From a bacterium (GTDB lineage: Bacteria; Planctomycetota; UBA1135; GCA-002686595), in NCBI GenBank assembly GCA_024226735.1, contig JAAELL010000327.1:1-64000 (forward strand): a DNA stretch of 64,000 nucleotides. Direction: 5' to 3'. Of the stretch, positions 1-64,000 are shown piece by piece (position 1 is the first letter of the stretch; each line of letters begins with the position of its first letter). The translations under genes were made by a program, and so were the position numbers. Under the pieces are notes generated by a model. The model was not told the DNA's origin. It saw nothing but the letters and a program-made list of their open reading frames with translations, and did not search any database.

Positions 1-60
1 CGGGCCGCAGGCCCGCGCTTCCATCGTCTCTCCCCTTCGTATGCTCCCGCTCACGCACTG

Positions 61-1845
61 TCAGGGAGTGAACGTCACCGATACCGCATTCGTCACGTTC
101 GACGTCGCCCCGCACGGCCCGCCAGGATCGCGATACCACGCCTGGAAGCTCCACGTCGAGAGCGCCACGATGTTCCCCGCCGGCGGCAGTCCCAACGACA
201 AACCCACCATCGGTCCGACCGTCGCTGCGCCCGCCGCGTCGGTGATGAAAGGCGGGATGTACCGGTGCAAGCCACCACCGACGCACCGCAGACCATTCCC
301 CATCGGAGTCGGCGCGATCATCGACGGACCCATGAAGATCAAGCCGAAGTTCGCCGGCGTCGCTTGCGTCACGCCCAAGAGCAGGTCGTCGGCGACCACG
401 CTGCCAGTGCCCGTCGCGGTGAGGATCGCGCCGACGCCGGTCGCGTTCTCGCAGCCGCCGGCCGCGTAGTCGTTGCCGCACGGGGCGAGCGCGGCGACGC
501 AGAAGCAGAACGAGGTGGAGATCAGCTCGCATTCGTCCGGGATTCCGTTGCCGTTCACGTCGGTCGAGGTGCCGGAGGTGATGTCGATGTCGTCCGGGAC
601 TCCGTTCTCGTTGCAGTCCGGAGCCGAGGGGCAGTCGTAGCAGAGGACGTCGAGCGCATCGAGCTCGTCACCGATGTGCGCCAGGCCCGAGCGGACGGTC
701 GTCAGGCCGATGTTCTCGGCGGCGATCCAGATGCTCGGGAAAGGAGACAGTCCGCCCATCGCGGTCGGGATCGGCGTCGACAGGATGTCGCCCTCCTCGA
801 TCGGAAAGCCGAACATGCTGTCGGGCATGCCGATCACGGCGGAGCCGCGGCGTACCGAGAACAGGAGCATGTCCGCACCCGGGCCCGCCGGACCGCCGAG
901 CCACGTGTACGGGCCGAAAGCCGGTTGGAAGCCGGGGACGCCGTTCTCGGTCAGCGCGAGCGCGTCGAGGTCGTCGCTGTCGAATCCCAGGAGGTCGAGG
1001 CCGAGTGCTCCCGCGGGTGCGTACACCGCCGGGGCACCGCCCGCAACCGTCGTCATCAGGACGTCGCCGCCGCTGAAGCCGTACACCGCGGCGGTCCCCT
1101 GCAGGGTCGGGAACGCGGAGTCGAGCGAGTAGTAGACCGGGAAGCTCAGGCTCGCGGAGTCGACGTCGACCGCGTCCAGATCGTCACCGACCGGGGCGGC
1201 CGTCGGGGCGGGAATCGGTTCGATGAGGCCGACGCCGGGGTACACGAAGCCCGAAGCGCTCAACAGTCCATCACCGTCGATCTCGGCGACGTTGCCGCCG
1301 GGGAACATGCCGGGCGGCGCCGGAGCGGGGGACACACCGATGTCGGTGAAGACGTCAGCGGCGGCCTCCAGGGCGCCGGTGAAGCCCTCGGTGAAGACCG
1401 ACGGGGCGACCGGGCCCGGAAAGCCCGTCGCGAACTCGTCGACCGAGAACCAGTACGTGTCCGGGGACGTGTGCGTCGGCGTGACGGCGTAGTCCGTGCC
1501 GTACGAGAGCGCGTCGAGCTCGATCGGGCACGGCGTTCCGCCGGCGTGTCCGGCGCACGCGCCGTGCGTGAAGAGGCCGAGCGAAGGCGCGCTCAGCGTG
1601 ATGCCCGTCGGGGTCGGTGCCGCGAACATCGGAGCATTCGGACCGGCCGGTCCGGGCATCGATGGCGTGAGGATGTCGGCTTCGGTCACGGGGAACGGAC
1701 TCCAGGCTTCCGCGCCTCCGACTGAGACACTGCCGTTGTCGATACTGAAGCTGACTTGTGCCGATGAAGCCTGCGCCAGGATGGCGCCGAGCGCGGTGCT
1801 GGCGCAGGCGCGAAGAAAGAGCTGCTCGTGGATGGCTCGTCGCAT
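61..1845 (-). CDS. Secreted protein with dockerin-like Ca-binding repeat and shared C-terminal domain
   Basis: A 594-residue exported protein of unknown function. I start it at the ATG at 1845 because that gives a signal peptide (MRRAIHEQLFLRACAS... with an AQA-type end near residue 28); the reading frame runs 20 codons further upstream without one. Most of the chain is Gly/Pro/Asp-rich beta-type sequence with repeated short D-D-L-D-A-L/V motifs. Around residues 408-440 are two DxNxNGxPD calcium-loop motifs (DCNENGVPDD and DVNGNGIPDE), as in type-3 dockerin or thrombospondin-like repeats. The last 150 residues, from TSFCFC to SFQAWYRD and SNVTNAV, are the C-terminal domain also found in four other proteins here. 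Probably a cell-surface or secreted protein; the function is not known. Confidence 0.85.
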   Translation of the reverse strand: MRRAIHEQLFLRACASTALGAILAQASSAQVSFSIDNGSVSVGGAEAWSPFPVTEADILTPSMPGPAGPNAPMFAAPTPTGITLSAPSLGLFTHGACAGHAGGTPCPIELDALSYGTDYAVTPTHTSPDTYWFSVDEFATGFPGPVAPSVFTEGFTGALEAAADVFTDIGVSPAPAPPGMFPGGNVAEIDGDGLLSASGFVYPGVGLIEPIPAPTAAPVGDDLDAVDVDSASLSFPVYYSLDSAFPTLQGTAAVYGFSGGDVLMTTVAGGAPAVYAPAGALGLDLLGFDSDDLDALALTENGVPGFQPAFGPYTWLGGPAGPGADMLLFSVRRGSAVIGMPDSMFGFPIEEGDILSTPIPTAMGGLSPFPSIWIAAENIGLTTVRSGLAHIGDELDALDVLCYDCPSAPDCNENGVPDDIDITSGTSTDVNGNGIPDECELISTSFCFCVAALAPCGNDYAAGGCENATGVGAILTATGTGSVVADDLLLGVTQATPANFGLIFMGPSMIAPTPMGNGLRCVGGGLHRYIPPFITDAAGAATVGPMVGLSLGLPPAGNIVALSTWSFQAWYRDPGGPCGATSNVTNAVSVTFTP

Positions 1846-2119
1846 GACGGATATTCCCCAGACGTTGTTCGTTGCAGGTGGCCGAAAGGAAAGTGGCTCG
1901 CACAAAGGCCCGCGTGAGCCGAAGCAGCTCGAGTCTCGAACTGGGTCGCTCGCGCGGTGCTTCCAAGTGACCGGGGTGGGCCGGAGTGGACCCGCAAGTC
2001 GAGAAAAGTCGATCGGAATCGATTCGAGCCTGGCTTCAGCGGGAAAGGATTGAGAATCACCGCGCGGGACTCCGATGGTCCTTGCGAGGCCATCCGGCTT
2101 CTTGCCCTGCCCTCTCCCT

Positions 2120-2803
2120 ATGAGTCAGACACAGTCGAACCCCGAGCTCTCGGTTTGCATTCGCACCGAGTCGGTGCTCTATCGGGGCATGATGGTGGAC
2201 ACCGGTCCCGCCTCGCTCGAGGTCGACTTCCCGATCCTCACCGCACCGGAACTGACTCACGGTGATTGCACGTCGCTCGTCATCTCGGGCCGGGGCCTGC
2301 GGGTGCCGGTCGAGATCCCCGCCGAGGTGGATGATCGCGACGACGGCGCCGAGCGCCGCAGGTTCCGATTCACGATCGACTACGAGGGCGGGATGGCACT
2401 CGCGAACGTCTTCAACCGCCGCAAGTCGTTCCGCGTCCCGATCGGGGCACGCGTCAACGTCGCTCTCCAGCTCCAGGGCATCGTCGCGCCGGTCGAAGGC
2501 GTTCTCCGCGACCTCTCGCGTGACGGTGCCGCGGTCCACGTCGAGGCGCACTCCGAGGAAGAGCGGCTCTACGAGACCGAGTCGCTCTCGATGTCGTTCG
2601 TCCTTCCCGGCGCGCACGAGCGAACGCTGGTGATGGGCATCGTCCGCCACCGCCGCGACGTCCCGGGCGAGGTGCACTACGGCATCGAGTTCCTCTCCCA
2701 GCCGACGCACGCGTACCGCGAGACGCTGGCCGCGCTCGACAAGTACGTCGACGAGCGCCAGGCGGCGCTCCTCAAACGCTTCGAGTGCTCACCGCTCGCC
2801 TGA
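2120..2803 (+). CDS. PilZ domain protein
   Basis: A 227-residue cytosolic protein, probably a cyclic di-GMP receptor. The C-terminal half is a PilZ domain: RRKSFR at residues 100-105 supplies the arginine motif, and DLSRDG at 131-136 matches the (D/N)xSxxG motif. Both are needed for c-di-GMP binding in the family. The N-terminal 95 residues look like a small beta domain such as the YcgR-N type, but that is inference. The ATG at 2120 was preferred over an in-frame upstream start because the extra residues look non-coding. It stands alone between the divergent secreted protein upstream and the DinB-like gene 42 nt downstream. Confidence 0.85.
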   Translation: MSQTQSNPELSVCIRTESVLYRGMMVDTGPASLEVDFPILTAPELTHGDCTSLVISGRGLRVPVEIPAEVDDRDDGAERRRFRFTIDYEGGMALANVFNRRKSFRVPIGARVNVALQLQGIVAPVEGVLRDLSRDGAAVHVEAHSEEERLYETESLSMSFVLPGAHERTLVMGIVRHRRDVPGEVHYGIEFLSQPTHAYRETLAALDKYVDERQAALLKRFECSPLA

Positions 2804-2845
2804 GCGGTCACCCAACAATCTCGCGTGGGGGTTAGAGTCGTGCCC

Positions 2846-3364
2846 ATGAGCACGCTCTCAGAGATTGTCATCGGCGACGCCGCCGAGTACCTCCAGAACA
2901 CCTACGTCCCGCGTCTCGAGCGGGCACTCGCCGTCCTCCCCGAGGGTGACCTGTGGTGGCGCCCGCACGAGGGCGTGATCACCGTAGGCACGATCCTCTT
3001 GCACCTGGCCGGCAACGTGCGCCAGTGGATCGTGTGCGGGATCGGGGGAGCGCCGGACCACCGTGATCGGTCCGCCGAGTTCGCCGCGATGGACGGGCCG
3101 AGCGGCGAGGTGCTGCTTGCCAACCTCGCCGCCACGGTCGCCGAGGCGTGCACCGTGATCCAGGGCATGGACACGGCCGCCCTGGAGCGCACCTATTCCA
3201 TTCAGGGGGCGGACGTGACCGGGCTCTACGCGGTCTCCCACGTCGTCGAGCACTTCTCGTGGCACACGGGGCAGGCGGTGTGGATCGCCAAGGGGCGCGC
3301 CGGGGTGGCTCACGGGGTCACGTTTTACGATGACGCAAAGGTGAACCGAGCGCGCAACGCGTAG
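2846..3364 (+). CDS. DinB/DUF1572-family metalloprotein
   Basis: A 172-residue four-helix protein of the DinB superfamily. The usual metal-binding His triad is visible: H53 in the LLHLAGNVRQW helix, and H136 and H140 in SHVVEHFSWHTGQ. The family contains thiol-dependent transferases and damage-inducible proteins; the substrate cannot be told from sequence. I chose the ATG at 2846 over an alternative start seven codons upstream because MSTLSEI begins at the expected distance from the first helix. It is probably monocistronic: a weak hairpin follows the stop, and the next gene has its own leader. Confidence 0.85.
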   Translation: MSTLSEIVIGDAAEYLQNTYVPRLERALAVLPEGDLWWRPHEGVITVGTILLHLAGNVRQWIVCGIGGAPDHRDRSAEFAAMDGPSGEVLLANLAATVAEACTVIQGMDTAALERTYSIQGADVTGLYAVSHVVEHFSWHTGQAVWIAKGRAGVAHGVTFYDDAKVNRARNA

Positions 3365-3381
3365 GGGGCTCCGAGTGGGGG

Positions 3382-3402
3382 CGGGCAAGAAAGCCCGTGA
3401 TT
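3382..3402 (+). terminator. Weak hairpin after the DinB-like gene
   Basis: A CGGGC/GCCCG stem with an AAGAAA loop is followed by TGATTT, 18 nt after the stop codon. The stem is only 5 bp and the T-run is interrupted, so termination is uncertain. Confidence 0.3.
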
Positions 3403-3470
3403 TCAGCCCCGATGCGAAACGGCTCGCGGATGAGGTGATGCACCGCAGCCTTTCCAACCGGAGGTTCCAA

Positions 3471-4433
3471 ATGCGACTTTCCGCTCTTCGACTGTTCATC
3501 GCCTTCTTCGTCCCCGCCACCCCGGCGCTGGGCCAGGTCCCCACCGGCCCGTTCTCCGGCCAGTTGCGGGAGAGCTTCGAGACCCAAGTTCCGGCGGGCT
3601 ACACGGCCTGCCTCCCAGGCCGTCTCTTTGGCCAAGCCGCGGATCTGTGCACCCCAGGGGGGGCCAACCTGCTGCTCACGCCAGCCTGGAACTTCAATTG
3701 CAACATGCTCCCCTACGCCGGGGGGATGTTCGTTGGTGCGCGTCAGGGGGACTGGTTGCGCCTGACGTTCGACGAGCCCGTGAGCCGTTTCGGCGGGCAC
3801 TTCGGCTCGAACGGCGGCGACGGGGACGTCACGGTCCGCTTCTTCGACGCGGCCGGTCACCTGATCGGGCGCGCGACGCCCGACGTGCCGACCAGCTGCG
3901 GCTGGGCCTGGCACGGCTGGGAGTCCGCCGGCGCGCCGTTCGCGACGATCGAGATCGAGAACAGCCTGCACGCGGGCGGGCTCGTCATGCTCGACGACCT
4001 CGAGGTCGACCTCGCCGGCGACCCCGGCACGAGCTTCTGCTCGACGAACGCCAACTCGAGCGGTCTCACGGCCGCGATCCTGGCGAGCGGAAGCGAGAGC
4101 CTCACCGCGGGGGACCTCGTCCTGCACGCGAGCGGGTTGCCCGCGGGGACCACCGGGCTCTTCTTCTACGCGCCCCTGCGCACGCAGGTGCCGTTCGGGA
4201 ACGGCGTCCGCTGCGTCGCCGGAGGACCGCGCCAGGTCGCCCGCCTGACGCCGCTCGTCGCCAGCGGCGCCGGCGCCTTCCAACAGGCGCTCGACTACGC
4301 GGCTCCGCCGAACCCGGAGACGACGATCCAGGCCGGCTCGACGTGGTCGTTCCAGGCCTGGTTCCTCGACCCCGCTGGCGGTGGCGCGGGGTTTTCGACC
4401 TCCGACGCGGTCGAGATCCAGTTCGTTCCGTAG
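3471..4433 (+). CDS. Secreted protein with shared C-terminal domain
   Basis: A 320-residue exported protein of unknown function. The ATG at 3471 follows a GGAGG-like ribosome site (ggaggttcca) and begins a clear signal peptide, MRLSALRLFIAFFVPATPALGQ. The middle part (about residues 30-180) is a beta-rich domain with phrases such as VSRFGGHFGSNGGDGDVTVRFFDAAG and ASIEIENSLHAGGLVMLDDLEV-type strands. This resembles PEP-CTERM-associated or jelly-roll domains that bind ligands outside the cell, but the similarity is weak. Residues about 183-320 are the shared C-terminal domain, starting GTSFCSTNANSSGL and ending STWSFQAWFLDP ... VEIQFVP. Confidence 0.82.
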   Translation: MRLSALRLFIAFFVPATPALGQVPTGPFSGQLRESFETQVPAGYTACLPGRLFGQAADLCTPGGANLLLTPAWNFNCNMLPYAGGMFVGARQGDWLRLTFDEPVSRFGGHFGSNGGDGDVTVRFFDAAGHLIGRATPDVPTSCGWAWHGWESAGAPFATIEIENSLHAGGLVMLDDLEVDLAGDPGTSFCSTNANSSGLTAAILASGSESLTAGDLVLHASGLPAGTTGLFFYAPLRTQVPFGNGVRCVAGGPRQVARLTPLVASGAGAFQQALDYAAPPNPETTIQAGSTWSFQAWFLDPAGGGAGFSTSDAVEIQFVP

Positions 4434-4441
4434 GTGGTCGG

Positions 4442-5806
4442 TCAGCGCTCCAGGGCGGCGAGCACCCGGTCCTTGACCGACGTCATCTCGACGACGCCGT
4501 CCGGAGCATCGAAGGACAGCGTCGACAGGAAGACCGGTCCATCCATCGGGTCGTCGGGCAAGCGCCCATGGCTGCCGCGGACGAGCTCTGGCTGGATCGG
4601 GATCACGTCCATCAGGTAGCGCATCCCCGAGAACTTCTGAGCCAGGCGGCGCGCGACGCGCAGCTTGGGGAACCGCAGGCTCGGGTCGACGAACATCTCG
4701 CACGGGTCGTAGCCCGGCTTGCGGTGGATGTCGACCGTGCGCGCGAAATCGGGTGCGGCGGTATCGTCGAGCCAATAGTAGTAGGTGAACCAGGCATCGG
4801 AATCGGACACGGCGACGAGGTCGCCGGCGTTGCGGTGATCGAGGCCGGCGGCGCGCTTGTCCTCCGGGCCGAGCACCGCGGCGACACCGGGCAGCGACTC
4901 GAGCACTTCGCGCGTACGCGCCGTATCGCGCGTGTAGACGTGCGCGACCTGGTGGTCGGCGAGCGCGAAGGCCGTGCTGCCGAAGGGGTCGAGGATCTCG
5001 CCCACCGGCGTCGCGCGCGCCACGAGCAGCCCGGCCTCGCGCAGAGTGCGGTTGATCGCGACGGGGCGCGGAGCGTCGAGGATGCCGTACTCGGAGACCG
5101 CGATCACTTCCGCGCCGACGGCGTCCGCGCAGCTAAGCAGCTCGCCGACGAGGCCGTCGAGCTCGACGAGCGCCGCGCGCGAACGGTCCGCGTTCGGGCC
5201 GAAGCGCTGGTGGTCGTAGTCGAGGTGCGGCAGGTACGCCATCGTCAGCGTCGGGCGTTTCGTGCGCAGCGTGTGGATGGTCGCGTCGGTGATCCAGCGG
5301 CTCGAGCCGAGCCCGGCTTTCGGTCCCCAGAAGTCGAAGAACGGGAACTTGCCGAGCTCGCTCTCCAGCTCCTCGGCGTACGCGGTCGGCCACGAGTACA
5401 CCGCGAGGATCTTGCGTCCATCCGCCGGGTAGTGCGGCCTGGGCGTCACCGACCAGTCGACGGCGGCGCCCATGTTCCACCACCAGAACAGCTTGGCGCA
5501 GGTGAACTCGGGATCGCGCGCGTGCGCCGTCTCGTACAGCTTCTCGCCGGCTACCAGCGCATTCGACTGCCGCCACAGCCCGACCTCCATCGTGTCGCGC
5601 AAGAGCCACCCGTTGCCGACCGCGCCGTGGACGCTGGGTTGCGTTCCGGTGAGCATCGTCGCCTGGGCGCTACACGTCACCGCGGGCAGAACGGCGGACA
5701 TCGGCGCGTGTCCGCCACGGGCGGACAGTGCGCGCAGGTTGGGGGTCGCCTCACCGATCTGGCGCGCGGTGAGACCGACGAGGTCGAGCAGGAGGACGGG
5801 GTTCAT
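4442..5806 (-). CDS. Type I phosphodiesterase / nucleotide pyrophosphatase family protein
   Basis: A 454-residue member of the alkaline phosphatase superfamily (Phosphodiest type). Its two-zinc site can be followed: D8 in LLLDLVGL, T44 in AVTCSAQATMLTGTQPSVHG as the probable nucleophile, and HLDYDHQRFG later on. No signal peptide is seen, so it is probably cytosolic; the substrate is unknown, with phosphodiesters or nucleotide sugars as candidates. The stop lies 8 nt from the stop of the convergent secreted-protein gene. The start ATG at 5806 sits in a CATG shared with an ATG on the other strand that once opened the decayed Rieske gene, so the two genes were back to back. Confidence 0.85.
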   Translation of the reverse strand: MNPVLLLDLVGLTARQIGEATPNLRALSARGGHAPMSAVLPAVTCSAQATMLTGTQPSVHGAVGNGWLLRDTMEVGLWRQSNALVAGEKLYETAHARDPEFTCAKLFWWWNMGAAVDWSVTPRPHYPADGRKILAVYSWPTAYAEELESELGKFPFFDFWGPKAGLGSSRWITDATIHTLRTKRPTLTMAYLPHLDYDHQRFGPNADRSRAALVELDGLVGELLSCADAVGAEVIAVSEYGILDAPRPVAINRTLREAGLLVARATPVGEILDPFGSTAFALADHQVAHVYTRDTARTREVLESLPGVAAVLGPEDKRAAGLDHRNAGDLVAVSDSDAWFTYYYWLDDTAAPDFARTVDIHRKPGYDPCEMFVDPSLRFPKLRVARRLAQKFSGMRYLMDVIPIQPELVRGSHGRLPDDPMDGPVFLSTLSFDAPDGVVEMTSVKDRVLAALER

Positions 5807-5813
5807 GGCGACG

Positions 5814-5865
5814 CTACGTTAGCAGTTCGCCGTTGGCCTCCCGGCAACCGCAACTGCTAACGTAG
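5814..5865. repeat. 14-bp perfect inverted repeat around a 24-nt spacer
   Basis: The arms are CTACGTTAGCAGTT (5814-5827) and AACTGCTAACGTAG (5852-5865). The palindrome begins 8 bp upstream of the phosphodiesterase start codon and introduces the TAG that interrupts the Rieske reading frame after MATLR. It could be an operator for the minus-strand gene, or the scar of a small mobile repeat; no T-run follows it, so it is not an obvious terminator. Confidence 0.6.
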
Positions 5866-6124
5866 AGCTGTTCGGGAAGCGTGGCGTCCTGGTTCCGGGA
5901 GCCGACAAGCTTCAGGAGGGCGAGGCCCGCAAGGTCGACGTCCACGCCCTCGATTCCAGCTGCCCCCACGAGGACGGCCGGATCGTCCCCGGGCCGCTCG
6001 TCGAGGGCCACCAGGCCGTCTGCCCCCTCCACAACTACCACTTCGACGTCCGGACCGGAAAGGCAGTCGGGGTCGCCTGCAGGGCCGGCCCACACCGCTG
6101 CCGCGGATATCGTCGAGTCGCATG
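5862..6124 (+). pseudogene. Decayed Rieske [2Fe-2S] (NirD-like) protein gene
   Basis: Frame 3 from 5823 to the TGA at 6124 reads VELFGKRGVLVPGADKLQ, then EGEARKVDVHALDSSCPHEDG, then AVCPLHNYHFDVRTGKAVGVAC. This is a Rieske cluster site: C-P-H, a 17-residue gap, then C-P-L-H, followed by the typical FDxxTG. It resembles the nitrite reductase small subunit or Rieske ferredoxins. The gene looks dead. No ATG, GTG or TTG opens this frame after the TAG at 5820, roughly 20 residues seem missing between KVDV and HALDSSC, and the end is abnormal. An in-frame ATG at 5805 would give only MATLR before the stop. The antisense frame across this stretch is open but looks like nothing. Confidence 0.6.
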
Positions 6125-6183
6125 AAACGGAGGCCGGGTCGGGAGCGTATACGCCCCCGATCCACCGGCTCCAGGAACTGGGT

Positions 6184-6199
6184 GTGGCACAGGTGCCAC
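6184..6199 (+). promoter_or_regulatory. Small inverted repeat upstream of the 6225 gene
   Basis: GTGGCA and TGCCAC face each other across a CAGG loop, 25 nt before the start codon. It could be an operator or part of the leader RNA; there is no other support. Confidence 0.25.
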
Positions 6200-6224
6200 C
6201 CCGGCGAGTCCTCGGGAGACTCAA

Positions 6225-7193
6225 ATGAGACAGACGCTATCGATGAAAACGACGCTATCTCTCAGGCAAACGCTTCTGGCCACGTTCGGCCTCACCTTCC
6301 TCGCCGCGCCCACGCTGGCCGACGGGCTCGACAAGAGCCTCGTGCCCGCCGACTCGCGCATCGTCGCCCACCTCGACATCGACGCCCTGAAGGCGACCCG
6401 GGTCTTCCGCGAGATCCGCGAGCGCTCGGGCGGCGAGTTCGACGAGAACCTGGACGAGATGCGCGAAGAGCTCGGCGTGGACCCGCTGGAGATCTTCCAC
6501 TCGATCACGGTCGTCTCGCCGACGATCAAGGAAGAGAGTGGGGCGCTCATCGTGCGCGGCACCCGCGCGATCGACGACCTGCTCGCGCGCCTGCAGCAGG
6601 AGGAGGGGTACCGCTCCATCTCCTCCAGCGGCTTGTCGCTGCACACCTGGGGCGGCGAGAGCGAGTACGACGATTCGCCCATCGCCTACATCCACACTCC
6701 GCGCGGCTCCGACGAGCGTATCGTCGTGCTGTCGAACCGCGCGGACATGGTCGTGAACGCCGTCCGCGTGCTGAAGGGCGACGCGCCCAACTTGAGCCGC
6801 GCTGATCGCCCCGCGCTCAAGGCCAACCCCAAGCCCGGGACGGTCGTCTACGCCGAGATCGCCGAGCGCCTCGAGGGCGTGCCGGACTTCGAGCCGATCT
6901 CGAAGGTCGCGCGCATGATGCGCTCGCTGCAGGTGCAGATCGGCGAGAACCGCGGGATGCTGTTCCTCAACGCGATGCTGGAGACCGAGAGCGGCGAGGC
7001 CGCCGCCAAGATCGGCGACATCGTGAGCGGCGCCAAGGCGCTGGTCTCCCTGGCCGCCGGCGGTGAGGTCCCGATGATCCTGCAGGATCTGCTCGACGCG
7101 CTGCAGGTCAACGTGTCGGGAACGTTCGTCACGATCGACCTGTCCTACGACAGCGCGACGCTGATCGAAGAGCTCGACGCGCTCGACGATTGA
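6225..7193 (+). CDS. Secreted protein of unknown function
   Basis: A 322-residue exported protein. The ATG at 6225 follows a GGGAGA ribosome site; a second ATG six codons in (6243) is possible. Both give a signal peptide ending near LAAPTLA-DG. The rest is a soluble alpha/beta protein beginning LVPADSRIVAHLDIDAL and rich in regular helix. Its opening resembles the start of many planctomycete DUF3352-like proteins, and it weakly resembles the protein at 47447-49408. The next gene (ECF sigma factor) starts 21 nt after its stop, so the two are probably co-transcribed. No catalytic motif is seen. Confidence 0.8.
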   Translation: MRQTLSMKTTLSLRQTLLATFGLTFLAAPTLADGLDKSLVPADSRIVAHLDIDALKATRVFREIRERSGGEFDENLDEMREELGVDPLEIFHSITVVSPTIKEESGALIVRGTRAIDDLLARLQQEEGYRSISSSGLSLHTWGGESEYDDSPIAYIHTPRGSDERIVVLSNRADMVVNAVRVLKGDAPNLSRADRPALKANPKPGTVVYAEIAERLEGVPDFEPISKVARMMRSLQVQIGENRGMLFLNAMLETESGEAAAKIGDIVSGAKALVSLAAGGEVPMILQDLLDALQVNVSGTFVTIDLSYDSATLIEELDALDD

Positions 7194-7214
7194 CGCTTGC
7201 TCGGCGGTCCATCG

Positions 7215-7841
7215 ATGAAGAGTGAGCCCGTGCACAAAGGCGAGCCCCTACCGCGCGAGAGCGCGGAGGCGCTCGCCGTGCGTGCGCGCGCGGGCTCGCG
7301 CGCGGCGTTTGGCGCGCTCGTCGAACGCTACGAGGGACCGCTGTTCCGTTTCTTGCGCTTGCGCTCGGCGTCCGACGCCGACGCCGAGGAGTTGACGCAG
7401 GAGGCCTTCTTGCGCGCCTGGCGACGCATCGAGCGCTACGACGAGCGCTGGCGCTTCAGTACCTGGCTCTTCACGGTGGCCAAGCGCATCGCGGCCAGCC
7501 GCGTGCGGCGCGCTTCGCTCCCGATGGGCATGCAGGATGTCGTCGACCTCGCCTCGGCGCGCGGCGACCCGGCGCTCGAGGTCAGCGCGCGGGACGAGGG
7601 TCGGAACGTGTGGCACGTCGCGCACCGCGTCCTCAGCGTCGAGCAGTGCTCGGCGCTCTGGCTGTTCTACGTCGAGGAGCTTCCCGCGCGCGACGTCGCG
7701 CGGATCCTCGAGCGGCGGGAGTCGACGACGCGCGTGCTGCTCTTTCGCGCACGCGAGCGACTCGCTCTCCATCTCGCCGAACCTGCGGCGCCCGGTCCAT
7801 CCGGAACCGTGCAGCGCTCGTTGGCAGGAGGTCACCCATGA
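7215..7841 (+). CDS. ECF-type RNA polymerase sigma factor
   Basis: A 208-residue sigma-70 family protein with only regions 2 and 4. Region 2 is clear (AFGALVERYEGPLFRFLRL, then DAEELTQEAFLRAWRRI and FSTWLFTVAKRIAASRVRR). Region 4 carries the helix-turn-helix (LPARDVARILERRESTTRVLLFRARERLALHL). It directs RNA polymerase to a specific set of promoters. I chose the ATG at 7215; a TTG six codons upstream is possible. Its stop overlaps the start of the next gene by 4 nt (ATGA). That gene encodes a single-span membrane protein, so the pair looks like a sigma factor with its regulator. Confidence 0.92.
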   Translation: MKSEPVHKGEPLPRESAEALAVRARAGSRAAFGALVERYEGPLFRFLRLRSASDADAEELTQEAFLRAWRRIERYDERWRFSTWLFTVAKRIAASRVRRASLPMGMQDVVDLASARGDPALEVSARDEGRNVWHVAHRVLSVEQCSALWLFYVEELPARDVARILERRESTTRVLLFRARERLALHLAEPAAPGPSGTVQRSLAGGHP

Positions 7842-8368
7842 GTTTCGACGCAGACACCCCGAAGAAGTCGGTCCCCCCGAGGGCGTCCGCGCGAGAGGCG
7901 GAGCCTCCGCGAGGCGACGCGTTGGCTCTGCGCCTGCTGCGCGACGGGAAGAGCGGACCCTTTGGTCGCCGCGGTGCGGGCGCCGCGCGCATCGTGGCGG
8001 CGATCGACGCCGCGGAGCGCGCCGGGCCCGTGCGCGACGCGAAGCCGTTGTGGCGGCGGCCGGCGCCGCTCGCGGCCGCGCTCGTACTGGGGTCGATCGC
8101 TCTGTTCGTCTACGACCGCGATCCGGGGCGGCTCGAGCCTCCGGCCGCGGGTCCGACCCGCAGCCTGGCGCTGTCGATCCCGCTCGGGATCGACAAGCTC
8201 GTCGGTCGATCGGCCCGCGTGCTCGGCGACGCAGTCGACGAGCCGCTGATGGAGGAGTGCGAAGCGCTCGTGGCCGACGCGGACGGCGTCGCGCGCACCT
8301 TGATGAACGGTGTCCCGCGGCCCCTCGTGGCGCGCGTCCGTGCCCTCGGGGCGGCGCTGGTTCCCTGA
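7838..8368 (+). CDS. Single-span membrane protein, probable partner of the ECF sigma factor
   Basis: A 176-residue protein that starts inside the sigma factor stop codon (ATGA overlap). It has a basic cytosolic N-terminal region of about 75 residues, one membrane segment (APLAAALVLGSIALFVY, about residues 83-99) and an outer part of about 75 residues. The topology and position fit an anti-sigma factor, but no zinc-binding HxxxCxxC motif or known anti-sigma domain is seen. The role is therefore inferred from context only. Confidence 0.75.
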   Translation: MSFDADTPKKSVPPRASAREAEPPRGDALALRLLRDGKSGPFGRRGAGAARIVAAIDAAERAGPVRDAKPLWRRPAPLAAALVLGSIALFVYDRDPGRLEPPAAGPTRSLALSIPLGIDKLVGRSARVLGDAVDEPLMEECEALVADADGVARTLMNGVPRPLVARVRALGAALVP

Positions 8369-8451
8369 GAGACGCTTGCTTCCGTAAGATTCGCGGAACG
8401 GCCCGGTCGGGACTTGTGCGAGGGGCCGGTTTCGTCGAAGGATGGAGCGCC

Positions 8452-9813
8452 ATGCCCACGCTCGTTTCCCGCGCGACACTGCTCCGCGCCACACTCCTCT
8501 GCCTCTTCTCCGCCCTCTCCCTCTCCCTCTCCCTCGCCCACGCGGACGCGCCCGCGGGCGAACGCGGCGGCCCCGGGCTCGCGCTGCGCGCGGCGAAGGT
8601 CGTCACGGCCGCGATGGACGGGCCCCTCGTCATCGACCACGGCATCGTCCTGGTCGCGAACGGCAAGATCGAGGCCGTCGGTCGCGCGCGCGACGTCGAG
8701 ATCCCCGACGGCTACGAGCTCGTCGACTGCGGATCGCGCTGGCTGATGCCCGGCCTGATCGAGCTGCACAACCACATCGGTACGCCGAGCGCGTTCTTCC
8801 CCAACGACATCAACGACACGGTCTACCTGGCGAACCCCGGGCTGCGCGTGAGCCCGGGCGTCGTGCCGCGCAACCTCCTCTTGCAGCGTGGCGTCGCGGG
8901 CGGCGTGACGAGCGCGCTCTTCATCCCCGGCTCGGGCTCGAACATGGGCGGGCAGGGCATCCTGTTCAAGCTCGGCCACGACACGTTCGAGACGATGCGC
9001 ATCCGCGACCCAGGCTCGTTGAAGCTCGCGCAAGCCGGCAACCCCGAGCGCTGGACGATCCAGCCCGGCCGCGCCTTCCAGAACTGGAACACGCGCAACA
9101 CGTTCAAGCGCGGGCTCGCCTACGCGCGCCGTTTCGAAGCGGCGCTCGCGCAGGACGGCGAGGTTCCGGCCAAGGACCCTCAGTGGGAGATCTTCCGCGC
9201 CCTGCACGCGCGCGAGGTGCAGGTGTCGACGCACACGCAGTGGCACCAGGTCGTCCTGGCGACGATACGCATCGTGCGCCAGGAGCTGGGCCTCGACGTG
9301 TTCATCGACCACGGTTCCTTCGACGGCTACAAGGCCGGAGGCGTCGCCGCCGACGAAGGCGTGCCCGCGATCCTCGGGCCGCGCATGATCAGCAACACCT
9401 ACTTCTCGCCGACCGCGCTGTTCGGGCTGATGTGGAACGACACCGACGGCGCGATCGTCGGCATCGCCGCCGAGTACCAGAAGCGCGGGCACAAGATGAT
9501 CGGCTTCAACACCGATTGTGTCGACGGTGGTGCGCTCAACCTGACGCCGCCCCAGGAAGAGCTCTCTCTGCAGGCGGCGATGGCGGTGCGCTACGGGCTC
9601 GAGAACTTCGACCTCGAGTCGATCAAGGGCCTGACGATCGTGCCGGCCATCACCTGTGGGCTCGGCGAGCGCATCGGGAGCCTCGAGGTAGGCAAGGACG
9701 CGGACATCGTCGTCCTGACCGGCGACGTCGCCGACCCGCGGACGTGGGTCGAGACGGTGTACACCGACGGCAAGCGCGTGTACGACGCGAAGCGCGACGG
9801 GCGTTTGTGGTAG
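8452..9813 (+). CDS. Exported amidohydrolase (imidazolonepropionase-like)
   Basis: A 453-residue metal-dependent hydrolase of the amidohydrolase superfamily. The N-terminal signal peptide contains an unusual LSLSLSLAHA run encoded by a CTCTCC repeat. The metal site HxH is H106-N-H108 in LMPGLIELHNHIG; further ligands probably come from the THTQWH stretch and from the FIDHGSFDG and FNTDC segments. The C-terminal IGSLEVGKDADIVVL is the standard closing motif of the beta-sandwich. Related exported enzymes act on cyclic amides or dipeptides; the substrate is unknown. It follows the sigma/membrane pair after an 83-nt gap. Confidence 0.9.
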   Translation: MPTLVSRATLLRATLLCLFSALSLSLSLAHADAPAGERGGPGLALRAAKVVTAAMDGPLVIDHGIVLVANGKIEAVGRARDVEIPDGYELVDCGSRWLMPGLIELHNHIGTPSAFFPNDINDTVYLANPGLRVSPGVVPRNLLLQRGVAGGVTSALFIPGSGSNMGGQGILFKLGHDTFETMRIRDPGSLKLAQAGNPERWTIQPGRAFQNWNTRNTFKRGLAYARRFEAALAQDGEVPAKDPQWEIFRALHAREVQVSTHTQWHQVVLATIRIVRQELGLDVFIDHGSFDGYKAGGVAADEGVPAILGPRMISNTYFSPTALFGLMWNDTDGAIVGIAAEYQKRGHKMIGFNTDCVDGGALNLTPPQEELSLQAAMAVRYGLENFDLESIKGLTIVPAITCGLGERIGSLEVGKDADIVVLTGDVADPRTWVETVYTDGKRVYDAKRDGRLW

Positions 9814-9850
9814 GGCCGGCGTTCGCGTAACAGGAACGAGTTGGAGACTC

Positions 9851-10231
9851 TCAGCGCATCAAGTTGCGCTGGATCCGCATCTGCACTTCCTCGGCGACTT
9901 CCGGCCGCTCCTCGCCGTCCTGGGTCGCACCGATGCGCAGGATCGTGCGCGATGCGTCGTAGGGCTCACACGTGATGCTGACGCGCGCGCCGGACACGGT
10001 CGCCTCGGCGCGACGGGCGCTTCCGTCGGCCTGGAAGGCCTCGCCGAGCGACCGCAGCGTCGACTGGGTCACGCTCCAGACCGTGTCGAGGTCGCCGGTG
10101 ACGACCGAGCCGTAGGAGCGCTCGGTCGTGATGCCGTAGCGCGACGCACTCTCCGTCTCTGTGACGCAGCCCGGAAACGCGAGAGGGGCGGCGAGGGCGA
10201 GGACCAGGATCGGGACGTGGGGGCTCTGCAT
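9851..10231 (-). CDS. Lipoprotein, DUF3568-like
   Basis: A 126-residue lipoprotein. The ATG at 10231 opens a signal peptide with lipobox LAFPGC (acylated Cys near residue 22). The mature part (YGSVVTGDLDTVWSVTQSTLRSLGEAF ... VSITCEPYDASRTILRIGATQDGEERPEVAEEVQMRIQRNL) matches the pattern of the DUF3568 family of small envelope lipoproteins. It converges with the amidohydrolase gene, 37 nt apart. Confidence 0.8.
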   Translation of the reverse strand: MQSPHVPILVLALAAPLAFPGCVTETESASRYGITTERSYGSVVTGDLDTVWSVTQSTLRSLGEAFQADGSARRAEATVSGARVSITCEPYDASRTILRIGATQDGEERPEVAEEVQMRIQRNLMR

Positions 10232-10381
10232 GGGGGCAGCGTAGAGCTTCGACACCCCCCGATCCACGGGCGTCGGGTGCCGGATTGAGGAGGTTCGGTC
10301 ACACCCTGGGCCGTCGTCCGCACTCATGCGCCGATCGAAGTATGGCCCAAAGGCATCACACCACTAGACTGCGAGGATCGC

Positions 10382-10807
10382 ATGGCCTCCAGCTCCCCGA
10401 GCACCGACCGCGCTGTCCCCGAACGCCCGAGCAACCGCGAATGGAAGCGCTTCATCGCGCGCACCTGGCGCGGCCGTTGTCCGCGCTGCGGTGACGGGAC
10501 GCTGTTCGTGTCCCGCTTCCGGCTGCGCGCCGACTGTGAGCACCGCGGGCTCGTCTTCCGGCGCGAACAGGGCGCGATGACCGGGCAGATGTACCTCTCC
10601 GCGGTCGTCACCGAGATCCTGGCGGCGGCGCTCGTGCTCGTGATCTTCTTCGGCACCGACTGGGGCCCCGGCCTGTCGATCGCGGTTTCGGTGCCGGTGA
10701 TCATCCTCTTCAGCTACTGGTTCCTGCCGCGCGGGATGGGCCTGTGGGTCGCGGTCGGGTACATGACGGACATCGCGAATCGCGAGCCCTGGGTCGACGG
10801 GCAGTAG
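10382..10807 (+). CDS. DUF983 family membrane protein
   Basis: A 141-residue membrane protein. The N-terminal Cys pair C33-x-x-C36 (GRCPRCGDG) followed by two membrane spans (YLSAVVTEILAAALVLVIFFG and LSIAVSVPVIILFSYWFLP) is the DUF983 layout. The function of the family is unknown. The stop codon is immediately followed by the ATG of mutM with no gap (TAGATG), so the two are translated from one message. Confidence 0.88.
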   Translation: MASSSPSTDRAVPERPSNREWKRFIARTWRGRCPRCGDGTLFVSRFRLRADCEHRGLVFRREQGAMTGQMYLSAVVTEILAAALVLVIFFGTDWGPGLSIAVSVPVIILFSYWFLPRGMGLWVAVGYMTDIANREPWVDGQ

Positions 10808-11659
10808 ATGCCCGAGCTCCCCGAGGTCGAGACGACCGTCCAGCTCTTGCGTCCGCGCGTCGTGGGCCGGCGGGTGAAGGACGCCGAGGTGTTGTGGCCG
10901 CGGTCGGTCGGCGCGCTCGATCCGGACGCGTTTCGGCAGGCGGTCGTCGGAGCGCGTATCGCGCGGCTGTGGCGGCGCGCCAAGTACATCGTGTTCGACC
11001 TCGAGCGACGCGGCCGGTCCGCTGGTGTGGTGCTTTGCCATTTGCGGATGACGGGCAGGCTCATGGTCGAGGCCGCGCGCCACGACACCGGACCCCATAC
11101 GCGCGTGCGCCTGCAGCTCGACCGTGGTGTGCTGAGCTTCGTCGACGTCCGCAAGTTCGGCCGCTTTACGTTCCATGCCTCCCCGGACGACGTGTTCGTG
11201 AAGCTGGGCGTCGAGCCGCTCGGCGACGGGTTCACCAAGGGCTGGATGCGCCGTGAGCTGCGCGCGCGGCGGCGGATGTTGAAGCCGCTCCTGCTCGATC
11301 AGTCGTTCGTCGCCGGGCTCGGGAACATCTACGTCGACGAGGCCCTGCACCGCACGGGCCTGCACCCGCTGCGGCGCTCGGATCGCGTACCGCCCGCGGC
11401 GGCGGACCGGCTCGTCGACGAGATCCGTGCCACGCTCGAGGAGGCCGTCGAGCGCGAGGGATCGAGCTTCGACGCCTTCTACCGGACACCCGAGGGTCAG
11501 CCGGGGAGCTACCAGCATCAGTTCCGCGTCTACGGGCGGGACGGCAAGCCCTGCCGGACGTGCGGGCGCGTCGTGCGCAAGATCGTCGTCGCCCAGCGCG
11601 GTACGCACTACTGCACCCGCTGCCAACCTGCCCCGCGGGGTCGCGGGAGCGCGGGATGA
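10808..11659 (+). CDS. mutM: Formamidopyrimidine-DNA glycosylase (Fpg)
   Basis: A 283-residue base-excision repair enzyme that removes 8-oxoguanine and formamidopyrimidines and nicks the strand. The invariant N-terminus MPELPEVET provides the catalytic Pro and Glu, and RRAKYIVFDL holds the conserved Lys. The helix-two-turn-helix LLLDQSFVAGLGNIYVDEAL and the C-terminal zinc finger CRTC-x16-CTRC are present, followed by a short tail. It starts directly at the DUF983 stop codon, and efp begins 20 nt after its end. Confidence 0.96.
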   Translation: MPELPEVETTVQLLRPRVVGRRVKDAEVLWPRSVGALDPDAFRQAVVGARIARLWRRAKYIVFDLERRGRSAGVVLCHLRMTGRLMVEAARHDTGPHTRVRLQLDRGVLSFVDVRKFGRFTFHASPDDVFVKLGVEPLGDGFTKGWMRRELRARRRMLKPLLLDQSFVAGLGNIYVDEALHRTGLHPLRRSDRVPPAAADRLVDEIRATLEEAVEREGSSFDAFYRTPEGQPGSYQHQFRVYGRDGKPCRTCGRVVRKIVVAQRGTHYCTRCQPAPRGRGSAG

Positions 11660-11679
11660 CCGCTATCCTCTTGCGCGCC

Positions 11680-12252
11680 ATGATCGATACCAGCGCGTTC
11701 AAGAAGGGCGTTTGCCTCGTCTACAAGGACCAGCCCGTGATGATCACCGACATGTCGGTGAGCACGCCGACGGCCCGCGGAGCGAACACCATCGTCAAGA
11801 CCAAGCTCCGCAACCTGCTCTCGGGCCAGATTCTGAACGAGTCGATCCGGTCGGGGGAGAAGTTCGAGGAGGTCGACCTCGAGCGTCACGACGCGAGCTA
11901 CATGTACAACGATGGCTCGAAGTGGTTCTTCATGGACGACGAGAGCTTCGAGCAGTTCGAGTTCGAAAAGGACGCGCTCGCCGGCGCCGATGACTACCTC
12001 GTCGACGGCGTCGAAGGGCTGCAGGCCGTCCTGATCGACGGGCATGTCGTCAACATTCAGCTGCCACTGGCGGTCGCGATGTCGGTGGTCGAGTGCGACC
12101 CGACGATCAAGGGCGCGACCGCCCAGGCGCAGCTCAAGCCGGCCAAGACCGAGACGGGCCTGGTCGTGCAGGTGCCCCCGTACGTCGAAGCGGGCGAGAT
12201 GATCAAGATCGACACGCGCGACGCGCACTTCATCGAGAGGGTCAAGTCATGA
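11680..12252 (+). CDS. efp: Elongation factor P of the EfpL/YeiP type
   Basis: A 190-residue protein that rescues ribosomes stalled at proline stretches. I use the ATG at 11680 (MIDTSAFKKG); an in-frame ATG at 11656 overlapping the mutM stop would add eight unlikely residues. The tip of domain I, where canonical EF-P carries a modified Lys, reads STPTARGANTIVKTKL. This matches the SPTARGA loop of E. coli YeiP (EfpL) with an Arg. The last domain (DPTIKGATAQAQLKPAKTETGLVVQVP) is also YeiP-like. The stop overlaps the start of a lipoprotein gene by 4 nt. Confidence 0.92.
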   Translation: MIDTSAFKKGVCLVYKDQPVMITDMSVSTPTARGANTIVKTKLRNLLSGQILNESIRSGEKFEEVDLERHDASYMYNDGSKWFFMDDESFEQFEFEKDALAGADDYLVDGVEGLQAVLIDGHVVNIQLPLAVAMSVVECDPTIKGATAQAQLKPAKTETGLVVQVPPYVEAGEMIKIDTRDAHFIERVKS

Positions 12253-12554
12253 ACTGCCCCGAAGCAAGAACACCCCTGAATGCGTTGCTCGTCGCGGTGC
12301 TCCTGTCCGGTTGTCCAAGTGAGCCGGCATCGGAACCGGCATCGGAGCCCGCATCGGAGCCGAAGACCCAGGAGGCCCCCGAGACGGCGGCGGAGAAGCC
12401 GCGCATCACCTGTCCCCCGTGCGGCATGCAGACGACTCCGCCCGCGGACCTCACCGAGATCGACGGGAAGAAGTTCTGGCTGTGCAACGACCGCTGTGCG
12501 GAGCTGGTGCGCCAGGATCCCGAGCGCTTCGCGGAGCACGCGGTGCACGAGTAG
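12249..12554 (+). CDS. YHS/TRASH-like lipoprotein
   Basis: A 101-residue lipoprotein with lipobox LLSGC (Cys near residue 23) followed by a Pro/Glu/Ser linker made of an EPAS repeat. The C-terminal 50 residues, CPPCGMQ ... DGKKFWLCNDRCAELVRQDPERF, are a YHS-type metal-binding domain with four Cys. Such domains bind heavy metals and are found in metal transport and sensing proteins. The start overlaps the efp stop by 4 nt (ATGA), so it is translated with an elongation factor although the roles look unrelated. Confidence 0.85.
   Translation: MNCPEARTPLNALLVAVLLSGCPSEPASEPASEPASEPKTQEAPETAAEKPRITCPPCGMQTTPPADLTEIDGKKFWLCNDRCAELVRQDPERFAEHAVHE
12321..12362 (+). repeat. 12-bp tandem repeat encoding EPAS
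   Basis: Three 12-bp units of the form GAGCCGGCATCG are followed by a partial fourth, in frame, and code for the EPAS linker of the YHS-like lipoprotein. Synonymous changes between units (gaaccg, gagccc) show the repeat is not brand new. Confidence 0.85.
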
Positions 12555-12574
12555 CGGGCGGGCTCGGTACTGCC

Positions 12575-13042
12575 CTAGCGCATCTTCCAGAGCGTGTCGA
12601 GCTCCGGTACACCCGGCCACTGCTCGGCGCACAAGGACAGGTACAGCGTCACGTCCTCCGGCGGAAACTGCTTGTCCAGATCCGCGATCGTGCCTGCGAT
12701 TTTGTCCTTCGCCGGCTTGGCCATGTCGACGTTCTCGATCATGCCGTCCTCGTGCTCGACTCCGGTGCCGTCGAGGAAGCCGGTGACCAGCTCCTTGCAT
12801 GAGCGCATCAGGTAGCTGCCGAACAGCTCGTACGCGAGGTCCGCCTGGCTCTTGCGTTCGAGGATCAGCTTGGCGCGGCGCGCGCGCTGATCCATGGGGA
12901 GCTTGCGGATCGCCTGCGGCCGGAACTTCAGCACCTTGGCGACTTCGCCGTCCAGGGGGCCGAAGCCGTCCTGTTCGAGCGACCGGTAGATGGCGAGAAA
13001 GCGCTCGCCGCTCATGGTCTTGAGTTGTTCGATGACCTGCAT
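12575..13042 (-). CDS. Hypothetical helical protein
   Basis: A 155-residue soluble protein, mostly alpha-helical, with no signal peptide or membrane segment. It starts MQVIEQLKTMSGERFLAIYRSLEQDGF and ends ELDTLWKMR. I recognise no family. The codon usage and composition match its neighbours and the ATG at 13042 is the only sensible start. It converges with the lipoprotein gene, 20 nt apart. Confidence 0.75.
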   Translation of the reverse strand: MQVIEQLKTMSGERFLAIYRSLEQDGFGPLDGEVAKVLKFRPQAIRKLPMDQRARRAKLILERKSQADLAYELFGSYLMRSCKELVTGFLDGTGVEHEDGMIENVDMAKPAKDKIAGTIADLDKQFPPEDVTLYLSLCAEQWPGVPELDTLWKMR

Positions 13043-13097
13043 GGTTCTGTTCCTCGTGGGGCGCGGATTCTAGCGCGGCGCGAGCTCGGCTGAGGCT

Positions 13098-13901
13098 ATG
13101 ATTCTCGCCCCCGTGGCCCCCTCTCCCAGCTCCGCCCTCCCCCAGGGCAGCGGCTCGAACGGCTTTTCGCGTGCCGAGGCGTCCTACGCCTTTTGCGCCT
13201 CGCTCTTCGTGGTCGTCCTCGTCCTGACCAACGTGATCGGGACCAAGCTGTTCGTGCTCTTTCCCGAGGGACGCCCCGACTGGATCATCGGCAGCGGCCC
13301 GATCAACCTCACATCGGGCATCATCACCTACCCGGCCACCTTCCTGTTGACCGATCTCGTGTCGGAGATCTGGGGCCGCAAGCGCGCGAGCTTCATGGTG
13401 GTCTCGGGCTTCGCGATGAGCCTTCTGATGCTCGGCGTGCTCAAGATGGCGGTGTCCTTGCCGCCCTCGCCGTTCTGGACCAACGCCGGACTCGGCTTCG
13501 AGTCGAGCGGCGAGATGCAGCTCGCCTACGACGCTGCGTTCGCGAGCCCCTGGATCCTGCTCGGGGCCTCGATGCTGGCTTATCTCGTCGCCCAGCTCTT
13601 CGACGTGCGCCTCTACCACTTCTGGTGGAAGCTGACTGGCGGCCGGCACATGTGGCTGCGCAACAACGGCTCGACGTGGATCAGCCAGCTCGTCGACACG
13701 ATCATCGTCAACACGATCTTTCTGCACTTCCACTTCCGGATGGCGTGGAGCAACATCGTCCAGATCATCGTCGCGACCTATCTGTGCAAGGTGCTGCTGG
13801 CGCTCCTCGACACGCCGCTCATCTACCTCGGGCGGATCTGGGTCGAGCGCTTCCTCGGCATCGAGCACGACGCCGAACGTGCGCGGGCGCCCCTCGCCTG
13901 A
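13098..13901 (+). CDS. yhhQ: Queuosine precursor transporter
   Basis: A 267-residue membrane protein of the VUT/YhhQ family, which imports preQ0 or preQ1 for tRNA queuosine synthesis. Six or so membrane spans are visible. The family signatures are present: LTNVIGTKLF in the first span, the GIITYPATFLLTDLVSEIWGRKRA stretch, and NNGSTWISQLVDTIIVNTIFL near the end. It is a stand-alone gene with a probable terminator 29 nt after its stop. No other queuosine gene is in the window. Confidence 0.92.
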   Translation: MILAPVAPSPSSALPQGSGSNGFSRAEASYAFCASLFVVVLVLTNVIGTKLFVLFPEGRPDWIIGSGPINLTSGIITYPATFLLTDLVSEIWGRKRASFMVVSGFAMSLLMLGVLKMAVSLPPSPFWTNAGLGFESSGEMQLAYDAAFASPWILLGASMLAYLVAQLFDVRLYHFWWKLTGGRHMWLRNNGSTWISQLVDTIIVNTIFLHFHFRMAWSNIVQIIVATYLCKVLLALLDTPLIYLGRIWVERFLGIEHDAERARAPLA

Positions 13902-13929
13902 CTGGCTGTCGTAGCGATTGCACACACCG

Positions 13930-13951
13930 CTCTGCGCCAAACGGCGTAGAG
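13930..13951 (+). terminator. Hairpin after the queuosine transporter gene
   Basis: A 9-bp stem (CTCTGCGCC with GGCGTAGAG, one G-U pair) closes an AAAC loop 29 nt after the stop. There is no T-run behind it, so it may be a factor-independent terminator of low efficiency or an mRNA end stabiliser. Confidence 0.45.
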
Positions 13952-14148
13952 TGAAAAGAGGCCGGGACGACCCTGCCGTGCCGTCCCGACCGGAGAGTAT
14001 CACCGAAACCTTCCACGAGGCTTCGATGCGGTCGCCCCCGCTGTGGAGCAGATCGACCGTGATCCGGGGGCGACCGTCGGGCGCGCCACGCGCGCGCCCG
14101 CCACACCCTCAAGTTCCCTCCGGGAGCGATTCCGCTGGTGGAATCAGC

Positions 14149-14168
14149 AAAAAAAGTCCTCGAGGACT
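14149..14168 (-). terminator. Intrinsic terminator of the speA-SlyD transcript
   Basis: Read on the minus strand, AGTCC-TCGA-GGACT forms a 5-bp stem and tetraloop and is followed directly by seven T. It lies 18 nt after the stop of the SlyD-type gene. Confidence 0.75.
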
Positions 14169-14185
14169 CTCCGTGGCGCGAGCTG

Positions 14186-14635
14186 CTACTCCGCGCGGAC
14201 GTCGCGCACGCGCACCCGGAACGTGACGGGCTTGTCCGCCAGGGGGTGGTTGGCGTCCAGGATCACCGCGTCCGGCTCGACCTCGACGACGCGCATCTCG
14301 AGGACGTCGTCCTCCTCGTCCCCTTCGCCCTCCTCGAGCTGCACGGAGATCCAGAGGCCCGGCTCGAGCTCGACGTCCTCGCCGAACTCCTCCCGCGGGA
14401 CGCTGACGATGCCGTCGGGGTTGAACTCTCCGAAGGCTTCGCCGGGGCCGAACGCGACGTCGAGCTCATCGCCGACGGCCTTGCCCTCGAGCGCCGAGGA
14501 GAGCGCCGGTGGCACGTCGCTCGAGCCCTGCACGAACTCGAGCGGGCCGGAGTCCCGGCTGTTCTCCACGACCGTTCCGTCCTCGTCGAGGATCTCGTAG
14601 TCGAGCTCAACGACGCAATTGGGCTGGATCTTCAA
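14186..14635 (-). CDS. SlyD-type FKBP peptidyl-prolyl isomerase
   Basis: A 149-residue protein-folding catalyst of the SlyD branch. The FKBP half opens NCVVELDYEILDEDGTVVENSRDSGPLEFVQG, and an inserted IF-like domain sits at about residues 70-125 (PGEAFGEFNPDGIVSVPREEFGEDVELEPG ...). There is no His-rich tail. The start is a TTG at 14635: no ATG is available, and an AGGAGA ribosome site lies 9 nt upstream of it. That start lies 29 nt inside the speA gene on the same strand, so the two are probably translated from one message. Confidence 0.9.
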   Translation of the reverse strand: MKIQPNCVVELDYEILDEDGTVVENSRDSGPLEFVQGSSDVPPALSSALEGKAVGDELDVAFGPGEAFGEFNPDGIVSVPREEFGEDVELEPGLWISVQLEEGEGDEEDDVLEMRVVEVEPDAVILDANHPLADKPVTFRVRVRDVRAE

Positions 14636-16592
14636 GTTGCTTGGTCTCCTGGTGTGGGCGTGCCGGCCCCTCGGGTCGTCTCAGGCGAGTCAGGTAGGTG
14701 TAGCCGCGCAGGCCGGCCTCGTAGCGGTCCCAGAAGAGGGCCGAGTCCTCGTAGCTCATCCGCCCCTCGTCGAGCGCGTCCTCCACGTGCCTGCGCAGGC
14801 CGCGCAGGATGTCCTCCTCGAAGTACTCGACGTACGAGAGGACGTCCTTGACGCGATCGCCGCGCAGGACGTGCGTGAGGCGCGGCTTGCCGGAGGCGTC
14901 GACGTCGACGTGCACCGTGTTCGTATCGCCGAACAGGTTGTGCATGTCGCCCAAGATCTCCTGGTAGGCGCCGACGAGGAAGAAACCGAGGAAATAGGGC
15001 TCGGACGGCTTCAGCGTGTGCAGCTCCAGGGTGCTCTTCACGTCGCGCATGTCGATGAAGCGCGTGATCTTGCCGTCCGAGTCGCACGTCAGATCGGCGA
15101 TCGTCGTGTGGCGCGTCGGTCGCTCGAGGTGGCGGTGCAGCGGGATGATCGGGAACAGCTGGCCGATCGCCCACGAGTCGGGGATCGACTGGAAGATCGA
15201 CATGTTGAGGAAGTACGTGTCCGCGAGGTCGCGCTCGAGGTGCTCGAGGTCCTCGGGGACGTAGTCGAGCGAGCGCGTGACCGCCAGCACCGCCTCGGTC
15301 GCGCGCCAGAAGAAGTCCTCGACGCGCGCACGGTCGGGGAGCGTCAGCTGTCCCGTGTTGAACAGCAGCATCGCTTCCTCCCGTAGGTCGAGCGCGTCGT
15401 GGTAGGCCTCGAGGTAGTTCTTCGACGTCAGGTCGTCGGTGAGCTCGGCGAGCGAGCTCACGATCTCATGGTCGGCGTCGCCGATCGGTTCGGCCATCTC
15501 CGCGCTGGTGAAGGAGCTGGCGCCCATCACTTCGGAGGCGAGCACTGCGTGGTGGGCGACCAGCGCGCGGCCCGACTCGGTCAGGATATTCGGCTCATCG
15601 ATCTCCGCCGTCCGGCACGCTTCCTTCAGGTTCCAGACGATGTCGTTGGCGTACTCTTGCAGCGAGTAGTTCTTCGACGAATCGAAGTTCGTGCAAGAGC
15701 CGTCGTAGTCGATGCCGAGCCCTCCGCCGGCGTCGAACCAATGGATCTTGACGCCCATGCGCGTCAGCCCGACGAGCGTGTTCGTCGCCTCGCGCATCGC
15801 CTGCTTGATCGAGCGGATGTGCGTGATCTGGCTGCCGATGTGGAAGTGTTGGAGCTGCAGGCAGTCGAGCATGTCCACTTCCCGCAGGCGCTCGACGACC
15901 TGCACGATCTCGCGCGTCGTCAGCCCGAACTTCGAGCGGTCGCCGACCGAGTCCTGCCACCGGCCGGAGCCGCGGAACGACAGCTTGGTGCGCACTCCGA
16001 TTGTCGGACGCTGGCCGAGTCGCTCGGCGGCGTCCAGCACCGTGTCGAGCTCGGTGTACTTCTCGATGACGATGATCGGCTTGATCCCGAGCTGCTTGGA
16101 CATGAGCGCCATCTCGACGTACTCCTCGTCCTTGTACCCGTTGCAGATCATGAGCGAGTTGCCACCCGCCTGCAGCGCGATGCCCGCGATCAGCTCCGGC
16201 TTGCTGCCGACCTCGAGGCCCATGCCGTGCGCGCGCCCTTCCTGCAGGAGCGTCTCGACGACGAGGCGCTCCTGGTTGACCTTGATCGGGTAAACGCAGC
16301 GGTAGGGGGCCTCGTACCCGTACTCGGCGCGTGCCGTGTCGAAGGCCGCGTGGACCTCGCGCACGCGCGCACGCAAGAGCCCGTCGAAGCGCAGCAGGAT
16401 CGGCGCCGCGACGCCGCGCCTGCAGATCTGTCCAACGAGCTCGAAGACGTCGATCGCGTGCCCGTCGGGGCCCTCGGGATGCACCTGGACGTTGCCGGCC
16501 TCGTTGACCGACACGTACCGACCACCCCATTCAGGGACGTTGTAGAGCGACTCGCTCTCGGTTCGTTTCCATTTCGTCATCGTGCGTGCCAT
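14607..16592 (-). CDS. speA: Biosynthetic arginine decarboxylase
   Basis: A 661-residue PLP enzyme that converts arginine to agmatine for polyamine synthesis. K104 in CVYPIKVNQERLV is the PLP lysine. Further hallmarks are HFHIGSQI, WFDAGGGLGIDYDG, and the active-site region TYFLNMSIFQSIPDSWAIGQLFPIIPLHR. The length is that of the SpeA family. An ATG four codons in (16580) is an alternative start, but a GGA ribosome site fits the first one. It is transcribed together with the SlyD-type gene, which it overlaps. Confidence 0.96.
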   Translation of the reverse strand: MARTMTKWKRTESESLYNVPEWGGRYVSVNEAGNVQVHPEGPDGHAIDVFELVGQICRRGVAAPILLRFDGLLRARVREVHAAFDTARAEYGYEAPYRCVYPIKVNQERLVVETLLQEGRAHGMGLEVGSKPELIAGIALQAGGNSLMICNGYKDEEYVEMALMSKQLGIKPIIVIEKYTELDTVLDAAERLGQRPTIGVRTKLSFRGSGRWQDSVGDRSKFGLTTREIVQVVERLREVDMLDCLQLQHFHIGSQITHIRSIKQAMREATNTLVGLTRMGVKIHWFDAGGGLGIDYDGSCTNFDSSKNYSLQEYANDIVWNLKEACRTAEIDEPNILTESGRALVAHHAVLASEVMGASSFTSAEMAEPIGDADHEIVSSLAELTDDLTSKNYLEAYHDALDLREEAMLLFNTGQLTLPDRARVEDFFWRATEAVLAVTRSLDYVPEDLEHLERDLADTYFLNMSIFQSIPDSWAIGQLFPIIPLHRHLERPTRHTTIADLTCDSDGKITRFIDMRDVKSTLELHTLKPSEPYFLGFFLVGAYQEILGDMHNLFGDTNTVHVDVDASGKPRLTHVLRGDRVKDVLSYVEYFEEDILRGLRRHVEDALDEGRMSYEDSALFWDRYEAGLRGYTYLTRLRRPEGPARPHQETKQLEDPAQLRR

Positions 16593-16676
16593 TCGGGTTC
16601 CGGCGTACTGGCACGGAAGCGGCGGAAGATTATAGGGACCTTGGACTCCAGAGGCCGCCTCGATACTCTCCCGGCC

Positions 16677-18137
16677 ATGACGCGCATCACCTTCACCAAG
16701 AGTGCCTCCACCCTCCTGCGCAAGTGCGACGCCCTCCTGATCGTAGCGCCGGCGCGCTGCTTCGCAGACGGCGGGTTCCTCGACTGCCTGCCCGAGGACC
16801 TCATGCGCCTCGCCCTGGACCTAGCGTCGGACACCAAGCCGGGCGACGGGGGCGCGGCGGCCGGTACCCTCACCGGGTCCAAGCCGCGCAAGCTGGCGAT
16901 CGGCGTCCTGCCCGACTCGGTCTCCCGCTACAACTCGCCGGCGCGGGCCGAGGCGATCCGCGCCGTGGTCGCCCAGAGCCAGACTGGGACGAAGGGGAAC
17001 GCGTCGATCCTGCTCGTCCTCGACGAGGCCGAGCACTACGTCGCGGCGGCGAACGCGATCGGGCGCTGCCTGCCCATGTTCTGCGCCCGCAGCGGCAAGA
17101 CGCCGGCCGCCACGCTGAGCATCATGGCGATGACGGCTGACGAGAAGCCCCTCGCGGCGAACGCCGTCGTGCAGGAGACGCTCACGAGTACGCGCGAGGC
17201 CGCGCGCCTCGTCGACTCGCCGCCGACGGACATGAACCCGCGCGCACTCCAGGCCGCCGCCTACAAGCTCGTGCGCGACCTCCCGCGCGTCACCAAGGCG
17301 ACGATCGTCGGCGAAGCCTTGATCACGAAGAAGCTCGGTGGTCTGCACGCGGTCGGTCGCACGGCGCGCGAGAAGCCGCGCCTGATCGTGCTCACCTACA
17401 CGCCGGCCAAGCGCTCGAAGAAGCACGTCGCGCTCGTCGGCAAGGGCATCACCTACGACACCGGCGGCCTCTCGCTGAAGTCGACGCCGGGCATGTGCGG
17501 GATGAAGGCCGACATGGGCGGAGCGGCTGCCGTGCTCGGCGCGTTCCGCACGCTGGCCGCCAGCGGCGCTCCGCACAAAGTCTCGGCTCTGCTCTGCGCC
17601 GCGGAGAACGCCATCGGTCCGGCGGCGTTCAAGAACGACGACGTCCTGAAGTTTCACTCGGGCAAGACGGTCGAGATCAACAACACCGACGCGGAGGGGC
17701 GGCTCGTACTCGGCGATGGCGTCAGCTACGCGGCGCGCGTCCTGAAGGCGGACGTCGTGCTCGATGCGGCGACGCTGACCGGCGCCCAGCTGATCGCGAC
17801 CGGCAAGCTGCACGCAGCGGTGATATCGAACGACGCCGAGCTCGAGGAGCTGATGGTCGAGGCAGGCCGCACGACGGGCGACCTCGTCCATCCGCTTCCC
17901 TTCGCGCCGGAGTTCTACAAGAAGGAGTTCTCGAGCGAGGTCGCCGACATGAAGAACTCGGTCGCGGACCGCATGAACGCCCAGTCGAGCTGCGCCGGCC
18001 AGTTCATCTACTGGCACATGGAAGACACCGGTGCGCGCTGGGCGCACGTCGACCTCGCGGGCCCGGCCTTCCCGGGCAAGCGTGCGACGGGGTTCGGGGC
18101 GGCGCTACTCGCCGAGGCCGTGCGCCGCTTGCGGTAG
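16677..18137 (+). CDS. pepA: Leucyl aminopeptidase (M17 family)
   Basis: A 486-residue cytosolic M17 aminopeptidase that removes N-terminal residues from peptides. The two-metal site is intact: VGKGITYDTGGLSLKS with the metal-binding Lys and Asp, and NTDAEGRLVLGD at residues 336-347 with the catalytic Arg. The C-terminal AHVDLAGPAF motif is also present. The start at 16677 is the first ATG after the divergent speA gene. Its last 33 nt overlap the end of the dihydrouridine synthase gene on the other strand. Confidence 0.93.
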   Translation: MTRITFTKSASTLLRKCDALLIVAPARCFADGGFLDCLPEDLMRLALDLASDTKPGDGGAAAGTLTGSKPRKLAIGVLPDSVSRYNSPARAEAIRAVVAQSQTGTKGNASILLVLDEAEHYVAAANAIGRCLPMFCARSGKTPAATLSIMAMTADEKPLAANAVVQETLTSTREAARLVDSPPTDMNPRALQAAAYKLVRDLPRVTKATIVGEALITKKLGGLHAVGRTAREKPRLIVLTYTPAKRSKKHVALVGKGITYDTGGLSLKSTPGMCGMKADMGGAAAVLGAFRTLAASGAPHKVSALLCAAENAIGPAAFKNDDVLKFHSGKTVEINNTDAEGRLVLGDGVSYAARVLKADVVLDAATLTGAQLIATGKLHAAVISNDAELEELMVEAGRTTGDLVHPLPFAPEFYKKEFSSEVADMKNSVADRMNAQSSCAGQFIYWHMEDTGARWAHVDLAGPAFPGKRATGFGAALLAEAVRRLR

Positions 18138-19124
18138 GGGAGTCGTAGACGGAGGCTCGACCTCGCCGCCGGGCCCTCGGCGCGAACCACGGGCCTCGAG
18201 CCGCGCGAGCAGCGCGGCCGGGTCGCGTTCGCGCATCCAGGTGCCGCGGTCCTCCTCGTCGGCCACGAGGCCGCCCGCGGTCCAGTTCTTCAACAGTTGC
18301 TTCACGCGCGCGGTCGCGCCGCGCAAGTCGGCGTGCTTGAGCCGGCGCATCGCGTCCACGTACTCGACCAGGAACGTCGCTGCTTCGGCCGCGCTGACTG
18401 TCCGGCCCGAGAAGATCCAGGGGTCGCCCATCGCCGCGTGCCCGACCATCACGTACGCGCAGCCGGTCTCGGAGCGCATGCGCTCGAGGTCAGCGTGGCT
18501 GGCGACGCCGCCGTTGCCGCAGACCGGGATGCGCGTGCTCGCGACCGCACGCTCGATCCGCGTCCAGTCGACCGCGGCGCAGTAGTTCTCCGCCTTCGTG
18601 CGGCAGTGCACGGTCAGGAGCGCCGCGCCCCCCGCTTCCGCCGCGCGGGCGAGCTCCTCGACGCGCTCCGCGTCGTCGAAGCCGGCGCGGATCTTGGCCG
18701 TCACCGGAACGGCTCCTTCGACCACGCGCACGCACGCAGCGACGATGTCCTCCAGCGCGGCGGGATCGCGCAGCACCGCCGAGCCGGCGCAGCTCTTCAA
18801 GGCGCCCTTTGCGGGACAGCCGAAGTTGAGGTCGACCAGGGGGGCACCGGCCTCGGTCGCGCTCCGGGCGGAGGCGGTGAGGCACGCGATGTCGCCGCCC
18901 ATCAGCTGGACTCCGACCGGCATCGGGAAGCGCCGCGGCCCGAGATGGCGACGGATCTCGCGCGGCGTGCGCGGCGCCGCGACGACCCGTACGAACTCGG
19001 TGAATGCCCCCCCGAGCTGGCGGGGGTCGTTGCGCTCGAGGACCAGATCGCGGAACGCCGGGTCGGTCACACCTTCCATCGGCGCGAGCAGCCACGGACC
19101 GGTGAAGGGGAGGGTGGCGTTCAC
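18105..19124 (-). CDS. tRNA-dihydrouridine synthase
   Basis: A 339-residue FMN enzyme that reduces uridines in tRNA. LLAPMEGVTDPAFRDL is the FMN-binding opening, and the catalytic Cys is C103 in VDLNFGCPAKGALKSCAGSAVL. HCRTKAENY and NGGVASHADLERM complete the barrel. The best start is the GTG at 19124; earlier in-frame codons run into the divergent dehydratase gene. Residues after about 300 are a charged tail that overlaps the aminopeptidase gene on the other strand. Which uridine it modifies cannot be told. Confidence 0.9.
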   Translation of the reverse strand: MNATLPFTGPWLLAPMEGVTDPAFRDLVLERNDPRQLGGAFTEFVRVVAAPRTPREIRRHLGPRRFPMPVGVQLMGGDIACLTASARSATEAGAPLVDLNFGCPAKGALKSCAGSAVLRDPAALEDIVAACVRVVEGAVPVTAKIRAGFDDAERVEELARAAEAGGAALLTVHCRTKAENYCAAVDWTRIERAVASTRIPVCGNGGVASHADLERMRSETGCAYVMVGHAAMGDPWIFSGRTVSAAEAATFLVEYVDAMRRLKHADLRGATARVKQLLKNWTAGGLVADEEDRGTWMRERDPAALLARLEARGSRRGPGGEVEPPSTTPLPQAAHGLGE

Positions 19125-19173
19125 GGGCGAAATTGTAGGACACCTCGCCTCTCGGACGGGGTACAAAGCAGCG

Positions 19174-20169
19174 ATGGCCGCCCGAACGAGAGACTGGAAA
19201 CGCTTCACCCATATCGACATCGAGGCCGCGGCGCGGCGCATCGACGGAGTGCTCGAGAGGACGCCGCTCATGGACATCGAGGCGGATCCGCGCATTCAGC
19301 TGCGGGCCAAGCTCGAGAACCGGCAGAAGACCGGCGCGTTCAAGGCGCGCGGAGCTTGGAACAACATCTCGCAGCTCACGATCGCCGAGTGCGAGAAGGG
19401 CGTGGTCGCGTGCAGCTCGGGCAACCACGGCAGAGCCCTGGCGTGGGCTGCGCGACGCGCCGAGGTCAAGGCGACGATCGTCATGCCCAAGGACGCCTAC
19501 CCGAACAAGATCGCGGCATGCCGCGAGGAAGGGGCGCAGGTCGTGCTCATGCGGACGCGCCAGCTGGCCGAGGACGAGGCCGCGGCGCTCGTCGCCGAGG
19601 GCTGGACGCTCGTGCATCCCTACGATCGCGCCGGGACGATCGAGGGCGCCGGAACGGTCGGGCTCGAGATCGCGGCCGACTGGCCGGAGGTCGAAGTCGT
19701 CGTCGTGCCCGTCGGCGGTGGTGGTTTGCTCGCGGGGTCGTCTCTCGCCCTGCGCCGCGCGCTCGGAGATCGCGTGACGGTCATCGCGGTCGAGCCCGAA
19801 GGAGCGCCGACCATGAAGCTCGCGCTCGAGGCCGGGGAGCCCGTCACCGTCGAGGAGATCACGACCAACGTGCAGGGGCTGTGCCCGCTCGATGCCGGCA
19901 AGCAGAACGTCGAGGTGTGCCGCGAGACGGTCGACGACGTGCTCCTGGTCGACGACGACACGATCTACGCGGCGCAAGCGCGCTTGGTCGACGCCGGCGA
20001 GATCGTCGAGCCCGCCGGCGCGGCCGCATGCGCGGCCGTCTTCGACGGCCGCTTGCCCGCCGAGCTGCTCGCGGGACGCGGCCCGGACAACCCGCTGCGC
20101 GTCTGCGTCGTCGTCTCCGGCGGCAACCCCGATCCGGAGCAGCTGGAGAGCGTCAGGAGCACGGGGTGA
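19174..20169 (+). CDS. PLP-dependent threonine/serine dehydratase family protein
   Basis: A 331-residue fold-type II PLP enzyme. K57 in KTGAFKARGAWNNI forms the Schiff base, SSGNHGRALAWAA holds the substrate carboxylate, and VVVPVGGGGLLAGSSLAL binds the PLP phosphate. It lacks the regulatory ACT domain of IlvA, so it is closer to catabolic threonine or serine dehydratases and serine racemase. The end VVVSGGNPDPEQL carries the usual SGGN motif. The stop overlaps the GTG start of the next gene by 3 nt. Confidence 0.92.
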   Translation: MAARTRDWKRFTHIDIEAAARRIDGVLERTPLMDIEADPRIQLRAKLENRQKTGAFKARGAWNNISQLTIAECEKGVVACSSGNHGRALAWAARRAEVKATIVMPKDAYPNKIAACREEGAQVVLMRTRQLAEDEAAALVAEGWTLVHPYDRAGTIEGAGTVGLEIAADWPEVEVVVVPVGGGGLLAGSSLALRRALGDRVTVIAVEPEGAPTMKLALEAGEPVTVEEITTNVQGLCPLDAGKQNVEVCRETVDDVLLVDDDTIYAAQARLVDAGEIVEPAGAAACAAVFDGRLPAELLAGRGPDNPLRVCVVVSGGNPDPEQLESVRSTG

Positions 20170-22379
20170 GCCGGGCGGCGCTCCCCCTCCGCGGGATCTT
20201 GTCGATAGGGATCCTCGTGCTGGCTGCCGGCTGCGAGAAAGCGCCCGACTCCAGCGCCCCGGAGCCGCGCACCGGCGCTGGACCGGCGCGCGAGGTCGAC
20301 GATCCGACCGTGATCCTGATCGTCGTCGATTCGGCGCGCCGCGATCACCTGACCCCGTACGGCTACGAGCTCGAGACGACTCCGAACATCGGCGGCATCG
20401 CCAGGGATGGGGTCGTGTTCGACGACTGCATCACCCCGTGCACGGGCACGAACGCCGGCCTCGCCTCGTTGCTCACCGGGGAGCTCGCGAGCGACCACGG
20501 GGTCGGTTCGCTCAAGGAGGTCGGCCGGCAGCGGCTCGCGGCGCGGCTCGAGACTCTTCCCGAGCGCTTCGCCGCCCACGGCTTCGCGACCTTCGCGGCG
20601 GTCGCGCTCCCGCAGCTGGGGCCTCTGTCTGGACTCGATCAGGGCTTCGACGAGTACCGAGCTCCGCGCCCGAACGAAGGGCCGCGCGACGCCCGTCAGG
20701 TCTTCTTCGACGCGCGTCCAAAGCTGAGTGAACGGCTCGGCGCGGACGGCGCCGTGTTCGCCATGTTGCACTTCGCCGACGCGCGTGAGCGCGACGCCGC
20801 GCCTGCGCCAGCCGGCACGCGCTTCATCGAACGTCACCTCAGGCCGCACGTCGCCGGCAAGGCCGAGCTCGCGCAGATCCTCGACAAGCTGGAGGACGAT
20901 CCGGACGGTACGGCACGCGAGCTCGCAACCACGCTCGGGCGGGCGCGCGGCTCGGACGCGTACCTCGCGCTCGGCGCGGCGCTCTACGACGGGCGGCTCG
21001 CGTTCGTCGACGAGATCGTCGGTGAGCTCGTGGCGCTGCTCGCGGAGCACGGCCGCCTTGAGGACGCTTGGATCGCGGTCGTGTCGACACGTGGTGCCGT
21101 GCTCACGCCGCCGCGCGCCACCGGCGGCCCCTCTTTCCTTCCCGAGCTGGCGCGCGTTCCGCTCATCGTGCGTGGACCGCGCAGCGTCGCGATGAACGCC
21201 GCGGATCTCGTGCAGTCGCACGACATCATGGCGACGTTGGCTGCGACGTACGAGCTGGGAGCGGCGGGCGCCACCAGCCTCGATCTCGCGGGCGGTGGTG
21301 TGCGTGAGCTCGCGCTCTGCGAGGACGCGAGCTTCGTGCGGCGCGCGTGCTTCGGGCGGGCGTACTTCGTCGAGGACGGTTCCAGCCGTGGCGCGGCGGT
21401 CTTCGAGCGCTCCGGCTCGTTCGTTCCGCGTCCGGCCGACCTCGAGGGAGACGCGGCCGCCGAGGTCGCGCGTCTCCAGGAGGAGCTGGCGGGATGGTCG
21501 CGCCCCTGGGCGCGCTGGTCGTTCACGACGGGCGCGGAGACGGCGGCCAAGGTCCGCTGGCGCGTGCTCGACGGCTACACGCGGTCGGCGGCGGTCGGGG
21601 GGCAGCCCGTCGCCGGCGTGCGCCCCAACGCCCTCTTGGGCGAGGCCACGCTCGCCACCAGCGAGGAGCTGGAGCTGTTCACGAGTCGGCGCGACGCGCC
21701 GGCGCGGCTGACGCTGGAAGCCGAGGGGCTCGACGAGTCGCGCGTCTGGATGGGCGCGCGTCCCTTGAGCGAGCTCATGGTTCCGCGCGTCCCCGCCGGC
21801 GACGAGGCCTGGCCCGCGCAAGCCGAGGACGCACCGGCACCCGCCGTCGACCTGCAGCGGCGCTCGGGCAGCTGGTGGAAGCTGCGCGTCGGCGCTCCCG
21901 ACTCGGGCGTGACGGGCGCGGTCGAGGTCCTGTTCGCCGTGTGCCCGCCTCCGACCAGGCGCGGGGACGAAGTCGAATGGAGCCGCGGCGGGACGGTCAC
22001 CGACGCGTGGGTACCGGGCCGGACCGACGCCGTGCGGCTCTCCGGTCAAGCTCCGTTCGAGGTCGAGCTGCAGGTGAAGCCGAAACAGGACCTCGCGCTC
22101 GCGGTCGCGATCGACGGGCGCGTCGTCGCGGCACACGAGATCCGCATCGGCGAGAGACGCTTCGCGCCCAAGGGCAGGATCGACCTGTACGTGCCGGACT
22201 GGGTAGAGGGGGTGACCGAGTTCCTCGCCGAGCCCGGGGCCGATTCAGGGGCAGAGCCCGGGGCCGATTCAGGGCCGGCGGCAAACGCACTCGTCGTCCG
22301 CCGTGGCGTCCCCGGTGACCAGCGAGCCCCGAGCCCAGCCGAGCTCGAGCTCCTGCGCGAGCTCGCGGGCGACGAGTAG
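20166..22379 (+). CDS. Sulfatase-like lipoprotein of the alkaline phosphatase superfamily
   Basis: A 737-residue lipoprotein starting at a GTG that overlaps the previous stop. The lipobox is LVLAAGC (Cys near residue 22). Residues about 45-400 form a sulfatase-like fold: VILIVVDSARRDHLTPYGYELETTPNIGGIARDGVVFDD gives the metal Asp pair, and CTGTNAGLASLLTGELASDHGV occupies the nucleophile position. This has no C-x-P-S-R formylglycine motif, so it is not a typical sulfatase. A phosphodiesterase or phosphoglycerol transferase-like role is more likely. The C-terminal 300 residues are beta-rich and end with a duplicated EPGADSGA linker. Confidence 0.82.
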   Translation: MSRAALPLRGILSIGILVLAAGCEKAPDSSAPEPRTGAGPAREVDDPTVILIVVDSARRDHLTPYGYELETTPNIGGIARDGVVFDDCITPCTGTNAGLASLLTGELASDHGVGSLKEVGRQRLAARLETLPERFAAHGFATFAAVALPQLGPLSGLDQGFDEYRAPRPNEGPRDARQVFFDARPKLSERLGADGAVFAMLHFADARERDAAPAPAGTRFIERHLRPHVAGKAELAQILDKLEDDPDGTARELATTLGRARGSDAYLALGAALYDGRLAFVDEIVGELVALLAEHGRLEDAWIAVVSTRGAVLTPPRATGGPSFLPELARVPLIVRGPRSVAMNAADLVQSHDIMATLAATYELGAAGATSLDLAGGGVRELALCEDASFVRRACFGRAYFVEDGSSRGAAVFERSGSFVPRPADLEGDAAAEVARLQEELAGWSRPWARWSFTTGAETAAKVRWRVLDGYTRSAAVGGQPVAGVRPNALLGEATLATSEELELFTSRRDAPARLTLEAEGLDESRVWMGARPLSELMVPRVPAGDEAWPAQAEDAPAPAVDLQRRSGSWWKLRVGAPDSGVTGAVEVLFAVCPPPTRRGDEVEWSRGGTVTDAWVPGRTDAVRLSGQAPFEVELQVKPKQDLALAVAIDGRVVAAHEIRIGERRFAPKGRIDLYVPDWVEGVTEFLAEPGADSGAEPGADSGPAANALVVRRGVPGDQRAPSPAELELLRELAGDE
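22230..22276 (+). repeat. 24-bp tandem duplication encoding EPGADSGA
   Basis: Two almost identical copies of GAGCCCGGGGCCGATTCAGG with a GGCA end follow one another (22230-22253 and 22254-22276) inside the lipoprotein gene, near its C-terminus. Confidence 0.85.
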
Positions 22380-22387
22380 GCGAGAGC

Positions 22388-23182
22388 ATGAAGCGCGTCG
22401 TGCTGTGCCGGCCCGAGGGCCCCCGCAACGTCGGGATGATCCTGCGCATTGCACGCAACTTCGGACCGTGCGAGCTCGCGCTCGTCGCGCCCGAGCGCGC
22501 TTCGATCCTGGTCCACCCCGAGTTCGAACAGATGTCCCACGGCGCCGACGAGGCGCGCGCGGCGGTGCTCTGCTTCGACACACTCCAGGAAGCGCTCGCG
22601 GAATGCACGTCGTCGGTTGGGTTCTCGGCGCGTGTGCGCGGGACGCGTGTGCGTGACGATTGGCGCGACATGCGCGGTGAGCTCACCTGCATCGCCGACG
22701 AGGGTGGCGAGCGGCTCGCGCTCGTCTTCGGCAACGAGGTGACGGGACTCACCGCGGACGAGGCTGCGCTCTGCCAGCGGCTGGCGCACGTGCGCACGGC
22801 GAAGGAGCACACCTCGCTCAACCTCGCGGTGTCGACCGCGGTCGTGCTGGCTGATCTCTTCACCGGCCGTGCGGTGCACGACCACGAGCCGGGGGCGAAG
22901 ATGCTGAACGGCGACGGGCGCGAGTTTCTCAAGGCGCGCCTGAAGGAGGTCTTCGCGGGCCGGATCGCGCGCACGCCGGCCGCGGCCAAGGACATCACCG
23001 CCGCGATCGATCGCGTGTTCTCGCGCGCGCCGCTCGAGAACCGCGACGCCCGTGCGTGGCATTTGATGCTGAAGGCGCTGGGTTCGGACATGGAGCCGGG
23101 CGATTTGGGCTTGCGTCCGAGCACGAAAGCCGCGCGCCGCAAGGACGCGTTGCGCAAGCACGGCGTCGATCCCGAGGCCTGA
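22388..23182 (+). CDS. SpoU/TrmH-family RNA 2'-O-methyltransferase (TrmJ-like)
   Basis: A 264-residue SPOUT methyltransferase that should add a 2'-O-methyl group to tRNA or rRNA using SAM. The three SPOUT motifs are seen: RPEGPRNVGMILRIARNFG, then LALVFGNEVTGLTADE, then TSLNLAVSTAVVLADLF. The long C-terminal helical extension (about residues 165-264) resembles TrmJ. The ATG at 22388 lies 8 nt after the previous stop, so it is probably in the same operon as the lipoprotein. Confidence 0.9.
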   Translation: MKRVVLCRPEGPRNVGMILRIARNFGPCELALVAPERASILVHPEFEQMSHGADEARAAVLCFDTLQEALAECTSSVGFSARVRGTRVRDDWRDMRGELTCIADEGGERLALVFGNEVTGLTADEAALCQRLAHVRTAKEHTSLNLAVSTAVVLADLFTGRAVHDHEPGAKMLNGDGREFLKARLKEVFAGRIARTPAAAKDITAAIDRVFSRAPLENRDARAWHLMLKALGSDMEPGDLGLRPSTKAARRKDALRKHGVDPEA

Positions 23183-23406
23183 GACCGTTCGTGATGTTCA
23201 GTCGTCCGTTCGCGCGATCGTGAGCGGCTACCCCATGAGCCGATTGTGCGTCCGGGGCGTCGCGAGTAGGTTGGAGTCGTCGAGCGCCGGGCGCGGAGGT
23301 CTCCAACTCCCGCCGGATTCCTCCCGTTCGATCCCTGCCCCCAGGGGACCGCTTCAACCCCCAGGAGCCTCGTGCTCCACTCAGCTTCTCGAACCAGGAG
23401 AACTCC

Positions 23407-26400
23407 ATGGTGATCCAGCAATCGAGCGCTCGGCGCGCGCTCGGCGCCCTAGCGTTCCTCTCACTTGCGGCGACAGCAGCACTTGCGGACGGACCCGCGA
23501 ACCAGATCGATCTAGCCAATCTCACCGCGGGCGTCGACCCCCTTACTCGCATCAACGGTTTCGATCAGGACCTCGGCGATCGCGGCGTCCCGGTCGCCGC
23601 CGGCGGTGACATCGACGGCGACGGCTTCGAAGACTTCGCCGTCGGCTACTTCCTCTCCGATCCGCTCGGGCGCACCGACGCGGGCGAAGTCGAGCTCATC
23701 TTCGGCAACGGCGCGATCGCGGACAACATCGACCTGACGGTCAACCACCCGCGCGTGCTGCGCATCATCGGCTCGGGCAACCTCAATGCGCGCGAGGGTG
23801 CGGGCAGCGAGATCTGGATGGGCGAGATCACGGGCGACAACCTGTACGACCTGATCATCTGCCGCCAGAACTACTCGATCAACGCCGGCGGCCAGCGCCT
23901 CGGGGCCGGCTCGGTCGCGGTCATCGTCGGAAGCCCGATGCTGAAGACGCTCGCGGCGAGCAACACGACGATCGATCTCGCGAGCCCGCCCGCCGGCGTG
24001 ACGGTGTTCGACATCGTCGGTCCGCACTCGAACTCGCGCCTCGGCATCTGGGCACGCGTCGCCGACGTCGACGGAGACGGCACGGACGACCTGATCGCGC
24101 CGGCCGACCAGGAGACCTCGCACGGCGACACTCACGCCGGCGCCGCGTACGTGATTCGCGGCGGGCCGCACCTCAACCAGAACGCGCAGGTCGACCTCGC
24201 GAACTACGGCTCGACGATTCTTGCGGGCAACATCGCGCGCATCCTTCCGCCGAGCGGCTCGGCGCACTTCCACCTCGGCTCGACCAACCAGGGTGGCGAT
24301 CTCGACGGCAACGGGCGCGCGGAGGTCCTGCTGTCGGCGGCGCTCAACCGCTCGGGCGCGGTCGTCGGCCCGACGGGCAACGGCGGCTCGACCACGCATG
24401 CGACCGGTGGCGCTGACCCCAACGGCTGGGCGTTCATCGTCTGGGACGACAACTTTCCCGCGCCGCCCTGGTCGGCCGGATTCACGATCGACCTGACCAA
24501 CCCGCCCGGCAGCCAGACGATCATCCGCGGCGGAAGCAACAACGACACGTTCGGCGAGGAGCTACTCGGTGGCCTCGACTACGACAACGACGGCAACGCC
24601 GAGTTCTTCGTCGGCGACCTGACCGGCGATGGCACTGGCGGCTCGCGCCCGACGTCCGGCGTCGGCTACGTCTTCTACGACGCGGCCGCGCTCAAGGGCC
24701 TCGACTTCGTCGTCGACAACGCCGCGGGCCAGGGCCTGACCGTCACGACGATCCTGGGCCCCAGCAACGGCGCGATCGGCGCCGACACCGTTGCCCACGG
24801 CGACTACAACGGTGACGGGATCGGCGACCTGCTCTTCGGATCCCCGACCGACAGTCCGTTCGGGCGCAGCGGCGCGGGTTCCGTGCAGCTCATCTACGGC
24901 GGCCAACAGTGGCCCGCGGTCATCGACACTGCGCCGAACGCGTTCCCGCCGGCGACCCAGGTCCTCGTAACCGAGGTCCTCGGCGTCGAGGGTGCGGGCG
25001 GCGGCGGCTCGGGCGACACCTTGTGCTACAGCGCCTCGGCGGGCGACATCGACGGTGACGGTCGTCAGGACCTCGTCGTCAACGAGATGCGCGGCGACGG
25101 CCTCGTCGGCGGCACGACCGACGCCGGCAACCTCGTGATCATCAGCGGGGAGTTCGCCGAGCCGAACCTCGAAGTGCTGGTCATCAGGCTCCCCGGCGGG
25201 GCGCCGGACCTCCTCAACCCGAACGGCGAGAGCGTCGCGGTATCGATCGCGGAAGGGGCGCCGGGCGACCTGATGGTCGGTTCGGAGCGCCTCGTCTACG
25301 ATGCCGGTAGCGGGACGGTGACGGTGCCGCTGACCGACAACGGCGGGGGCAACTACACGGGGACGTTCCCCGGGTTCATGTGCGGCACGTCCGTCTCGTG
25401 GTACATCGCCGCCGACACGGTCGGCGGGCTGACCTTCACCAGCCCGACGGGCGCGCCGGGCGAGTCCTACGCATCGGTCGCGGCCGTGGGCGAGACGAAC
25501 CTCGCCTCGCACGACATGGAGGCCGGCGCCGGCTGGACTTCCGGCATGCCGGGCGACGACGCGACGACGGGCATCTGGGAGCGCGGCGACCCGAACGGGA
25601 CGGACGCGCAGCCGGAGAACGACCACACGCCGAGTCCGGGTACGGACTGCTGGTTCACGGGCCAGGCCGCACCCGGCGCCGGCAACGGCTCGAACGACGT
25701 CGACGGCGGCACGACGACGCTGTTGTCTCCGGTCTTCGATCTTTCGGGGGAGACCAACCCGTCGATCGCGTACTGGCGCTGGTACTCCAACAGCGAGGGG
25801 ACCAACAACGATGACGTCTTCCGCGTCGACATCACCGACGACGGAGGCACGTGGGTGAACGTCGAGACGCTCGGGCCGAACGGACCGGACGTCGTCGGCG
25901 GCTGGATCCGCCACTCGTTCCGCGTCCTCGACGTCCCGGGTATGAGCCTGACGAACCAGGTGCAGATGCGCTTCGTCGCGTCGGACCTCGGGCAGGGCTC
26001 GATCGTCGAAGCGGCGATCGATGACCTCTCGATCGACGAGGTCATCTGCGACACGGGTTTGGGCACGCCGTACTGCGACGTCGTTCCGAACTCGTTGGGC
26101 CTCGAGGGCATGCTCACCGCGTCCGGCAGCAACGCCGCCGCGGACAACGACGTGACGCTCGAGGCGACCGACCTGCCGCCGAACCAGTTCGGCTACTTCC
26201 TCGTGAGTCCGATCCAGGGGTTCATTCAGAACGTCCCGGGTAGCGTCGGCAACCTGTGTCTCGGCAACCCGGTCGGTCGCTACGTCCAGCAGATCCAGAA
26301 CAGCGGACCGGCTGGTGCCTTTAGCGTGCAGATCGATTTGACCAGCACACCGATGACGCCGCCCGTGGCCGTGATGCCGGGCGAGACCTGGAACTTCCAG

Positions 26401-26472
26401 GGCTGGTACCGCGATTTCTTGGTCTTCCAGACCTCGAACTTCACGAACGGGTACTCGATCCTGTTCCAGTAG
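23407..26472 (+). CDS. Giant secreted FG-GAP repeat protein with shared C-terminal domain
   Basis: A 1021-residue exported protein with a strong AGGAG ribosome site and signal peptide ending LAATAALADG. Residues about 35-580 hold several FG-GAP/integrin-type repeats, each with a DxDGDGxxD calcium loop (for example DIDGDGFEDFAVG, DVDGDGTDDLIAP, DYNGDGIGDLLFG, DIDGDGRQDLVVN). A jelly-roll-like domain (about 700-870; GDDATTGIWERGDPNGT, CWFTGQAAPGAG, YWRWYSN) is shared with the metalloprotease at 54127-57180. The final 135 residues (YCDVVPNSLGL ... ETWNFQGWYRD) are the C-terminal domain seen in five proteins here. Probably a secreted adhesin or matrix protein. A terminator follows. Confidence 0.9.
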   Translation: MVIQQSSARRALGALAFLSLAATAALADGPANQIDLANLTAGVDPLTRINGFDQDLGDRGVPVAAGGDIDGDGFEDFAVGYFLSDPLGRTDAGEVELIFGNGAIADNIDLTVNHPRVLRIIGSGNLNAREGAGSEIWMGEITGDNLYDLIICRQNYSINAGGQRLGAGSVAVIVGSPMLKTLAASNTTIDLASPPAGVTVFDIVGPHSNSRLGIWARVADVDGDGTDDLIAPADQETSHGDTHAGAAYVIRGGPHLNQNAQVDLANYGSTILAGNIARILPPSGSAHFHLGSTNQGGDLDGNGRAEVLLSAALNRSGAVVGPTGNGGSTTHATGGADPNGWAFIVWDDNFPAPPWSAGFTIDLTNPPGSQTIIRGGSNNDTFGEELLGGLDYDNDGNAEFFVGDLTGDGTGGSRPTSGVGYVFYDAAALKGLDFVVDNAAGQGLTVTTILGPSNGAIGADTVAHGDYNGDGIGDLLFGSPTDSPFGRSGAGSVQLIYGGQQWPAVIDTAPNAFPPATQVLVTEVLGVEGAGGGGSGDTLCYSASAGDIDGDGRQDLVVNEMRGDGLVGGTTDAGNLVIISGEFAEPNLEVLVIRLPGGAPDLLNPNGESVAVSIAEGAPGDLMVGSERLVYDAGSGTVTVPLTDNGGGNYTGTFPGFMCGTSVSWYIAADTVGGLTFTSPTGAPGESYASVAAVGETNLASHDMEAGAGWTSGMPGDDATTGIWERGDPNGTDAQPENDHTPSPGTDCWFTGQAAPGAGNGSNDVDGGTTTLLSPVFDLSGETNPSIAYWRWYSNSEGTNNDDVFRVDITDDGGTWVNVETLGPNGPDVVGGWIRHSFRVLDVPGMSLTNQVQMRFVASDLGQGSIVEAAIDDLSIDEVICDTGLGTPYCDVVPNSLGLEGMLTASGSNAAADNDVTLEATDLPPNQFGYFLVSPIQGFIQNVPGSVGNLCLGNPVGRYVQQIQNSGPAGAFSVQIDLTSTPMTPPVAVMPGETWNFQGWYRDFLVFQTSNFTNGYSILFQ

Positions 26473-26497
26473 GCCGAATCCGTATCTGAGCCACTGG

Positions 26498-26530
26498 AAG
26501 GCCCGGCACCCGCGAGGGGCCGGGCCTTTC
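26498..26530 (+). terminator. Intrinsic terminator after the FG-GAP gene
   Basis: A perfect 10-bp stem (AAGGCCCGGC with GCCGGGCCTT) with an 11-nt loop runs into TTTC, 26 nt after the stop codon and 20 nt before the next start. Confidence 0.85.
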
Positions 26531-26551
26531 GCCTTGTTATGCTCTCGGGCG

Positions 26552-27139
26552 ATGGTTCGACTCTCACGCATCTACACCAAGACTGGTGACGATGGGACGA
26601 CCGCTCTCGGTGACGGGACGCGGCTCCCCAAGCACCACCTGCGGATCGCCGCCTACGGGACCGTCGACGAGACGTCGTCGGTGATCGGGCTCGCACTGAC
26701 GAGCGGGCTCGAGGAGCGCTTCGCCGCGTGGCTGCGCGAGGTCCAGAACGATCTGTTCGACGTCGGCTCCGACCTGTGCGTGCCCGGCGAGGCTGGCGAG
26801 AAGCTGCGCATCACACCCGACTACGTGGCGCGTCTCGAGGCGCACATCGACGAAGTGAACGAGAGCCTCGAACCGCTGGAGTCGTTCGTCCTGCCGGGCG
26901 GCTCGCAGCAGGCGGCGTGGCTGCACTTGGCGCGCACGACGTGCCGTCGTTGCGAGCGCATCGTCGTGGCACTCTGCGAGGGGGACGACGAGGAGGGGCG
27001 CGTCAACGGCGAGGTCGTACGCTACCTCAACCGGCTCTCCGATCTCTTGTTCGTTCTGGCGCGGGCGGTGAACGACGGCGGCAAGGCCGACATCCTGTGG
27101 AAGCCCGGGGCCAACAAGGCGCCGGACGCGGACGAGTGA
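26552..27139 (+). CDS. pduO: ATP:cob(I)alamin adenosyltransferase, PduO type
   Basis: A 195-residue enzyme that attaches the adenosyl group to cobalamin. RIYTKTGDDGTTALGDG at the start is the ATP-binding signature of the PduO/MMAB type. VDETSSVIGLA, FVLPGGSQQAAWLHLARTTCRRCERIVV and YLNRLSDLLFVLARAVN complete the family pattern. The ATG at 26552 was chosen over one six codons upstream because MVRLSRIYTKTG matches family starts. It is followed 10 nt later by miaE. Confidence 0.94.
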   Translation: MVRLSRIYTKTGDDGTTALGDGTRLPKHHLRIAAYGTVDETSSVIGLALTSGLEERFAAWLREVQNDLFDVGSDLCVPGEAGEKLRITPDYVARLEAHIDEVNESLEPLESFVLPGGSQQAAWLHLARTTCRRCERIVVALCEGDDEEGRVNGEVVRYLNRLSDLLFVLARAVNDGGKADILWKPGANKAPDADE

Positions 27140-27149
27140 GCGCGACGGG

Positions 27150-27761
27150 ATGTTCAAGCTCGACCACTTGACCGATGCGAAATGGGTGGCGCGCGTCGCC
27201 GCCGAGCCCCTCGCGTTGCTGTCCGATCACGCTCTCTGCGAGCTGAAGGCCGCCGCTTCGGCGCAGTCCTTGATCGCGAAGAACCCCGAGCGGCGCGAGC
27301 TCGTGGAGGGGCTCGCCGAGGTGTCCGTCGAGGAGATGGAGCACTTCCGGCGCGTCGTGGGTGTGCTGCACGCGCGCGGCGGCACGCTCGGTCCGGCACT
27401 GCCGAGTCCCTACGCCGACGGCCTGCACCGCGCGGCCAAGCGGTCGCGTTTCGACCAGCTCTTGGACAGGCTCGTCGTCGCCGAGCTGATCGAGGCCCGT
27501 AGCCTCGAACGTTTCCACCTGCTCGCGACCCACCTCGAGGACCGCGAGCTGGCGGAGCTCTACGGCTCGCTGATGGCCTCGGAGGCCGGGCACCAGGCGT
27601 TGTTCGCCAAGCTCGCGCGGCGCTACTTCCCCGAGGCGGTTGTCGTACGGCGGGAAGCGGAGCTGCGGGCAGAAGAGGGAGCGCTCATCGCGCGGCTCAC
27701 GTTCGCGCCGTGCATGCACTCGGGACTCGCGCCCGGACCGGTCGCCAGCGACCGAGCCTGA
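27150..27761 (+). CDS. miaE: tRNA-(ms2io6A)-hydroxylase
   Basis: A 203-residue ferritin-like di-iron monooxygenase that hydroxylates the isopentenyl group of ms2i6A37 in tRNA. Ligand motifs are E-x-x-H type: EEMEHFRRV in helix 2 and SEAGHQALF in helix 4, with further Glu residues in LCELKAAASAQSLI and AELIEARSLERFHLL. The length fits the family. It starts 10 nt after the adenosyltransferase gene and ends 10 nt before the acyltransferase gene. Confidence 0.92.
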   Translation: MFKLDHLTDAKWVARVAAEPLALLSDHALCELKAAASAQSLIAKNPERRELVEGLAEVSVEEMEHFRRVVGVLHARGGTLGPALPSPYADGLHRAAKRSRFDQLLDRLVVAELIEARSLERFHLLATHLEDRELAELYGSLMASEAGHQALFAKLARRYFPEAVVVRREAELRAEEGALIARLTFAPCMHSGLAPGPVASDRA

Positions 27762-27771
27762 TCTCCGCGGG

Positions 27772-29256
27772 ATGCTCTTCAGCTCGACCGTATTCCTGAC
27801 GCTCTTCCTGCCGCTCGTCCTGCTGCTGTATTTCGGCCTGCCGAAAGTGCTGCGGAACAGCGTGCTGCTGCTCGCGAGCCTGTTCTTCTACGCCTGGGGC
27901 GAGGCGTTCCTGGTCGTCATCATGTTGGCCTCGATTGCGGCCAACTTCGGGTTCGGATTGTGGGTTGAGCGCGCGCGCGAGCGCGGCGGGGCCAAGCTCG
28001 CAGTCGCCGCGGCGGTCGTCTTCGACCTGGGGCTCCTGTTCGTCTTCAAGTACGCGAACTGGATCTGGGGCCTCGTCTCGGACGATCCGCTGGCAGCGGT
28101 GTTCGGCCCCACGCTCGTGCGGCTCGGCCTCCTGCCGGAGCTGCCGCCGGACGACTGGAGCATCCGTCTGCCGATCGGGATCAGCTTCTTCACGTTCCAG
28201 GCGATGTCGTACGTGATCGACGTCTACCGGCGCGACGGTCCCGTGCAGCGCAACCCGATCCACTTCGGCGTCTACATCGCGCTGTTTCCCCAGCTCATCG
28301 CTGGGCCGATCGTGCGCTACCGCGACGTCGCGCTCCAGATCGTGGATCGGGTCGTGACGCTCGATGGGTTCGCATGGGGCGTGCGCCGGTTCTTGATCGG
28401 GCTCGGAAAGAAGGTGCTCGTCGCGAACGTCGTCGCTCAGGTCGCCGACGGGATCTTCGGAACGCAGGCCGCCCCCGGCGTACCGGCGCACGAGCTCACG
28501 GTCGGCGTCGCGTGGCTGGGCCTTCTCTGCTACACGATCCAGATCTACTTCGACTTCTCGGGCTACTCGGACATGGCGATCGGGCTCGGACGGATGTTCG
28601 GGTTCCGGTTCCTCGAGAACTTCGATCATCCCTACGTCGCGCGCAGCATCACCGAGTTCTGGCGGCGCTGGCACATCTCGCTGTCGTCTTGGTATCGCGA
28701 CTACCTGTACATCCCGCTGGGCGGCAACCGGCACGGGCCTGGTCGCACCTACTTCAACCTCGTGCTCGTGTTCTTCCTGTGCGGTCTGTGGCACGGGGCG
28801 AGTGCGAGCTTCGTGGTCTGGGGCCTCTACCACGGCGCCTTCTTGGTGATCGAGCGGCTAGGTCTCGCGCGCGTGCTCGGGCGCGCGCATCCGGCGCTGC
28901 GTCACCTCTACCTGCTCCTGGTCGTGATGGTCGGCTGGGTCTTCTTCCGTGCCGACGACTTCACGTACGCGTCCGCGTACGCCGCGACCCTGTTCGGGGC
29001 GGGTGCCGAGGCGAGCGGCGTGTGGGCGGTGGGGCACTTCTGGAGCCCGCTGCTCGCGATCGGGCTGGCCTGTGGCGTCATCGGTTCGACGCCGTGGCAG
29101 CCGCGACTCGCCGCATGGCGGGCGCGCACCAGCTCGGCCGGTCTCGCGCTGGCCTACGAGGCGAGCGCTCTGGTGTGCCTGCTCTCGATCCTCGTACTTT
29201 CCGCGCTGGAGCTCGCGGCCGGCTCCTACAACCCGTTCATCTACTTCCGCTTCTGA
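27772..29256 (+). CDS. MBOAT-family membrane O-acyltransferase (AlgI-like)
   Basis: A 494-residue polytopic membrane protein of the MBOAT family, which passes acyl groups across the membrane to a secreted polysaccharide. The family core is present: FFTFQAMSYVIDVYRRD, FPQLIAGPIVRY, FDFSGYSDMAIGLGRMFGF, ITEFWRRWHISLSSWYRDYLYIPLGGNRHG, and LWHGASASFVVWGLYHG with the conserved His. The ATG at 27772 opens the first membrane span directly. The stop overlaps the start of the AlgX/AlgJ-like gene by 1 nt (TGATG), the usual two-gene O-acetylation arrangement. Confidence 0.93.
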   Translation: MLFSSTVFLTLFLPLVLLLYFGLPKVLRNSVLLLASLFFYAWGEAFLVVIMLASIAANFGFGLWVERARERGGAKLAVAAAVVFDLGLLFVFKYANWIWGLVSDDPLAAVFGPTLVRLGLLPELPPDDWSIRLPIGISFFTFQAMSYVIDVYRRDGPVQRNPIHFGVYIALFPQLIAGPIVRYRDVALQIVDRVVTLDGFAWGVRRFLIGLGKKVLVANVVAQVADGIFGTQAAPGVPAHELTVGVAWLGLLCYTIQIYFDFSGYSDMAIGLGRMFGFRFLENFDHPYVARSITEFWRRWHISLSSWYRDYLYIPLGGNRHGPGRTYFNLVLVFFLCGLWHGASASFVVWGLYHGAFLVIERLGLARVLGRAHPALRHLYLLLVVMVGWVFFRADDFTYASAYAATLFGAGAEASGVWAVGHFWSPLLAIGLACGVIGSTPWQPRLAAWRARTSSAGLALAYEASALVCLLSILVLSALELAAGSYNPFIYFRF

Positions 29257-30830
29257 TGGACTCGATGACGCACACGGACGGGATCAGGCTGGAGAAGCCG
29301 CGGCGCGCCGCGAACGTCCTGCTCGTCGCTTTGTTTCTCGGCGTGCTCGTCACGCCGCCGGCGCGCCAGCTGTTGCGCGGCGGCGACTACGCGGCGGAGC
29401 TGCGAAAGGCCGAGCGGCGCGGTGCGGCGCCCTTTCCGAAGCAGCCCGCGAGCCGCACCGAGATCGAGAGTTGGCCGCGCGGTTTCGACGCCTGGTACGC
29501 CGACGCGCTCGGTTTCCGCGAGCCGCTCTTGCGCGTGCACAACCGGCTCTTCTGGTTCGGTCTGGGCGTTTCGCCGAACCCGACGGTCAAGCGGGGCAGC
29601 GACGGTTGGCTCTTCTTCTCCGGGCATGAGACGCTCGAGCAGATCCGCGGTGCCCACCCCTTCACCGAAGACGAGCTCGCCCAGTGGCAGCGCGTCTTCG
29701 AACGGCGTCACGCTTGGCTCACCGAGCGCGGCATCGAGTACTTGTTCGTGCTCGGGCCCACGAAGGGGCGCGTGTACTCCGAGCGCCTGCCGGCGGCGTT
29801 CCGGCCGAGGCAGCCCGGGCGGCTCGAGCAGTTCCTCGCGCACATGCGCGAAGCGAACAGCCCCGTGCCGATCCTGGACCTGCGCGAGGACCTGGTCGCG
29901 GCAAAGGCCGGCGACGTGCCGGCCGAAGGGGACTTCGTCTACTACCCGCTCGGTACCCACTGGGGGCACCGCGGCGCGGTCGTCGCGACGCGCGCGATCG
30001 TGCGCGCGCTCGGGGGCACCGTGATGCAGGGCGTCGAGCCACCCGAGCTGGACGGCTTCGTGCGGCGCAAGGCAGGGACGCAGGGCGACACGTGGGCCGA
30101 GCGCCTGTACCTCGAGGACCGGCTGATCCAGACGAGCTGGGTCTACGCGCCGAAGCGGCGCGAGTTGAAGTCGCAGAAAATCCCGCACACGCGCTTCGGC
30201 GAGCGCTACCGCCAGCCGGATCTTCCTGACCTGCCGCGGGTCCTGATGCACCACGATTCGTACGCACGGCTCGTGCGACCGCTGCTTGCACGGCACGCCT
30301 CCGAGCAGGTCTCGTACTGGAGCCACGCATGGAATCTCGCGCGCATCGAGCTCGAGAAACCAGACGTCGTCGTCGACCTGGGCGTCGAGCGCATCTTCGT
30401 CACCGCGACGCCCCGTTTCCTGTCGATCGAGAGCCAGGGCGAGCTCGAGGCGAGCTTCGAGGCGTCGAACGAGACGGTGTTGACCGTCGGCGAGGCGCGC
30501 ACGTTCGCGGCCATGCAGAAGTTCGAGCTGTTCGACACGCCGCTGCTCGCCGCTTTCGACTCCGCCGAGCGGGACCTCGTCGTGCGCGTCGACGTCCGTG
30601 CTTCCGGGCCCGGCCTGCTCGAGCTATTGCTGCCGGTGGGGGAGCGCTTTCCCCGCGCGCGCGCCGTGCATGTGTACGTCGATGCGGAGCGCCGCGTGCT
30701 CTACGTGCGCGTTCCCGGGCGCCGCGCAGGTGCGGGACCGTTCCGTTTCGGCACCGAGCACCGCGCTGGGGAATGGACGGTCCACGCGGTCGAGGCACGC
30801 GTCGTTCCGCGCTTGGAGGCTCCACGATGA
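29256..30830 (+). CDS. AlgX/AlgJ-like SGNH protein of an O-acylation pair
   Basis: A 524-residue protein with one N-terminal membrane anchor (ANVLLVALFLGVLVTPPAR) and a periplasmic SGNH-like domain of the AlgJ/AlgX type (GFREPLLRVHNRLFWFGLGVSPNPTVKRGSDGWLFFSG). The Ser block is probably LMHHDSYARLVRPLL. At the Asp-x-His site the sequence is YYPLGTHWGHRGA, so the His is kept but the usual Asp is a Gly. About 150 C-terminal residues form an extra beta-rich region. It should accept acyl groups from the MBOAT partner and pass them to an exported glycan. Confidence 0.85.
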   Translation: MDSMTHTDGIRLEKPRRAANVLLVALFLGVLVTPPARQLLRGGDYAAELRKAERRGAAPFPKQPASRTEIESWPRGFDAWYADALGFREPLLRVHNRLFWFGLGVSPNPTVKRGSDGWLFFSGHETLEQIRGAHPFTEDELAQWQRVFERRHAWLTERGIEYLFVLGPTKGRVYSERLPAAFRPRQPGRLEQFLAHMREANSPVPILDLREDLVAAKAGDVPAEGDFVYYPLGTHWGHRGAVVATRAIVRALGGTVMQGVEPPELDGFVRRKAGTQGDTWAERLYLEDRLIQTSWVYAPKRRELKSQKIPHTRFGERYRQPDLPDLPRVLMHHDSYARLVRPLLARHASEQVSYWSHAWNLARIELEKPDVVVDLGVERIFVTATPRFLSIESQGELEASFEASNETVLTVGEARTFAAMQKFELFDTPLLAAFDSAERDLVVRVDVRASGPGLLELLLPVGERFPRARAVHVYVDAERRVLYVRVPGRRAGAGPFRFGTEHRAGEWTVHAVEARVVPRLEAPR

Positions 30831-31108
30831 CGGCCGGCGTCAAGGCGCTGCACGTGTTGGTCTCCGGCAGGGTCCAGGGCGTCGCCTTTCGCTGGCACAC
30901 GCGCGATGCCGCGCGTGCGATCGGGGTTCGGGGCTGGGTGCGCAACGTGGACGACGGCCGGGTCGAGGTGCACTGCGAGGGGCCGGAGGACAAGCTCGAG
31001 CTGTTCCTGGCCTTTCTCGCGGAGGGGCCGCCCGCGAGCCGCGTTACGGGTCTCGAACGTGAACCGGCGGGGACGCAGGGTGCGGACTCCTTCGAGATCG
31101 TGCGCTGA
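30827..31108 (+). CDS. acyP: Acylphosphatase
   Basis: A 93-residue hydrolase of acyl phosphates. The catalytic Arg is R22 in VSGRVQGVAFRWHTR and the Asn is N40 in GVRGWVRNVDDGRVEV. The chain ends SFEIVR as in the family. It overlaps the end of the AlgX/J-like gene by 4 nt (ATGA) and is therefore translated with the O-acylation genes. Confidence 0.95.
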   Translation: MTAGVKALHVLVSGRVQGVAFRWHTRDAARAIGVRGWVRNVDDGRVEVHCEGPEDKLELFLAFLAEGPPASRVTGLEREPAGTQGADSFEIVR

Positions 31109-31137
31109 GGTACCGCATTGATATTCTGGTAGGCCAC

Positions 31138-32592
31138 ATGAAGAAGCTCATGCTGCCGCTCATGGCTTTGGCACTCTCGGCGACGTCCACGGCCGGCGTC
31201 CAGGACGAGTCCGCCGTCGGTTTCGCCAAGGGGCGCTTCCTACCCGACCTCGAGCTGCCGACGATCGACGGCGAGCGCACCGTGCGGCTCTCGTCGCTGC
31301 GCGGCAAGAAGCTGCTGCTCGTGCAGTTCGCCTCGTGGTGAGCGGGTTGCCGCCAGCACGTGCCGGTCTGGCACGAGGCCCTGAAGGCCGCCCGCAAGCG
31401 CGACGACTTCGTGATGATCGGCATCACGCAGGAACAGCACCCCGACCGTTGCCGCCTCTACGCGCAGTGGCAGGGGATCGACTGGCCGATCCTGTGGGAC
31501 CCGTTCAACCTCACCGACAGCTACGCGGTGCCGATCTTCCTGGGCGTCGACGAGATCGGCTTCGTGCGCGAGCAGTTCCACGCGCGCAAGGGGCAGGAGG
31601 CGTTCGCGGCATTCCTCGACACGATGTACCCCGCGAATCAGGTGCCGCCCGCGGGCGTGCCACCGACGTTACAGGCGCAGACGAAGGAGGCTGCCCAGGG
31701 CCGTGGGTCGGCGCTCGCGCGCATGCTGTGGGGCGGTCACGAGGTCTACGACGAGGCGATCGAGGCGTTCACCGCCCGAGCCGTGGAGGGTGACGCGACT
31801 GCACGCGACAGCTTCGAGCTCGGCGTCGCGCTGCGCCTGCGCTACGACTCGCTGGCTTTCCGCCCCGCCGACTTCCAGGACTCGCTCGCCTCCTGGACTC
31901 AGGCTCTGACGATGCAGCCGCGACAGTACATCTGGCGTCGGCGCATCCAGCAGTGGGGGCCCGTGCTGGACAAGCCGTACCCGTTCTACGGGTGGGTGGC
32001 CGAGGCGCGGAAGGCGATCGAGGACCGTGGCGAGAAGCTACACCCCGTCGCGGTCGGACTCACCAGCTCCGAGCTCGCGCGCAAGTCGAACGAGATGCCG
32101 CCCGTGGGCGTGCGCGGCGTGAACCCCGATCCCGAGGGCAAGATCGAAGCGGATCCGGGAGCTCTCGTCCACATCGAGAGCGCGGCGGCGCTGCACACCG
32201 GCATCGCCGGGGGCCGCGCGCGCATTCCCGCCGGGACGGCGCGCATTCACGTCGCTCTGCGCCCGGACGTCAAACGAGACGTGCACTACTCGAACGAGGC
32301 GGGCCCGGTGCAGGTGTGGGTCGAGGTCCCGGAGGAGTGGCGCATCGACCGGAACCTCTTTACGGTCGCCGGACCGCCCAACACCGAGAGCTCGAGCGAC
32401 GTGCGCCGCTTCGATTTCGAGGTCGTCCCCCCGCTCGGTCCTCCGCCGGTCGGCGTGAAGTTGAAAGCCTTCGCGCTCTACTACGTCTGCGACGGCGAGG
32501 ACGGCCTCTGTGTCTATCGCCGGCAGGACTTCGAGATCCCGATCCCTCTCCCTGCGCTCGGTGGCCCGCCGGACACGGATGAAGGACGCTGA
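31138..32592 (+). CDS. Exported thioredoxin-like selenoprotein (UAGC active site)
   Basis: A single 484-residue frame if the TGA at 31339-31341 is read as selenocysteine. The signal peptide is MKKLMLPLMALALSATSTAG. The TlpA/AhpC-type domain follows: FLPDLELPTIDGERTVRLSSLRGKKLLLVQFASW, then U68-A-G-C71, then RQHVPVWHEALKAARKRDDFVMIGITQEQ. In relatives this position is the first Cys of CxxC, so Sec replaces a catalytic Cys. The rest of the chain has a TPR-like helical stretch and an Ig-like end with YYVCDGEDGLC. A hairpin with a GGTCT loop follows the TGA. If TGA were a real stop, the gene would be a 67-residue fragment lacking its active site. Confidence 0.85.
31342..31380 (+). promoter_or_regulatory. 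SECIS-like hairpin downstream of the Sec TGA (thioredoxin-like gene)
   Basis: CGTGCC-GGTCT-GGCACG (31359-31375) forms a perfect 6-bp stem with a 5-nt loop, and a lower 3-bp stem GCC/GGC is possible. The loop starts 23 nt after the TGA. The apical GGUCU is the loop of the E. coli fdhF SECIS recognised by SelB. A U lies four bases before the loop, where the bulged U of fdhF sits, but here it could pair. Confidence 0.7.
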
Positions 32593-32689
32593 AGTTTGAG
32601 GGAATAACACGCTCCCCGCGGGGTCCCTGGACGGACACACCCTGACGGCGGATCTGGCAGCCGCACGCCGAGAACCGTACTCGACGACC

Positions 32690-33724
32690 ATGATCCACGA
32701 CCGCACGCTCACGCGCGCCATCGCACTCTTCGCATTCGCCGCTACCTTCCCCGCCTGCAGCACCCTGGCTCCGGCTCCCGACCCGAGCCCGGTCGTGCGC
32801 GGTCCGCTGCACATCCGCAACCAGCACCCGCTGGCGCTGAACGTGCTCTCGTTGCGCCCGAGGCGTGCGGCGGTGCAGGAGCGCGGCAGCCCCGGCTACG
32901 CGGTCGACCTCGCATACGCCAGCATCTTTGAGGTCGACGACGACCTCACCGAGGGCGACGAGGTCTCGTTCGACGGCGAGCTCCTGCGCAGCTCGGCGCG
33001 CGCGCGCTTCGGGCTCGGACGCGGGACTGACGTCGAGGTCGAGGTCGCGGCGCTCTACGGAACGAGCGGGTTCCTCGACAGCTTCATCGACGACTTCCAC
33101 GACGCGACGCTGCTGCCCGGTGGCGGCCGCTCGAGCACGGACAGGGACCAGTTCGACATGGCGCTCGCGCACGAGGGCGAAACCGCGTACGGCCTCGAGG
33201 AGGACCGCGTCGGCTTCGGCGACCTGCCGGTCGTCGTCACCCACGCGGTGCGCGACGAGGACGACGATGGCCCCGCCGTCGCGATTCGCTTTGGAATCGA
33301 GCTGCCGACCGGTTCCGAGGACCGCGGCTTCGGCAACGGGGCGCTCGACTTCGGCTTCGGTGTCCTCGCCGAGCGCAGCTACGGCCGCTGGTCGCTCTTC
33401 GGCGCCCTCGACTACGTCGCCCCGAGCGAGTCGGACGCCTTCGAGGACGCGAACTTGGAGCTGCTCGACATCTTCCAGGGCCAGTTCGGGGTCGAGTACC
33501 GCTGGCACGACCGGATGTCGGTCCTGGGCCAGCTCTTCCTCACTACGCCGATGGTCGACGAGATCGACCTCGAGGAGATCGATCGCGAGGTGCTCTTGTT
33601 CGGCGCCGGGTGCGCGTGGGACTTCGGTGAGAGCGCGCGCATGTACGCGGTGTTCAACGAGGACCTGGTCGCCGCCGCGGGGCCCGACTTCTCGGTCCTC
33701 GTGGGAGTGTCATGGGGTTTCTGA
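32690..33724 (+). CDS. DUF3187-like lipoprotein, probable beta-barrel
   Basis: A 344-residue lipoprotein with lipobox ATFPACS (Cys near residue 23). The mature chain begins RGPLHIRNQHPLALNVLSLRPRRA and is made of alternating beta strands ending in an aromatic-rich strand (SVLVGVSWGF), as in outer-membrane barrels. This is the DUF3187 pattern; the function is unknown. Its stop overlaps the ATG of a decayed phoD gene by 1 nt (TGATG), so the two were once translated together. Confidence 0.85.
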   Translation: MIHDRTLTRAIALFAFAATFPACSTLAPAPDPSPVVRGPLHIRNQHPLALNVLSLRPRRAAVQERGSPGYAVDLAYASIFEVDDDLTEGDEVSFDGELLRSSARARFGLGRGTDVEVEVAALYGTSGFLDSFIDDFHDATLLPGGGRSSTDRDQFDMALAHEGETAYGLEEDRVGFGDLPVVVTHAVRDEDDDGPAVAIRFGIELPTGSEDRGFGNGALDFGFGVLAERSYGRWSLFGALDYVAPSESDAFEDANLELLDIFQGQFGVEYRWHDRMSVLGQLFLTTPMVDEIDLEEIDREVLLFGAGCAWDFGESARMYAVFNEDLVAAAGPDFSVLVGVSWGF

Positions 33725-34134
33725 TGCGCCGTTCTCCGCGCGGCCTCGCGTCCGTCCTTGCCTTTCCGGGGTCCAGACCGGCGATCTCTCCGGCGACCGC
33801 GCCATCGTCTGGGCGCGCGCGGGCCGGCGGCGCTCGTCGACACCGACTTCACGGCCAAGCTCGACCTCGCGGGTCTGCCTCCCGGCCAGAAGGTTCACTT
33901 CCGAGCCACGATGGCACCGCGAACGACCAGGAAGAGCCCGGCGCCAAGACCGCGTTCCTTGGACGTGAGCAGCTGCGCTGGCTCGAGCGCGCCCTCCTCG
34001 CCTCGAACGCGACGTGGAAGATCATCGCGTCGGACATGCCGATCGGCCTCGTCGTCACCGACGGGAAGGACTTCGAGAACTGCGCCAACGGGAACGGGCC
34101 GCCCCGTGGACGCGAGCTCGAGATCGCTGGGCTT
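33724..34134 (+). pseudogene. phoD: Decayed PhoD-type alkaline phosphatase gene
   Basis: Three pieces of a PhoD-family enzyme are scattered over three reading frames. The ATG at 33724 gives a Tat-like start MRRSPRGLASVLAFPG. The next pieces are SGVQTGDLSGDRAIVWARA (33765-33822) and ALVDTDFTAKLDLAGLPPGQ plus KVHFRA (33824-33907). The last is GTANDQEEPGAKTAFLGREQ, then LRWLERALLAS, then WKIIASDMPIGLVVTDGKDF and RGRELEIAGL (33912-34134). A normal PhoD is about 500 residues, so most of the middle and end are deleted and several frameshifts are present. Confidence 0.8.
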
Positions 34135-34477
34135 CGCTGACGAAGTGTCCGCTGCCGTAACCGACGTGGGAGACCTCGAGCGCCCACCCGCCGGGCCCGT
34201 CGCGGTACAGGTCGACGCGGCCGTCAGAATCCCCATTGGGATACCCGATGAACAGCACGTCGTCGTCGATCAGGTAGGGGTCGGCTTGGCTGGTTCCCTG
34301 GGGCACGAACGGCGCACCCTCGGGGACCCATTGGCTGCCGCCCCGACGCCAGATACGGAGCTCATCGGTCGTGGGGCTCATCGCCGACAGCCGCTCGCCG
34401 TTCCACTGCAGCGAGCCGTGTTGCACGTCGAACCCGGGTTCCCCCATGAGCTGGACGTCGCATTGGGTGTCGGACGG
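34133..34477 (-). pseudogene. Remnant of a secreted protein gene
   Basis: Minus-strand coding-like sequence reads SDTQCDVQLMGEPGFDVQHG, then ERLSAMSPTTDELRIWRRGG, then PYLIDDDVLFIGYPNGDSDG and SHVGYGSGHFVSE. It lacks a start, a signal peptide and a proper end: it breaks off exactly where the phoD remnant stops. The style recalls the secreted beta-propeller-like proteins of this genome. The reading frame continues upstream to 34600 but that part looks non-coding. Confidence 0.55.
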
Positions 34478-34618
34478 CGGCGAGAGCGAGCGCGGCGGCG
34501 AATAGACGCACGGCGAATAGGGTCGGGGGAAATGGGGGACGGAACGACTCCAGCCCCTTTCTTTGCCGCCCGCTTCAGCACCATTGGCAGCGTGCGCCAC
34601 GGCCGCGATCGGCCGTCC

Positions 34619-34879
34619 CTACGCCCCGAGCCGCATCAACCGCTGCAGGAGCGATAGCTTCTTCGGCTGCGCCTCGAACTGCTTGCAGTCCCCGCGCAGG
34701 TTGATCTTCTTGTGGTTGCCCGGGATCTGCTGCTGGTCGAGGAAGGCCTCTTTTTGCGTCACGACGAGGTTGTCGGGGTGCCAGCACCCCGTGCGCAGCG
34801 CCTGGTAGGGGGCTTCGCGGAAGTGACGGCAGTCGGAGCACTTCACCTTGATCATGGCTTCGAGGGGCAAACGCGACAT
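34619..34879 (-). CDS. Small Cys-rich protein, probable zinc binder
   Basis: An 86-residue soluble protein with VKCSDCRHF, a lone GCWHP and a GDCKQF, giving four Cys in a C-x2-C / C / C layout typical of a small zinc ribbon. The ATG at 34855 (MIKVKCSDC) is an alternative start; neither has a ribosome site. I do not recognise the family. Confidence 0.7.
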   Translation of the reverse strand: MSRLPLEAMIKVKCSDCRHFREAPYQALRTGCWHPDNLVVTQKEAFLDQQQIPGNHKKINLRGDCKQFEAQPKKLSLLQRLMRLGA

Positions 34880-34974
34880 CTCAGGAGGCCGGTCGAGGGC
34901 CTACGGGCGAAACAAGATAGTGACCTCGGTCCGGATCGGCCAGCCGCGCCCACGAACTTCGTCCCAGTTGCCCT

Positions 34975-36234
34975 TTACCGGGTGATCTGCTCGAGCGCGT
35001 CCTGGGCCGCCCTACGCACCTTGGCTTCCTGGTCCCGCAGCTTGCGCCGCAGGGCAACCAGCGCTCCGCGCGCCTCTGTCCCGAAGCGACCCAGGCAGAG
35101 CGCCGAGCGAGCGCGGACGTCGGGCGAGCGGTGGTCCAGGAGCGCCGTGAGCGCCGCCGCGTGGGACTCCGGGAGCGTCTGCATCTCCACCTGTGCGTCG
35201 ATCCCGAGCAGGACGGTGCGCGTCGGCTTGGGGCGCGGTTGCTCGGCGATGCCGCTTCGGACCACCGCCGCGAGCTCGGGCGGCAGGGGGCGCTGCCCGT
35301 TCTGGCACAAGCGGAACAACGATCCGGCGGCCAAGAGGCGCGCGTCGAGCTGGCGATCATCGAGCGCGGAGACGAGCCGCGGCCAGAGCTCTTCACACGT
35401 GTAGGTGAGGCTCGGCACGAGCGCGAGCGCGCGCAGGCGAACGCCCGGGTGCTCCGACGCGAGTCGCTCGAGGACGAGCGGTGCGACCTCGTCGGCACGA
35501 CGTTTGAGCCACGGCACGGCCCCGAGACCCGCGGCTTGCGTCTCGACGCTGTCGCCGGCGAGCGCGGACCGCACGAGCTCGACGGCGTCGCTGCGTCCGC
35601 GCACCGCGAGCCCGAACAAGAGCCGCGTGTCCGACCACGCGCCGAACGCGAGGCCGCCCTTCTCGGGGACCGTCCGGATCACGCCAAGGAGTTGGCTGGG
35701 GTCGTAGGCGCCGAGGCACGCCAGCGTGACGAGCGCCTCGACGCGGAGCGCGTTGCGCGCGTCCTCGATACGCGGCGGCTTCATGCGCCGCGGCCGGCGG
35801 TCGAGGTCGAGGCTCAGGCCGCTGGGCGCGTCGACCTCCGCGCGATCGGCTTCGAGCCGTGCCTCGAGGTGCGCGCCCGCGAAGGCGAGCGGCAGGTCGG
35901 GGACCGCGTCTTGGCGCCCGACGAGCGGCGCTACGTCCCGCAGGGCGACGACGCTGTGCGGTCCGACGTGGACGAGCCCGCGCAAGGCCTCGATGCGGAT
36001 CGCGATGTGCGGACTGTCGAGCGCACCGATCAGCCCACGCACGCCGTTCGGTCCCGACCGCACGAGCCCCGCGACCGCGCTCTTGGCGGGCCCGTAGTCG
36101 CGCCCGCGTGCCGTCCGAGAGAGCTCGGTCGTGTCCTGCGCCCTGGCGACACCCGCCAGGACGATGCCCAGTACGGCGGCCAGTACGGGGGCCAGTCTGA
36201 TGCAGGTTACGAGACTGCGGACTCTGGGGTTCAC
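34975..36234 (-). CDS. Secreted HEAT-repeat protein
   Basis: A 419-residue exported protein. The best start is the GTG at 36234, which gives the signal peptide VNPRVRSLVTCIRLAPVLAAVLGIVLAGVARAQ; no ATG is well placed. The chain carries several HEAT-type helical repeats, for example GVRGLIGALDSPHIAIRIEALRGLVHVG, VRLRALALVPSLTYTCEELWPRLVSAL and ALLDHRSPDVRARSALCLGRFGTEARGAL. These scaffold proteins bind partners; none can be named. It follows the M14 peptidase genes by 19 nt on the same strand. Confidence 0.85.
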   Translation of the reverse strand: MNPRVRSLVTCIRLAPVLAAVLGIVLAGVARAQDTTELSRTARGRDYGPAKSAVAGLVRSGPNGVRGLIGALDSPHIAIRIEALRGLVHVGPHSVVALRDVAPLVGRQDAVPDLPLAFAGAHLEARLEADRAEVDAPSGLSLDLDRRPRRMKPPRIEDARNALRVEALVTLACLGAYDPSQLLGVIRTVPEKGGLAFGAWSDTRLLFGLAVRGRSDAVELVRSALAGDSVETQAAGLGAVPWLKRRADEVAPLVLERLASEHPGVRLRALALVPSLTYTCEELWPRLVSALDDRQLDARLLAAGSLFRLCQNGQRPLPPELAAVVRSGIAEQPRPKPTRTVLLGIDAQVEMQTLPESHAAALTALLDHRSPDVRARSALCLGRFGTEARGALVALRRKLRDQEAKVRRAAQDALEQITR

Positions 36235-36253
36235 GGTACGTTCAGGGACTCGG

Positions 36254-38002
36254 TCAACGGACGGTGACTTCGCGACTGACGTTGCTGGCTTTCTCGCCCT
36301 CGAACCTGATCGTCGCCTCGCCGCGGCCACGCACGAACCAGCGTACACGGACGACGCCGCGTCCGCCGACTCCGTTCTCGCTCAAGAGGCGTTCGGGCTC
36401 ACGCTCGGCGAGCTCGATCGCTTCGGGACGGAAGCGGTCGGTGCGAAAGCCCCCCGCGAGGACCTCGACGCCCTCGATCGAGAATCGGTCCGGAGTCCCG
36501 ATCTTCTGCTCGGCCGTCCGCGCGCTGCGCGTCGGGATCGCGCGCAGGTTGCGGAACTCGACGTCGATCGTGCGCACTCCGCCGCTGCCCTCGCCGACGA
36601 CGACGTTCTCGATCACGACCTCCGGCATCGCTTCGGCGTGCACGAGGCAGAACAGGGCGTTGCGGTGCGTCTCCTCCTCGATCAGGAACGAAGGCGGCAC
36701 ACGGCCGACATCCTTCTTGAACCCGCCGATCTCGATCGGGCCGTAGCGCGGATGGTCGAAGGGCTTCCAATCGATGAAGCCGTCGCCCATCAGGAGGTGG
36801 TCGTCGAAGAAGTGGCGGTCATCCGGCGCCGGCGTGTTGGCATCGGGGAACTGGCGCCTGCGCGACCACATCTCGTTCGTGAACGAGATGATCCCGAGGC
36901 CCTCGTAGGTCCAGGTGACGAACCCGCCGAACACCGTGTACAGATCCTTCCAGAGGATCATGTAGCGGTAGAACGGCAGCATCTTCTCGCCGGTGCGGCC
37001 GATCTCGTCGTAGACGCGCACGTCCGCGCGCGGATAAGAGCCGAAGCTCGCCGCTCCCGGCCCGCGCAGGATCATGCCGCCCGCGTTGTGGAACGACTGC
37101 ACCGCCGCGATGTTGGGGTGGTCGAGGATGAAGCCCGCGATGAAGCGCGTCTCGGGCCAGTACAAGGGATACGGCCCGGCCCCGAACTGCACGTGACCCG
37201 GCTGCCACATCGACGGCCACGCGCGGTTCATGTCGTAGCCGCCCGGTCCGTCCTCGTTGATGCGCCCGTCGCCGTCGTTGTCGATGCCCTCCCGGCCGAG
37301 CATCACCCAGTCGCCGCGCGCTCCCTTGGTGTCCGCGGGGACGCGTACGAGCACGCGCGGGTCGTCGGGGTCCAGACGATGCGTGCCTTCACCGGGGATG
37401 CGCTTGCGCATCGAAGTGATGTGTCCGTCGCCGTCGAGATCGTCGGGGCCGTCCTCGTCGGGCACGCCGTCGCGGTCGCTGTCGACCGGCTGGTAACCCG
37501 AACGCGAGGAGCTAGCCGTGTGCGCCCCCGCGAACCAGTTGGCGCGGCCGTCCGGGTTCTGCATCGGCAACAGGTAGAACGCCGCGCGGTCGACCAGCTC
37601 GGTCACGCGCTCGTTCGTGCCGTAGTTCTCGAGCAGGTACCAGGCCGTGTAGAGCACCGCTTCGGCGCCCTGGACCTCGTTGCCGTGCACGTTTCCGTCG
37701 ATCCACATCGCCGGCTTCTCGGTGTCGAGGCCGGTCTCGGGATTGTTGAGGACGTACACCCGCAGGTCGCGGTTCTGCACCGAGTGACCGACCGTCGGAT
37801 GCATTCGCAGTCGCTCTGGGTAGGCCGCGACCAGCCGGTCGAGGTGGGCGTAGATCTCGTCGACGTCGTACAGGCGATTCCAGGCGATCTCGACGCGCGG
37901 CGCCTTGCCGGCGGCGGTCCCCGCGAATCCAGTGCTCTCGTCCTGGGCGAGAGCTGTCGCCGTGAGGACCGTCAGTGCGGCCGTGTGCAGCAGCAGACGC
38001 AT
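36254..38002 (-). CDS. Exported M14 zinc carboxypeptidase
   Basis: A 582-residue exported peptidase. The signal peptide is MRLLLHTAALTVLTATALAQ. The M14 zinc site is intact: H106-G-N-E109 in MWIDGNVHGNEVQGAEAV, and the third His in AAVQSFHNAGGMIL. Two DxDGDG inserts (DSDRDGVPDEDGPDDLDGDGHITS and DNDGDGRINEDGPGG) look like calcium loops. It overlaps the upstream paralog by 1 nt (TGATG) and stands next to the HEAT gene. It probably cleaves C-terminal residues from peptides outside the cytoplasm. Confidence 0.92.
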   Translation of the reverse strand: MRLLLHTAALTVLTATALAQDESTGFAGTAAGKAPRVEIAWNRLYDVDEIYAHLDRLVAAYPERLRMHPTVGHSVQNRDLRVYVLNNPETGLDTEKPAMWIDGNVHGNEVQGAEAVLYTAWYLLENYGTNERVTELVDRAAFYLLPMQNPDGRANWFAGAHTASSSRSGYQPVDSDRDGVPDEDGPDDLDGDGHITSMRKRIPGEGTHRLDPDDPRVLVRVPADTKGARGDWVMLGREGIDNDGDGRINEDGPGGYDMNRAWPSMWQPGHVQFGAGPYPLYWPETRFIAGFILDHPNIAAVQSFHNAGGMILRGPGAASFGSYPRADVRVYDEIGRTGEKMLPFYRYMILWKDLYTVFGGFVTWTYEGLGIISFTNEMWSRRRQFPDANTPAPDDRHFFDDHLLMGDGFIDWKPFDHPRYGPIEIGGFKKDVGRVPPSFLIEEETHRNALFCLVHAEAMPEVVIENVVVGEGSGGVRTIDVEFRNLRAIPTRSARTAEQKIGTPDRFSIEGVEVLAGGFRTDRFRPEAIELAEREPERLLSENGVGGRGVVRVRWFVRGRGEATIRFEGEKASNVSREVTVR

Positions 38003-39777
38003 CACTTCACCTCCGGAACGGCGCTGGCCGCGCCGGCGTTCTTGGTCTCGACGCGAATCCCGATCTTGCTCACGTCGTCGGTTTGCACGAGCCACTCGAA
38101 GTCCTTGCGCCCGCCCGAGCCGGGGAGCTCCCACAAGAGGTGTTGGCGCTCGCCGGCCATCAGCTGCGAGCCCTCCGGAACGAAGATCTGCAGCCGCGCG
38201 GGACGCGTCGTGCGCGTGCGTTTGCCCCACACGGTGAACAGGGGGAGGAACGCGGGATTCTCGACGCTCGCGCGTACGCGAACGAGGTCCCCGCCGAGAA
38301 CCTCGGCCTCGACCCCGGTGAGCTGCACGCGCGCGAGCAGCGGCGCGAGGGACGCGAGGAATTCGACCTGCTCGTCGACGATCTGGCCGCGGACCGCGTC
38401 GGGCGGCTCGATCGTCACGAAGGGGCGCACGCCGCCGATCTCGACCTCGCCGAGCTCGGGGTGCTCGAAGCGCTGCCAGCCGAGGTGGAAGTTGGTGATG
38501 CCCTGCGCGTCGGCCCACGCGAGCTGCTTGGCCTGGTCCGACGGCTCGGGGAGATCGTCGTCTTCTCCGTCGTCGGGCGCGGCTTCGTCGTCGGGCGCGG
38601 CTTCGTCGTTGGGCGTGGCTTCGTCGTCGGGCGTGGCTTCGTCGTCGGACTTGGCTTCGTCGTCGGACTTGGCGTCGAGCGGGACGGTCCACAGCGCGAG
38701 TGCGATCGTCAGCAGCCCGCGGTGCTCGTAGGTCCAGGCTTGGAACGTGCCGGCGGTGTCGTCGGAGCCCGTCACTTTGCGGTCGACGATCTTGCCGTAG
38801 CGCCGACCGAGCTCCTTCAAGAGCGCCGCGTCCGAGGCGCGCAGGCCGCGCGGGGGGACGCGATCGGAAGCGGCAGCGTCGTCCGCGACGGACGCGGGCT
38901 CGACGGAGAGGTTCTCCTGGTCGCCGTAGACGAGGACGACCTGGATGTCCTCGTGGCCCATGACGAACTCGCACAGGGCGCGTGTCTCGGGCTCGTGGGT
39001 CGGATAGCGCCCGGCGCGCGGATCGTGCTCCTCCCAACCGGCCGCGAAGTTGCGGTTCACTTCGGCGTCGCGGCCCGGATCCTCGGCGACCTTGCCATCC
39101 CCGTCGCGGTCGCGGCCTTCGCGTATGAGCTTCCACACTCCAACCTCGCCGCGGCTCGCGTCGGCCTTGCGCATCGCGCGGCGATCGCGCGGGTCTTCGA
39201 TCCACTCGCCCTCGGCGTCGCGGATGCGCATCCAGCTCACGTAGCCGTCGGCATTGATGTCCGAAGCGTGGTCCTCGCCGGTGCGCCCGTCACGGTCGTT
39301 GTCGACGTTCCAGCCCGTGCCGATCTTCTCGACCATCCCGTCCTTGAAGCGCGGCTCCGCCCCGTCGGGGTTTGCGCGCGGAACGACATAGAGCGTCGTC
39401 GTGTCGAGCAGTTGCTTCACGGCCGGATCGGTCCGGTAGCGGGCGACGAGGTCGCGGGCGATCTCGAGCGCGATCCCGCTCGTGTAGACGTGGGGCCCAT
39501 TGATGTTGGCGACGATCAGGATCCCCGGGCGGCCGCGCTCGAGCGAGCCCGCGGCGAGGCGCAGCGCGTCGATCTTGAGCTGGCGGCGCGAGCTCCCGAG
39601 CTCGAGGCGCGTGACGAGCTCGGCGTGCTCACTCGCGAATCGCGTCAGCGCTCGCCGCAGTCGGCCGTGGTCGAGCAGCGGAGCTCGGGACGTGTCTTGG
39701 GCCTGCGTGAACGGGGCGACGGCACAGAGGCTCAGGGCCAGCAGGGCGGCCCGGAGCGAAGGGGAATCGGTGGGCAT
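38002..39777 (-). CDS. M14 peptidase-like protein lacking zinc ligands
   Basis: A 591-residue exported paralog of the next gene. It keeps the fold, the calcium-type insert (DNDRDGRTGEDHASDINADGYVSWMRIRD) and the NRNFAAGW substrate motif, but the zinc site is gone. VNHGNE of the active paralog reads NINGPHVYT here (N93, H96), and the third-His position reads VLVYGDQENL. Residues about 367-400 hold an acidic repeat, KSDDEA-type units of six residues. A regulatory or peptide-binding role is likely. The tandem arrangement suggests duplication followed by loss of activity. Confidence 0.85.
   Translation of the reverse strand: MPTDSPSLRAALLALSLCAVAPFTQAQDTSRAPLLDHGRLRRALTRFASEHAELVTRLELGSSRRQLKIDALRLAAGSLERGRPGILIVANINGPHVYTSGIALEIARDLVARYRTDPAVKQLLDTTTLYVVPRANPDGAEPRFKDGMVEKIGTGWNVDNDRDGRTGEDHASDINADGYVSWMRIRDAEGEWIEDPRDRRAMRKADASRGEVGVWKLIREGRDRDGDGKVAEDPGRDAEVNRNFAAGWEEHDPRAGRYPTHEPETRALCEFVMGHEDIQVVLVYGDQENLSVEPASVADDAAASDRVPPRGLRASDAALLKELGRRYGKIVDRKVTGSDDTAGTFQAWTYEHRGLLTIALALWTVPLDAKSDDEAKSDDEATPDDEATPNDEAAPDDEAAPDDGEDDDLPEPSDQAKQLAWADAQGITNFHLGWQRFEHPELGEVEIGGVRPFVTIEPPDAVRGQIVDEQVEFLASLAPLLARVQLTGVEAEVLGGDLVRVRASVENPAFLPLFTVWGKRTRTTRPARLQIFVPEGSQLMAGERQHLLWELPGSGGRKDFEWLVQTDDVSKIGIRVETKNAGAASAVPEVK
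38581..38670 (-). repeat. 18-bp tandem repeat, five units
   Basis: Five 18-bp units (GGCTTCGTCGTCGGGCGC and close variants) lie in frame inside the inactive M14 paralog and code for six-residue units such as PDDEAT, PNDEAA and SDDEAK on the minus strand. Confidence 0.9.
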
Positions 39778-39821
39778 GAGCTGAATCAGTGGCCGGGGAC
39801 GGGGGCAACACTCTATCCGAT

Positions 39822-40961
39822 TCAGGGCGCGAGGAATTCGATGAGCTCGTCCGCGCGGCGCTCACCGTCCTCCTCGCCGATCTCCATGAGGAGGCGTACG
39901 TAATCGGGTTGAAACATGACGGTGCTCAAGAGGTCCTGCGTCTTGCTCTGCTGCGTGCCCCAGCGCCGGGTCAGCGCGCGGAACGTGCGCGGCAGGCGCG
40001 GCTCGAAATCGCCCGCGATCCGGCCCAGATCGCGCGACGGACGGACGACCAGGACGTCGACCGGTCGCAGCCCACCGGCAGCCTCCTCGCGCGCCGACTC
40101 GGGCACGGCGGCCAGGAGCCGGTTGATGCGCTGCATCGTCAGCGCATCCTGCTCGACCTGATCGAGGAAGACCGCGCTCCACAGGGTCGAGAGAACTTGC
40201 GCGGGCTTGGGGGCACCCTCGAAGCGTGGCTGATCCGCTTCGGCGCCACTCATCTCGAAGCGCGTCGAGAGCGCCAAGACGCGGTCCGCGCCGAGGTGCA
40301 CCGCGGGAGCGAGCGGTGCGGTCAACCGGATGCCGCCGTCGCCGTACCAGTTGCCGTCGACGGCGACCGGCGGAAAGAACAGTGGCAGCGCAGCCGACGC
40401 CATCACGTGATCGACGGTGAGGTCGGTCCGGATGCTGCGGCGCTTGGGGCGTTCCCAGTGGTCGATGTGGTCACCGGCGAAGAACGTGACCGTCTGGTTG
40501 GTCGCGTACTTGGTTGCCATGAGGGCGACGGCCGAGAGCTTGCCCTCCTCGAGGTTGCGTCCGATGCCGGGCAGGCTGCCGTCGTGCGATGCGAGCGCCT
40601 TCAGTAGCGTCTCGCGCAGTGGGCGCGTGTCGACCATCCCACCCGAATCGTCGCCCGCGCGCGGCAGGCCGATTGAGAGCCGCATGCCGACTGACAACGC
40701 GCGGCCGAGCAGCGCGAGGCTCTTGGTGACGAACACGTCGTCGACGTCCATGCCGAGCCACAAACGCGCGAGCGAGTCGACGCCGTCACGGAACGAGCCG
40801 CGATTGTTCGCCAGGTGCGCGGTGTTGATCGCGCCGGCGGAGATCCCGGTCAGGATCGGCGCCTGGAAGTCGGGGAGTCTGTTCGCGAGCGCGCGCAGGA
40901 CGCCGACTTGATACGCCGACCGCGCTCCGCCGCCCCCCATTGTGAGCGCGGTGCCTTGCAC
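39822..40961 (-). CDS. Patatin-like phospholipase
   Basis: A 379-residue lipid acyl hydrolase. The oxyanion loop GGGGARSAYQVGVL is followed by GISAG with nucleophile S41 and then by the catalytic Asp in WYGDGGIRL. No signal peptide is seen, so it probably acts inside the cell or at the membrane face. The start is a GTG that shares its G with the TAG stop of the upstream lipoprotein gene; an ATG seven codons in would also work. Bacterial patatins cleave phospholipids or lysolipids. Confidence 0.9.
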   Translation of the reverse strand: MQGTALTMGGGGARSAYQVGVLRALANRLPDFQAPILTGISAGAINTAHLANNRGSFRDGVDSLARLWLGMDVDDVFVTKSLALLGRALSVGMRLSIGLPRAGDDSGGMVDTRPLRETLLKALASHDGSLPGIGRNLEEGKLSAVALMATKYATNQTVTFFAGDHIDHWERPKRRSIRTDLTVDHVMASAALPLFFPPVAVDGNWYGDGGIRLTAPLAPAVHLGADRVLALSTRFEMSGAEADQPRFEGAPKPAQVLSTLWSAVFLDQVEQDALTMQRINRLLAAVPESAREEAAGGLRPVDVLVVRPSRDLGRIAGDFEPRLPRTFRALTRRWGTQQSKTQDLLSTVMFQPDYVRLLMEIGEEDGERRADELIEFLAP

Positions 40962-41560
40962 TACTCGGGGCGCTTCAAGAAATCGGGCGCCTCGGGCTCA
41001 CCCCCCGGTGACCTCGACTCGTGCAGCGCGGCGTTCTGCTCTTCGAGCAGGCGGTGCAGCTCCGCAAGGGGCGGTATGCCCATCAAATGCCGGTCCTCGT
41101 CGGTCGTGAGCGGGTCGACCTCGTAGATCCGGTACTCGCGCAAGACGGGGACGTAGACGTTCTGCGTTCCGTAGCGCTGCGGTTCGCCCGCGATCAGGTT
41201 GACCTTGTCGATCGCCTGGGCGGCCACGATGTTGCCGCGCGGCTCACCGAGCTGCGCGGCCCTCTGACCGAGCGCCTGGGCGACGACGAGGTGTTCCTGA
41301 TCCCACGAGTTCATCAACACCGCTCCGGCCTTGAAGTGGTCGTCGGCGTCGACGATTTCGCCCGCGTTGTGCCAGGCGATGAGCTGCTCGTAGCGCGCCT
41401 GCATGCGAGCTTGGACGTTCTCGCTCAGAGCCCCCTTGCCGTCATTGGAGGTGAGATCCTTGCGGGCTTGCCGGTAGACACCGCCGACCGACGTTGCGGC
41501 GCAGGCACCGAGGAGCAGGGCCATCAGGAGGCCGGCGAGGAGGTGGCTGATGCGGGACAT
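40961..41560 (-). CDS. Lipoprotein, DUF6624-like
   Basis: A 199-residue lipoprotein with lipobox LLLGAC (Cys near residue 20). The mature part carries HFKAGAVLMNSWDQEHLVVAQALGQRAAQLGE and QRYGTQNVYV, resembling the small DUF6624 domain; this assignment is from memory. The stop shares one nt with the start of the patatin gene. Confidence 0.8.
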   Translation of the reverse strand: MSRISHLLAGLLMALLLGACAATSVGGVYRQARKDLTSNDGKGALSENVQARMQARYEQLIAWHNAGEIVDADDHFKAGAVLMNSWDQEHLVVAQALGQRAAQLGEPRGNIVAAQAIDKVNLIAGEPQRYGTQNVYVPVLREYRIYEVDPLTTDEDRHLMGIPPLAELHRLLEEQNAALHESRSPGGEPEAPDFLKRPE

Positions 41561-41597
41561 GGGCGGAGATGCTAACGCAAATTCGCCCGCGTCTCCC

Positions 41598-43124
41598 TCA
41601 ATGAAAGCCGACGCTGAGCGAGTTGGTGAAGTTGCTCGCCTGACCGTCGCGGTACCAGGCTTGGAAGTGCCAGGTCTCGCCCGCCAGCACGGCGGCGGGC
41701 GGGTTCGTGGGGATCGACTCGAGATCGAGCTCGAGCTCGTCCATCTCCCCGAACAGCATCTCGGTCACTCGATTGTACCGCCCGACGTTGCCCGTCAGGC
41801 ACAGGATGCCCGCGGCGCCCGGCGGCATGCTGCTGCCCAGATCGCGGCTGACGATCGCGTAGCCGAAGCCGAAGGGGATCATCTGCGACGCTTGCAGCAC
41901 GAGGTCGCCTCGAATGGCATTCGCCGAGCCGCGCGCCGTGAGAACGCCGGGGAGCCCCGTCGAGTTGGGGAGCGCGTCGCACGAGGAGACCCCGGCCAAC
42001 GCCACGTTCTCGAGCCAGACGATCTCATTCTCATCGTACGTGAACGGGGTCGTGACCAGGTCGTTGTCCCCGTCGAGGTCCAGGTCGCTGAAGGCCACCC
42101 TGAGCGGGTTCTGGACCTGGTGCGACACGGCCACCGGGGGAGCGAACGTTCCGTTCCCCAGGTTCTCGTTGTACGTCAGCGCGATCGCGGATGTCACGAT
42201 GTCCAAGTCCCCGTCGGCATCGATGTCGCCGGCTCTCGTGTCCCAGACCCAGCTCGCTTGTTCGTGGATGACGGTGCGCGGACCGAAGCTGCCGCCGCCG
42301 AGGTTCTCGTACGTCGAGATCCTGCCGTCCCCGACCGACGCGACCACGATGTCGGGATCGCCGTCGCCGTCGAGATCCGCCTGCCGGGTCGCGACCGGGC
42401 TGTACAGCAGCGGCTCGATGATCTGATAGGGGCCGAACGTCCCGCCCAGGTTCTCGCTCCAGCCGAAGTTGCTGAGCCAGAAGTCGCCCGCTACGACGTC
42501 GATATCGCCGTCGCCGTCGACGTCGGCCGGAGCGAAGCTGATGATACACATGTTCGACAGGATCGTCCGGCGCGGGCCGAAGCCGCCGCCGCCGAGGTTC
42601 TCGTACCAGCCGAGGCCGAGCCGTACGTCGCCCACGAGCACGTCGAGATCGAGGTCCCCGTCGACGTCGGCCGTGTCTACTTCGCTGGGCCAGTTCGGCC
42701 TGTCGATGATCGCCTGCGGCAGGAACGTGCCCTGCTGCTGGTTCTCGTACCACGCGACCTTGTTGTCGACGCCCGATGTCGTCAGCAGATCGACGTCCCC
42801 GTCGCCGTCGAGATCAGCGGCGTGGAGGCCGTGCCCGTCGATGATCGAGGTGGAGATGATCCGCTTCGGTCCGAAGCTCGCGTTCCCCAGATTCTCGCGC
42901 CACGAGAGCTCGTCCGGCCTGAGGTTCGTGACGGCGTCACCGGGCTCGATCAAGTCGGAGATGGTGACGAGGTCGGGCCTTCCGTCCCCATTGAGGTCGG
43001 CGCCGATGGTCGCGATCGGATCCTCGGTCGTGTCCGAGATCAGCAAGGGCGGAGCGACGACTTGGGCGACCGCGGGGGTCGCGAACGCCAGGAACGGAAC
43101 GAGGCGGAGGCGAGATACTTGCAT
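41598..43124 (-). CDS. Secreted VCBS/FG-GAP repeat protein with shared C-terminal domain
   Basis: A 508-residue exported protein, starting at the ATG at 43124 (MQVSRLRLVPFLAFATPAVAQ). It consists of repeated units of the form DLDGDGDVDLLTTSG ... ENQQQGTF, about nine in all, each with a calcium loop; this is a VCBS/FG-GAP propeller. The last 130 residues (SCDALPNSTGL ... TWHFQAWYRD ... SNFTNSLSV) are the shared C-terminal domain. Probably a surface or secreted carbohydrate- or cell-binding protein. Confidence 0.9.
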   Translation of the reverse strand: MQVSRLRLVPFLAFATPAVAQVVAPPLLISDTTEDPIATIGADLNGDGRPDLVTISDLIEPGDAVTNLRPDELSWRENLGNASFGPKRIISTSIIDGHGLHAADLDGDGDVDLLTTSGVDNKVAWYENQQQGTFLPQAIIDRPNWPSEVDTADVDGDLDLDVLVGDVRLGLGWYENLGGGGFGPRRTILSNMCIISFAPADVDGDGDIDVVAGDFWLSNFGWSENLGGTFGPYQIIEPLLYSPVATRQADLDGDGDPDIVVASVGDGRISTYENLGGGSFGPRTVIHEQASWVWDTRAGDIDADGDLDIVTSAIALTYNENLGNGTFAPPVAVSHQVQNPLRVAFSDLDLDGDNDLVTTPFTYDENEIVWLENVALAGVSSCDALPNSTGLPGVLTARGSANAIRGDLVLQASQMIPFGFGYAIVSRDLGSSMPPGAAGILCLTGNVGRYNRVTEMLFGEMDELELDLESIPTNPPAAVLAGETWHFQAWYRDGQASNFTNSLSVGFH

Positions 43125-43321
43125 GGATGGGAACCTGCGTGCTTCTGGTCTTGCGGGGTGGCCCGACGGCCGAACCCGCGATCCGTCCGGGGCTTTACGG
43201 GCCTGCAACAATCGTGCCCCGTCCCGTGGCTGCCGAGGCGATCGCTACGCGGGCTGCCGCGAGCGCCCCACGCTCGAGCCCGAGCGCATTCGCTCATGCT
43301 CCGCCCGCCTAGTCCGGACTC

Positions 43322-43361
43322 TTCATGAGGATCGGGAGCGTCTCGCCGGAAGCCTCATGAA
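43322..43361. repeat. 9-bp inverted repeat before the Smr gene end
   Basis: TTCATGAGG and CCTCATGAA face each other across 22 nt, with copies of a CTAGTCCG/CTTAGTCCG sequence just outside. It lies in the 247-nt gap between the VCBS gene and the Smr gene. It could be an operator or a decayed repeat. Confidence 0.35.
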
Positions 43362-43371
43362 TCGTTCGGGC

Positions 43372-43638
43372 TTAGTCCGTCCGCTTGAGATCGACCAGGA
43401 ACGCGCCGCCCTTGCGGGCCGTCGTCCATTGCACGACGGCCTCGGCCTGCTTCAGCCAACCCTCGACGGCCTCGCGCAGCGCGCTCTTGCCCGACTCGCT
43501 GCCCCAGCCGCGCCCGGTGATCACGAGCACCTGCCGCACACCGCGCGCTCGGCAGGTGTAGACCTCCTGCCCCAGCCTTCGCAGCGCCTGTTCGACGTTT
43601 GCGCCGTGCAGGTCGATTTCGAAGGGCGGGGCGGTCAC
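43372..43638 (-). CDS. Smr-domain protein
   Basis: An 88-residue protein consisting almost only of an Smr domain (FEIDLHGANVEQALRRLGQEVYTCRARGVRQVLVITGRGWGSESGKSALREAVEGWLKQ), the nuclease or DNA-binding module of MutS2. HGxxxxxA and TGRGxxS are the family motifs. The start is a GTG lying 8 nt after the stop of the FKBP gene; no ATG is in reach. The role is unknown. Confidence 0.82.
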   Translation of the reverse strand: MTAPPFEIDLHGANVEQALRRLGQEVYTCRARGVRQVLVITGRGWGSESGKSALREAVEGWLKQAEAVVQWTTARKGGAFLVDLKRTD

Positions 43639-43646
43639 GCGCGGGC

Positions 43647-44072
43647 TTACCGGTTGATGTCGACCAGCTCGAACTCGAAGACGAGCGTCGCGTCAGGGGG
43701 GATGAGGTCTTCGACGCCCTCGCTACCGTACGCGACCTCGGGCGGAAGGGTCGCCTCGCGCCGGCCGCCGCGGCGCATGCCGCCGACCGCGTCGTTCCAG
43801 CCTTCGATCGGCGCTTGGCCGAGCACGAAGGTCACGGGCTCGCCGCGATCGTAGCTCGAGTCGATCGGCTTTCCCTCGGCGAGCCGCGCGCGGTAGTGCA
43901 CGACCAGCTCTTCGCCGGTGCGGACCGGCCGCCCCTTGCCCGAGATGATGTCCTTCCAGACGACTCCGGAGGGCAGCTCGTGGATCGTGTGAATCACCTC
44001 GACGGGCCGCGGCCCGAAGATCGAGCAGCTGGCCAGCAGGAGGGCGAGGAGGGGTAGCAGAAGGTTCCGCAT
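43647..44072 (-). CDS. FKBP-type peptidyl-prolyl isomerase lipoprotein
   Basis: A 141-residue lipoprotein with lipobox LLLASC (Cys near residue 16). The FKBP domain begins SGVVWKDIISGKGRPVRTGEELVVHYRARLAEG and contains PIEGWNDAVGGMRRGGRREATLPPEVAYGSEGV and ATLVFEFELVDI, all canonical. It should catalyse prolyl turns in exported proteins. The start overlaps the pta stop by 1 nt (TGATG). Confidence 0.9.
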   Translation of the reverse strand: MRNLLLPLLALLLASCSIFGPRPVEVIHTIHELPSGVVWKDIISGKGRPVRTGEELVVHYRARLAEGKPIDSSYDRGEPVTFVLGQAPIEGWNDAVGGMRRGGRREATLPPEVAYGSEGVEDLIPPDATLVFEFELVDINR

Positions 44073-45022
44073 CAGCTCGAGAGGACCGCCGCGATGCACG
44101 CGACGTTGACGATGTCCGTGGTGGTGCAGCCACGGGACAGATCCATGAAGGGATGCTCGAGGCCCTGCACCAGGGGGCCCAGCGCTTCCGCGCCCGCCAA
44201 GCGTTGCACCAGCTTGTACGCGATGTTGCCCGAGTCGAGGTCGGGAAAGACCAGGACGTTGGCGCGCCCACCCAAGGCTGAGCGCGGCGCCTTCTTCGAC
44301 GCGACGTCGGGCACGATCGCGGCGTCGACCTGCAGCTCGCCGTCACAGGTCAGTTGACCCGCGCGCGCGGCGAGCTTCTCGGAGGCGGCGCGTACCTTGT
44401 CGACGCGCGGATGTTGCGCGGAGCCCTTGGTCGAGAACGAGAGGAGCGCGACGCGCGGCGCCGTACCGACGAGTCGCCGATGGCTCTCCGCCGAGGCGAG
44501 CGCGATGTCGACGAGCTGGTCCTCGGTCGGGTCCGGCACGACGCCGCAGTCGGCGAAGGTGTAGACCTCGCTCGAGAGGATCATCAAGAAGCACGACGAG
44601 AGCGTCTTCATGCCTGACTCGAGCCCGATCATTTGCAGCCCCGCGCGGAGCACGCTGGCCGTCGACGCATCCGAGCCGGCGACGCCGCCGTCGCACGCGC
44701 CGGTCGCGACGAGCCCCGCACCGAAGAACAGTGGCTCGAGCGCCCGCTCGTGCGCCTCGTCGAGGCTCATGCCCTTCGCCTTCCGGCGCTCGAACAGGCG
44801 CTGGGCGATCTCGTCCTTGCGCGGGTGGTTCGTGGGCCGCACGGTCTCGACGCCGGCGGCGGGGCTGCCCATGCCCGGCGTCTCGACGATGACCGGGCGC
44901 GCGAGGCCCTCCGACGCGAGCTGGGCCGCCGCCTGCAACACACGCGGGTCCTGCGACTCGGGCAGGACGATGCGCTTCTCCAGGCGGCGTGCTTTCTCGC
45001 GGAGCTCGAGGACGACGTCCAT
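44072..45022 (-). CDS. pta: Phosphate acetyl/butyryltransferase
   Basis: A 316-residue enzyme of the Pta/Ptb family, which moves an acyl group between CoA and phosphate. The opening [33 protein letters not shown] and the motifs [31 protein letters not shown] and [20 protein letters not shown] are typical. It is the short, domain-only form. It sits between the AtuA pair and the FKBP gene, with a gap of only 3 nt upstream. Confidence 0.92.
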
Positions 45023-45025
45023 GCC

Positions 45026-45373
45026 TCAGGCCTCCGGCGTCGCGCTCAGGACTTCGTCGGGCACGTCGAGCTCCATGCGCAAGAGCGCGAGCCCGTGCGT
45101 CTTGCCCTGGGCGTCGGTCTTGAGCGATGCCGAGCCGCCGCCGCCGAGGCTGTCCTCGAGCAGGAAGTTCAAGACGCGCATGTTGGCCGCGACGTAGCGC
45201 TTCACACCGCCGGCATTGATCGCCGCCATGTGCTCGCGCACGCGTTCGGCCGTCAGATGCTCCTCGAGGAACGCGAAGGCCGCGTCGCTGCGCGCGATCA
45301 CCCCGGCGTTGGAGCCCTCGCCCTTGTCGCCCGAGCGGGCGGCGGCGATGCGGGAAAGCAGGACCTTGGTCAT
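45026..45373 (-). CDS. AtuA-like C-terminal domain protein
   Basis: A 115-residue protein matching the C-terminal domain that follows the DUF1446 domain in AtuA-type proteins: MTKVLLSRIAAARSGDKGEGSNAGVIARS, then NFLLEDSLGGGGSASLKTDAQGKTHGLALLRMEL. The gene is separate here and overlaps the large AtuA gene by 4 nt (ATGA), so the two parts are made together. Confidence 0.85.
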   Translation of the reverse strand: MTKVLLSRIAAARSGDKGEGSNAGVIARSDAAFAFLEEHLTAERVREHMAAINAGGVKRYVAANMRVLNFLLEDSLGGGGSASLKTDAQGKTHGLALLRMELDVPDEVLSATPEA

Positions 45374-46755
45374 CGCGCTTCCCCCGAGATCGAGACGCTG
45401 ACGGTCGTTTCGACGAGCTCCTTCGAGAGCAGCGCCGGCCAGTAGCCAATGATCTCGGTCGCCTTGGGCCGTCCGCCGGCGAAGCCGGTCACGCCCGGCG
45501 GGCCGCTGGTGACGAGCGGCACGAGCTCCGAGCCGAAGCGGTTCACCTTCTTGCGGTCGGGTCCCTTGACGCCGAGGCGCAGGACGACCTCCGACGGTTC
45601 TTCGGCGCCGGGGACCGGGATCCCCGCGTGGCAGACGTTCGCACCGACGAACTCGATCAGCTTCTCCTCGTCCGCGTACTCGAACCCGTCCATCGCGAGC
45701 CGCTCCCAGACGATGTCGCTGCACAGCCGCGCCTTCTCGAGCGCGTCCGGCCCGGACACGGTCAGCTGCCCGACGGACTTCCAGCCGTCCTGGTAGCTCA
45801 TCGACACCTTGTAGGTGGGCGTCGCCGGTGCGCCTCGCACCCCGGTGATTCCGACGCGGTCGCCGCCGAGGTCGGTCAGCTCGAAGCTGGTGAAGTCGGC
45901 GACGACGTCGGGCGTCATGTACTCGGCGGGGTCGCCCATCTCGTAGGCGAGCTGGTGCGCGACCGTCGAGCGGTCGACGGCGCCACCGGTGCCCTCGTGC
46001 TTGGTAACGAAGAACGAGCCGTCCGGGTGGGCCTCGATGACCGGATAGCCGATGCGCGCCATGTCCTTGATGCGGCGCCAGTCGGTGTAGTTGCCGCCCG
46101 TGCACTGGGCGCCGCACTCGACGATGTGCCCGGCGACGGTGCCCGCGGCGAGCTTGTCCCAGTCCTCGCTGCCCCAGCCGAACTCGTGGATCAGGGGACC
46201 GATGACGAGACCGGGGTCGGTGCCGCGCCCGGTGATCACGATCTGCGCACCCGCATCGAGCGCTTCGGCGATCGGGAACGCGCCGAGGTATACGTTCGCA
46301 CTCGTGACGCGGTCGCGGACCGTCGAAAGCGGCTCGCCCGTGTCCATGTTGCGGAACTCTTCGCCCGCATCCATCAACTCGTCGAGGCGCCCCATGATGT
46401 CGTCGCCCTCGACGACGGCGACCTTGATGCCGCTGATCCCGTGCTTGTCGATCACCTCCATCACCGCGTCGCGGCAAGCGCGCGGGTTGACTCCGCCGGC
46501 GTTGGCGACGACGCGGATGTTCTTCTCGATGAGCTGGGGGAGGATGCGGTCGATGAGCTGGACGAAGTCCGTCGCGTAGCCCTTGGAGGGATCGCGCGCA
46601 TGGAGCTTCTGCATGATGCTCATCGTCACCTCGGCCAGGTAGTCGAGGGTGAGGTAGTGGAGGGGGCCCTCGTTCACGAGGCGGACTGGACCGAGGATCG
46701 AGTCCCCCCAGAAGCCTTGTCCGTTGGCGACGAGGACCTTGTCTTTGCCGGGCAT
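45370..46755 (-). CDS. AtuA family (DUF1446) protein
   Basis: A 461-residue cytosolic protein of the acyclic terpene utilisation AtuA/DUF1446 family, of uncertain chemistry. Typical blocks are VLVANGQGFWGDS, LTLDYLAEVTMSIMQKL, VVANAGGVNPRACRDAV, VYLGAFPIAEALDAGAQIVITGRGTDPGLVIGPLIHEFGW and SFELTDLGGDRVGITGVRGAPATPTYKVS. It heads an operon with its own C-terminal domain gene, pta and an FKBP lipoprotein gene. A role in degrading branched or terpenoid acids would fit the acyl transfer by Pta, but this is inference. Confidence 0.9.
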   Translation of the reverse strand: MPGKDKVLVANGQGFWGDSILGPVRLVNEGPLHYLTLDYLAEVTMSIMQKLHARDPSKGYATDFVQLIDRILPQLIEKNIRVVANAGGVNPRACRDAVMEVIDKHGISGIKVAVVEGDDIMGRLDELMDAGEEFRNMDTGEPLSTVRDRVTSANVYLGAFPIAEALDAGAQIVITGRGTDPGLVIGPLIHEFGWGSEDWDKLAAGTVAGHIVECGAQCTGGNYTDWRRIKDMARIGYPVIEAHPDGSFFVTKHEGTGGAVDRSTVAHQLAYEMGDPAEYMTPDVVADFTSFELTDLGGDRVGITGVRGAPATPTYKVSMSYQDGWKSVGQLTVSGPDALEKARLCSDIVWERLAMDGFEYADEEKLIEFVGANVCHAGIPVPGAEEPSEVVLRLGVKGPDRKKVNRFGSELVPLVTSGPPGVTGFAGGRPKATEIIGYWPALLSKELVETTVSVSISGEAR

Positions 46756-46851
46756 GTAAGGGTCGTGGGTTGAAGGGGCGCACAGTGTACGGAGCGCGGG
46801 GCCCAAGATCGCTGCCACACCCGCCGCTACCCCTGCTGCTACGATGGGAAG

Positions 46852-47469
46852 ATGCCTCCCCACGTGCTCGTCACCGGCTTCGGCGCCTTCGAGGGCGTCG
46901 AGGACAACCCCAGCGGTCAGGCGGCGCGCGCCCTCGACGGGACGCGTGTCCCGACCCGGGACGGCGTCGAGCTCGGCGTACGCGGGATCGAGCTCCCCGT
47001 GACGTTCCGCGGGGCGCCCGAAGCCCTGGAGGACGCGCTGCTGGCCGCCCGACCCGTGGCGATCGTCGCGACCGGCGTGCACCGCGGGCCGTGCATGCGG
47101 CTCGAGCGGCGCGCCGGCGCCAGCCTGCGCTCGGGGCGGCCGGACAACGACGGGGTCGTCGCCGAGTCGCTCTCGCTCTCGGGACCGAGCGCCGACCGCG
47201 ACCTGGAGACCGAGCTCGATCTCGACCGCCTCGAGGACGTCCTGCGCGCGTCGGGCGCCGCCGACGTGATGCGTTCCGAGGACGCCGGCGGCTACGTCTG
47301 CGAGTGCGTCTACCGGCGCGTGCTCGAGATCGGCGTACGCGAGGGGATCCCGGGCCTGTTCCTGCACGTCCCGCCGCTCGCGTCGATGGCGGTGGCCGAC
47401 CAGCTGCCGCTCGTGCGTGCCGTCGTCGCCGAGGTCGCCGCGCAGATCAGCGCAGCTCGTCGAAGCTGA
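46852..47469 (+). CDS. pcp: Pyroglutamyl-peptidase I
   Basis: A 205-residue cysteine peptidase that removes N-terminal pyroglutamate. VLVTGFGAFEGVEDNPS is the family opening, C144 lies in AGGYVCECVYRRVL, the His is in GLFLHVP, and the Glu is probably in the RLERRAGASLRSGRPDNDG segment. It is somewhat short and its middle is divergent, but the catalytic triad can be placed. Its end overlaps the end of the gene on the other strand by 23 nt. Confidence 0.88.
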   Translation: MPPHVLVTGFGAFEGVEDNPSGQAARALDGTRVPTRDGVELGVRGIELPVTFRGAPEALEDALLAARPVAIVATGVHRGPCMRLERRAGASLRSGRPDNDGVVAESLSLSGPSADRDLETELDLDRLEDVLRASGAADVMRSEDAGGYVCECVYRRVLEIGVREGIPGLFLHVPPLASMAVADQLPLVRAVVAEVAAQISAARRS

Positions 47470-49408
47470 TGTCGCGGTCCTCGCCGACGCCGCCCGGCTT
47501 GCCATCGGCGCCGAAGGACATGAGCTTGAAGTCCTCGGTTCCGCTGGGCGGGGCGTAGACGTAGAGGTTGCCCCAGGGGTCGCGAGGCAGCTCGCGCATG
47601 TCGAGGTAGGTCAGGCCGTTCGCGTCGGGCGTCACCAGCACGACGAGGTTGTCGGGGAAACGGCCCGAGTTCCTGATCACGAACTGCGTGAGCGCCTGGT
47701 TGATCGTGTACAGGTCCGCGTAGACCTTGCGCTCGCGCGCGTCGCTGAGCGCATCGAGCATTCGCGGCATGATGGCCGACGACATCAGTCCGATCATGAC
47801 GAAGGTCGACTCTCCCGCCGAACCGGCGAGGGCCGTGAGGTTGACCGCCATCGAGCGGTCGAGCACGCCGCGCACGACGACGTCCTCACCTTCGATCGTC
47901 GTCCATTCGACCCAGCAGCGGGCGTCGCGCGCGAGATCGGCGTAGGGCGGGAGCACGAGCCCCGCTTCGCGCGGCAGGAGCGAGCCGGAGCGCGAGCGCA
48001 CCCCGTTCGCCAGCGCCGAAGCCACCAGCGAGGCGAGTCCATAGCCAGACTCGATCATGCGCGGCGAGTCGAGGAAGCCGAGGGTGTACGCATCCTTCAG
48101 GCCGCCCTCGGGAAGTTGTGCCAAGAGGCCAGGGTGCTCGAGCACGTTGCCGCGTGGCGCGCGCAGATGCTCGCGGGCGGCGACGGCCGCTTGGGGCGTC
48201 GCGCCGGCGAGCAGGACGTCGCCGGCGATCGTCAGCGAGGGCTGGAACGGCACAGGAAGGCCCGGGAAGGTCAGCGAGTGGTAGAGATGATCGGCATGCG
48301 TCCAGGTCCGCACCTGTACCCACCCGTCGGCTTCCGCCTCGAGCACCCCGTTCAGCTGCTCCTCGAGGTTCGCGAGCGTCGCGGCGAATCGTTCGGGGTC
48401 GTCGAGCTTGGCGAAGAGCACCGACGAGGTCAGGCCGCCACCGCCGGTCGTGTCCGAGGCGTACGCGCCGACCGCTCCGCCCAGCGGATCGATCAGGTCC
48501 GCGTACAGATCGAGGCCGAGCTCGCTCCGTACCTCCGCGGCGATGTCGACCTCGTCTGCAACCACCGACTCGATCAGCCGCATGAGCTTGGTGGGCTCGA
48601 CCGTCATGACCTCGGCCCACGTCGCGTCGCGTGGGATCATGCGCAGGAGCGCGAGGTCGAGCGGCGCGCCCAGGAGTCCGGCTGCGCGCATGCTCTCGGT
48701 GCCGCCCAAGACGATGAACGCCTCATGCGCGCGGACGTCGTCGTGGCCGAGGACGTAGCGGGCGCGCCCCGCCAGAAGGTCGAGGATCGGCTTGGGGAGC
48801 ACGAGGTCGATCTCAGGCCCGATCAGCTCGAGCGCCCGCGCCAGGTCGACTTCGGCGGCGAATGCGACGCGCGCACCCTCGGGCAGCGCGCCCACTCCGA
48901 TCGCCGGCCGCGCTTCCGTGCGCTCGCCGACGTGCAGCTCGAAGACGTTGTCGCGCGCGCCGATCCAGCCGGGGGGATCCTCGGCGACCTCGTACCAGCC
49001 TTCCGCATTCGCCGTGTCGGTGATGGTTGCACCGGTCTCGGTGAGGAAGGTCCGCACGCCGCGCAGGAGCTCCGCCGCGGCGCCCGCGTCCTTCTCGCGC
49101 AGCGCGAGTCGGGCGACCGGCCCGCGGCTCGGATCGAAGTCGAGCGTGAAGCGCGTGGCGCCGTCGAGCAGCCTCCCCAGCAAGACCATGCCCTTGGGCG
49201 GGATGTCCGGGTCGCCCTGTTCCGCCATCAGCTCCGCCAGCCGCAGCGGTATCAGCCGCAGACCCTGCAGCAGTCCGGCGTCCTTCTCGTCGACGAGGAT
49301 CGCGGACAGCCCGCCATGCTCGAGGTCGACGAGGACGTCGTCCTGGGTGGGGGGGAGTGCGAGAGGGGAGAGGAGAGCGAGGAAGGTCAGCATCACCGTA
49401 TTCAGCAT
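47447..49408 (-). CDS. Exported protein fused to a GspG-like pseudopilin domain
   Basis: A 653-residue exported protein. The signal peptide is MLNTVMLTFLALLSPLALPPTQ. Residues about 25-500 are a DUF3352-like secreted domain with phrases such as GGLTSSVLFAKLDDPERFAATLANLEEQLNG. The last 150 residues are like the type II secretion pseudopilin GspG. A membrane-type segment (STFVMIGLMSSAIMPRML) is followed by ARERKVYADLYTINQALTQFVIRNSGRFPDN, then by LPRDPWGNLYVY and FKLMSFGADGKPGGVGEDRDI. Such a fusion is unusual because pseudopilins normally start with a prepilin peptide. The gene overlaps pcp by 23 nt at its end. Confidence 0.8.
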   Translation of the reverse strand: MLNTVMLTFLALLSPLALPPTQDDVLVDLEHGGLSAILVDEKDAGLLQGLRLIPLRLAELMAEQGDPDIPPKGMVLLGRLLDGATRFTLDFDPSRGPVARLALREKDAGAAAELLRGVRTFLTETGATITDTANAEGWYEVAEDPPGWIGARDNVFELHVGERTEARPAIGVGALPEGARVAFAAEVDLARALELIGPEIDLVLPKPILDLLAGRARYVLGHDDVRAHEAFIVLGGTESMRAAGLLGAPLDLALLRMIPRDATWAEVMTVEPTKLMRLIESVVADEVDIAAEVRSELGLDLYADLIDPLGGAVGAYASDTTGGGGLTSSVLFAKLDDPERFAATLANLEEQLNGVLEAEADGWVQVRTWTHADHLYHSLTFPGLPVPFQPSLTIAGDVLLAGATPQAAVAAREHLRAPRGNVLEHPGLLAQLPEGGLKDAYTLGFLDSPRMIESGYGLASLVASALANGVRSRSGSLLPREAGLVLPPYADLARDARCWVEWTTIEGEDVVVRGVLDRSMAVNLTALAGSAGESTFVMIGLMSSAIMPRMLDALSDARERKVYADLYTINQALTQFVIRNSGRFPDNLVVLVTPDANGLTYLDMRELPRDPWGNLYVYAPPSGTEDFKLMSFGADGKPGGVGEDRDISFDELR

Positions 49409-49443
49409 CGCGGTAGTCTGGGAATCGGGCTGCTCGGAATCGA

Positions 49444-49959
49444 TCAGGCCTCTTGGGATGGATCAGGCTCGAGCTCGATCGGCGGGCGCTCGTCGGCCGA
49501 CGTGGGCACCGAGGCGGCGAACGCGCGGAACGCCGCCACGAATCGTACGACGTCCAGGCCCATGTATTCCGGCGATCCCTCTTTCGCGACGCGCTCGAGC
49601 CGTGCCGTGCCGTCCTCGGCGAGCCGTTCGAGGCCGCGCGGCTGCTCCATCGGAATCTTGAGCGCCGCCGCGGCGCACTGGATCAGCCCCTGCAGCATTT
49701 CCGCCTGCAGCGCGTCGTGCTTGGCCTGGTGCCAGAGCCCCTCCCAGGCCTCGTGGGCCTCCCACAGGTAGCCGTGGTTGTAGAGGTCGATTCCGTAGAG
49801 GTAGTCCTCGTTCTCGCTCCAGTCCTCGGGGACGAAGTAGCCCGCGGGCTCCTCGGGTTCGGTCGAGTACGAGTGCCCCTCGGGGTCGCGCGTGGGGTGC
49901 GGGTCGCGCCCGGGGAGGAAGGCGTAGGCGGGGAAGGGACGCCCGGGGAGGTAGCGCAT
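49444..49959 (-). CDS. DUF309 domain protein
   Basis: A 171-residue soluble protein with a DUF309 domain: LYNHGYLWEAHEAWEGLWHQAKHDALQAEMLQGLIQCAAAALKIPMEQ is the family signature. The function of the family is unknown. It starts at the ATG at 49959 and its stop lies 35 nt upstream of the GspG-like fusion gene on the same strand. Confidence 0.85.
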   Translation of the reverse strand: MRYLPGRPFPAYAFLPGRDPHPTRDPEGHSYSTEPEEPAGYFVPEDWSENEDYLYGIDLYNHGYLWEAHEAWEGLWHQAKHDALQAEMLQGLIQCAAAALKIPMEQPRGLERLAEDGTARLERVAKEGSPEYMGLDVVRFVAAFRAFAASVPTSADERPPIELEPDPSQEA

Positions 49960-50000
49960 CGCTCGCGTTAGCAGCCCATCGTGAGTTTCACCACGGGCTG

Positions 50001-52463
50001 TCAGGGGAAGACTTCGACGACGAAGTGCTCGAGCTCGAGCTCGCCGTCGCGCACGAACAGGCCCACGTGACGGGCCCCGGGGAGGTCGACCACGATGCGC
50101 GCGTCGACCGGCTCGGCGTCACCGATCCGAATGCTGAGCGCGCCGTCCGGAGAGACGCGGATCGAGATCTCGGGCGCGGCGCCGGGAGCGAGCGGCGGGT
50201 GGTCGTTCAGGACGCGCGCGGGACGCAGGCGCGCGCCACCGTTCTTCTGCTGGACCGTCCAGAGCGCCATATAGCCCTCGTCGTTGAAGCCGAGGATCTG
50301 CCAGCTACCGGTCGGCGTACCGCCGATCACGAAACCGTGGGCCGTGCCGAGGTGGCGCTCGCCGATGCGGTTCAGCTTGGCGCGGATCTCGTACTCACCC
50401 TCGACCGTGACGGACGTGTCGATCAACGCGGCCGGGCGCACGGCGCTCGCGCGCACCGCGCCGTCCTTGACGCGCAGGGAGCGTGCGCCCTGGCTGAACG
50501 GCGTGTCCCACGCCGAACGTTTGCCCTGCAGTGCGTGCACCCGGCCCAGGAGGAGCCCGGCATCGCGCGCGGCGGCGCGCAGCTCGAGGGCCTGCTCGGC
50601 CAGCTCGCCCGTGTCGGCCAGCGCGAGCGTCGTTTGGGTCGCGAGCGTGTAGGCGCGCAGGATCTTGTCGGGGTGCTTCTTGCGGTACTCCGCCAGGAGC
50701 GTCTTGGCGCGCGTGACGTTGCGGCGCGTCTTCGAGCGGAAGTTGCGCAGGACGTAGTTGCCGCGGTCGAGCCGCTTGAGGCGTTTCTCGAGCGCACCGC
50801 TCTCCTCCTCCGCGAGCGCGATCACTTCGCGGTCGGCGAGGTCGAGGAGCTGCTCGAGCAGGGCAGCCGCGGACTTCTTGCGGTCCAGCCGCTCGAGCAG
50901 GTCCGCCTGCACGAGCAGCACGTCCTTCTCCGGTCGCGCGAGGTCGCCGAGCTTCGTGCGCACGTACTCGATGTGCCCGAGGGCGCGCAGGACGTACTCC
51001 TCCTCGGAGATCGTGGCGCGCTTGCCGCGCTCCTTCGCCTCGTCGGCGCGCGCGCGGTAGGCATCGACCAGGTCCATGCGACGTGCGCGGCGTTCGGGCT
51101 TGGAGCCGATGTGCGTCGGCTTGACCGTCTCGAGGATCCACTGTGTCCAGTCGCGCGTGAAGTCGTCGAGCGTCTCGTGGCCGAGCGGCGAGCTCCTGCC
51201 GAGGAACGTCGCCTCGAACAGCTCGAGCGAGCTCATCCGGCCGCGCAAGATCTCGGCGCGGTACTCGGCGTACAGTGGGCGGTAGGAGTACTCGAACGTC
51301 TCGGGGTGCTCCCACTGCTGGAGGAAGTACACGAGACCCCAGCCCCAGGCGTAGTACTCGCCCGGGTACGAGCCGGGACCGGCGTAGGCGAGCACCGTCT
51401 CGACGCCAGGACCGCTCTTGCTCTCGATCATCCGCGAGAGCGAGCTCAGTCGGTCGAGCGCAGCGTCGGGCCAGAGCACGCGGTGATCGCTCATTGCGAC
51501 TGCGCCCTCGAAGAAGCACGACGTCCCTTCGTTGAGCCACGTCGGCACGTTCATCCCGCGCGCGAGCGCCGTCATGAACTGGTGGCTCGCCTCGTGGAAC
51601 AGCGTGTCGAGCATCTCGTCGAGGCTGCCGTTGCGCTCGCGCGTGTCGAAGCAGTGCACCTCCGACGACCCGGGCGACCACCAGCCTCCGAGGCCGGGGG
51701 ACGGGTCGCCAGCGGGCCACAAGGCGCTCATCGCTTCCCACGTCGGGTGCACGCGGATCGTCGCCTTGACCTTCGGGGCGCGCTTCTCCTGGCCGTCGAA
51801 GTAGACCTGGACGTAGTAGGCGTAGATGTCGTCCATCGTGTCGGCCACGAGGGACACGACGTCGGGCTCGAGGTTGCAGACGAGCTTGTAGTGCTCGCTC
51901 TCGTGCTCGACGAGCGCGTTCGGAGCTTCGCCTTCTTCCTTCTCGCCGGCGGCGGCGTCGAGGTCGACCTCCGCGGCCGCGGCACCGACACGCTCGATCC
52001 ACGCCTCGAGCTTCTTGCGCTGGGACGGATCGGCGACGGGCAGGATGCGCTCGAAGAGCTCGGCCGCGCGCTCGGCCTGTCCGTTCTTGTACAGGTCCTC
52101 GCCCGCGTCGAGCAGGTCGTCGGTGAGCGACTGGAACAATCGTGCGCGCTTCTTGGCCAGCCCGTCGGCCTGGCCAAGGAGCTTCTCGATGCGTGACGCC
52201 TCCTTGCCGCGACCGCTGCGCAGCAACACGAGGCGGGCATCATCGAGGTAGTGCGCGGATTCGTCGCGCCGGCCCAGCTCGAGCAGGCAGCGCCCGATCA
52301 GCTCGAGCGCCTCGACGTCGTCCGTGCTGCGCTTGAGGTGCTCGGTCAGGAGCTCGACTGCGCCGGCGTAGTCCTTCGACTCGGCACGGCGCCGCGCCTC
52401 GTCGACGCCGGCGTCGGGCGCGAAGAGCAGGGGCAGAGCGAGGAGAGCGGTTCGGAGAAGCAT
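50001..52463 (-). CDS. Exported TPR protein with HExxH peptidase-like site (DUF1570-like)
   Basis: An 820-residue exported protein. The signal peptide is MLLRTALLALPLLFAPDAG. N-terminal TPR-type helices (about residues 20-170) are followed by a gluzincin-like domain with H290-E-A-S-H294 in MLDTLFHEASHQFMTALARG and downstream NEGTSCFFEG, the pattern of DUF1570 peptidases. The last 270 residues include a beta-sandwich (SVTVEGEYEIRAKLNRIGERHLGTAHGFVIGG). The ATG at 52463 was preferred over one five codons upstream. A hairpin terminator for the next gene lies just upstream. Substrate unknown. Confidence 0.85.
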   Translation of the reverse strand: MLLRTALLALPLLFAPDAGVDEARRRAESKDYAGAVELLTEHLKRSTDDVEALELIGRCLLELGRRDESAHYLDDARLVLLRSGRGKEASRIEKLLGQADGLAKKRARLFQSLTDDLLDAGEDLYKNGQAERAAELFERILPVADPSQRKKLEAWIERVGAAAAEVDLDAAAGEKEEGEAPNALVEHESEHYKLVCNLEPDVVSLVADTMDDIYAYYVQVYFDGQEKRAPKVKATIRVHPTWEAMSALWPAGDPSPGLGGWWSPGSSEVHCFDTRERNGSLDEMLDTLFHEASHQFMTALARGMNVPTWLNEGTSCFFEGAVAMSDHRVLWPDAALDRLSSLSRMIESKSGPGVETVLAYAGPGSYPGEYYAWGWGLVYFLQQWEHPETFEYSYRPLYAEYRAEILRGRMSSLELFEATFLGRSSPLGHETLDDFTRDWTQWILETVKPTHIGSKPERRARRMDLVDAYRARADEAKERGKRATISEEEYVLRALGHIEYVRTKLGDLARPEKDVLLVQADLLERLDRKKSAAALLEQLLDLADREVIALAEEESGALEKRLKRLDRGNYVLRNFRSKTRRNVTRAKTLLAEYRKKHPDKILRAYTLATQTTLALADTGELAEQALELRAAARDAGLLLGRVHALQGKRSAWDTPFSQGARSLRVKDGAVRASAVRPAALIDTSVTVEGEYEIRAKLNRIGERHLGTAHGFVIGGTPTGSWQILGFNDEGYMALWTVQQKNGGARLRPARVLNDHPPLAPGAAPEISIRVSPDGALSIRIGDAEPVDARIVVDLPGARHVGLFVRDGELELEHFVVEVFP

Positions 52464-52480
52464 GGCGGCGCAACACAATA

Positions 52481-52515
52481 ACGCGGCCGCGCCCCTGCGG
52501 GGGGCACAGCCGCGT
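52481..52515 (-). terminator. Probable terminator of the Met-rich protein gene
   Basis: ACGCGGC and GCCGCGT pair, and inside them GCCCC pairs with GGGGC, giving a branched 12-bp hairpin 23 nt after the stop at 52539. The minus strand continues TATTGTGTTG, moderately T-rich. Confidence 0.55.
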
Positions 52516-52538
52516 CTGAATCCGGTATGTGAGCGTCG

Positions 52539-53606
52539 TTACTCGGTCGCGACGGTCGTCTTCATGGTTCCGGACATGTCCATGCTCATCTCGAAGCTCA
52601 TCTCCTGGCCGCCCATGTCCATGCCCATTTCCATGTCCATGGCCACGGCGGCTTCGCCTTCGAGCTCGAGCGAGTGGATGACGCCGGCCTTGATGTTCCA
52701 GAGCATCTGACCCTTGGTCTCGAGCGCGAACTCGACGTCGACGCGGTCGATGTTCATGTCGACGCCCTCGGGGGCTTCCTCGGCGATCATCTCTTCGATC
52801 AGGTCGCTCATGTCGCGGGCGGTGTCGATCTCGATCGAGAGCTCGATCACGGCCACTTCGGCACCGTCGACTTCACGCGTCTCGGCGAACTTGGCGGTCG
52901 CCTCGCCCTCGAGCATGTCGGCGAGCATCTCGCGCATGTCGGCCATCATCGTCGGGTCCGGGCCACCGCCCATCTCCTGGCCGTCCATCTCGATGTCGAT
53001 CTTGAGGTCGCCACCCGGGGCGAGGATGTCGACCAGACCCGAGAGCTCGATGTCCCAGCTGTCGCCTTCGGAGACTTCGTCCTCCGGGAGCAGACCGCGC
53101 AGGTCCATGTCCTCGATCAGGTTCTCGAGCAGCTCATCGTCGCCTTCGTCGTCGCCGAAGGAGAGCTTGTACTCGTCCGCGTCCCCGTCCCAAGCGAACG
53201 TGATCGTCTTGCCTTCGAGCTCGGAGGAGCCCGAGCCGGTCGCGGTCTCGTCGTTGGTCTGGCCCATCGCCTCGACCGTCATGTCGACTTCCATGTCCTG
53301 CGAGATGGTGTCGTACGAGCGCTTCAGCTTGGCCGGCCTGCCGTCCTTCACGGAGACGTACTCGTCACTGACGGTGACGATGTGCGTCATCGTCATGTCC
53401 ATCTCCATCTGCGGCATCATCGGGTTCTCTTCGCCGTTCATGAGCATGCTCATGTCGTCGAGCCCGAACTTGACCGTGTTCGTGAACGTCTTCGTCAGCG
53501 TGCTCCCGTCGGCGGGGGAGAACTTGACCGAAGCGGCCTTCGGGGTGAAGGCGAACAGGGCAGGGGCTCCGAGAGCGATGGCGAGGAGAGTTTTGGAGTG
53601 TTTCAT
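52539..53606 (-). CDS. Methionine-rich secreted protein (DUF6263-like)
   Basis: A 355-residue exported protein with signal peptide MKHSKTLLAIALGAPALFAFTPKAA. The chain is dominated by long amphipathic beta strands in which Met alternates with acidic residues, for example MPQMEMDMTMTHIV and AVAMDMEMGMDMGGQEMSFEMSMDMSG. The overall plan (two halves with EGDSW in the middle) fits the DUF6263 family of exported proteins. Function is unknown; the alternating Met pattern could bind copper or scavenge oxidants, but that is speculation. Confidence 0.82.
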   Translation of the reverse strand: MKHSKTLLAIALGAPALFAFTPKAASVKFSPADGSTLTKTFTNTVKFGLDDMSMLMNGEENPMMPQMEMDMTMTHIVTVSDEYVSVKDGRPAKLKRSYDTISQDMEVDMTVEAMGQTNDETATGSGSSELEGKTITFAWDGDADEYKLSFGDDEGDDELLENLIEDMDLRGLLPEDEVSEGDSWDIELSGLVDILAPGGDLKIDIEMDGQEMGGGPDPTMMADMREMLADMLEGEATAKFAETREVDGAEVAVIELSIEIDTARDMSDLIEEMIAEEAPEGVDMNIDRVDVEFALETKGQMLWNIKAGVIHSLELEGEAAVAMDMEMGMDMGGQEMSFEMSMDMSGTMKTTVATE

Positions 53607-54073
53607 GTGGGAGGCGGGTGTCGGTTTCGGGTGGTCGTGCAGGGGCAGTGCGCAGGGCGGGTGGGGAACCCCTCAAAGGAGCTCGTTTTTTTCCTAGGTG
53701 TGACCTGGAGGGGTCTCCAGGGCTACCTGGGGGACGGTCGACGGCGGGTCCGGTTGAGATTTCCCACCGGCTCGTCAACCGTCGTCGACCGTCTATTCCA
53801 TTGGAGCTCTCGTTGTCTCCACGTAGAGAACCGGCGGTGGACCGGAACAACTCCGCGCAGGTCACGCGCAAGGACGGTGCGACGGGGATCGATGGCGTCG
53901 ACGGCACGAGCTACGGGCGGGATCTGGAGGTGAGCCTGCGGAGCCGGTTCAAGCCGGGGGACCTATCGTGCCCCCATCGGACTCGTCCGGCACGCTTCCG
54001 AGCGCGCAGCGCTCGGCCACTTCTCACCCCGGTGCCCTGCACCGATCCCCGTAGCCGAAACCCCATCGACACG
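53607..54073. other. Gene-free stretch
   Basis: No convincing gene on either strand. It should hold the promoter and leader of the Met-rich gene on the minus strand (from 53606 upwards). Sequence between 53820 and 53950 looks weakly coding on the plus strand but has no start or family match, and the last 150 bases are plain. Confidence 0.5.
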
Positions 54074-54108
54074 AAAAAGGCGCGGTCGAGCCCAAGCTCG
54101 ACCGCGCC
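54074..54108 (-). terminator. Intrinsic terminator of the metalloprotease gene
   Basis: A perfect 12-bp stem (GGCGCGGTCGAG with CTCGACCGCGCC) closes a 6-nt loop and, on the minus strand, runs into TTTTT. It lies 18 nt after the stop of the metalloprotease gene. Confidence 0.92.
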
Positions 54109-54126
54109 CACTAAGCCGTCAACGTC

Positions 54127-57100
54127 TCAGTCGCAGAACTCGATCCGCAGAGCGTTGGACAGGTTGTTCCCAGCCGGGCCACCGCTCGGGTCGCGGTACC
54201 AGAACTGGAAGTTCCACGTCGACCCCGGGTTGATCTGCGCGGCGGGTGCCGGCGGATTCGCGAAGTCGAGCTGCAGGACGGCCTGACCGAGCAGGTCGGT
54301 CTGGAGGGCCGGCTGAATCCGGTAGAACGTGTTGTCGACGCAGAGCGTGCCGTCGCCGACCGGAAGGGTCGTCTGGTTCAGGCCGTAGAGGAACAGGCCG
54401 AACTGGAACGCCGGAGCGCCGCCGACGAACAGGTTGGCGTCGTCAGCCGAGATGCTCTGGGTCCCGAAGAAGCTCATCACGGCGCCGGTGCCGGCCGAGT
54501 TCGGCGTGGTCCCGCAGTACTCGACCGGGGCCGGGCACGTCGAGATGACGTCGACGCCTTCGACGTCGTCGATCGCCGCTTCGACGATCGAGCCGGTGCC
54601 GAGGTCGGACGCGCGGAAGCGCAGGCGCATGTTCCCCGTCAAGGGCAGGACGGAAGCGACCGAGAAGTCGTGCTGGAACCAGCCGCCGCTCGCTTCGTTG
54701 CCGGTCGGGCCGACGGTTTCGACGGCGGTCCAGGTGGAGCCGCCGTTGTTGGAGAGGTCGATGCGGAAGATGTCGCTGTTCGGCGCGCCGCCTTCGTCGT
54801 TCGAGTACCAACGCCAGTAGCTGATGCGCGGGCTCGTGAAGGTCGACATGTCGAAGATCGGGGACAGGAGCGTCGTCGTGCCACCGTCGACGTCGTTCGT
54901 TCCGACGCTGGCGCCAGGCGCGGCTTGGCCGGTGAACCAGCAGTTGACGCCCGGAGCCGACGTGTGGTCGTTCTCCGACTGGGCGGCGGTGCCGTTCGGG
55001 TCTCCGCGGACCCAGATGCCGGTCGTCGCGTTGTCACCGGGGCCGCCGGCGGACCAGCCGCCGTCGCCTGCTTCTTCGAAGTCGGTCGAGAACCAGGTCT
55101 CGAGGACACCGACGAGGAAGTTCAGGCTGTCCCCCGGAGCGTCCTCGGGGAACGTCTCCGTGTTGCCGCCGTTGTCGTTGGCCGAGACGTAGTAGCGCAC
55201 GTCTGCGGGCGAGGGCGTGCCGGGGATGATGCCCTGGTAGGAGTCGCCACCCAGGGGGATCATCGGTGCCGAGAGGAACGGGCCGCTGTTGACGCTGTAG
55301 AACAGCTCCGTCGCGGTGATCGGGGGCGCATTGACGGCCGAGATGTCGGCGTTGACGAAGTACGGACCGGTCTCGTCGGTCGTGTCCGGAAGGTCGGTCA
55401 CGTTGGTGATCACGACGAAGTCCAGGTCGATGCCCGGGAAGCCCTGCTCGCGGAACGCGCTGTCGATCTCGCCGTAGTTTGGCGTACCGTTGCCGATGTT
55501 GCCGTCGTTGTCGTCCAGCGTCAGCCACTGGGTCTCGATGATCGAACGGATCTGGGTCTGGTTGAAGGAGTTCATCCAGCCGCTGAAGACCTGGTCGGCC
55601 GTCATGTCGCCGAGCGTGTCGCCGAGCGCGGTGTTGAGGTTGCGGCGTACTTTCCATGCCGCACCCATCCAGACTTCACCGTTGGCGTGCACGCCGCCGT
55701 GGCAGCCGGGGTTGTTGTCGCCGCAGAACTGGCGCGAGTTGGTGCCGGTGCGGACGAAGCCGCCGCCGGTCGTGAAGAACTCACCGACGATCGGGTTGTC
55801 GTAGATGTACATCGCGAAGACGTCGGCGTTGCCTTCGCCCATGCCGTCGCTGCCGTTGCCGGTGCCGTAGCGCACGTTCATCCAGTGGCCCCACTCGTGG
55901 GCCACGACCGTCGAGTACGCCGTGTTGTTGCAGCCGCCACCGGCGCGGAAGAAGTTGATCGAGCCGCCGTTGAAGAACGCGTTGCAGCTCGAGTTCTGGT
56001 TGACGTTCGTCGTCGCCAGGAAGTCGCCCGTGTTGTCGCCCGGGTTCGTGTCGCGGATGAAGTCGCGCGCGATCCCGACGTGGCGCATGCCGTTCGCCTG
56101 GCCGGTGATGAACTGGCTCGGGCTCGGGTTCATCAGCAGCGTGTTGTTCGTGCCGCTGATGTTGTTGAAGGTCACCGTGTAGTCGGTGCCGGCGTCGTTG
56201 TTGACGTTGGCCCAGGGACCGATGAACGTCACGGTCAGGTTCAGGGGACCGTTGACGCCGGGGTAGTTGAAGTTGCCGTCGCGGTCGGTGTTGATCGTGC
56301 CGGCCGAGCTCGTGATCCGCACGTGGTCCGCGGGCAGCGGGGTCGGCGGGTTGCTGCCCATGTCCGGACGCGTGCCGGGCGAGGCGTTCACGTTGATCGT
56401 GCCACCGACGTCGAAGTGGTGGATGTTGTCGTCGCGACGCAGGAGCTGGCCCGTGTTCGCGTCGACCGTGTAGCGGAAGTTCGTCGGGACTTCATCATCG
56501 TGGTGATGTTCGACGTCCATCTGCCAGGCGAGGTAGGCGTTGCGCTCGCCGTCGATGACGACCTGCGCGAACGTCAGCTCGGGCGTCGAGCTGCCGGTGG
56601 CCTCGAGCCCCTGCGTGTCCTGGAAGATCGCGATCGCGGACGCGGCGGCGTCCTCGCCCGAGATGGCGGTTTGCGCCGAAGCGCCGGCCATGTTCGGAGC
56701 GCTGGTCGAGTGCACGGAGAGGAGCTCTCCGGCCAGGTTCATCAGGACGTTGACGCGGCCGTTTTCGACCGGGACGCCGGCGACTTCTTGGTCGAGACGG
56801 ACCGTCATCTTGTCGGTGCCGTTGCCCGTGCCGAGCGGCAGGAACAGGACGCGCTCGTTCACGAGTTGGCCGCCGGGGATGCCGTGCATCGACTCGCTCT
56901 GGCCCACGTAGTCGCGGGCGAGGGCGAACCACTCCGCGTCGCTCTGGGGCGTGAGAATCGGCTGCGCGGAGCCGCCGTAGAGCATCTCGAGGTGAGCCGT
57001 CGTGGGGTCGACGTGCGTGCGCCAGTTGGTGCCGTGCTGGGCTTGCCAGCGCGGAAGCTCGATATCGAAGTTCGGTCCGTTGATCCGATGGCCGTCACCC

Positions 57101-57180
57101 GTGTCGTTGTTCGAAATGTCTTGAGCGAACAGGACGGGACTTGCTGCGGCCACCAATGCGAGGTGGGCGATCTTGGTCAT
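54127..57180 (-). CDS. Large secreted HEWGH metalloprotease with shared C-terminal domain
   Basis: A 1017-residue exported protein starting at the ATG at 57180 (MTKIAHLALVAAASPVLFAQ). Residues about 110-200 look like an FTP/PepSY-type propeptide (TFAQVVIDGERNAYLAWQMDVE ... YTVDANTGQLLRRDDNIH). The zinc peptidase site is H428-E-W-G-H432 in TVVAHEWGHWMNVRYG, with a likely third ligand in GMGEGNADVFAMYI. After that come beta domains, the module shared with the FG-GAP protein (DNATTGIWVRGDPNGT, CWFTGQAAPGAS, ISYWRWYSNDEG) and the C-terminal domain (YCGTTPNSAG ... STWNFQFWYRDP). It probably degrades proteins or peptides outside the cell. The in-frame extension to 57561 looks non-coding. Confidence 0.9.
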   Translation of the reverse strand: MTKIAHLALVAAASPVLFAQDISNNDTGDGHRINGPNFDIELPRWQAQHGTNWRTHVDPTTAHLEMLYGGSAQPILTPQSDAEWFALARDYVGQSESMHGIPGGQLVNERVLFLPLGTGNGTDKMTVRLDQEVAGVPVENGRVNVLMNLAGELLSVHSTSAPNMAGASAQTAISGEDAAASAIAIFQDTQGLEATGSSTPELTFAQVVIDGERNAYLAWQMDVEHHHDDEVPTNFRYTVDANTGQLLRRDDNIHHFDVGGTINVNASPGTRPDMGSNPPTPLPADHVRITSSAGTINTDRDGNFNYPGVNGPLNLTVTFIGPWANVNNDAGTDYTVTFNNISGTNNTLLMNPSPSQFITGQANGMRHVGIARDFIRDTNPGDNTGDFLATTNVNQNSSCNAFFNGGSINFFRAGGGCNNTAYSTVVAHEWGHWMNVRYGTGNGSDGMGEGNADVFAMYIYDNPIVGEFFTTGGGFVRTGTNSRQFCGDNNPGCHGGVHANGEVWMGAAWKVRRNLNTALGDTLGDMTADQVFSGWMNSFNQTQIRSIIETQWLTLDDNDGNIGNGTPNYGEIDSAFREQGFPGIDLDFVVITNVTDLPDTTDETGPYFVNADISAVNAPPITATELFYSVNSGPFLSAPMIPLGGDSYQGIIPGTPSPADVRYYVSANDNGGNTETFPEDAPGDSLNFLVGVLETWFSTDFEEAGDGGWSAGGPGDNATTGIWVRGDPNGTAAQSENDHTSAPGVNCWFTGQAAPGASVGTNDVDGGTTTLLSPIFDMSTFTSPRISYWRWYSNDEGGAPNSDIFRIDLSNNGGSTWTAVETVGPTGNEASGGWFQHDFSVASVLPLTGNMRLRFRASDLGTGSIVEAAIDDVEGVDVISTCPAPVEYCGTTPNSAGTGAVMSFFGTQSISADDANLFVGGAPAFQFGLFLYGLNQTTLPVGDGTLCVDNTFYRIQPALQTDLLGQAVLQLDFANPPAPAAQINPGSTWNFQFWYRDPSGGPAGNNLSNALRIEFCD

Positions 57181-57615
57181 GTCGACAGGAAGAGAGGTTG
57201 GAGAGTTGCTGGGAACGAAGAGAGAAGTCCGCCGCGCATACACGCGGCGGAACCCGGACCGAGCCGCGATCCGGGAGATGGAGAGAGTGGAGAACGTGGG
57301 GGAAGGGAGAGAGCGGGGGCTCCCCCGAGTAAGGAACTGTACCGTCCTGAAGCAGGAAACACGGTGCTGTGTCCGTGACATACGACGCGCGACATGCCGC
57401 GGGAGTTCCCGTGCTCCTTCGCGCGACGCGCGAATCCCGTCGCGAGACGAGCAGCTCGTGTTGTGACGGCCTAGTGCTAGCGTGTTCCCTGCGTTCGTGT
57501 TTCCAGTGTTGCGCGCGAACCTCCACAAGACCGCGATCGCGATACACTGTTCGAACGTCACAAGAACGGGCTAGCAACGCTCGAACCCGTTCCCGTCAGA
57601 TCCCGAGCCTCTCCC
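57181..57615. other. Gene-free divergent region between the metalloprotease and the SelW-like gene
   Basis: It must hold both promoters. A perfect 8-bp hairpin (CCGCCGCG-CATACA-CGCGGCGG, 57229-57250) sits in the minus-strand leader of the metalloprotease. No gene or recognisable promoter box could be supported; the plus-strand frame open from 57369 reads like antisense. Confidence 0.5.
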
Positions 57616-57837
57616 ATGAAGATCACGATCGAGTACTGCGTCCAGTGAAACTACGTGCCCCAGGCGGTCGGTCTGACCGCCGAGCTCGAGCAGGCACTGC
57701 AGGACGTCGAAATCGAACACGTCGAGTCATCGGGCGGTGTCTTCGAGATCACCGTCGACGGCAAGAAAGTGCTCTCAAAGCGAGCCGAGGGACGCTTCCC
57801 CGCGTACCTGGAGGTACCGATCCCGATCAGCACCTGA
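57616..57837 (+). CDS. selW: SelW-like selenoprotein (Rdx family)
   Basis: A 73-residue thioredoxin-like protein. Reading the TGA at 57646-57648 as selenocysteine gives MKITIEYC8VQU11NYVPQ, the CxxU motif of the SelW/SelT/SelH (Rdx) family, followed by a family-like helix and sheet (LTAELEQALQDV, then GGVFEITVDGKKVLSKRAEGRFPAYLEV). The start is the only ATG in frame and lies just before the first strand, as in SelW. If TGA were a stop the peptide would be 10 residues, and the continuing 63 codons would be an unexplained open frame. The SECIS-like hairpin follows at 57663-57681. Confidence 0.82.
57649..57681 (+). promoter_or_regulatory. SECIS-like hairpin downstream of the Sec TGA (SelW-like gene)
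   Basis: GGCGGTC-GGTCT-GACCGCC (57663-57681) forms a perfect 7-bp stem and a 5-nt loop whose GGUCU equals the apical loop of the other candidate and of E. coli fdhF. The loop begins 21 nt after the TGA. Confidence 0.72.
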
Positions 57838-57866
57838 TCGGGCCGCGTCCGAGATTCCCGAAAGCA

Positions 57867-57904
57867 AACGAACGCGCCGCGGTGCTCCCCGCGGCGCGTT
57901 CGTT
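57867..57904 (+). terminator. Strong intrinsic terminator after the SelW-like gene
   Basis: A perfect 16-bp stem (AACGAACGCGCCGCGG with CCGCGGCGCGTTCGTT) and a 6-nt loop are followed by CGTTCGTTGG. It lies 29 nt after the stop of the SelW-like gene and so supports that reading frame as a real gene. Confidence 0.85.
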
Positions 57905-57966
57905 CGTTCGTTGGCTTGAGTCCGTTGTGGATCAGGGTGTGTTGAAGGGGGTGATCGTTCTGCGCT

Positions 57967-58062
57967 CTACAGGGCGTAGAGCACGAGCCCGATCACCAAG
58001 GCAAAGAGGAGAGCCGTCGTCGAAGTCGGCGCGGCCCCCCGATTACTCGGTTGCGAAGCCAT
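57967..58062 (-). CDS. Possible small membrane peptide
   Basis: A 31-residue frame from the ATG at 58062: MASQPSNRGAAPTSTT then ALLFALVIGLVLYAL. The second half is one hydrophobic segment ending in the last residue, as in tail-anchored small membrane peptides. No clear ribosome site precedes it. The reading frame is open further up to 58176, but that part looks like antisense. It would run toward the SelW-like terminator, which could serve both strands. Confidence 0.4.
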   Translation of the reverse strand: MASQPSNRGAAPTSTTALLFALVIGLVLYAL

Positions 58063-58300
58063 GGTGTGATGCGGGGAGAACTCGGGGATTGCCTGTCCAA
58101 TCAATACCACAATCTGCCGCCCCCGGGGCGCCGTTCGCGGCTTCCGTCGAAGCGCACGAACGCGCGCATGCCTCAAAGCAAGACTCGCTCACAAGCGGTT
58201 GTGTTTGGACGTCCCGGAATGCCGAGGGAATGGGGCCGGCGGGCAGCCTCACGGGGCCGCAGTGGCCTTCGCCGCCCCGTGTGGGGATACTCGGACCCCG

Positions 58301-60181
58301 ATGTCTCTTTCCAAAATATCGATCGCTGCGTTGACCGGTGCGCTCGCTTGTGCCGTCGGGTGGTTCGTCCTGCGCGGCGACCCGGTCGACCCGGACCTCG
58401 GTCTCGTGGACAAGCGCGCGGAGCTCGACCGAGTGCTCGCCGCGCGCGCGGGCGCCGCGGGATCCAACGTCGGCCTCGACGGGACGTTCGCGGTCGAGCC
58501 GGTCGACGAGGAGACGGCGCGGCGGTTGTTCGTCATGAACAACCCCAACTTCCGCTACGACCCCGACGCCTACTACGGCTTCGTCCCGCGCGTCGACGAG
58601 AGTTTCGAGTGGCCCGAGCACCCCGGACAGAGTTGGCGCCGCGTCACGAACGGTGACGGTCTGCGCGAGGACGACGAGCGCGGGCTGCGCGACGGCGATC
58701 CGCGCGTGCTCGTCATCGGCGATTCGCACGCCGAGGGCGCCTGCAACAACCCCGAGTCGTTCGCGAATCGCCTCGAGGCCCTGCTCGCGGATCGGCATCC
58801 GGACAAGGCGCCCAACGTCCTCAATACGGGTGTCGTCGGCTTCTCCTTCTACAACTACCTCGGTGCCATCGGTCGCGAGATCGCGGCCGAGCCCGACGTC
58901 GTCGTCGTCGCGGTCTACGGCGGCAACGATTTCGTCGAGACGCTGGCTTCCCACCACTACTTCCGCGGCAGCCAGCTCCCGCCACGCCGGGTCGACTATT
59001 GGGACAAGATCGATCGGGCGATCGCGGTCTCGAACAAGGCACTGGCGCAGGGGCTCAACCAGGTCCTGTACTTCCAGGAGCATCCCGATCAGGTCGACTT
59101 CGCGCTCGAGGCGGCGCTGGCGACGGCGCGCGAGGTGCGCCGCATCACGGAGCAGCACGGTGCGCGGCTCGTCTACGTCTACATCCCGCCTGCGTTCGAG
59201 GCGGGCTGGAGCGAGCTCGACGCGCTCCGCGAGCGCGCGATGCGCGAGCTCGATCTGACGCCGGCCGACCTCGAGGTCGCGCGCCGCATCGCGCAGCGCT
59301 TTTTCGCCGGGCTCGCCGAGCTCGAGATCGCCTACCTCGACATGGGCAGTCGCTTTCGTGCTCAGGAGCGACCGATGTACTGGAAGCGCGACCTGCACAT
59401 CAACCTCGACGCCCACAGCCGAATCGCCGCGGAGCTCGACGGCTGGATCGCCGGAACGATCGCCGACGATCGGCCCAGCGGCGTAGCGCCCAGCGTGCGC
59501 GCCCCGGGCCCGTTCCGCGAGGTCGCCGAGGACGGTGTCGTGCTCAGCGAGGGGGCGTTCGACGGCGAGGGGCGCCGGCACGGCGAGTGGACGCGGCGCT
59601 ACGCCAACGGCGAGCTGCGCGCGCGCGGGACGTACGAGCACGGCCGGCGAGTCGGCGAGTGGCACTGGTGGTACGACGACCGCGGGCTGAAGAAGATCGG
59701 CAGCTACGTCGGCGGCTACCAAGACAGCGAGTGGCTCGAATACCACCGTGGCGGCGCGGACAAGAGCCGCGGGACCTGGCGCTTCGGCGAGCCGGACGGT
59801 CCTTGGATCGAGCTCGACGCCGTGGGCAACCGCGTCACCGAAGGGCAGTACGCGGCGGGCGAGCGAGACGGCGAGTGGCGGATCTACTACGGCGCCGAGG
59901 ACGCCGGCAAGCTCGACCGCGTCGCCACGTTTCAGGGCGGCGGCCTCGATGGTCCGTTCGAGAAGTGGCACGCGAACGGCGTGCAGCTGTGGGACGGCGC
60001 ACACGCCGAGGGCAAACGTGACGGTCCGTGGCTCTTTCGCCATCCGAACGGCGAGAAGCAGGAGGAAGGGACCTTCGACGCCGGAGCGCGCGTTGGGCAG
60101 TGGTCCTTCTGGGACGAAGCCGGAGTGCTCGATACCGAGCGCTCGGGACGCTACGAGGCCGGTGAACGAGTCGGCGACTGA
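58301..60181 (+). CDS. SGNH hydrolase fused to YwqK-type MORN-like repeats
   Basis: A 626-residue protein with one N-terminal membrane anchor (IAALTGALACAVGWFVL). Residues about 130-380 form an SGNH/GDSL esterase domain: VLVIGDSHAEG with S142, VAVYGGNDFVET with the Asn block, and LHINLDAHSRIAAEL with the D-x-x-H end. The remaining 230 residues are repeated YwqK/MORN-like units (GEWTRRYANGELRARGTYEHGRRVGEWHWWYDDRGLKKIG and so on, about eight copies). It should be an outward-facing esterase; the repeats may bind membrane or polysaccharide. Confidence 0.85.
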   Translation: MSLSKISIAALTGALACAVGWFVLRGDPVDPDLGLVDKRAELDRVLAARAGAAGSNVGLDGTFAVEPVDEETARRLFVMNNPNFRYDPDAYYGFVPRVDESFEWPEHPGQSWRRVTNGDGLREDDERGLRDGDPRVLVIGDSHAEGACNNPESFANRLEALLADRHPDKAPNVLNTGVVGFSFYNYLGAIGREIAAEPDVVVVAVYGGNDFVETLASHHYFRGSQLPPRRVDYWDKIDRAIAVSNKALAQGLNQVLYFQEHPDQVDFALEAALATAREVRRITEQHGARLVYVYIPPAFEAGWSELDALRERAMRELDLTPADLEVARRIAQRFFAGLAELEIAYLDMGSRFRAQERPMYWKRDLHINLDAHSRIAAELDGWIAGTIADDRPSGVAPSVRAPGPFREVAEDGVVLSEGAFDGEGRRHGEWTRRYANGELRARGTYEHGRRVGEWHWWYDDRGLKKIGSYVGGYQDSEWLEYHRGGADKSRGTWRFGEPDGPWIELDAVGNRVTEGQYAAGERDGEWRIYYGAEDAGKLDRVATFQGGGLDGPFEKWHANGVQLWDGAHAEGKRDGPWLFRHPNGEKQEEGTFDAGARVGQWSFWDEAGVLDTERSGRYEAGERVGD

Positions 60182-60323
60182 ACAGTACCGTGTCGCACAC
60201 CTTGTCCCACTCCCGGACCACGGACGCGCCGGCCTCCAGGCGCGCACTGCCGCGCGAGAGAAAGCATCCTGACATCTGCACGGGGTCGACCCACGCCTCG
60301 AAGGCCCGGTCGATGGGGCGGCA
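60180..60323 (-). pseudogene. Possible remnant of an AHSA1/SRPBCC-domain gene
   Basis: The minus strand reads DRAFEAWVDPVQMSGCFLSR, then GSARLEAGASVVREWDKV, which resembles the opening of AHSA1-type SRPBCC proteins (VFxAWTDPxxxxxWF, then a Gly-rich strand). There is no start codon and the fold is incomplete, so it would be a fragment. It runs into the end of the SGNH gene on the other strand. This is a weak assignment. Confidence 0.35.
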
Positions 60324-60483
60324 GTCTGGCTGGTCTGGACTACGAGCGCCGTGGGGCGCCTCCGCGCTGGGGGAAACTGGCATCTGGCCAGACCTTAATC
60401 TGTCGTGAGGCGGGTGTCGGTCCAAAGAAGGCTGGAGGCGCGAAGGCCACACTCGCTATCCTCCCGGGTTGCCCGAGCCACAA
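60182..60483. other. Mostly gene-free stretch upstream of pyk
   Basis: Apart from the possible AHSA1 fragment on the minus strand, I see no gene. It should contain the promoter of the pyk operon. An alternative TTG start for pyk lies at 60469. Confidence 0.5.
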
Positions 60484-61929
60484 ATGACGTTCGAACGACC
60501 CTCCCCGCGCGACCGCGCCTTCACCAAGATCGTCGCCACCATCGGTCCCGCATCCGAGGACTGCGCGGGAGAGATGATCGACGTGGGGATGAGCGTGGCG
60601 CGCGTCAACTTCAGCCACGGCACGACCGAGGATCACGAGCGCAGGATCCGCAAGGTGCGCGAGGCGGCCCGCGAGCGCATGACCCCGGTCGGGATCCTCG
60701 CCGACCTGCCGGGCCCCAAGATGCGCACGGGGGACTTCGCAGACGGTGGCATCGAGTGCGTCGAGGGCGAGCTGATCCGCGTGCGTGCGGGCGGCGGCCA
60801 GGCGATCGCGGGCGAGGTGCTCGTGGACGTCCCAGACCTCGCGTCGGCGGTCAAGCCCGGTCATCGCATCGCGCTCGCGGACGGCCAGGTCGAGCTCCTC
60901 GCCGAGGACGTCTACGGCGACACGGTGCTCGGTCGCGTGCGTCGGGCCGGCTTCGTCGGCAACCACAAGGGCGTGCACCTTCCGGACTCCGACGTTCGCT
61001 ACGAGCTGCCAACCGCCGAGGACCGCGAGCTGATCAAGTTCGCGCGCCACATCGAAGCCGACATTCTGGGCGTCAGCTTCGTCGGACATGGGCACGAGAT
61101 CGAGGAGATTCGCAAGCTCGCCCCCGACCAGCTGATCGTCTCGAAGATCGAGCGCAGCACGGCGCTGCGCAACTTGCCGGAGCTGATCGAGGCGTCCGAT
61201 GGCATCATGGTCGCGCGCGGCGACCTCGGCGTCGAGCTCGAGCTCGAGCAGGTGCCGATCGTGCAGAAGGGCATGCTCGAGGACGCGGTGCGGGCGGGCA
61301 AGTTCACGATCACGGCGACCGAGATGCTCGAGTCGATGACGACCTCGAGCCGGCCGACGCGCGCCGAGGTCTCGGACGTCGCCAACGCCGTTCTCGACGG
61401 CACGGACGCGGTGATGCTCTCGGGCGAGACCGCGGTGGGGGAGTACCCCGTCGAAGCGGTCGCGACGATGAGCCGCATCGCGCGCGAAGTCGAGAGCTCG
61501 AAGCGCTACCGGCACCGGCCGCGGCGCAAGCTCGACGCGCACGCGGCGACGTTCTCGAACGCGACGTCGATGGCGGCGGTGCACGTCGCGAACGCGCTCG
61601 AGTTGGAGCGCATCGTGTGCTTCACCGAGACGGGCAACACGGTGCGCTTGATCTCGCGCTTCCGTCCGAACGCGGAGATCGTCGCTCTCAGCCCGAACCC
61701 GAAGACGATCGGCCGGCTGACCGCGCTCGCCCACGTGCGCCCGATCCTGTTCCGGCGCGAGACGAGCCTCGAGGAGATGCTGTACATGGCGGCGGAGATG
61801 CTCGTCGTCCGCGGTCTCGCCGACTACCAGGACGAGATCGTGTTCGTCGCGGGTGTTCCGCCCGGCGTCGCGCAAACGACGAACGTGATGAAGCTGCATC
61901 GCATCGGAGAGGAGGTCAAGCTCAGTTGA
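60484..61929 (+). CDS. pyk: Pyruvate kinase
   Basis: A 481-residue glycolytic enzyme that makes pyruvate and ATP from phosphoenolpyruvate and ADP. TKIVATIGPASEDCAGEMIDVGMSVARVNFSHG is the family opening, ILADLPGPKMRTGDF binds the substrate, DLGVELELEQVPIVQKGML is the metal/ADP loop, and TEMLESMTTSSRPTRAEVSDVANAVLDGTDAVMLSGETAVGEYPVEAV is the signature. The C-terminal regulatory domain is complete. The ATG at 60484 fits better than the TTG five codons upstream. Its stop overlaps the TTG start of the next gene (TTGA). Confidence 0.96.
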   Translation: MTFERPSPRDRAFTKIVATIGPASEDCAGEMIDVGMSVARVNFSHGTTEDHERRIRKVREAARERMTPVGILADLPGPKMRTGDFADGGIECVEGELIRVRAGGGQAIAGEVLVDVPDLASAVKPGHRIALADGQVELLAEDVYGDTVLGRVRRAGFVGNHKGVHLPDSDVRYELPTAEDRELIKFARHIEADILGVSFVGHGHEIEEIRKLAPDQLIVSKIERSTALRNLPELIEASDGIMVARGDLGVELELEQVPIVQKGMLEDAVRAGKFTITATEMLESMTTSSRPTRAEVSDVANAVLDGTDAVMLSGETAVGEYPVEAVATMSRIAREVESSKRYRHRPRRKLDAHAATFSNATSMAAVHVANALELERIVCFTETGNTVRLISRFRPNAEIVALSPNPKTIGRLTALAHVRPILFRRETSLEEMLYMAAEMLVVRGLADYQDEIVFVAGVPPGVAQTTNVMKLHRIGEEVKLS

Positions 61930-62684
61930 ACCTTCTGTCTTCTAGCAAGATCGACTCGTCGGGCACGGTCCTCGCACCCGTTCCTTCCGCGCGGCGCGAG
62001 TGGGACGACCTCGCTCGGTCGGTCGTGCCCTTCGTCGCCGGCCTCGACGAGGGCCAACGGAGCGCCTTGCGCCCGATCTTGATCGAGGACGTGGCGTCCG
62101 AATACGACGCGCGCTTTCTGACGGACTACCTCTACTCGCTCGACCTCGAGTACACCGCGGCCTTCCGCACGGTCGAGGCGGCCTGGGCCGTCGACGAAGA
62201 GCGCCATTATCGGAAGTTCCGCGACGTCGTGTGCGCCGGCTGGGGCGACGACTGCGCCTGGCTCGCGGACCGCGAGCCCGATTTCCGGCCGCTCGAGCAC
62301 CTGTTCGAGGACGAATTCTCGATCCTGGTGCTGTGCGCCTACGACGAGCTCGCGACGGTGCGTGCCTACCGTGCGAACCTCGAGCAATACGACCGCCTGG
62401 GTCCCGAGCTCAGTGTATGGGTGCGGGCGGTGATCGCCGACGAGGCCTGGCACTACTCGCGCTTCCTCGACGTGATCCGGCGCGAGCACGCCCACCGCCT
62501 CGGTGAGGGCACCGAGGCGATCCGCCGCGTGCGGGAGACTGAGGGCGTCGCCTATGCGGCCACCTTCGTACTCGACCACGACGACGCCGTCTTCACGGAC
62601 GAAATCTTCGATCACGCGGCTCGGATCGTGGCCCGTCAGCTCGCGCGCGAGGTGCCGCCCGTGGTCCCGGACACCGAAGAGTAG
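61926..62684 (+). CDS. Ferritin-like di-iron protein
   Basis: A 252-residue helical protein. Its start is a TTG that overlaps the pyk stop by 3 nt (TTGA), so the two are translationally coupled. Di-iron ligand motifs of the ferritin/desaturase type are visible: EAAWAVDEERHYRKF, FEDEFSILVLCAYDELATVRAYRANL and VIADEAWHYSRFLDV, giving two E-x-x-H pairs and further Glu. No membrane segment is seen. Candidates are acyl-ACP desaturase-like or ferritin-like oxidases; I cannot choose between them. Confidence 0.8.
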   Translation: MNLLSSSKIDSSGTVLAPVPSARREWDDLARSVVPFVAGLDEGQRSALRPILIEDVASEYDARFLTDYLYSLDLEYTAAFRTVEAAWAVDEERHYRKFRDVVCAGWGDDCAWLADREPDFRPLEHLFEDEFSILVLCAYDELATVRAYRANLEQYDRLGPELSVWVRAVIADEAWHYSRFLDVIRREHAHRLGEGTEAIRRVRETEGVAYAATFVLDHDDAVFTDEIFDHAARIVARQLAREVPPVVPDTEE

Positions 62685-62830
62685 CGGCGCGCACGTGCCG
62701 AATCCGGGATCGCCGCGGTGTCGTAAACCGCTGGGGACACGGAGCTGGGCGGCCGGCGGGTGCCCATGGGAGCCTGCGGGCCATTGACGGGGAGCCCGTC
62801 GTTCTCGAACGTACCGTGCCCACCTGCACC

Positions 62831-63709
62831 ATGTTGAATCGCTTCCAATTCGCGCGCCTGCGCTCGATCAAGAAGGCCGTCGGTGGCGAGCGCCGTCAGA
62901 CGGTCCACGAGCCGATGGTCGGGGCGCGGGTGGTCTGCGTCGCGAGTGGCAAGGGCGGTACCGGCAAGAGCGTGCTCGCCACGAATATCGCCGTCCAGCG
63001 CGCCCGGCAGGGCGAGCGCGTCCTGCTCGTCGACTTCGACGCCGGCCTCGCCAATGCGCACCTGTTGCTCGGCCTGGCCCCGAGCTACGACCTCGGGCAC
63101 GTGATGAAGGGCGAGATCGAGCCGCACGAGGCCCTCGTCGAGGGGCCGTGCGGCCTGAAACTGCTTTCCGGCGGCGTGGGGCGCGAGACGCTCGTCGATC
63201 CGACGCGGCGCGAGCTCGACCGCCTCTTCAAGGCGCTGCGCCCGCTCGAGAGCGAATTCGACCTCATCCTGATCGATCACGGGGCGGGCCTGGGCTACAG
63301 CACCGTCGCCCACCTCGCCGCGACGAGCACGCTCCTGCTCGTGACGAACCACGAGGTCACGGCGCTCTCCGACGGCTACGCGCTCTACAAGCGCGCCCAC
63401 ATGGTCAACCGCGGCATTCGCGTTGGCCTCGTCGTCAACCGCGCGCCGGACGACCGGCTGGCCGAGGCCGGCTGGGAGCGTTTCCGGGGTGCGGCGCAGC
63501 GTTTTCTCGGCCACAATCCCGAATACATCGGCTGGGTGCCCGCCGATCCCGCCGTCTCGCACAGCGTTGCCAAGCGCGAGCCGGTGACTTTGTCCTTTCC
63601 GGACAGCCCCTCGGCAAAGGCGATTCGGCAGGTCGCTTCGTGGGCGCCTATTGACCACGCCCGTACGGCGAGTGCATTCTACGAGAAGGCCCGCAAGGCG
63701 CTGCGCTAA
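62831..63709 (+). CDS. MinD/FlhG-like ATPase
   Basis: A 292-residue P-loop ATPase of the ParA/MinD superfamily. GKGGTGKSVLATNIA at residues 40-54 is the deviant Walker A, VLLVDFDAGLANAHLLLGLAP is the Walker A' region, and FDLILIDHGAGLGYSTVAHL is the Walker B region. The LANAHLLLG motif and the N-terminal 30-residue basic extension are as in FlhG/YlxH, which regulates flagellar number. A C-terminal basic segment replaces a clear membrane-targeting helix. It precedes a parA gene by 174 nt. Which positioning role it has here cannot be told. Confidence 0.85.
   Translation: MLNRFQFARLRSIKKAVGGERRQTVHEPMVGARVVCVASGKGGTGKSVLATNIAVQRARQGERVLLVDFDAGLANAHLLLGLAPSYDLGHVMKGEIEPHEALVEGPCGLKLLSGGVGRETLVDPTRRELDRLFKALRPLESEFDLILIDHGAGLGYSTVAHLAATSTLLLVTNHEVTALSDGYALYKRAHMVNRGIRVGLVVNRAPDDRLAEAGWERFRGAAQRFLGHNPEYIGWVPADPAVSHSVAKREPVTLSFPDSPSAKAIRQVASWAPIDHARTASAFYEKARKALR

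Positions 63710-64000
<291 letters not shown>

Follow-up and report, generated by a model that had tools for sequence, protein, structure and literature searches.

Among proteins of solved structure, ResA, TlpA and CcmG (DsbE) offer the nearest folds to the thioredoxin domain of the protein described here. They carry a CxxC motif in single small domains and are likewise exported via a signal sequence, while the new protein differs by a selenocysteine (Sec) and approximately 320 further residues. Several Sec-containing groups with related domains have been listed. The Prx-like thiol:disulfide oxidoreductase (PF00578, UxxC) is a known Sec class (PMC9312934); it is a broad class which, compared by description, shares the AhpC-TSA domain and the UxxC motif with our protein, and neither a TPR-like region nor a C-terminal cysteine-pair domain is described anywhere in that source. 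A 2026 review (PMC13188914) lists a "Redoxin family protein" (PF08534, UxxC, HEU0032618.1) with reference to GOS 2008 and ISME J 2016. Compared by table entry, domain family and UxxC motif are as in our family and, going by the table description alone, the two might overlap. For "Prx-like 3" of the GOS data (PMC2398784) 68 Sec forms are given next to 2,608 entries in the last column, apparently Cys homologs, a contrast, at the level of table entries, to our family, in which no Cys form turned up. The NCBIfam model NF041054 (WAxxUGC_long, ResA-like selenoprotein) and our family have in common the ResA-like thioredoxin domain, the position of Sec and a TPR-like region that follows the domain. 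NF041054 is likely identical to the "UGC-containing TlpA disulfide reductase" of the 2026 review; a literature search for "WAxxUGC" or ResA-like selenoproteins found no papers.

The gene analyzed here, termed TGA-68 gene, lies in a window of 64,000 nucleotides, the whole stretch of DNA under study (Table 1). Its frame holds one internal TGA, with 67 codons before and 416 after it, and ordinary ORF calling yields two ORFs. A first, sequence-only reading had joined these two same-frame segments to one protein of 484 residues, composed of a signal peptide, the active site FASW-U-AGC-RQHVP and a long downstream part. The frame was reread, and the junction as well as all sequence details were right. 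Relatives of the joined protein were found 38–52% identical over the whole length, on both sides of the TGA. Close pairs showed purifying selection on both sides, with dN/dS values of 0.11–0.24 downstream of the TGA in seven of them. Codon 68 was TGA in 140 of 140 loci (96 distinct sites) in the context [FWY]-A-S-W-U-x-x-C. The search pattern permitted any residue at this site; nevertheless, neither Cys nor TAA or TAG was found among the 140 loci, for which the GTDB share consists of the best 80 of 175 relatives. The conserved joined length, the low dN/dS downstream and the invariant TGA show that this is no chance event, in agreement with the earlier view that a random stop or sequencing error would be unexpected at precisely this codon. 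An error of sequencing or assembly might be suspected in a draft of 612 contigs, but independent projects yielded the same TGA at 140 loci, one of them in the complete Poly30 chromosome, which makes this explanation practically negligible. A cysteine or Sec column at position 68 of the homologs had been named as a supporting check. The Sec column was found; a mixture of Sec and Cys was not, the family being Sec-only among the loci read.

Table 1. Features of the TGA-68 gene and its product, with positions in the 64-kb window.
Feature	Position	Strand	Remarks
TGA-68 selenoprotein gene	31138..32592	+	484 aa from ATG 31138, TGA-68 as Sec (predicted); ordinary TGA stop 32590-32592
Predicted signal peptide	31138..31197	+	residues ~1-20; read from sequence MKKLMLPLMALALSATSTAG; low-confidence, unstructured in model
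Thioredoxin-fold domain, ResA/TlpA/CcmG-like	31234..31632	+	residues ~33-165; PF00578 39.8 bits, AlphaFold2 and Foldseek, PDB profile matches
TGA codon 68, predicted Sec, position of nucleophilic Cys	31339..31341	+	TGA in 140/140 loci; between strand 58-64 and helix 69-81
Cys71, resolving Cys of U-A-G-C (by homology)	31348..31350	+	invariant
Putative bSECIS hairpin	31359..31375	+	stem 31359-31364 with 31370-31375, apical loop GGTCT 31365-31369; covariation, RNAalifold
Helical TPR-like region	31702..32025	+	residues ~189-296; conserved YIWRRRIQQWGP motif; model, weak Pfam TPR matches
C-terminal Ig-like beta domain, DsbD-alpha-like	32161..32547	+	residues ~342-470; model, Foldseek, bridging family
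Cys451 of C-terminal pair	32488..32490	+	invariant in both alignments (A1, A3)
Cys458 of C-terminal pair	32509..32511	+	invariant in both alignments (A1, A3)

The relatives were collected from three sources. Within the order, 45 of 154 genomes contained a match; 43 of these had the TGA and the other two stopped short of codon 68. In a phylum sample of 392 genomes a relative was present in 42, with TGA wherever codon 68 was covered. Stop-free matches in both sets were considered as non-TGA forms and rejected as partial, since they end before codon 68. In GTDB species genomes 175 relatives were detected, and the best 80 of them were retained. The records are titled Planctomycetota, Acidobacteriota, Gemmatimonadota, Verrucomicrobiota and a few others, titles which for metagenome-assembled genomes are not always reliable. 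The Gemmatimonadota formed one group in a tree with 55 rows, in which the labels were clustered overall. One relative (L063) comes from an isolate, Planctomycetes bacterium Poly30, whose chromosome is complete.

All four genes of the Sec machinery, selA, selB, selC and selD, proposed earlier as a check, were present in the genome carrying the TGA-68 gene (8.99 Mb). The tRNA-Sec (selC) scored 74.6 bits, above the cutoff, and was called SeC with anticodon TCA by ARAGORN; further matches of the tRNA-Sec model turned out to be ordinary Gly, Tyr, Leu and Ser tRNAs by the same program. SelB reached 364 bits (cutoff 242), SelA 489 bits and SelD 330 bits. On contig C32, selC, selD and selA were all located inside 6 kb. 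The selD gene (L054, G000:C32:5076-6023) contains, by eye, one in-frame TGA of its own near the start in the context CAG-U-AAK, so SelD here is probably a selenoprotein too; the context resembles the UxxK form of SelD tabulated in PMC13188914. With selA in 139 of the 154 genomes of the order, an association of gene and selA tells little there, and it was therefore tested across the phylum. In the phylum sample selA was detected in 38 of 42 gene-bearing versus 204 of 350 other genomes (Fisher p = 1.3e-5, kinship uncorrected), and outside the order the association had a p-value of about 0.001 (kinship uncorrected). Gene-bearing genomes without detected selA numbered 4 in the phylum sample and 4 of 45 in the order, and their assemblies are incomplete. 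Decoding of TGA-68 as some other amino acid, by a reassigned code or near-cognate readthrough, would be compatible with the open frame alone. However, TGA serves as ordinary stop for the TGA-68 gene and for four of five neighbouring ORFs checked, which indicates that the code is not reassigned. Moreover, the tRNA-Sec has the TCA anticodon, the site is the Sec/Cys position of the fold and a putative bSECIS element follows. We regard this reading as highly improbable.

The element behind the TGA is a hairpin, CGTGCC-GGTCT-GGCACG, of 6 bp, which starts 17 nt past the UGA. Among 55 distinct sequences 96.7% of the hairpin cells were paired. Double changes were observed in 19 cells compared to 3.6 +/- 1.7 in shuffles, with none of 500 shuffles as high, and sliding the partner strand by one to three bases abolished most of the pairing. 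RNAalifold independently found the same six pairs. In one relative (L076) GTG/CAC is changed to GTT/AAC, keeping the stem while replacing His by Asn. Along the gene, synonymous conservation exceeds expectation most at codons 74–81, where the hairpin lies. According to PMC1088965, the apical loop of bacterial SECIS elements is small and includes a G; by its sequence, the hairpin fits this description. The Rfam model SECIS_1 (RF00031) matched neither here nor in the controls, and this null result is uninformative because the controls likewise went unmatched. A genuine stop at codon 68 would mean either a broken gene or two products, one of 67 aa and one translated from its own start further downstream. 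Ordinary ORF calling does give two ORFs, and GTG 31360 is a possible second start. Against this, all 140 loci had TGA at this codon and none had TAA or TAG, so that the real stop named earlier as refuting observation was seen in no homolog. Furthermore, a split would part the two catalytic residues of the thioredoxin active site, selection is purifying on both sides, the Sec machinery is present and a covarying hairpin follows the TGA. A real stop is thus very improbable. The earlier view of a likely selenoprotein has gained the invariant Sec column, the machinery and the covarying hairpin, and the TGA-68 gene almost certainly encodes one.

The protein reached the gathering scores of both AhpC-TSA (PF00578, gathering 26) and Redoxin (PF08534, 30.7 bits, gathering 26.6). 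An AlphaFold2 model built with 30 sequences had a pLDDT of 86.3 and a pTM of 0.87, and placed Sec68 directly before the first helix of the thioredoxin active site, the position that the nucleophilic Cys takes in this fold. Weak Pfam TPR matches were obtained for 9 of 30 members. No NCBIfam model takes in the family, NF041054 being nearest. The latter gave weak matches in all 30 members (best E 2.2e-23), with 55.4 bits for the TGA-68 protein, not reaching the cutoff of 300. It differs in its motif, which is U-G-C versus U-x-x-C in all 140 loci of our family. Judged from sequence, we place the TGA-68 family beside NF041054 as its sister; it was seen with Sec alone, has UxxC and carries the Cys-pair domain in addition. 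Two further loci of the phylum (L203, L205) encode NF041054-like proteins with WASW-U-GC, scoring 179–199 bits over part of the model (cutoff 300). Their middle region is similar to that of our family, while the N-terminal part is longer and the frames end without the Cys-pair domain. Their hairpin, CTGCC-CGGGT-GGCAG, is very similar and also occurs at two sites of the TGA-68 family. The class had been called not well described. This did not stand for UxxC proteins of PF00578 and PF08534 as such, which are known Sec proteins (PMC9312934, PMC13188914), but it stood for the long protein that ends in a Cys-pair domain, for which we found no earlier description. The protein would accordingly represent a new arrangement and not a new kind of system.

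The C-terminal domain was modelled separately with a pLDDT of 90.5; in this model C451 and C458 lie on neighbouring strands. The spacing of the pair is Cx5C or Cx6C in 94 of 96 distinct members and Cx8C in one more. Many chains of nDsbD (e.g. 6dnv, 6dps, 1l6p, 5nhi, 3pfu, 1jpe, 1jzd, 1z5y) were among the 50 best Foldseek matches. TM-scores ranged from 0.25 to 0.52, and other Ig-like folds score equally. The domain shares with nDsbD (PF11412) the Ig-like fold, the Cys pair on adjacent strands and a similar Cys spacing; it differs from DsbD in being fused to a Sec thioredoxin domain without the DsbD membrane part. At the sequence level PF11412 (DsbD_N) had no match in the TGA-68 protein and matched a few relatives weakly, below the cutoff, and the C-terminal profile, run against PDB sequences, found nothing usable. 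A link was provided by a bridging family from three genomes of the order, which matched the C-terminal domain with E-values of 3e-7 to 3e-6 and DsbD_N with E = 2.5e-5 (24.7 bits versus a cutoff of 25). By fold and, via this family, by sequence, the C-terminal domain shows a weak resemblance to DsbD-alpha. The bridging proteins (L198:1253-2590, L199:1252-2613, L200:1144-2487) consist of a deiodinase-like domain with an in-frame TGA (GCLT-U-VPF) followed by the same Cys-pair domain, so that this domain occurs fused to two different Sec thioredoxin-fold domains. They also carry EF-hand-like motifs and score far below the NF038285 cutoff. An isolated C-terminal domain that lacks the thioredoxin part, and seemingly also the first Cys, was observed at L196 (G005:C1:816525-816851), perhaps a gene remnant.

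Taken as a whole, these data make an exported Sec-dependent thiol-disulfide oxidoreductase with an internal C451/C458 relay moderately probable. Supported by sequence evolution, SelB and tRNA-Sec, guided by the bSECIS hairpin, would insert Sec at codon 68. By homology, Sec68 would act outside the cytoplasm as nucleophile in a thioredoxin domain of ResA/TlpA type, to be resolved by Cys71 through a selenylsulfide. The oxidoreductase assignment follows from UxxC at the nucleophile position of the fold. We infer that the Cys-pair domain is the thiol partner of the Sec site: the DsbD-alpha-like domain with Cys451/Cys458 would be built in to pass electrons to or from the U-C site. Such a two-step internal relay could reduce disulfides or peroxides of secreted proteins, with an oxidising role less likely. 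The TPR-like region would serve in holding the domains or in substrate binding. The relay is suggested by the invariance of C451 and C458, their position on neighbouring strands within the Ig-like domain, the nDsbD fold matches and the second Sec-domain fusion. Alternatively, the C-terminal domain may merely bind or support, with a structural C451–C458 disulfide, leaving catalysis as oxidoreductase or peroxidase to U68–C71 alone. The model matches Ig-like folds of many kinds, NPCBM_assoc matches more members than DsbD_N (12 versus 5 in Pfam), and both PF00578 and PF08534 include peroxidases. On the other hand, the Cys pair is invariant in a domain with a mean column identity of 35%, and the same domain accompanies another Sec thioredoxin-fold domain. 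We consider a purely binding or structural module possible, but less probable than the relay. For the relay, a conserved neighbour gene such as a CcdA/DsbD redox partner was searched by neighbourhood clustering of 43 loci and none was found, the recurring clusters being mostly overlapping frames of the TGA-68 gene itself.

A family seen solely with Sec and never with Cys suggests a chemistry that Cys cannot easily replace, and would lend itself well to testing why selenium is retained, with the Cys-pair domain as a concrete candidate redox partner within the same chain. Tentatively, the family may be an old one, spread over several phyla with no Cys form seen and carrying its own DsbD-alpha-like partner domain, in other words a selenium-based, self-contained relay of electrons in the bacterial cell envelope, whose partner domain was joined at least two times to different Sec thioredoxin-fold domains. 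Protein-level tests look feasible, given the relative in the isolate Poly30. The family is worth annotating; its members are probably truncated in databases, since gene callers cut at UGA and no NCBIfam model exists for it. Within the 64-kb window, no convincing further candidate was found among other TGAs in UxxC, CxxU or similar contexts. Elsewhere in the same genome, a second thioredoxin-like ORF with in-frame TGA (L010, G000:C231:25247-25687; DFWGFW-U-SPC-RGMIPH) was observed, by its sequence likely another UxxC selenoprotein. A third one (L013, G000:C75:1647-1946) reads DFWGDW-U-PPC-RAMYPH.
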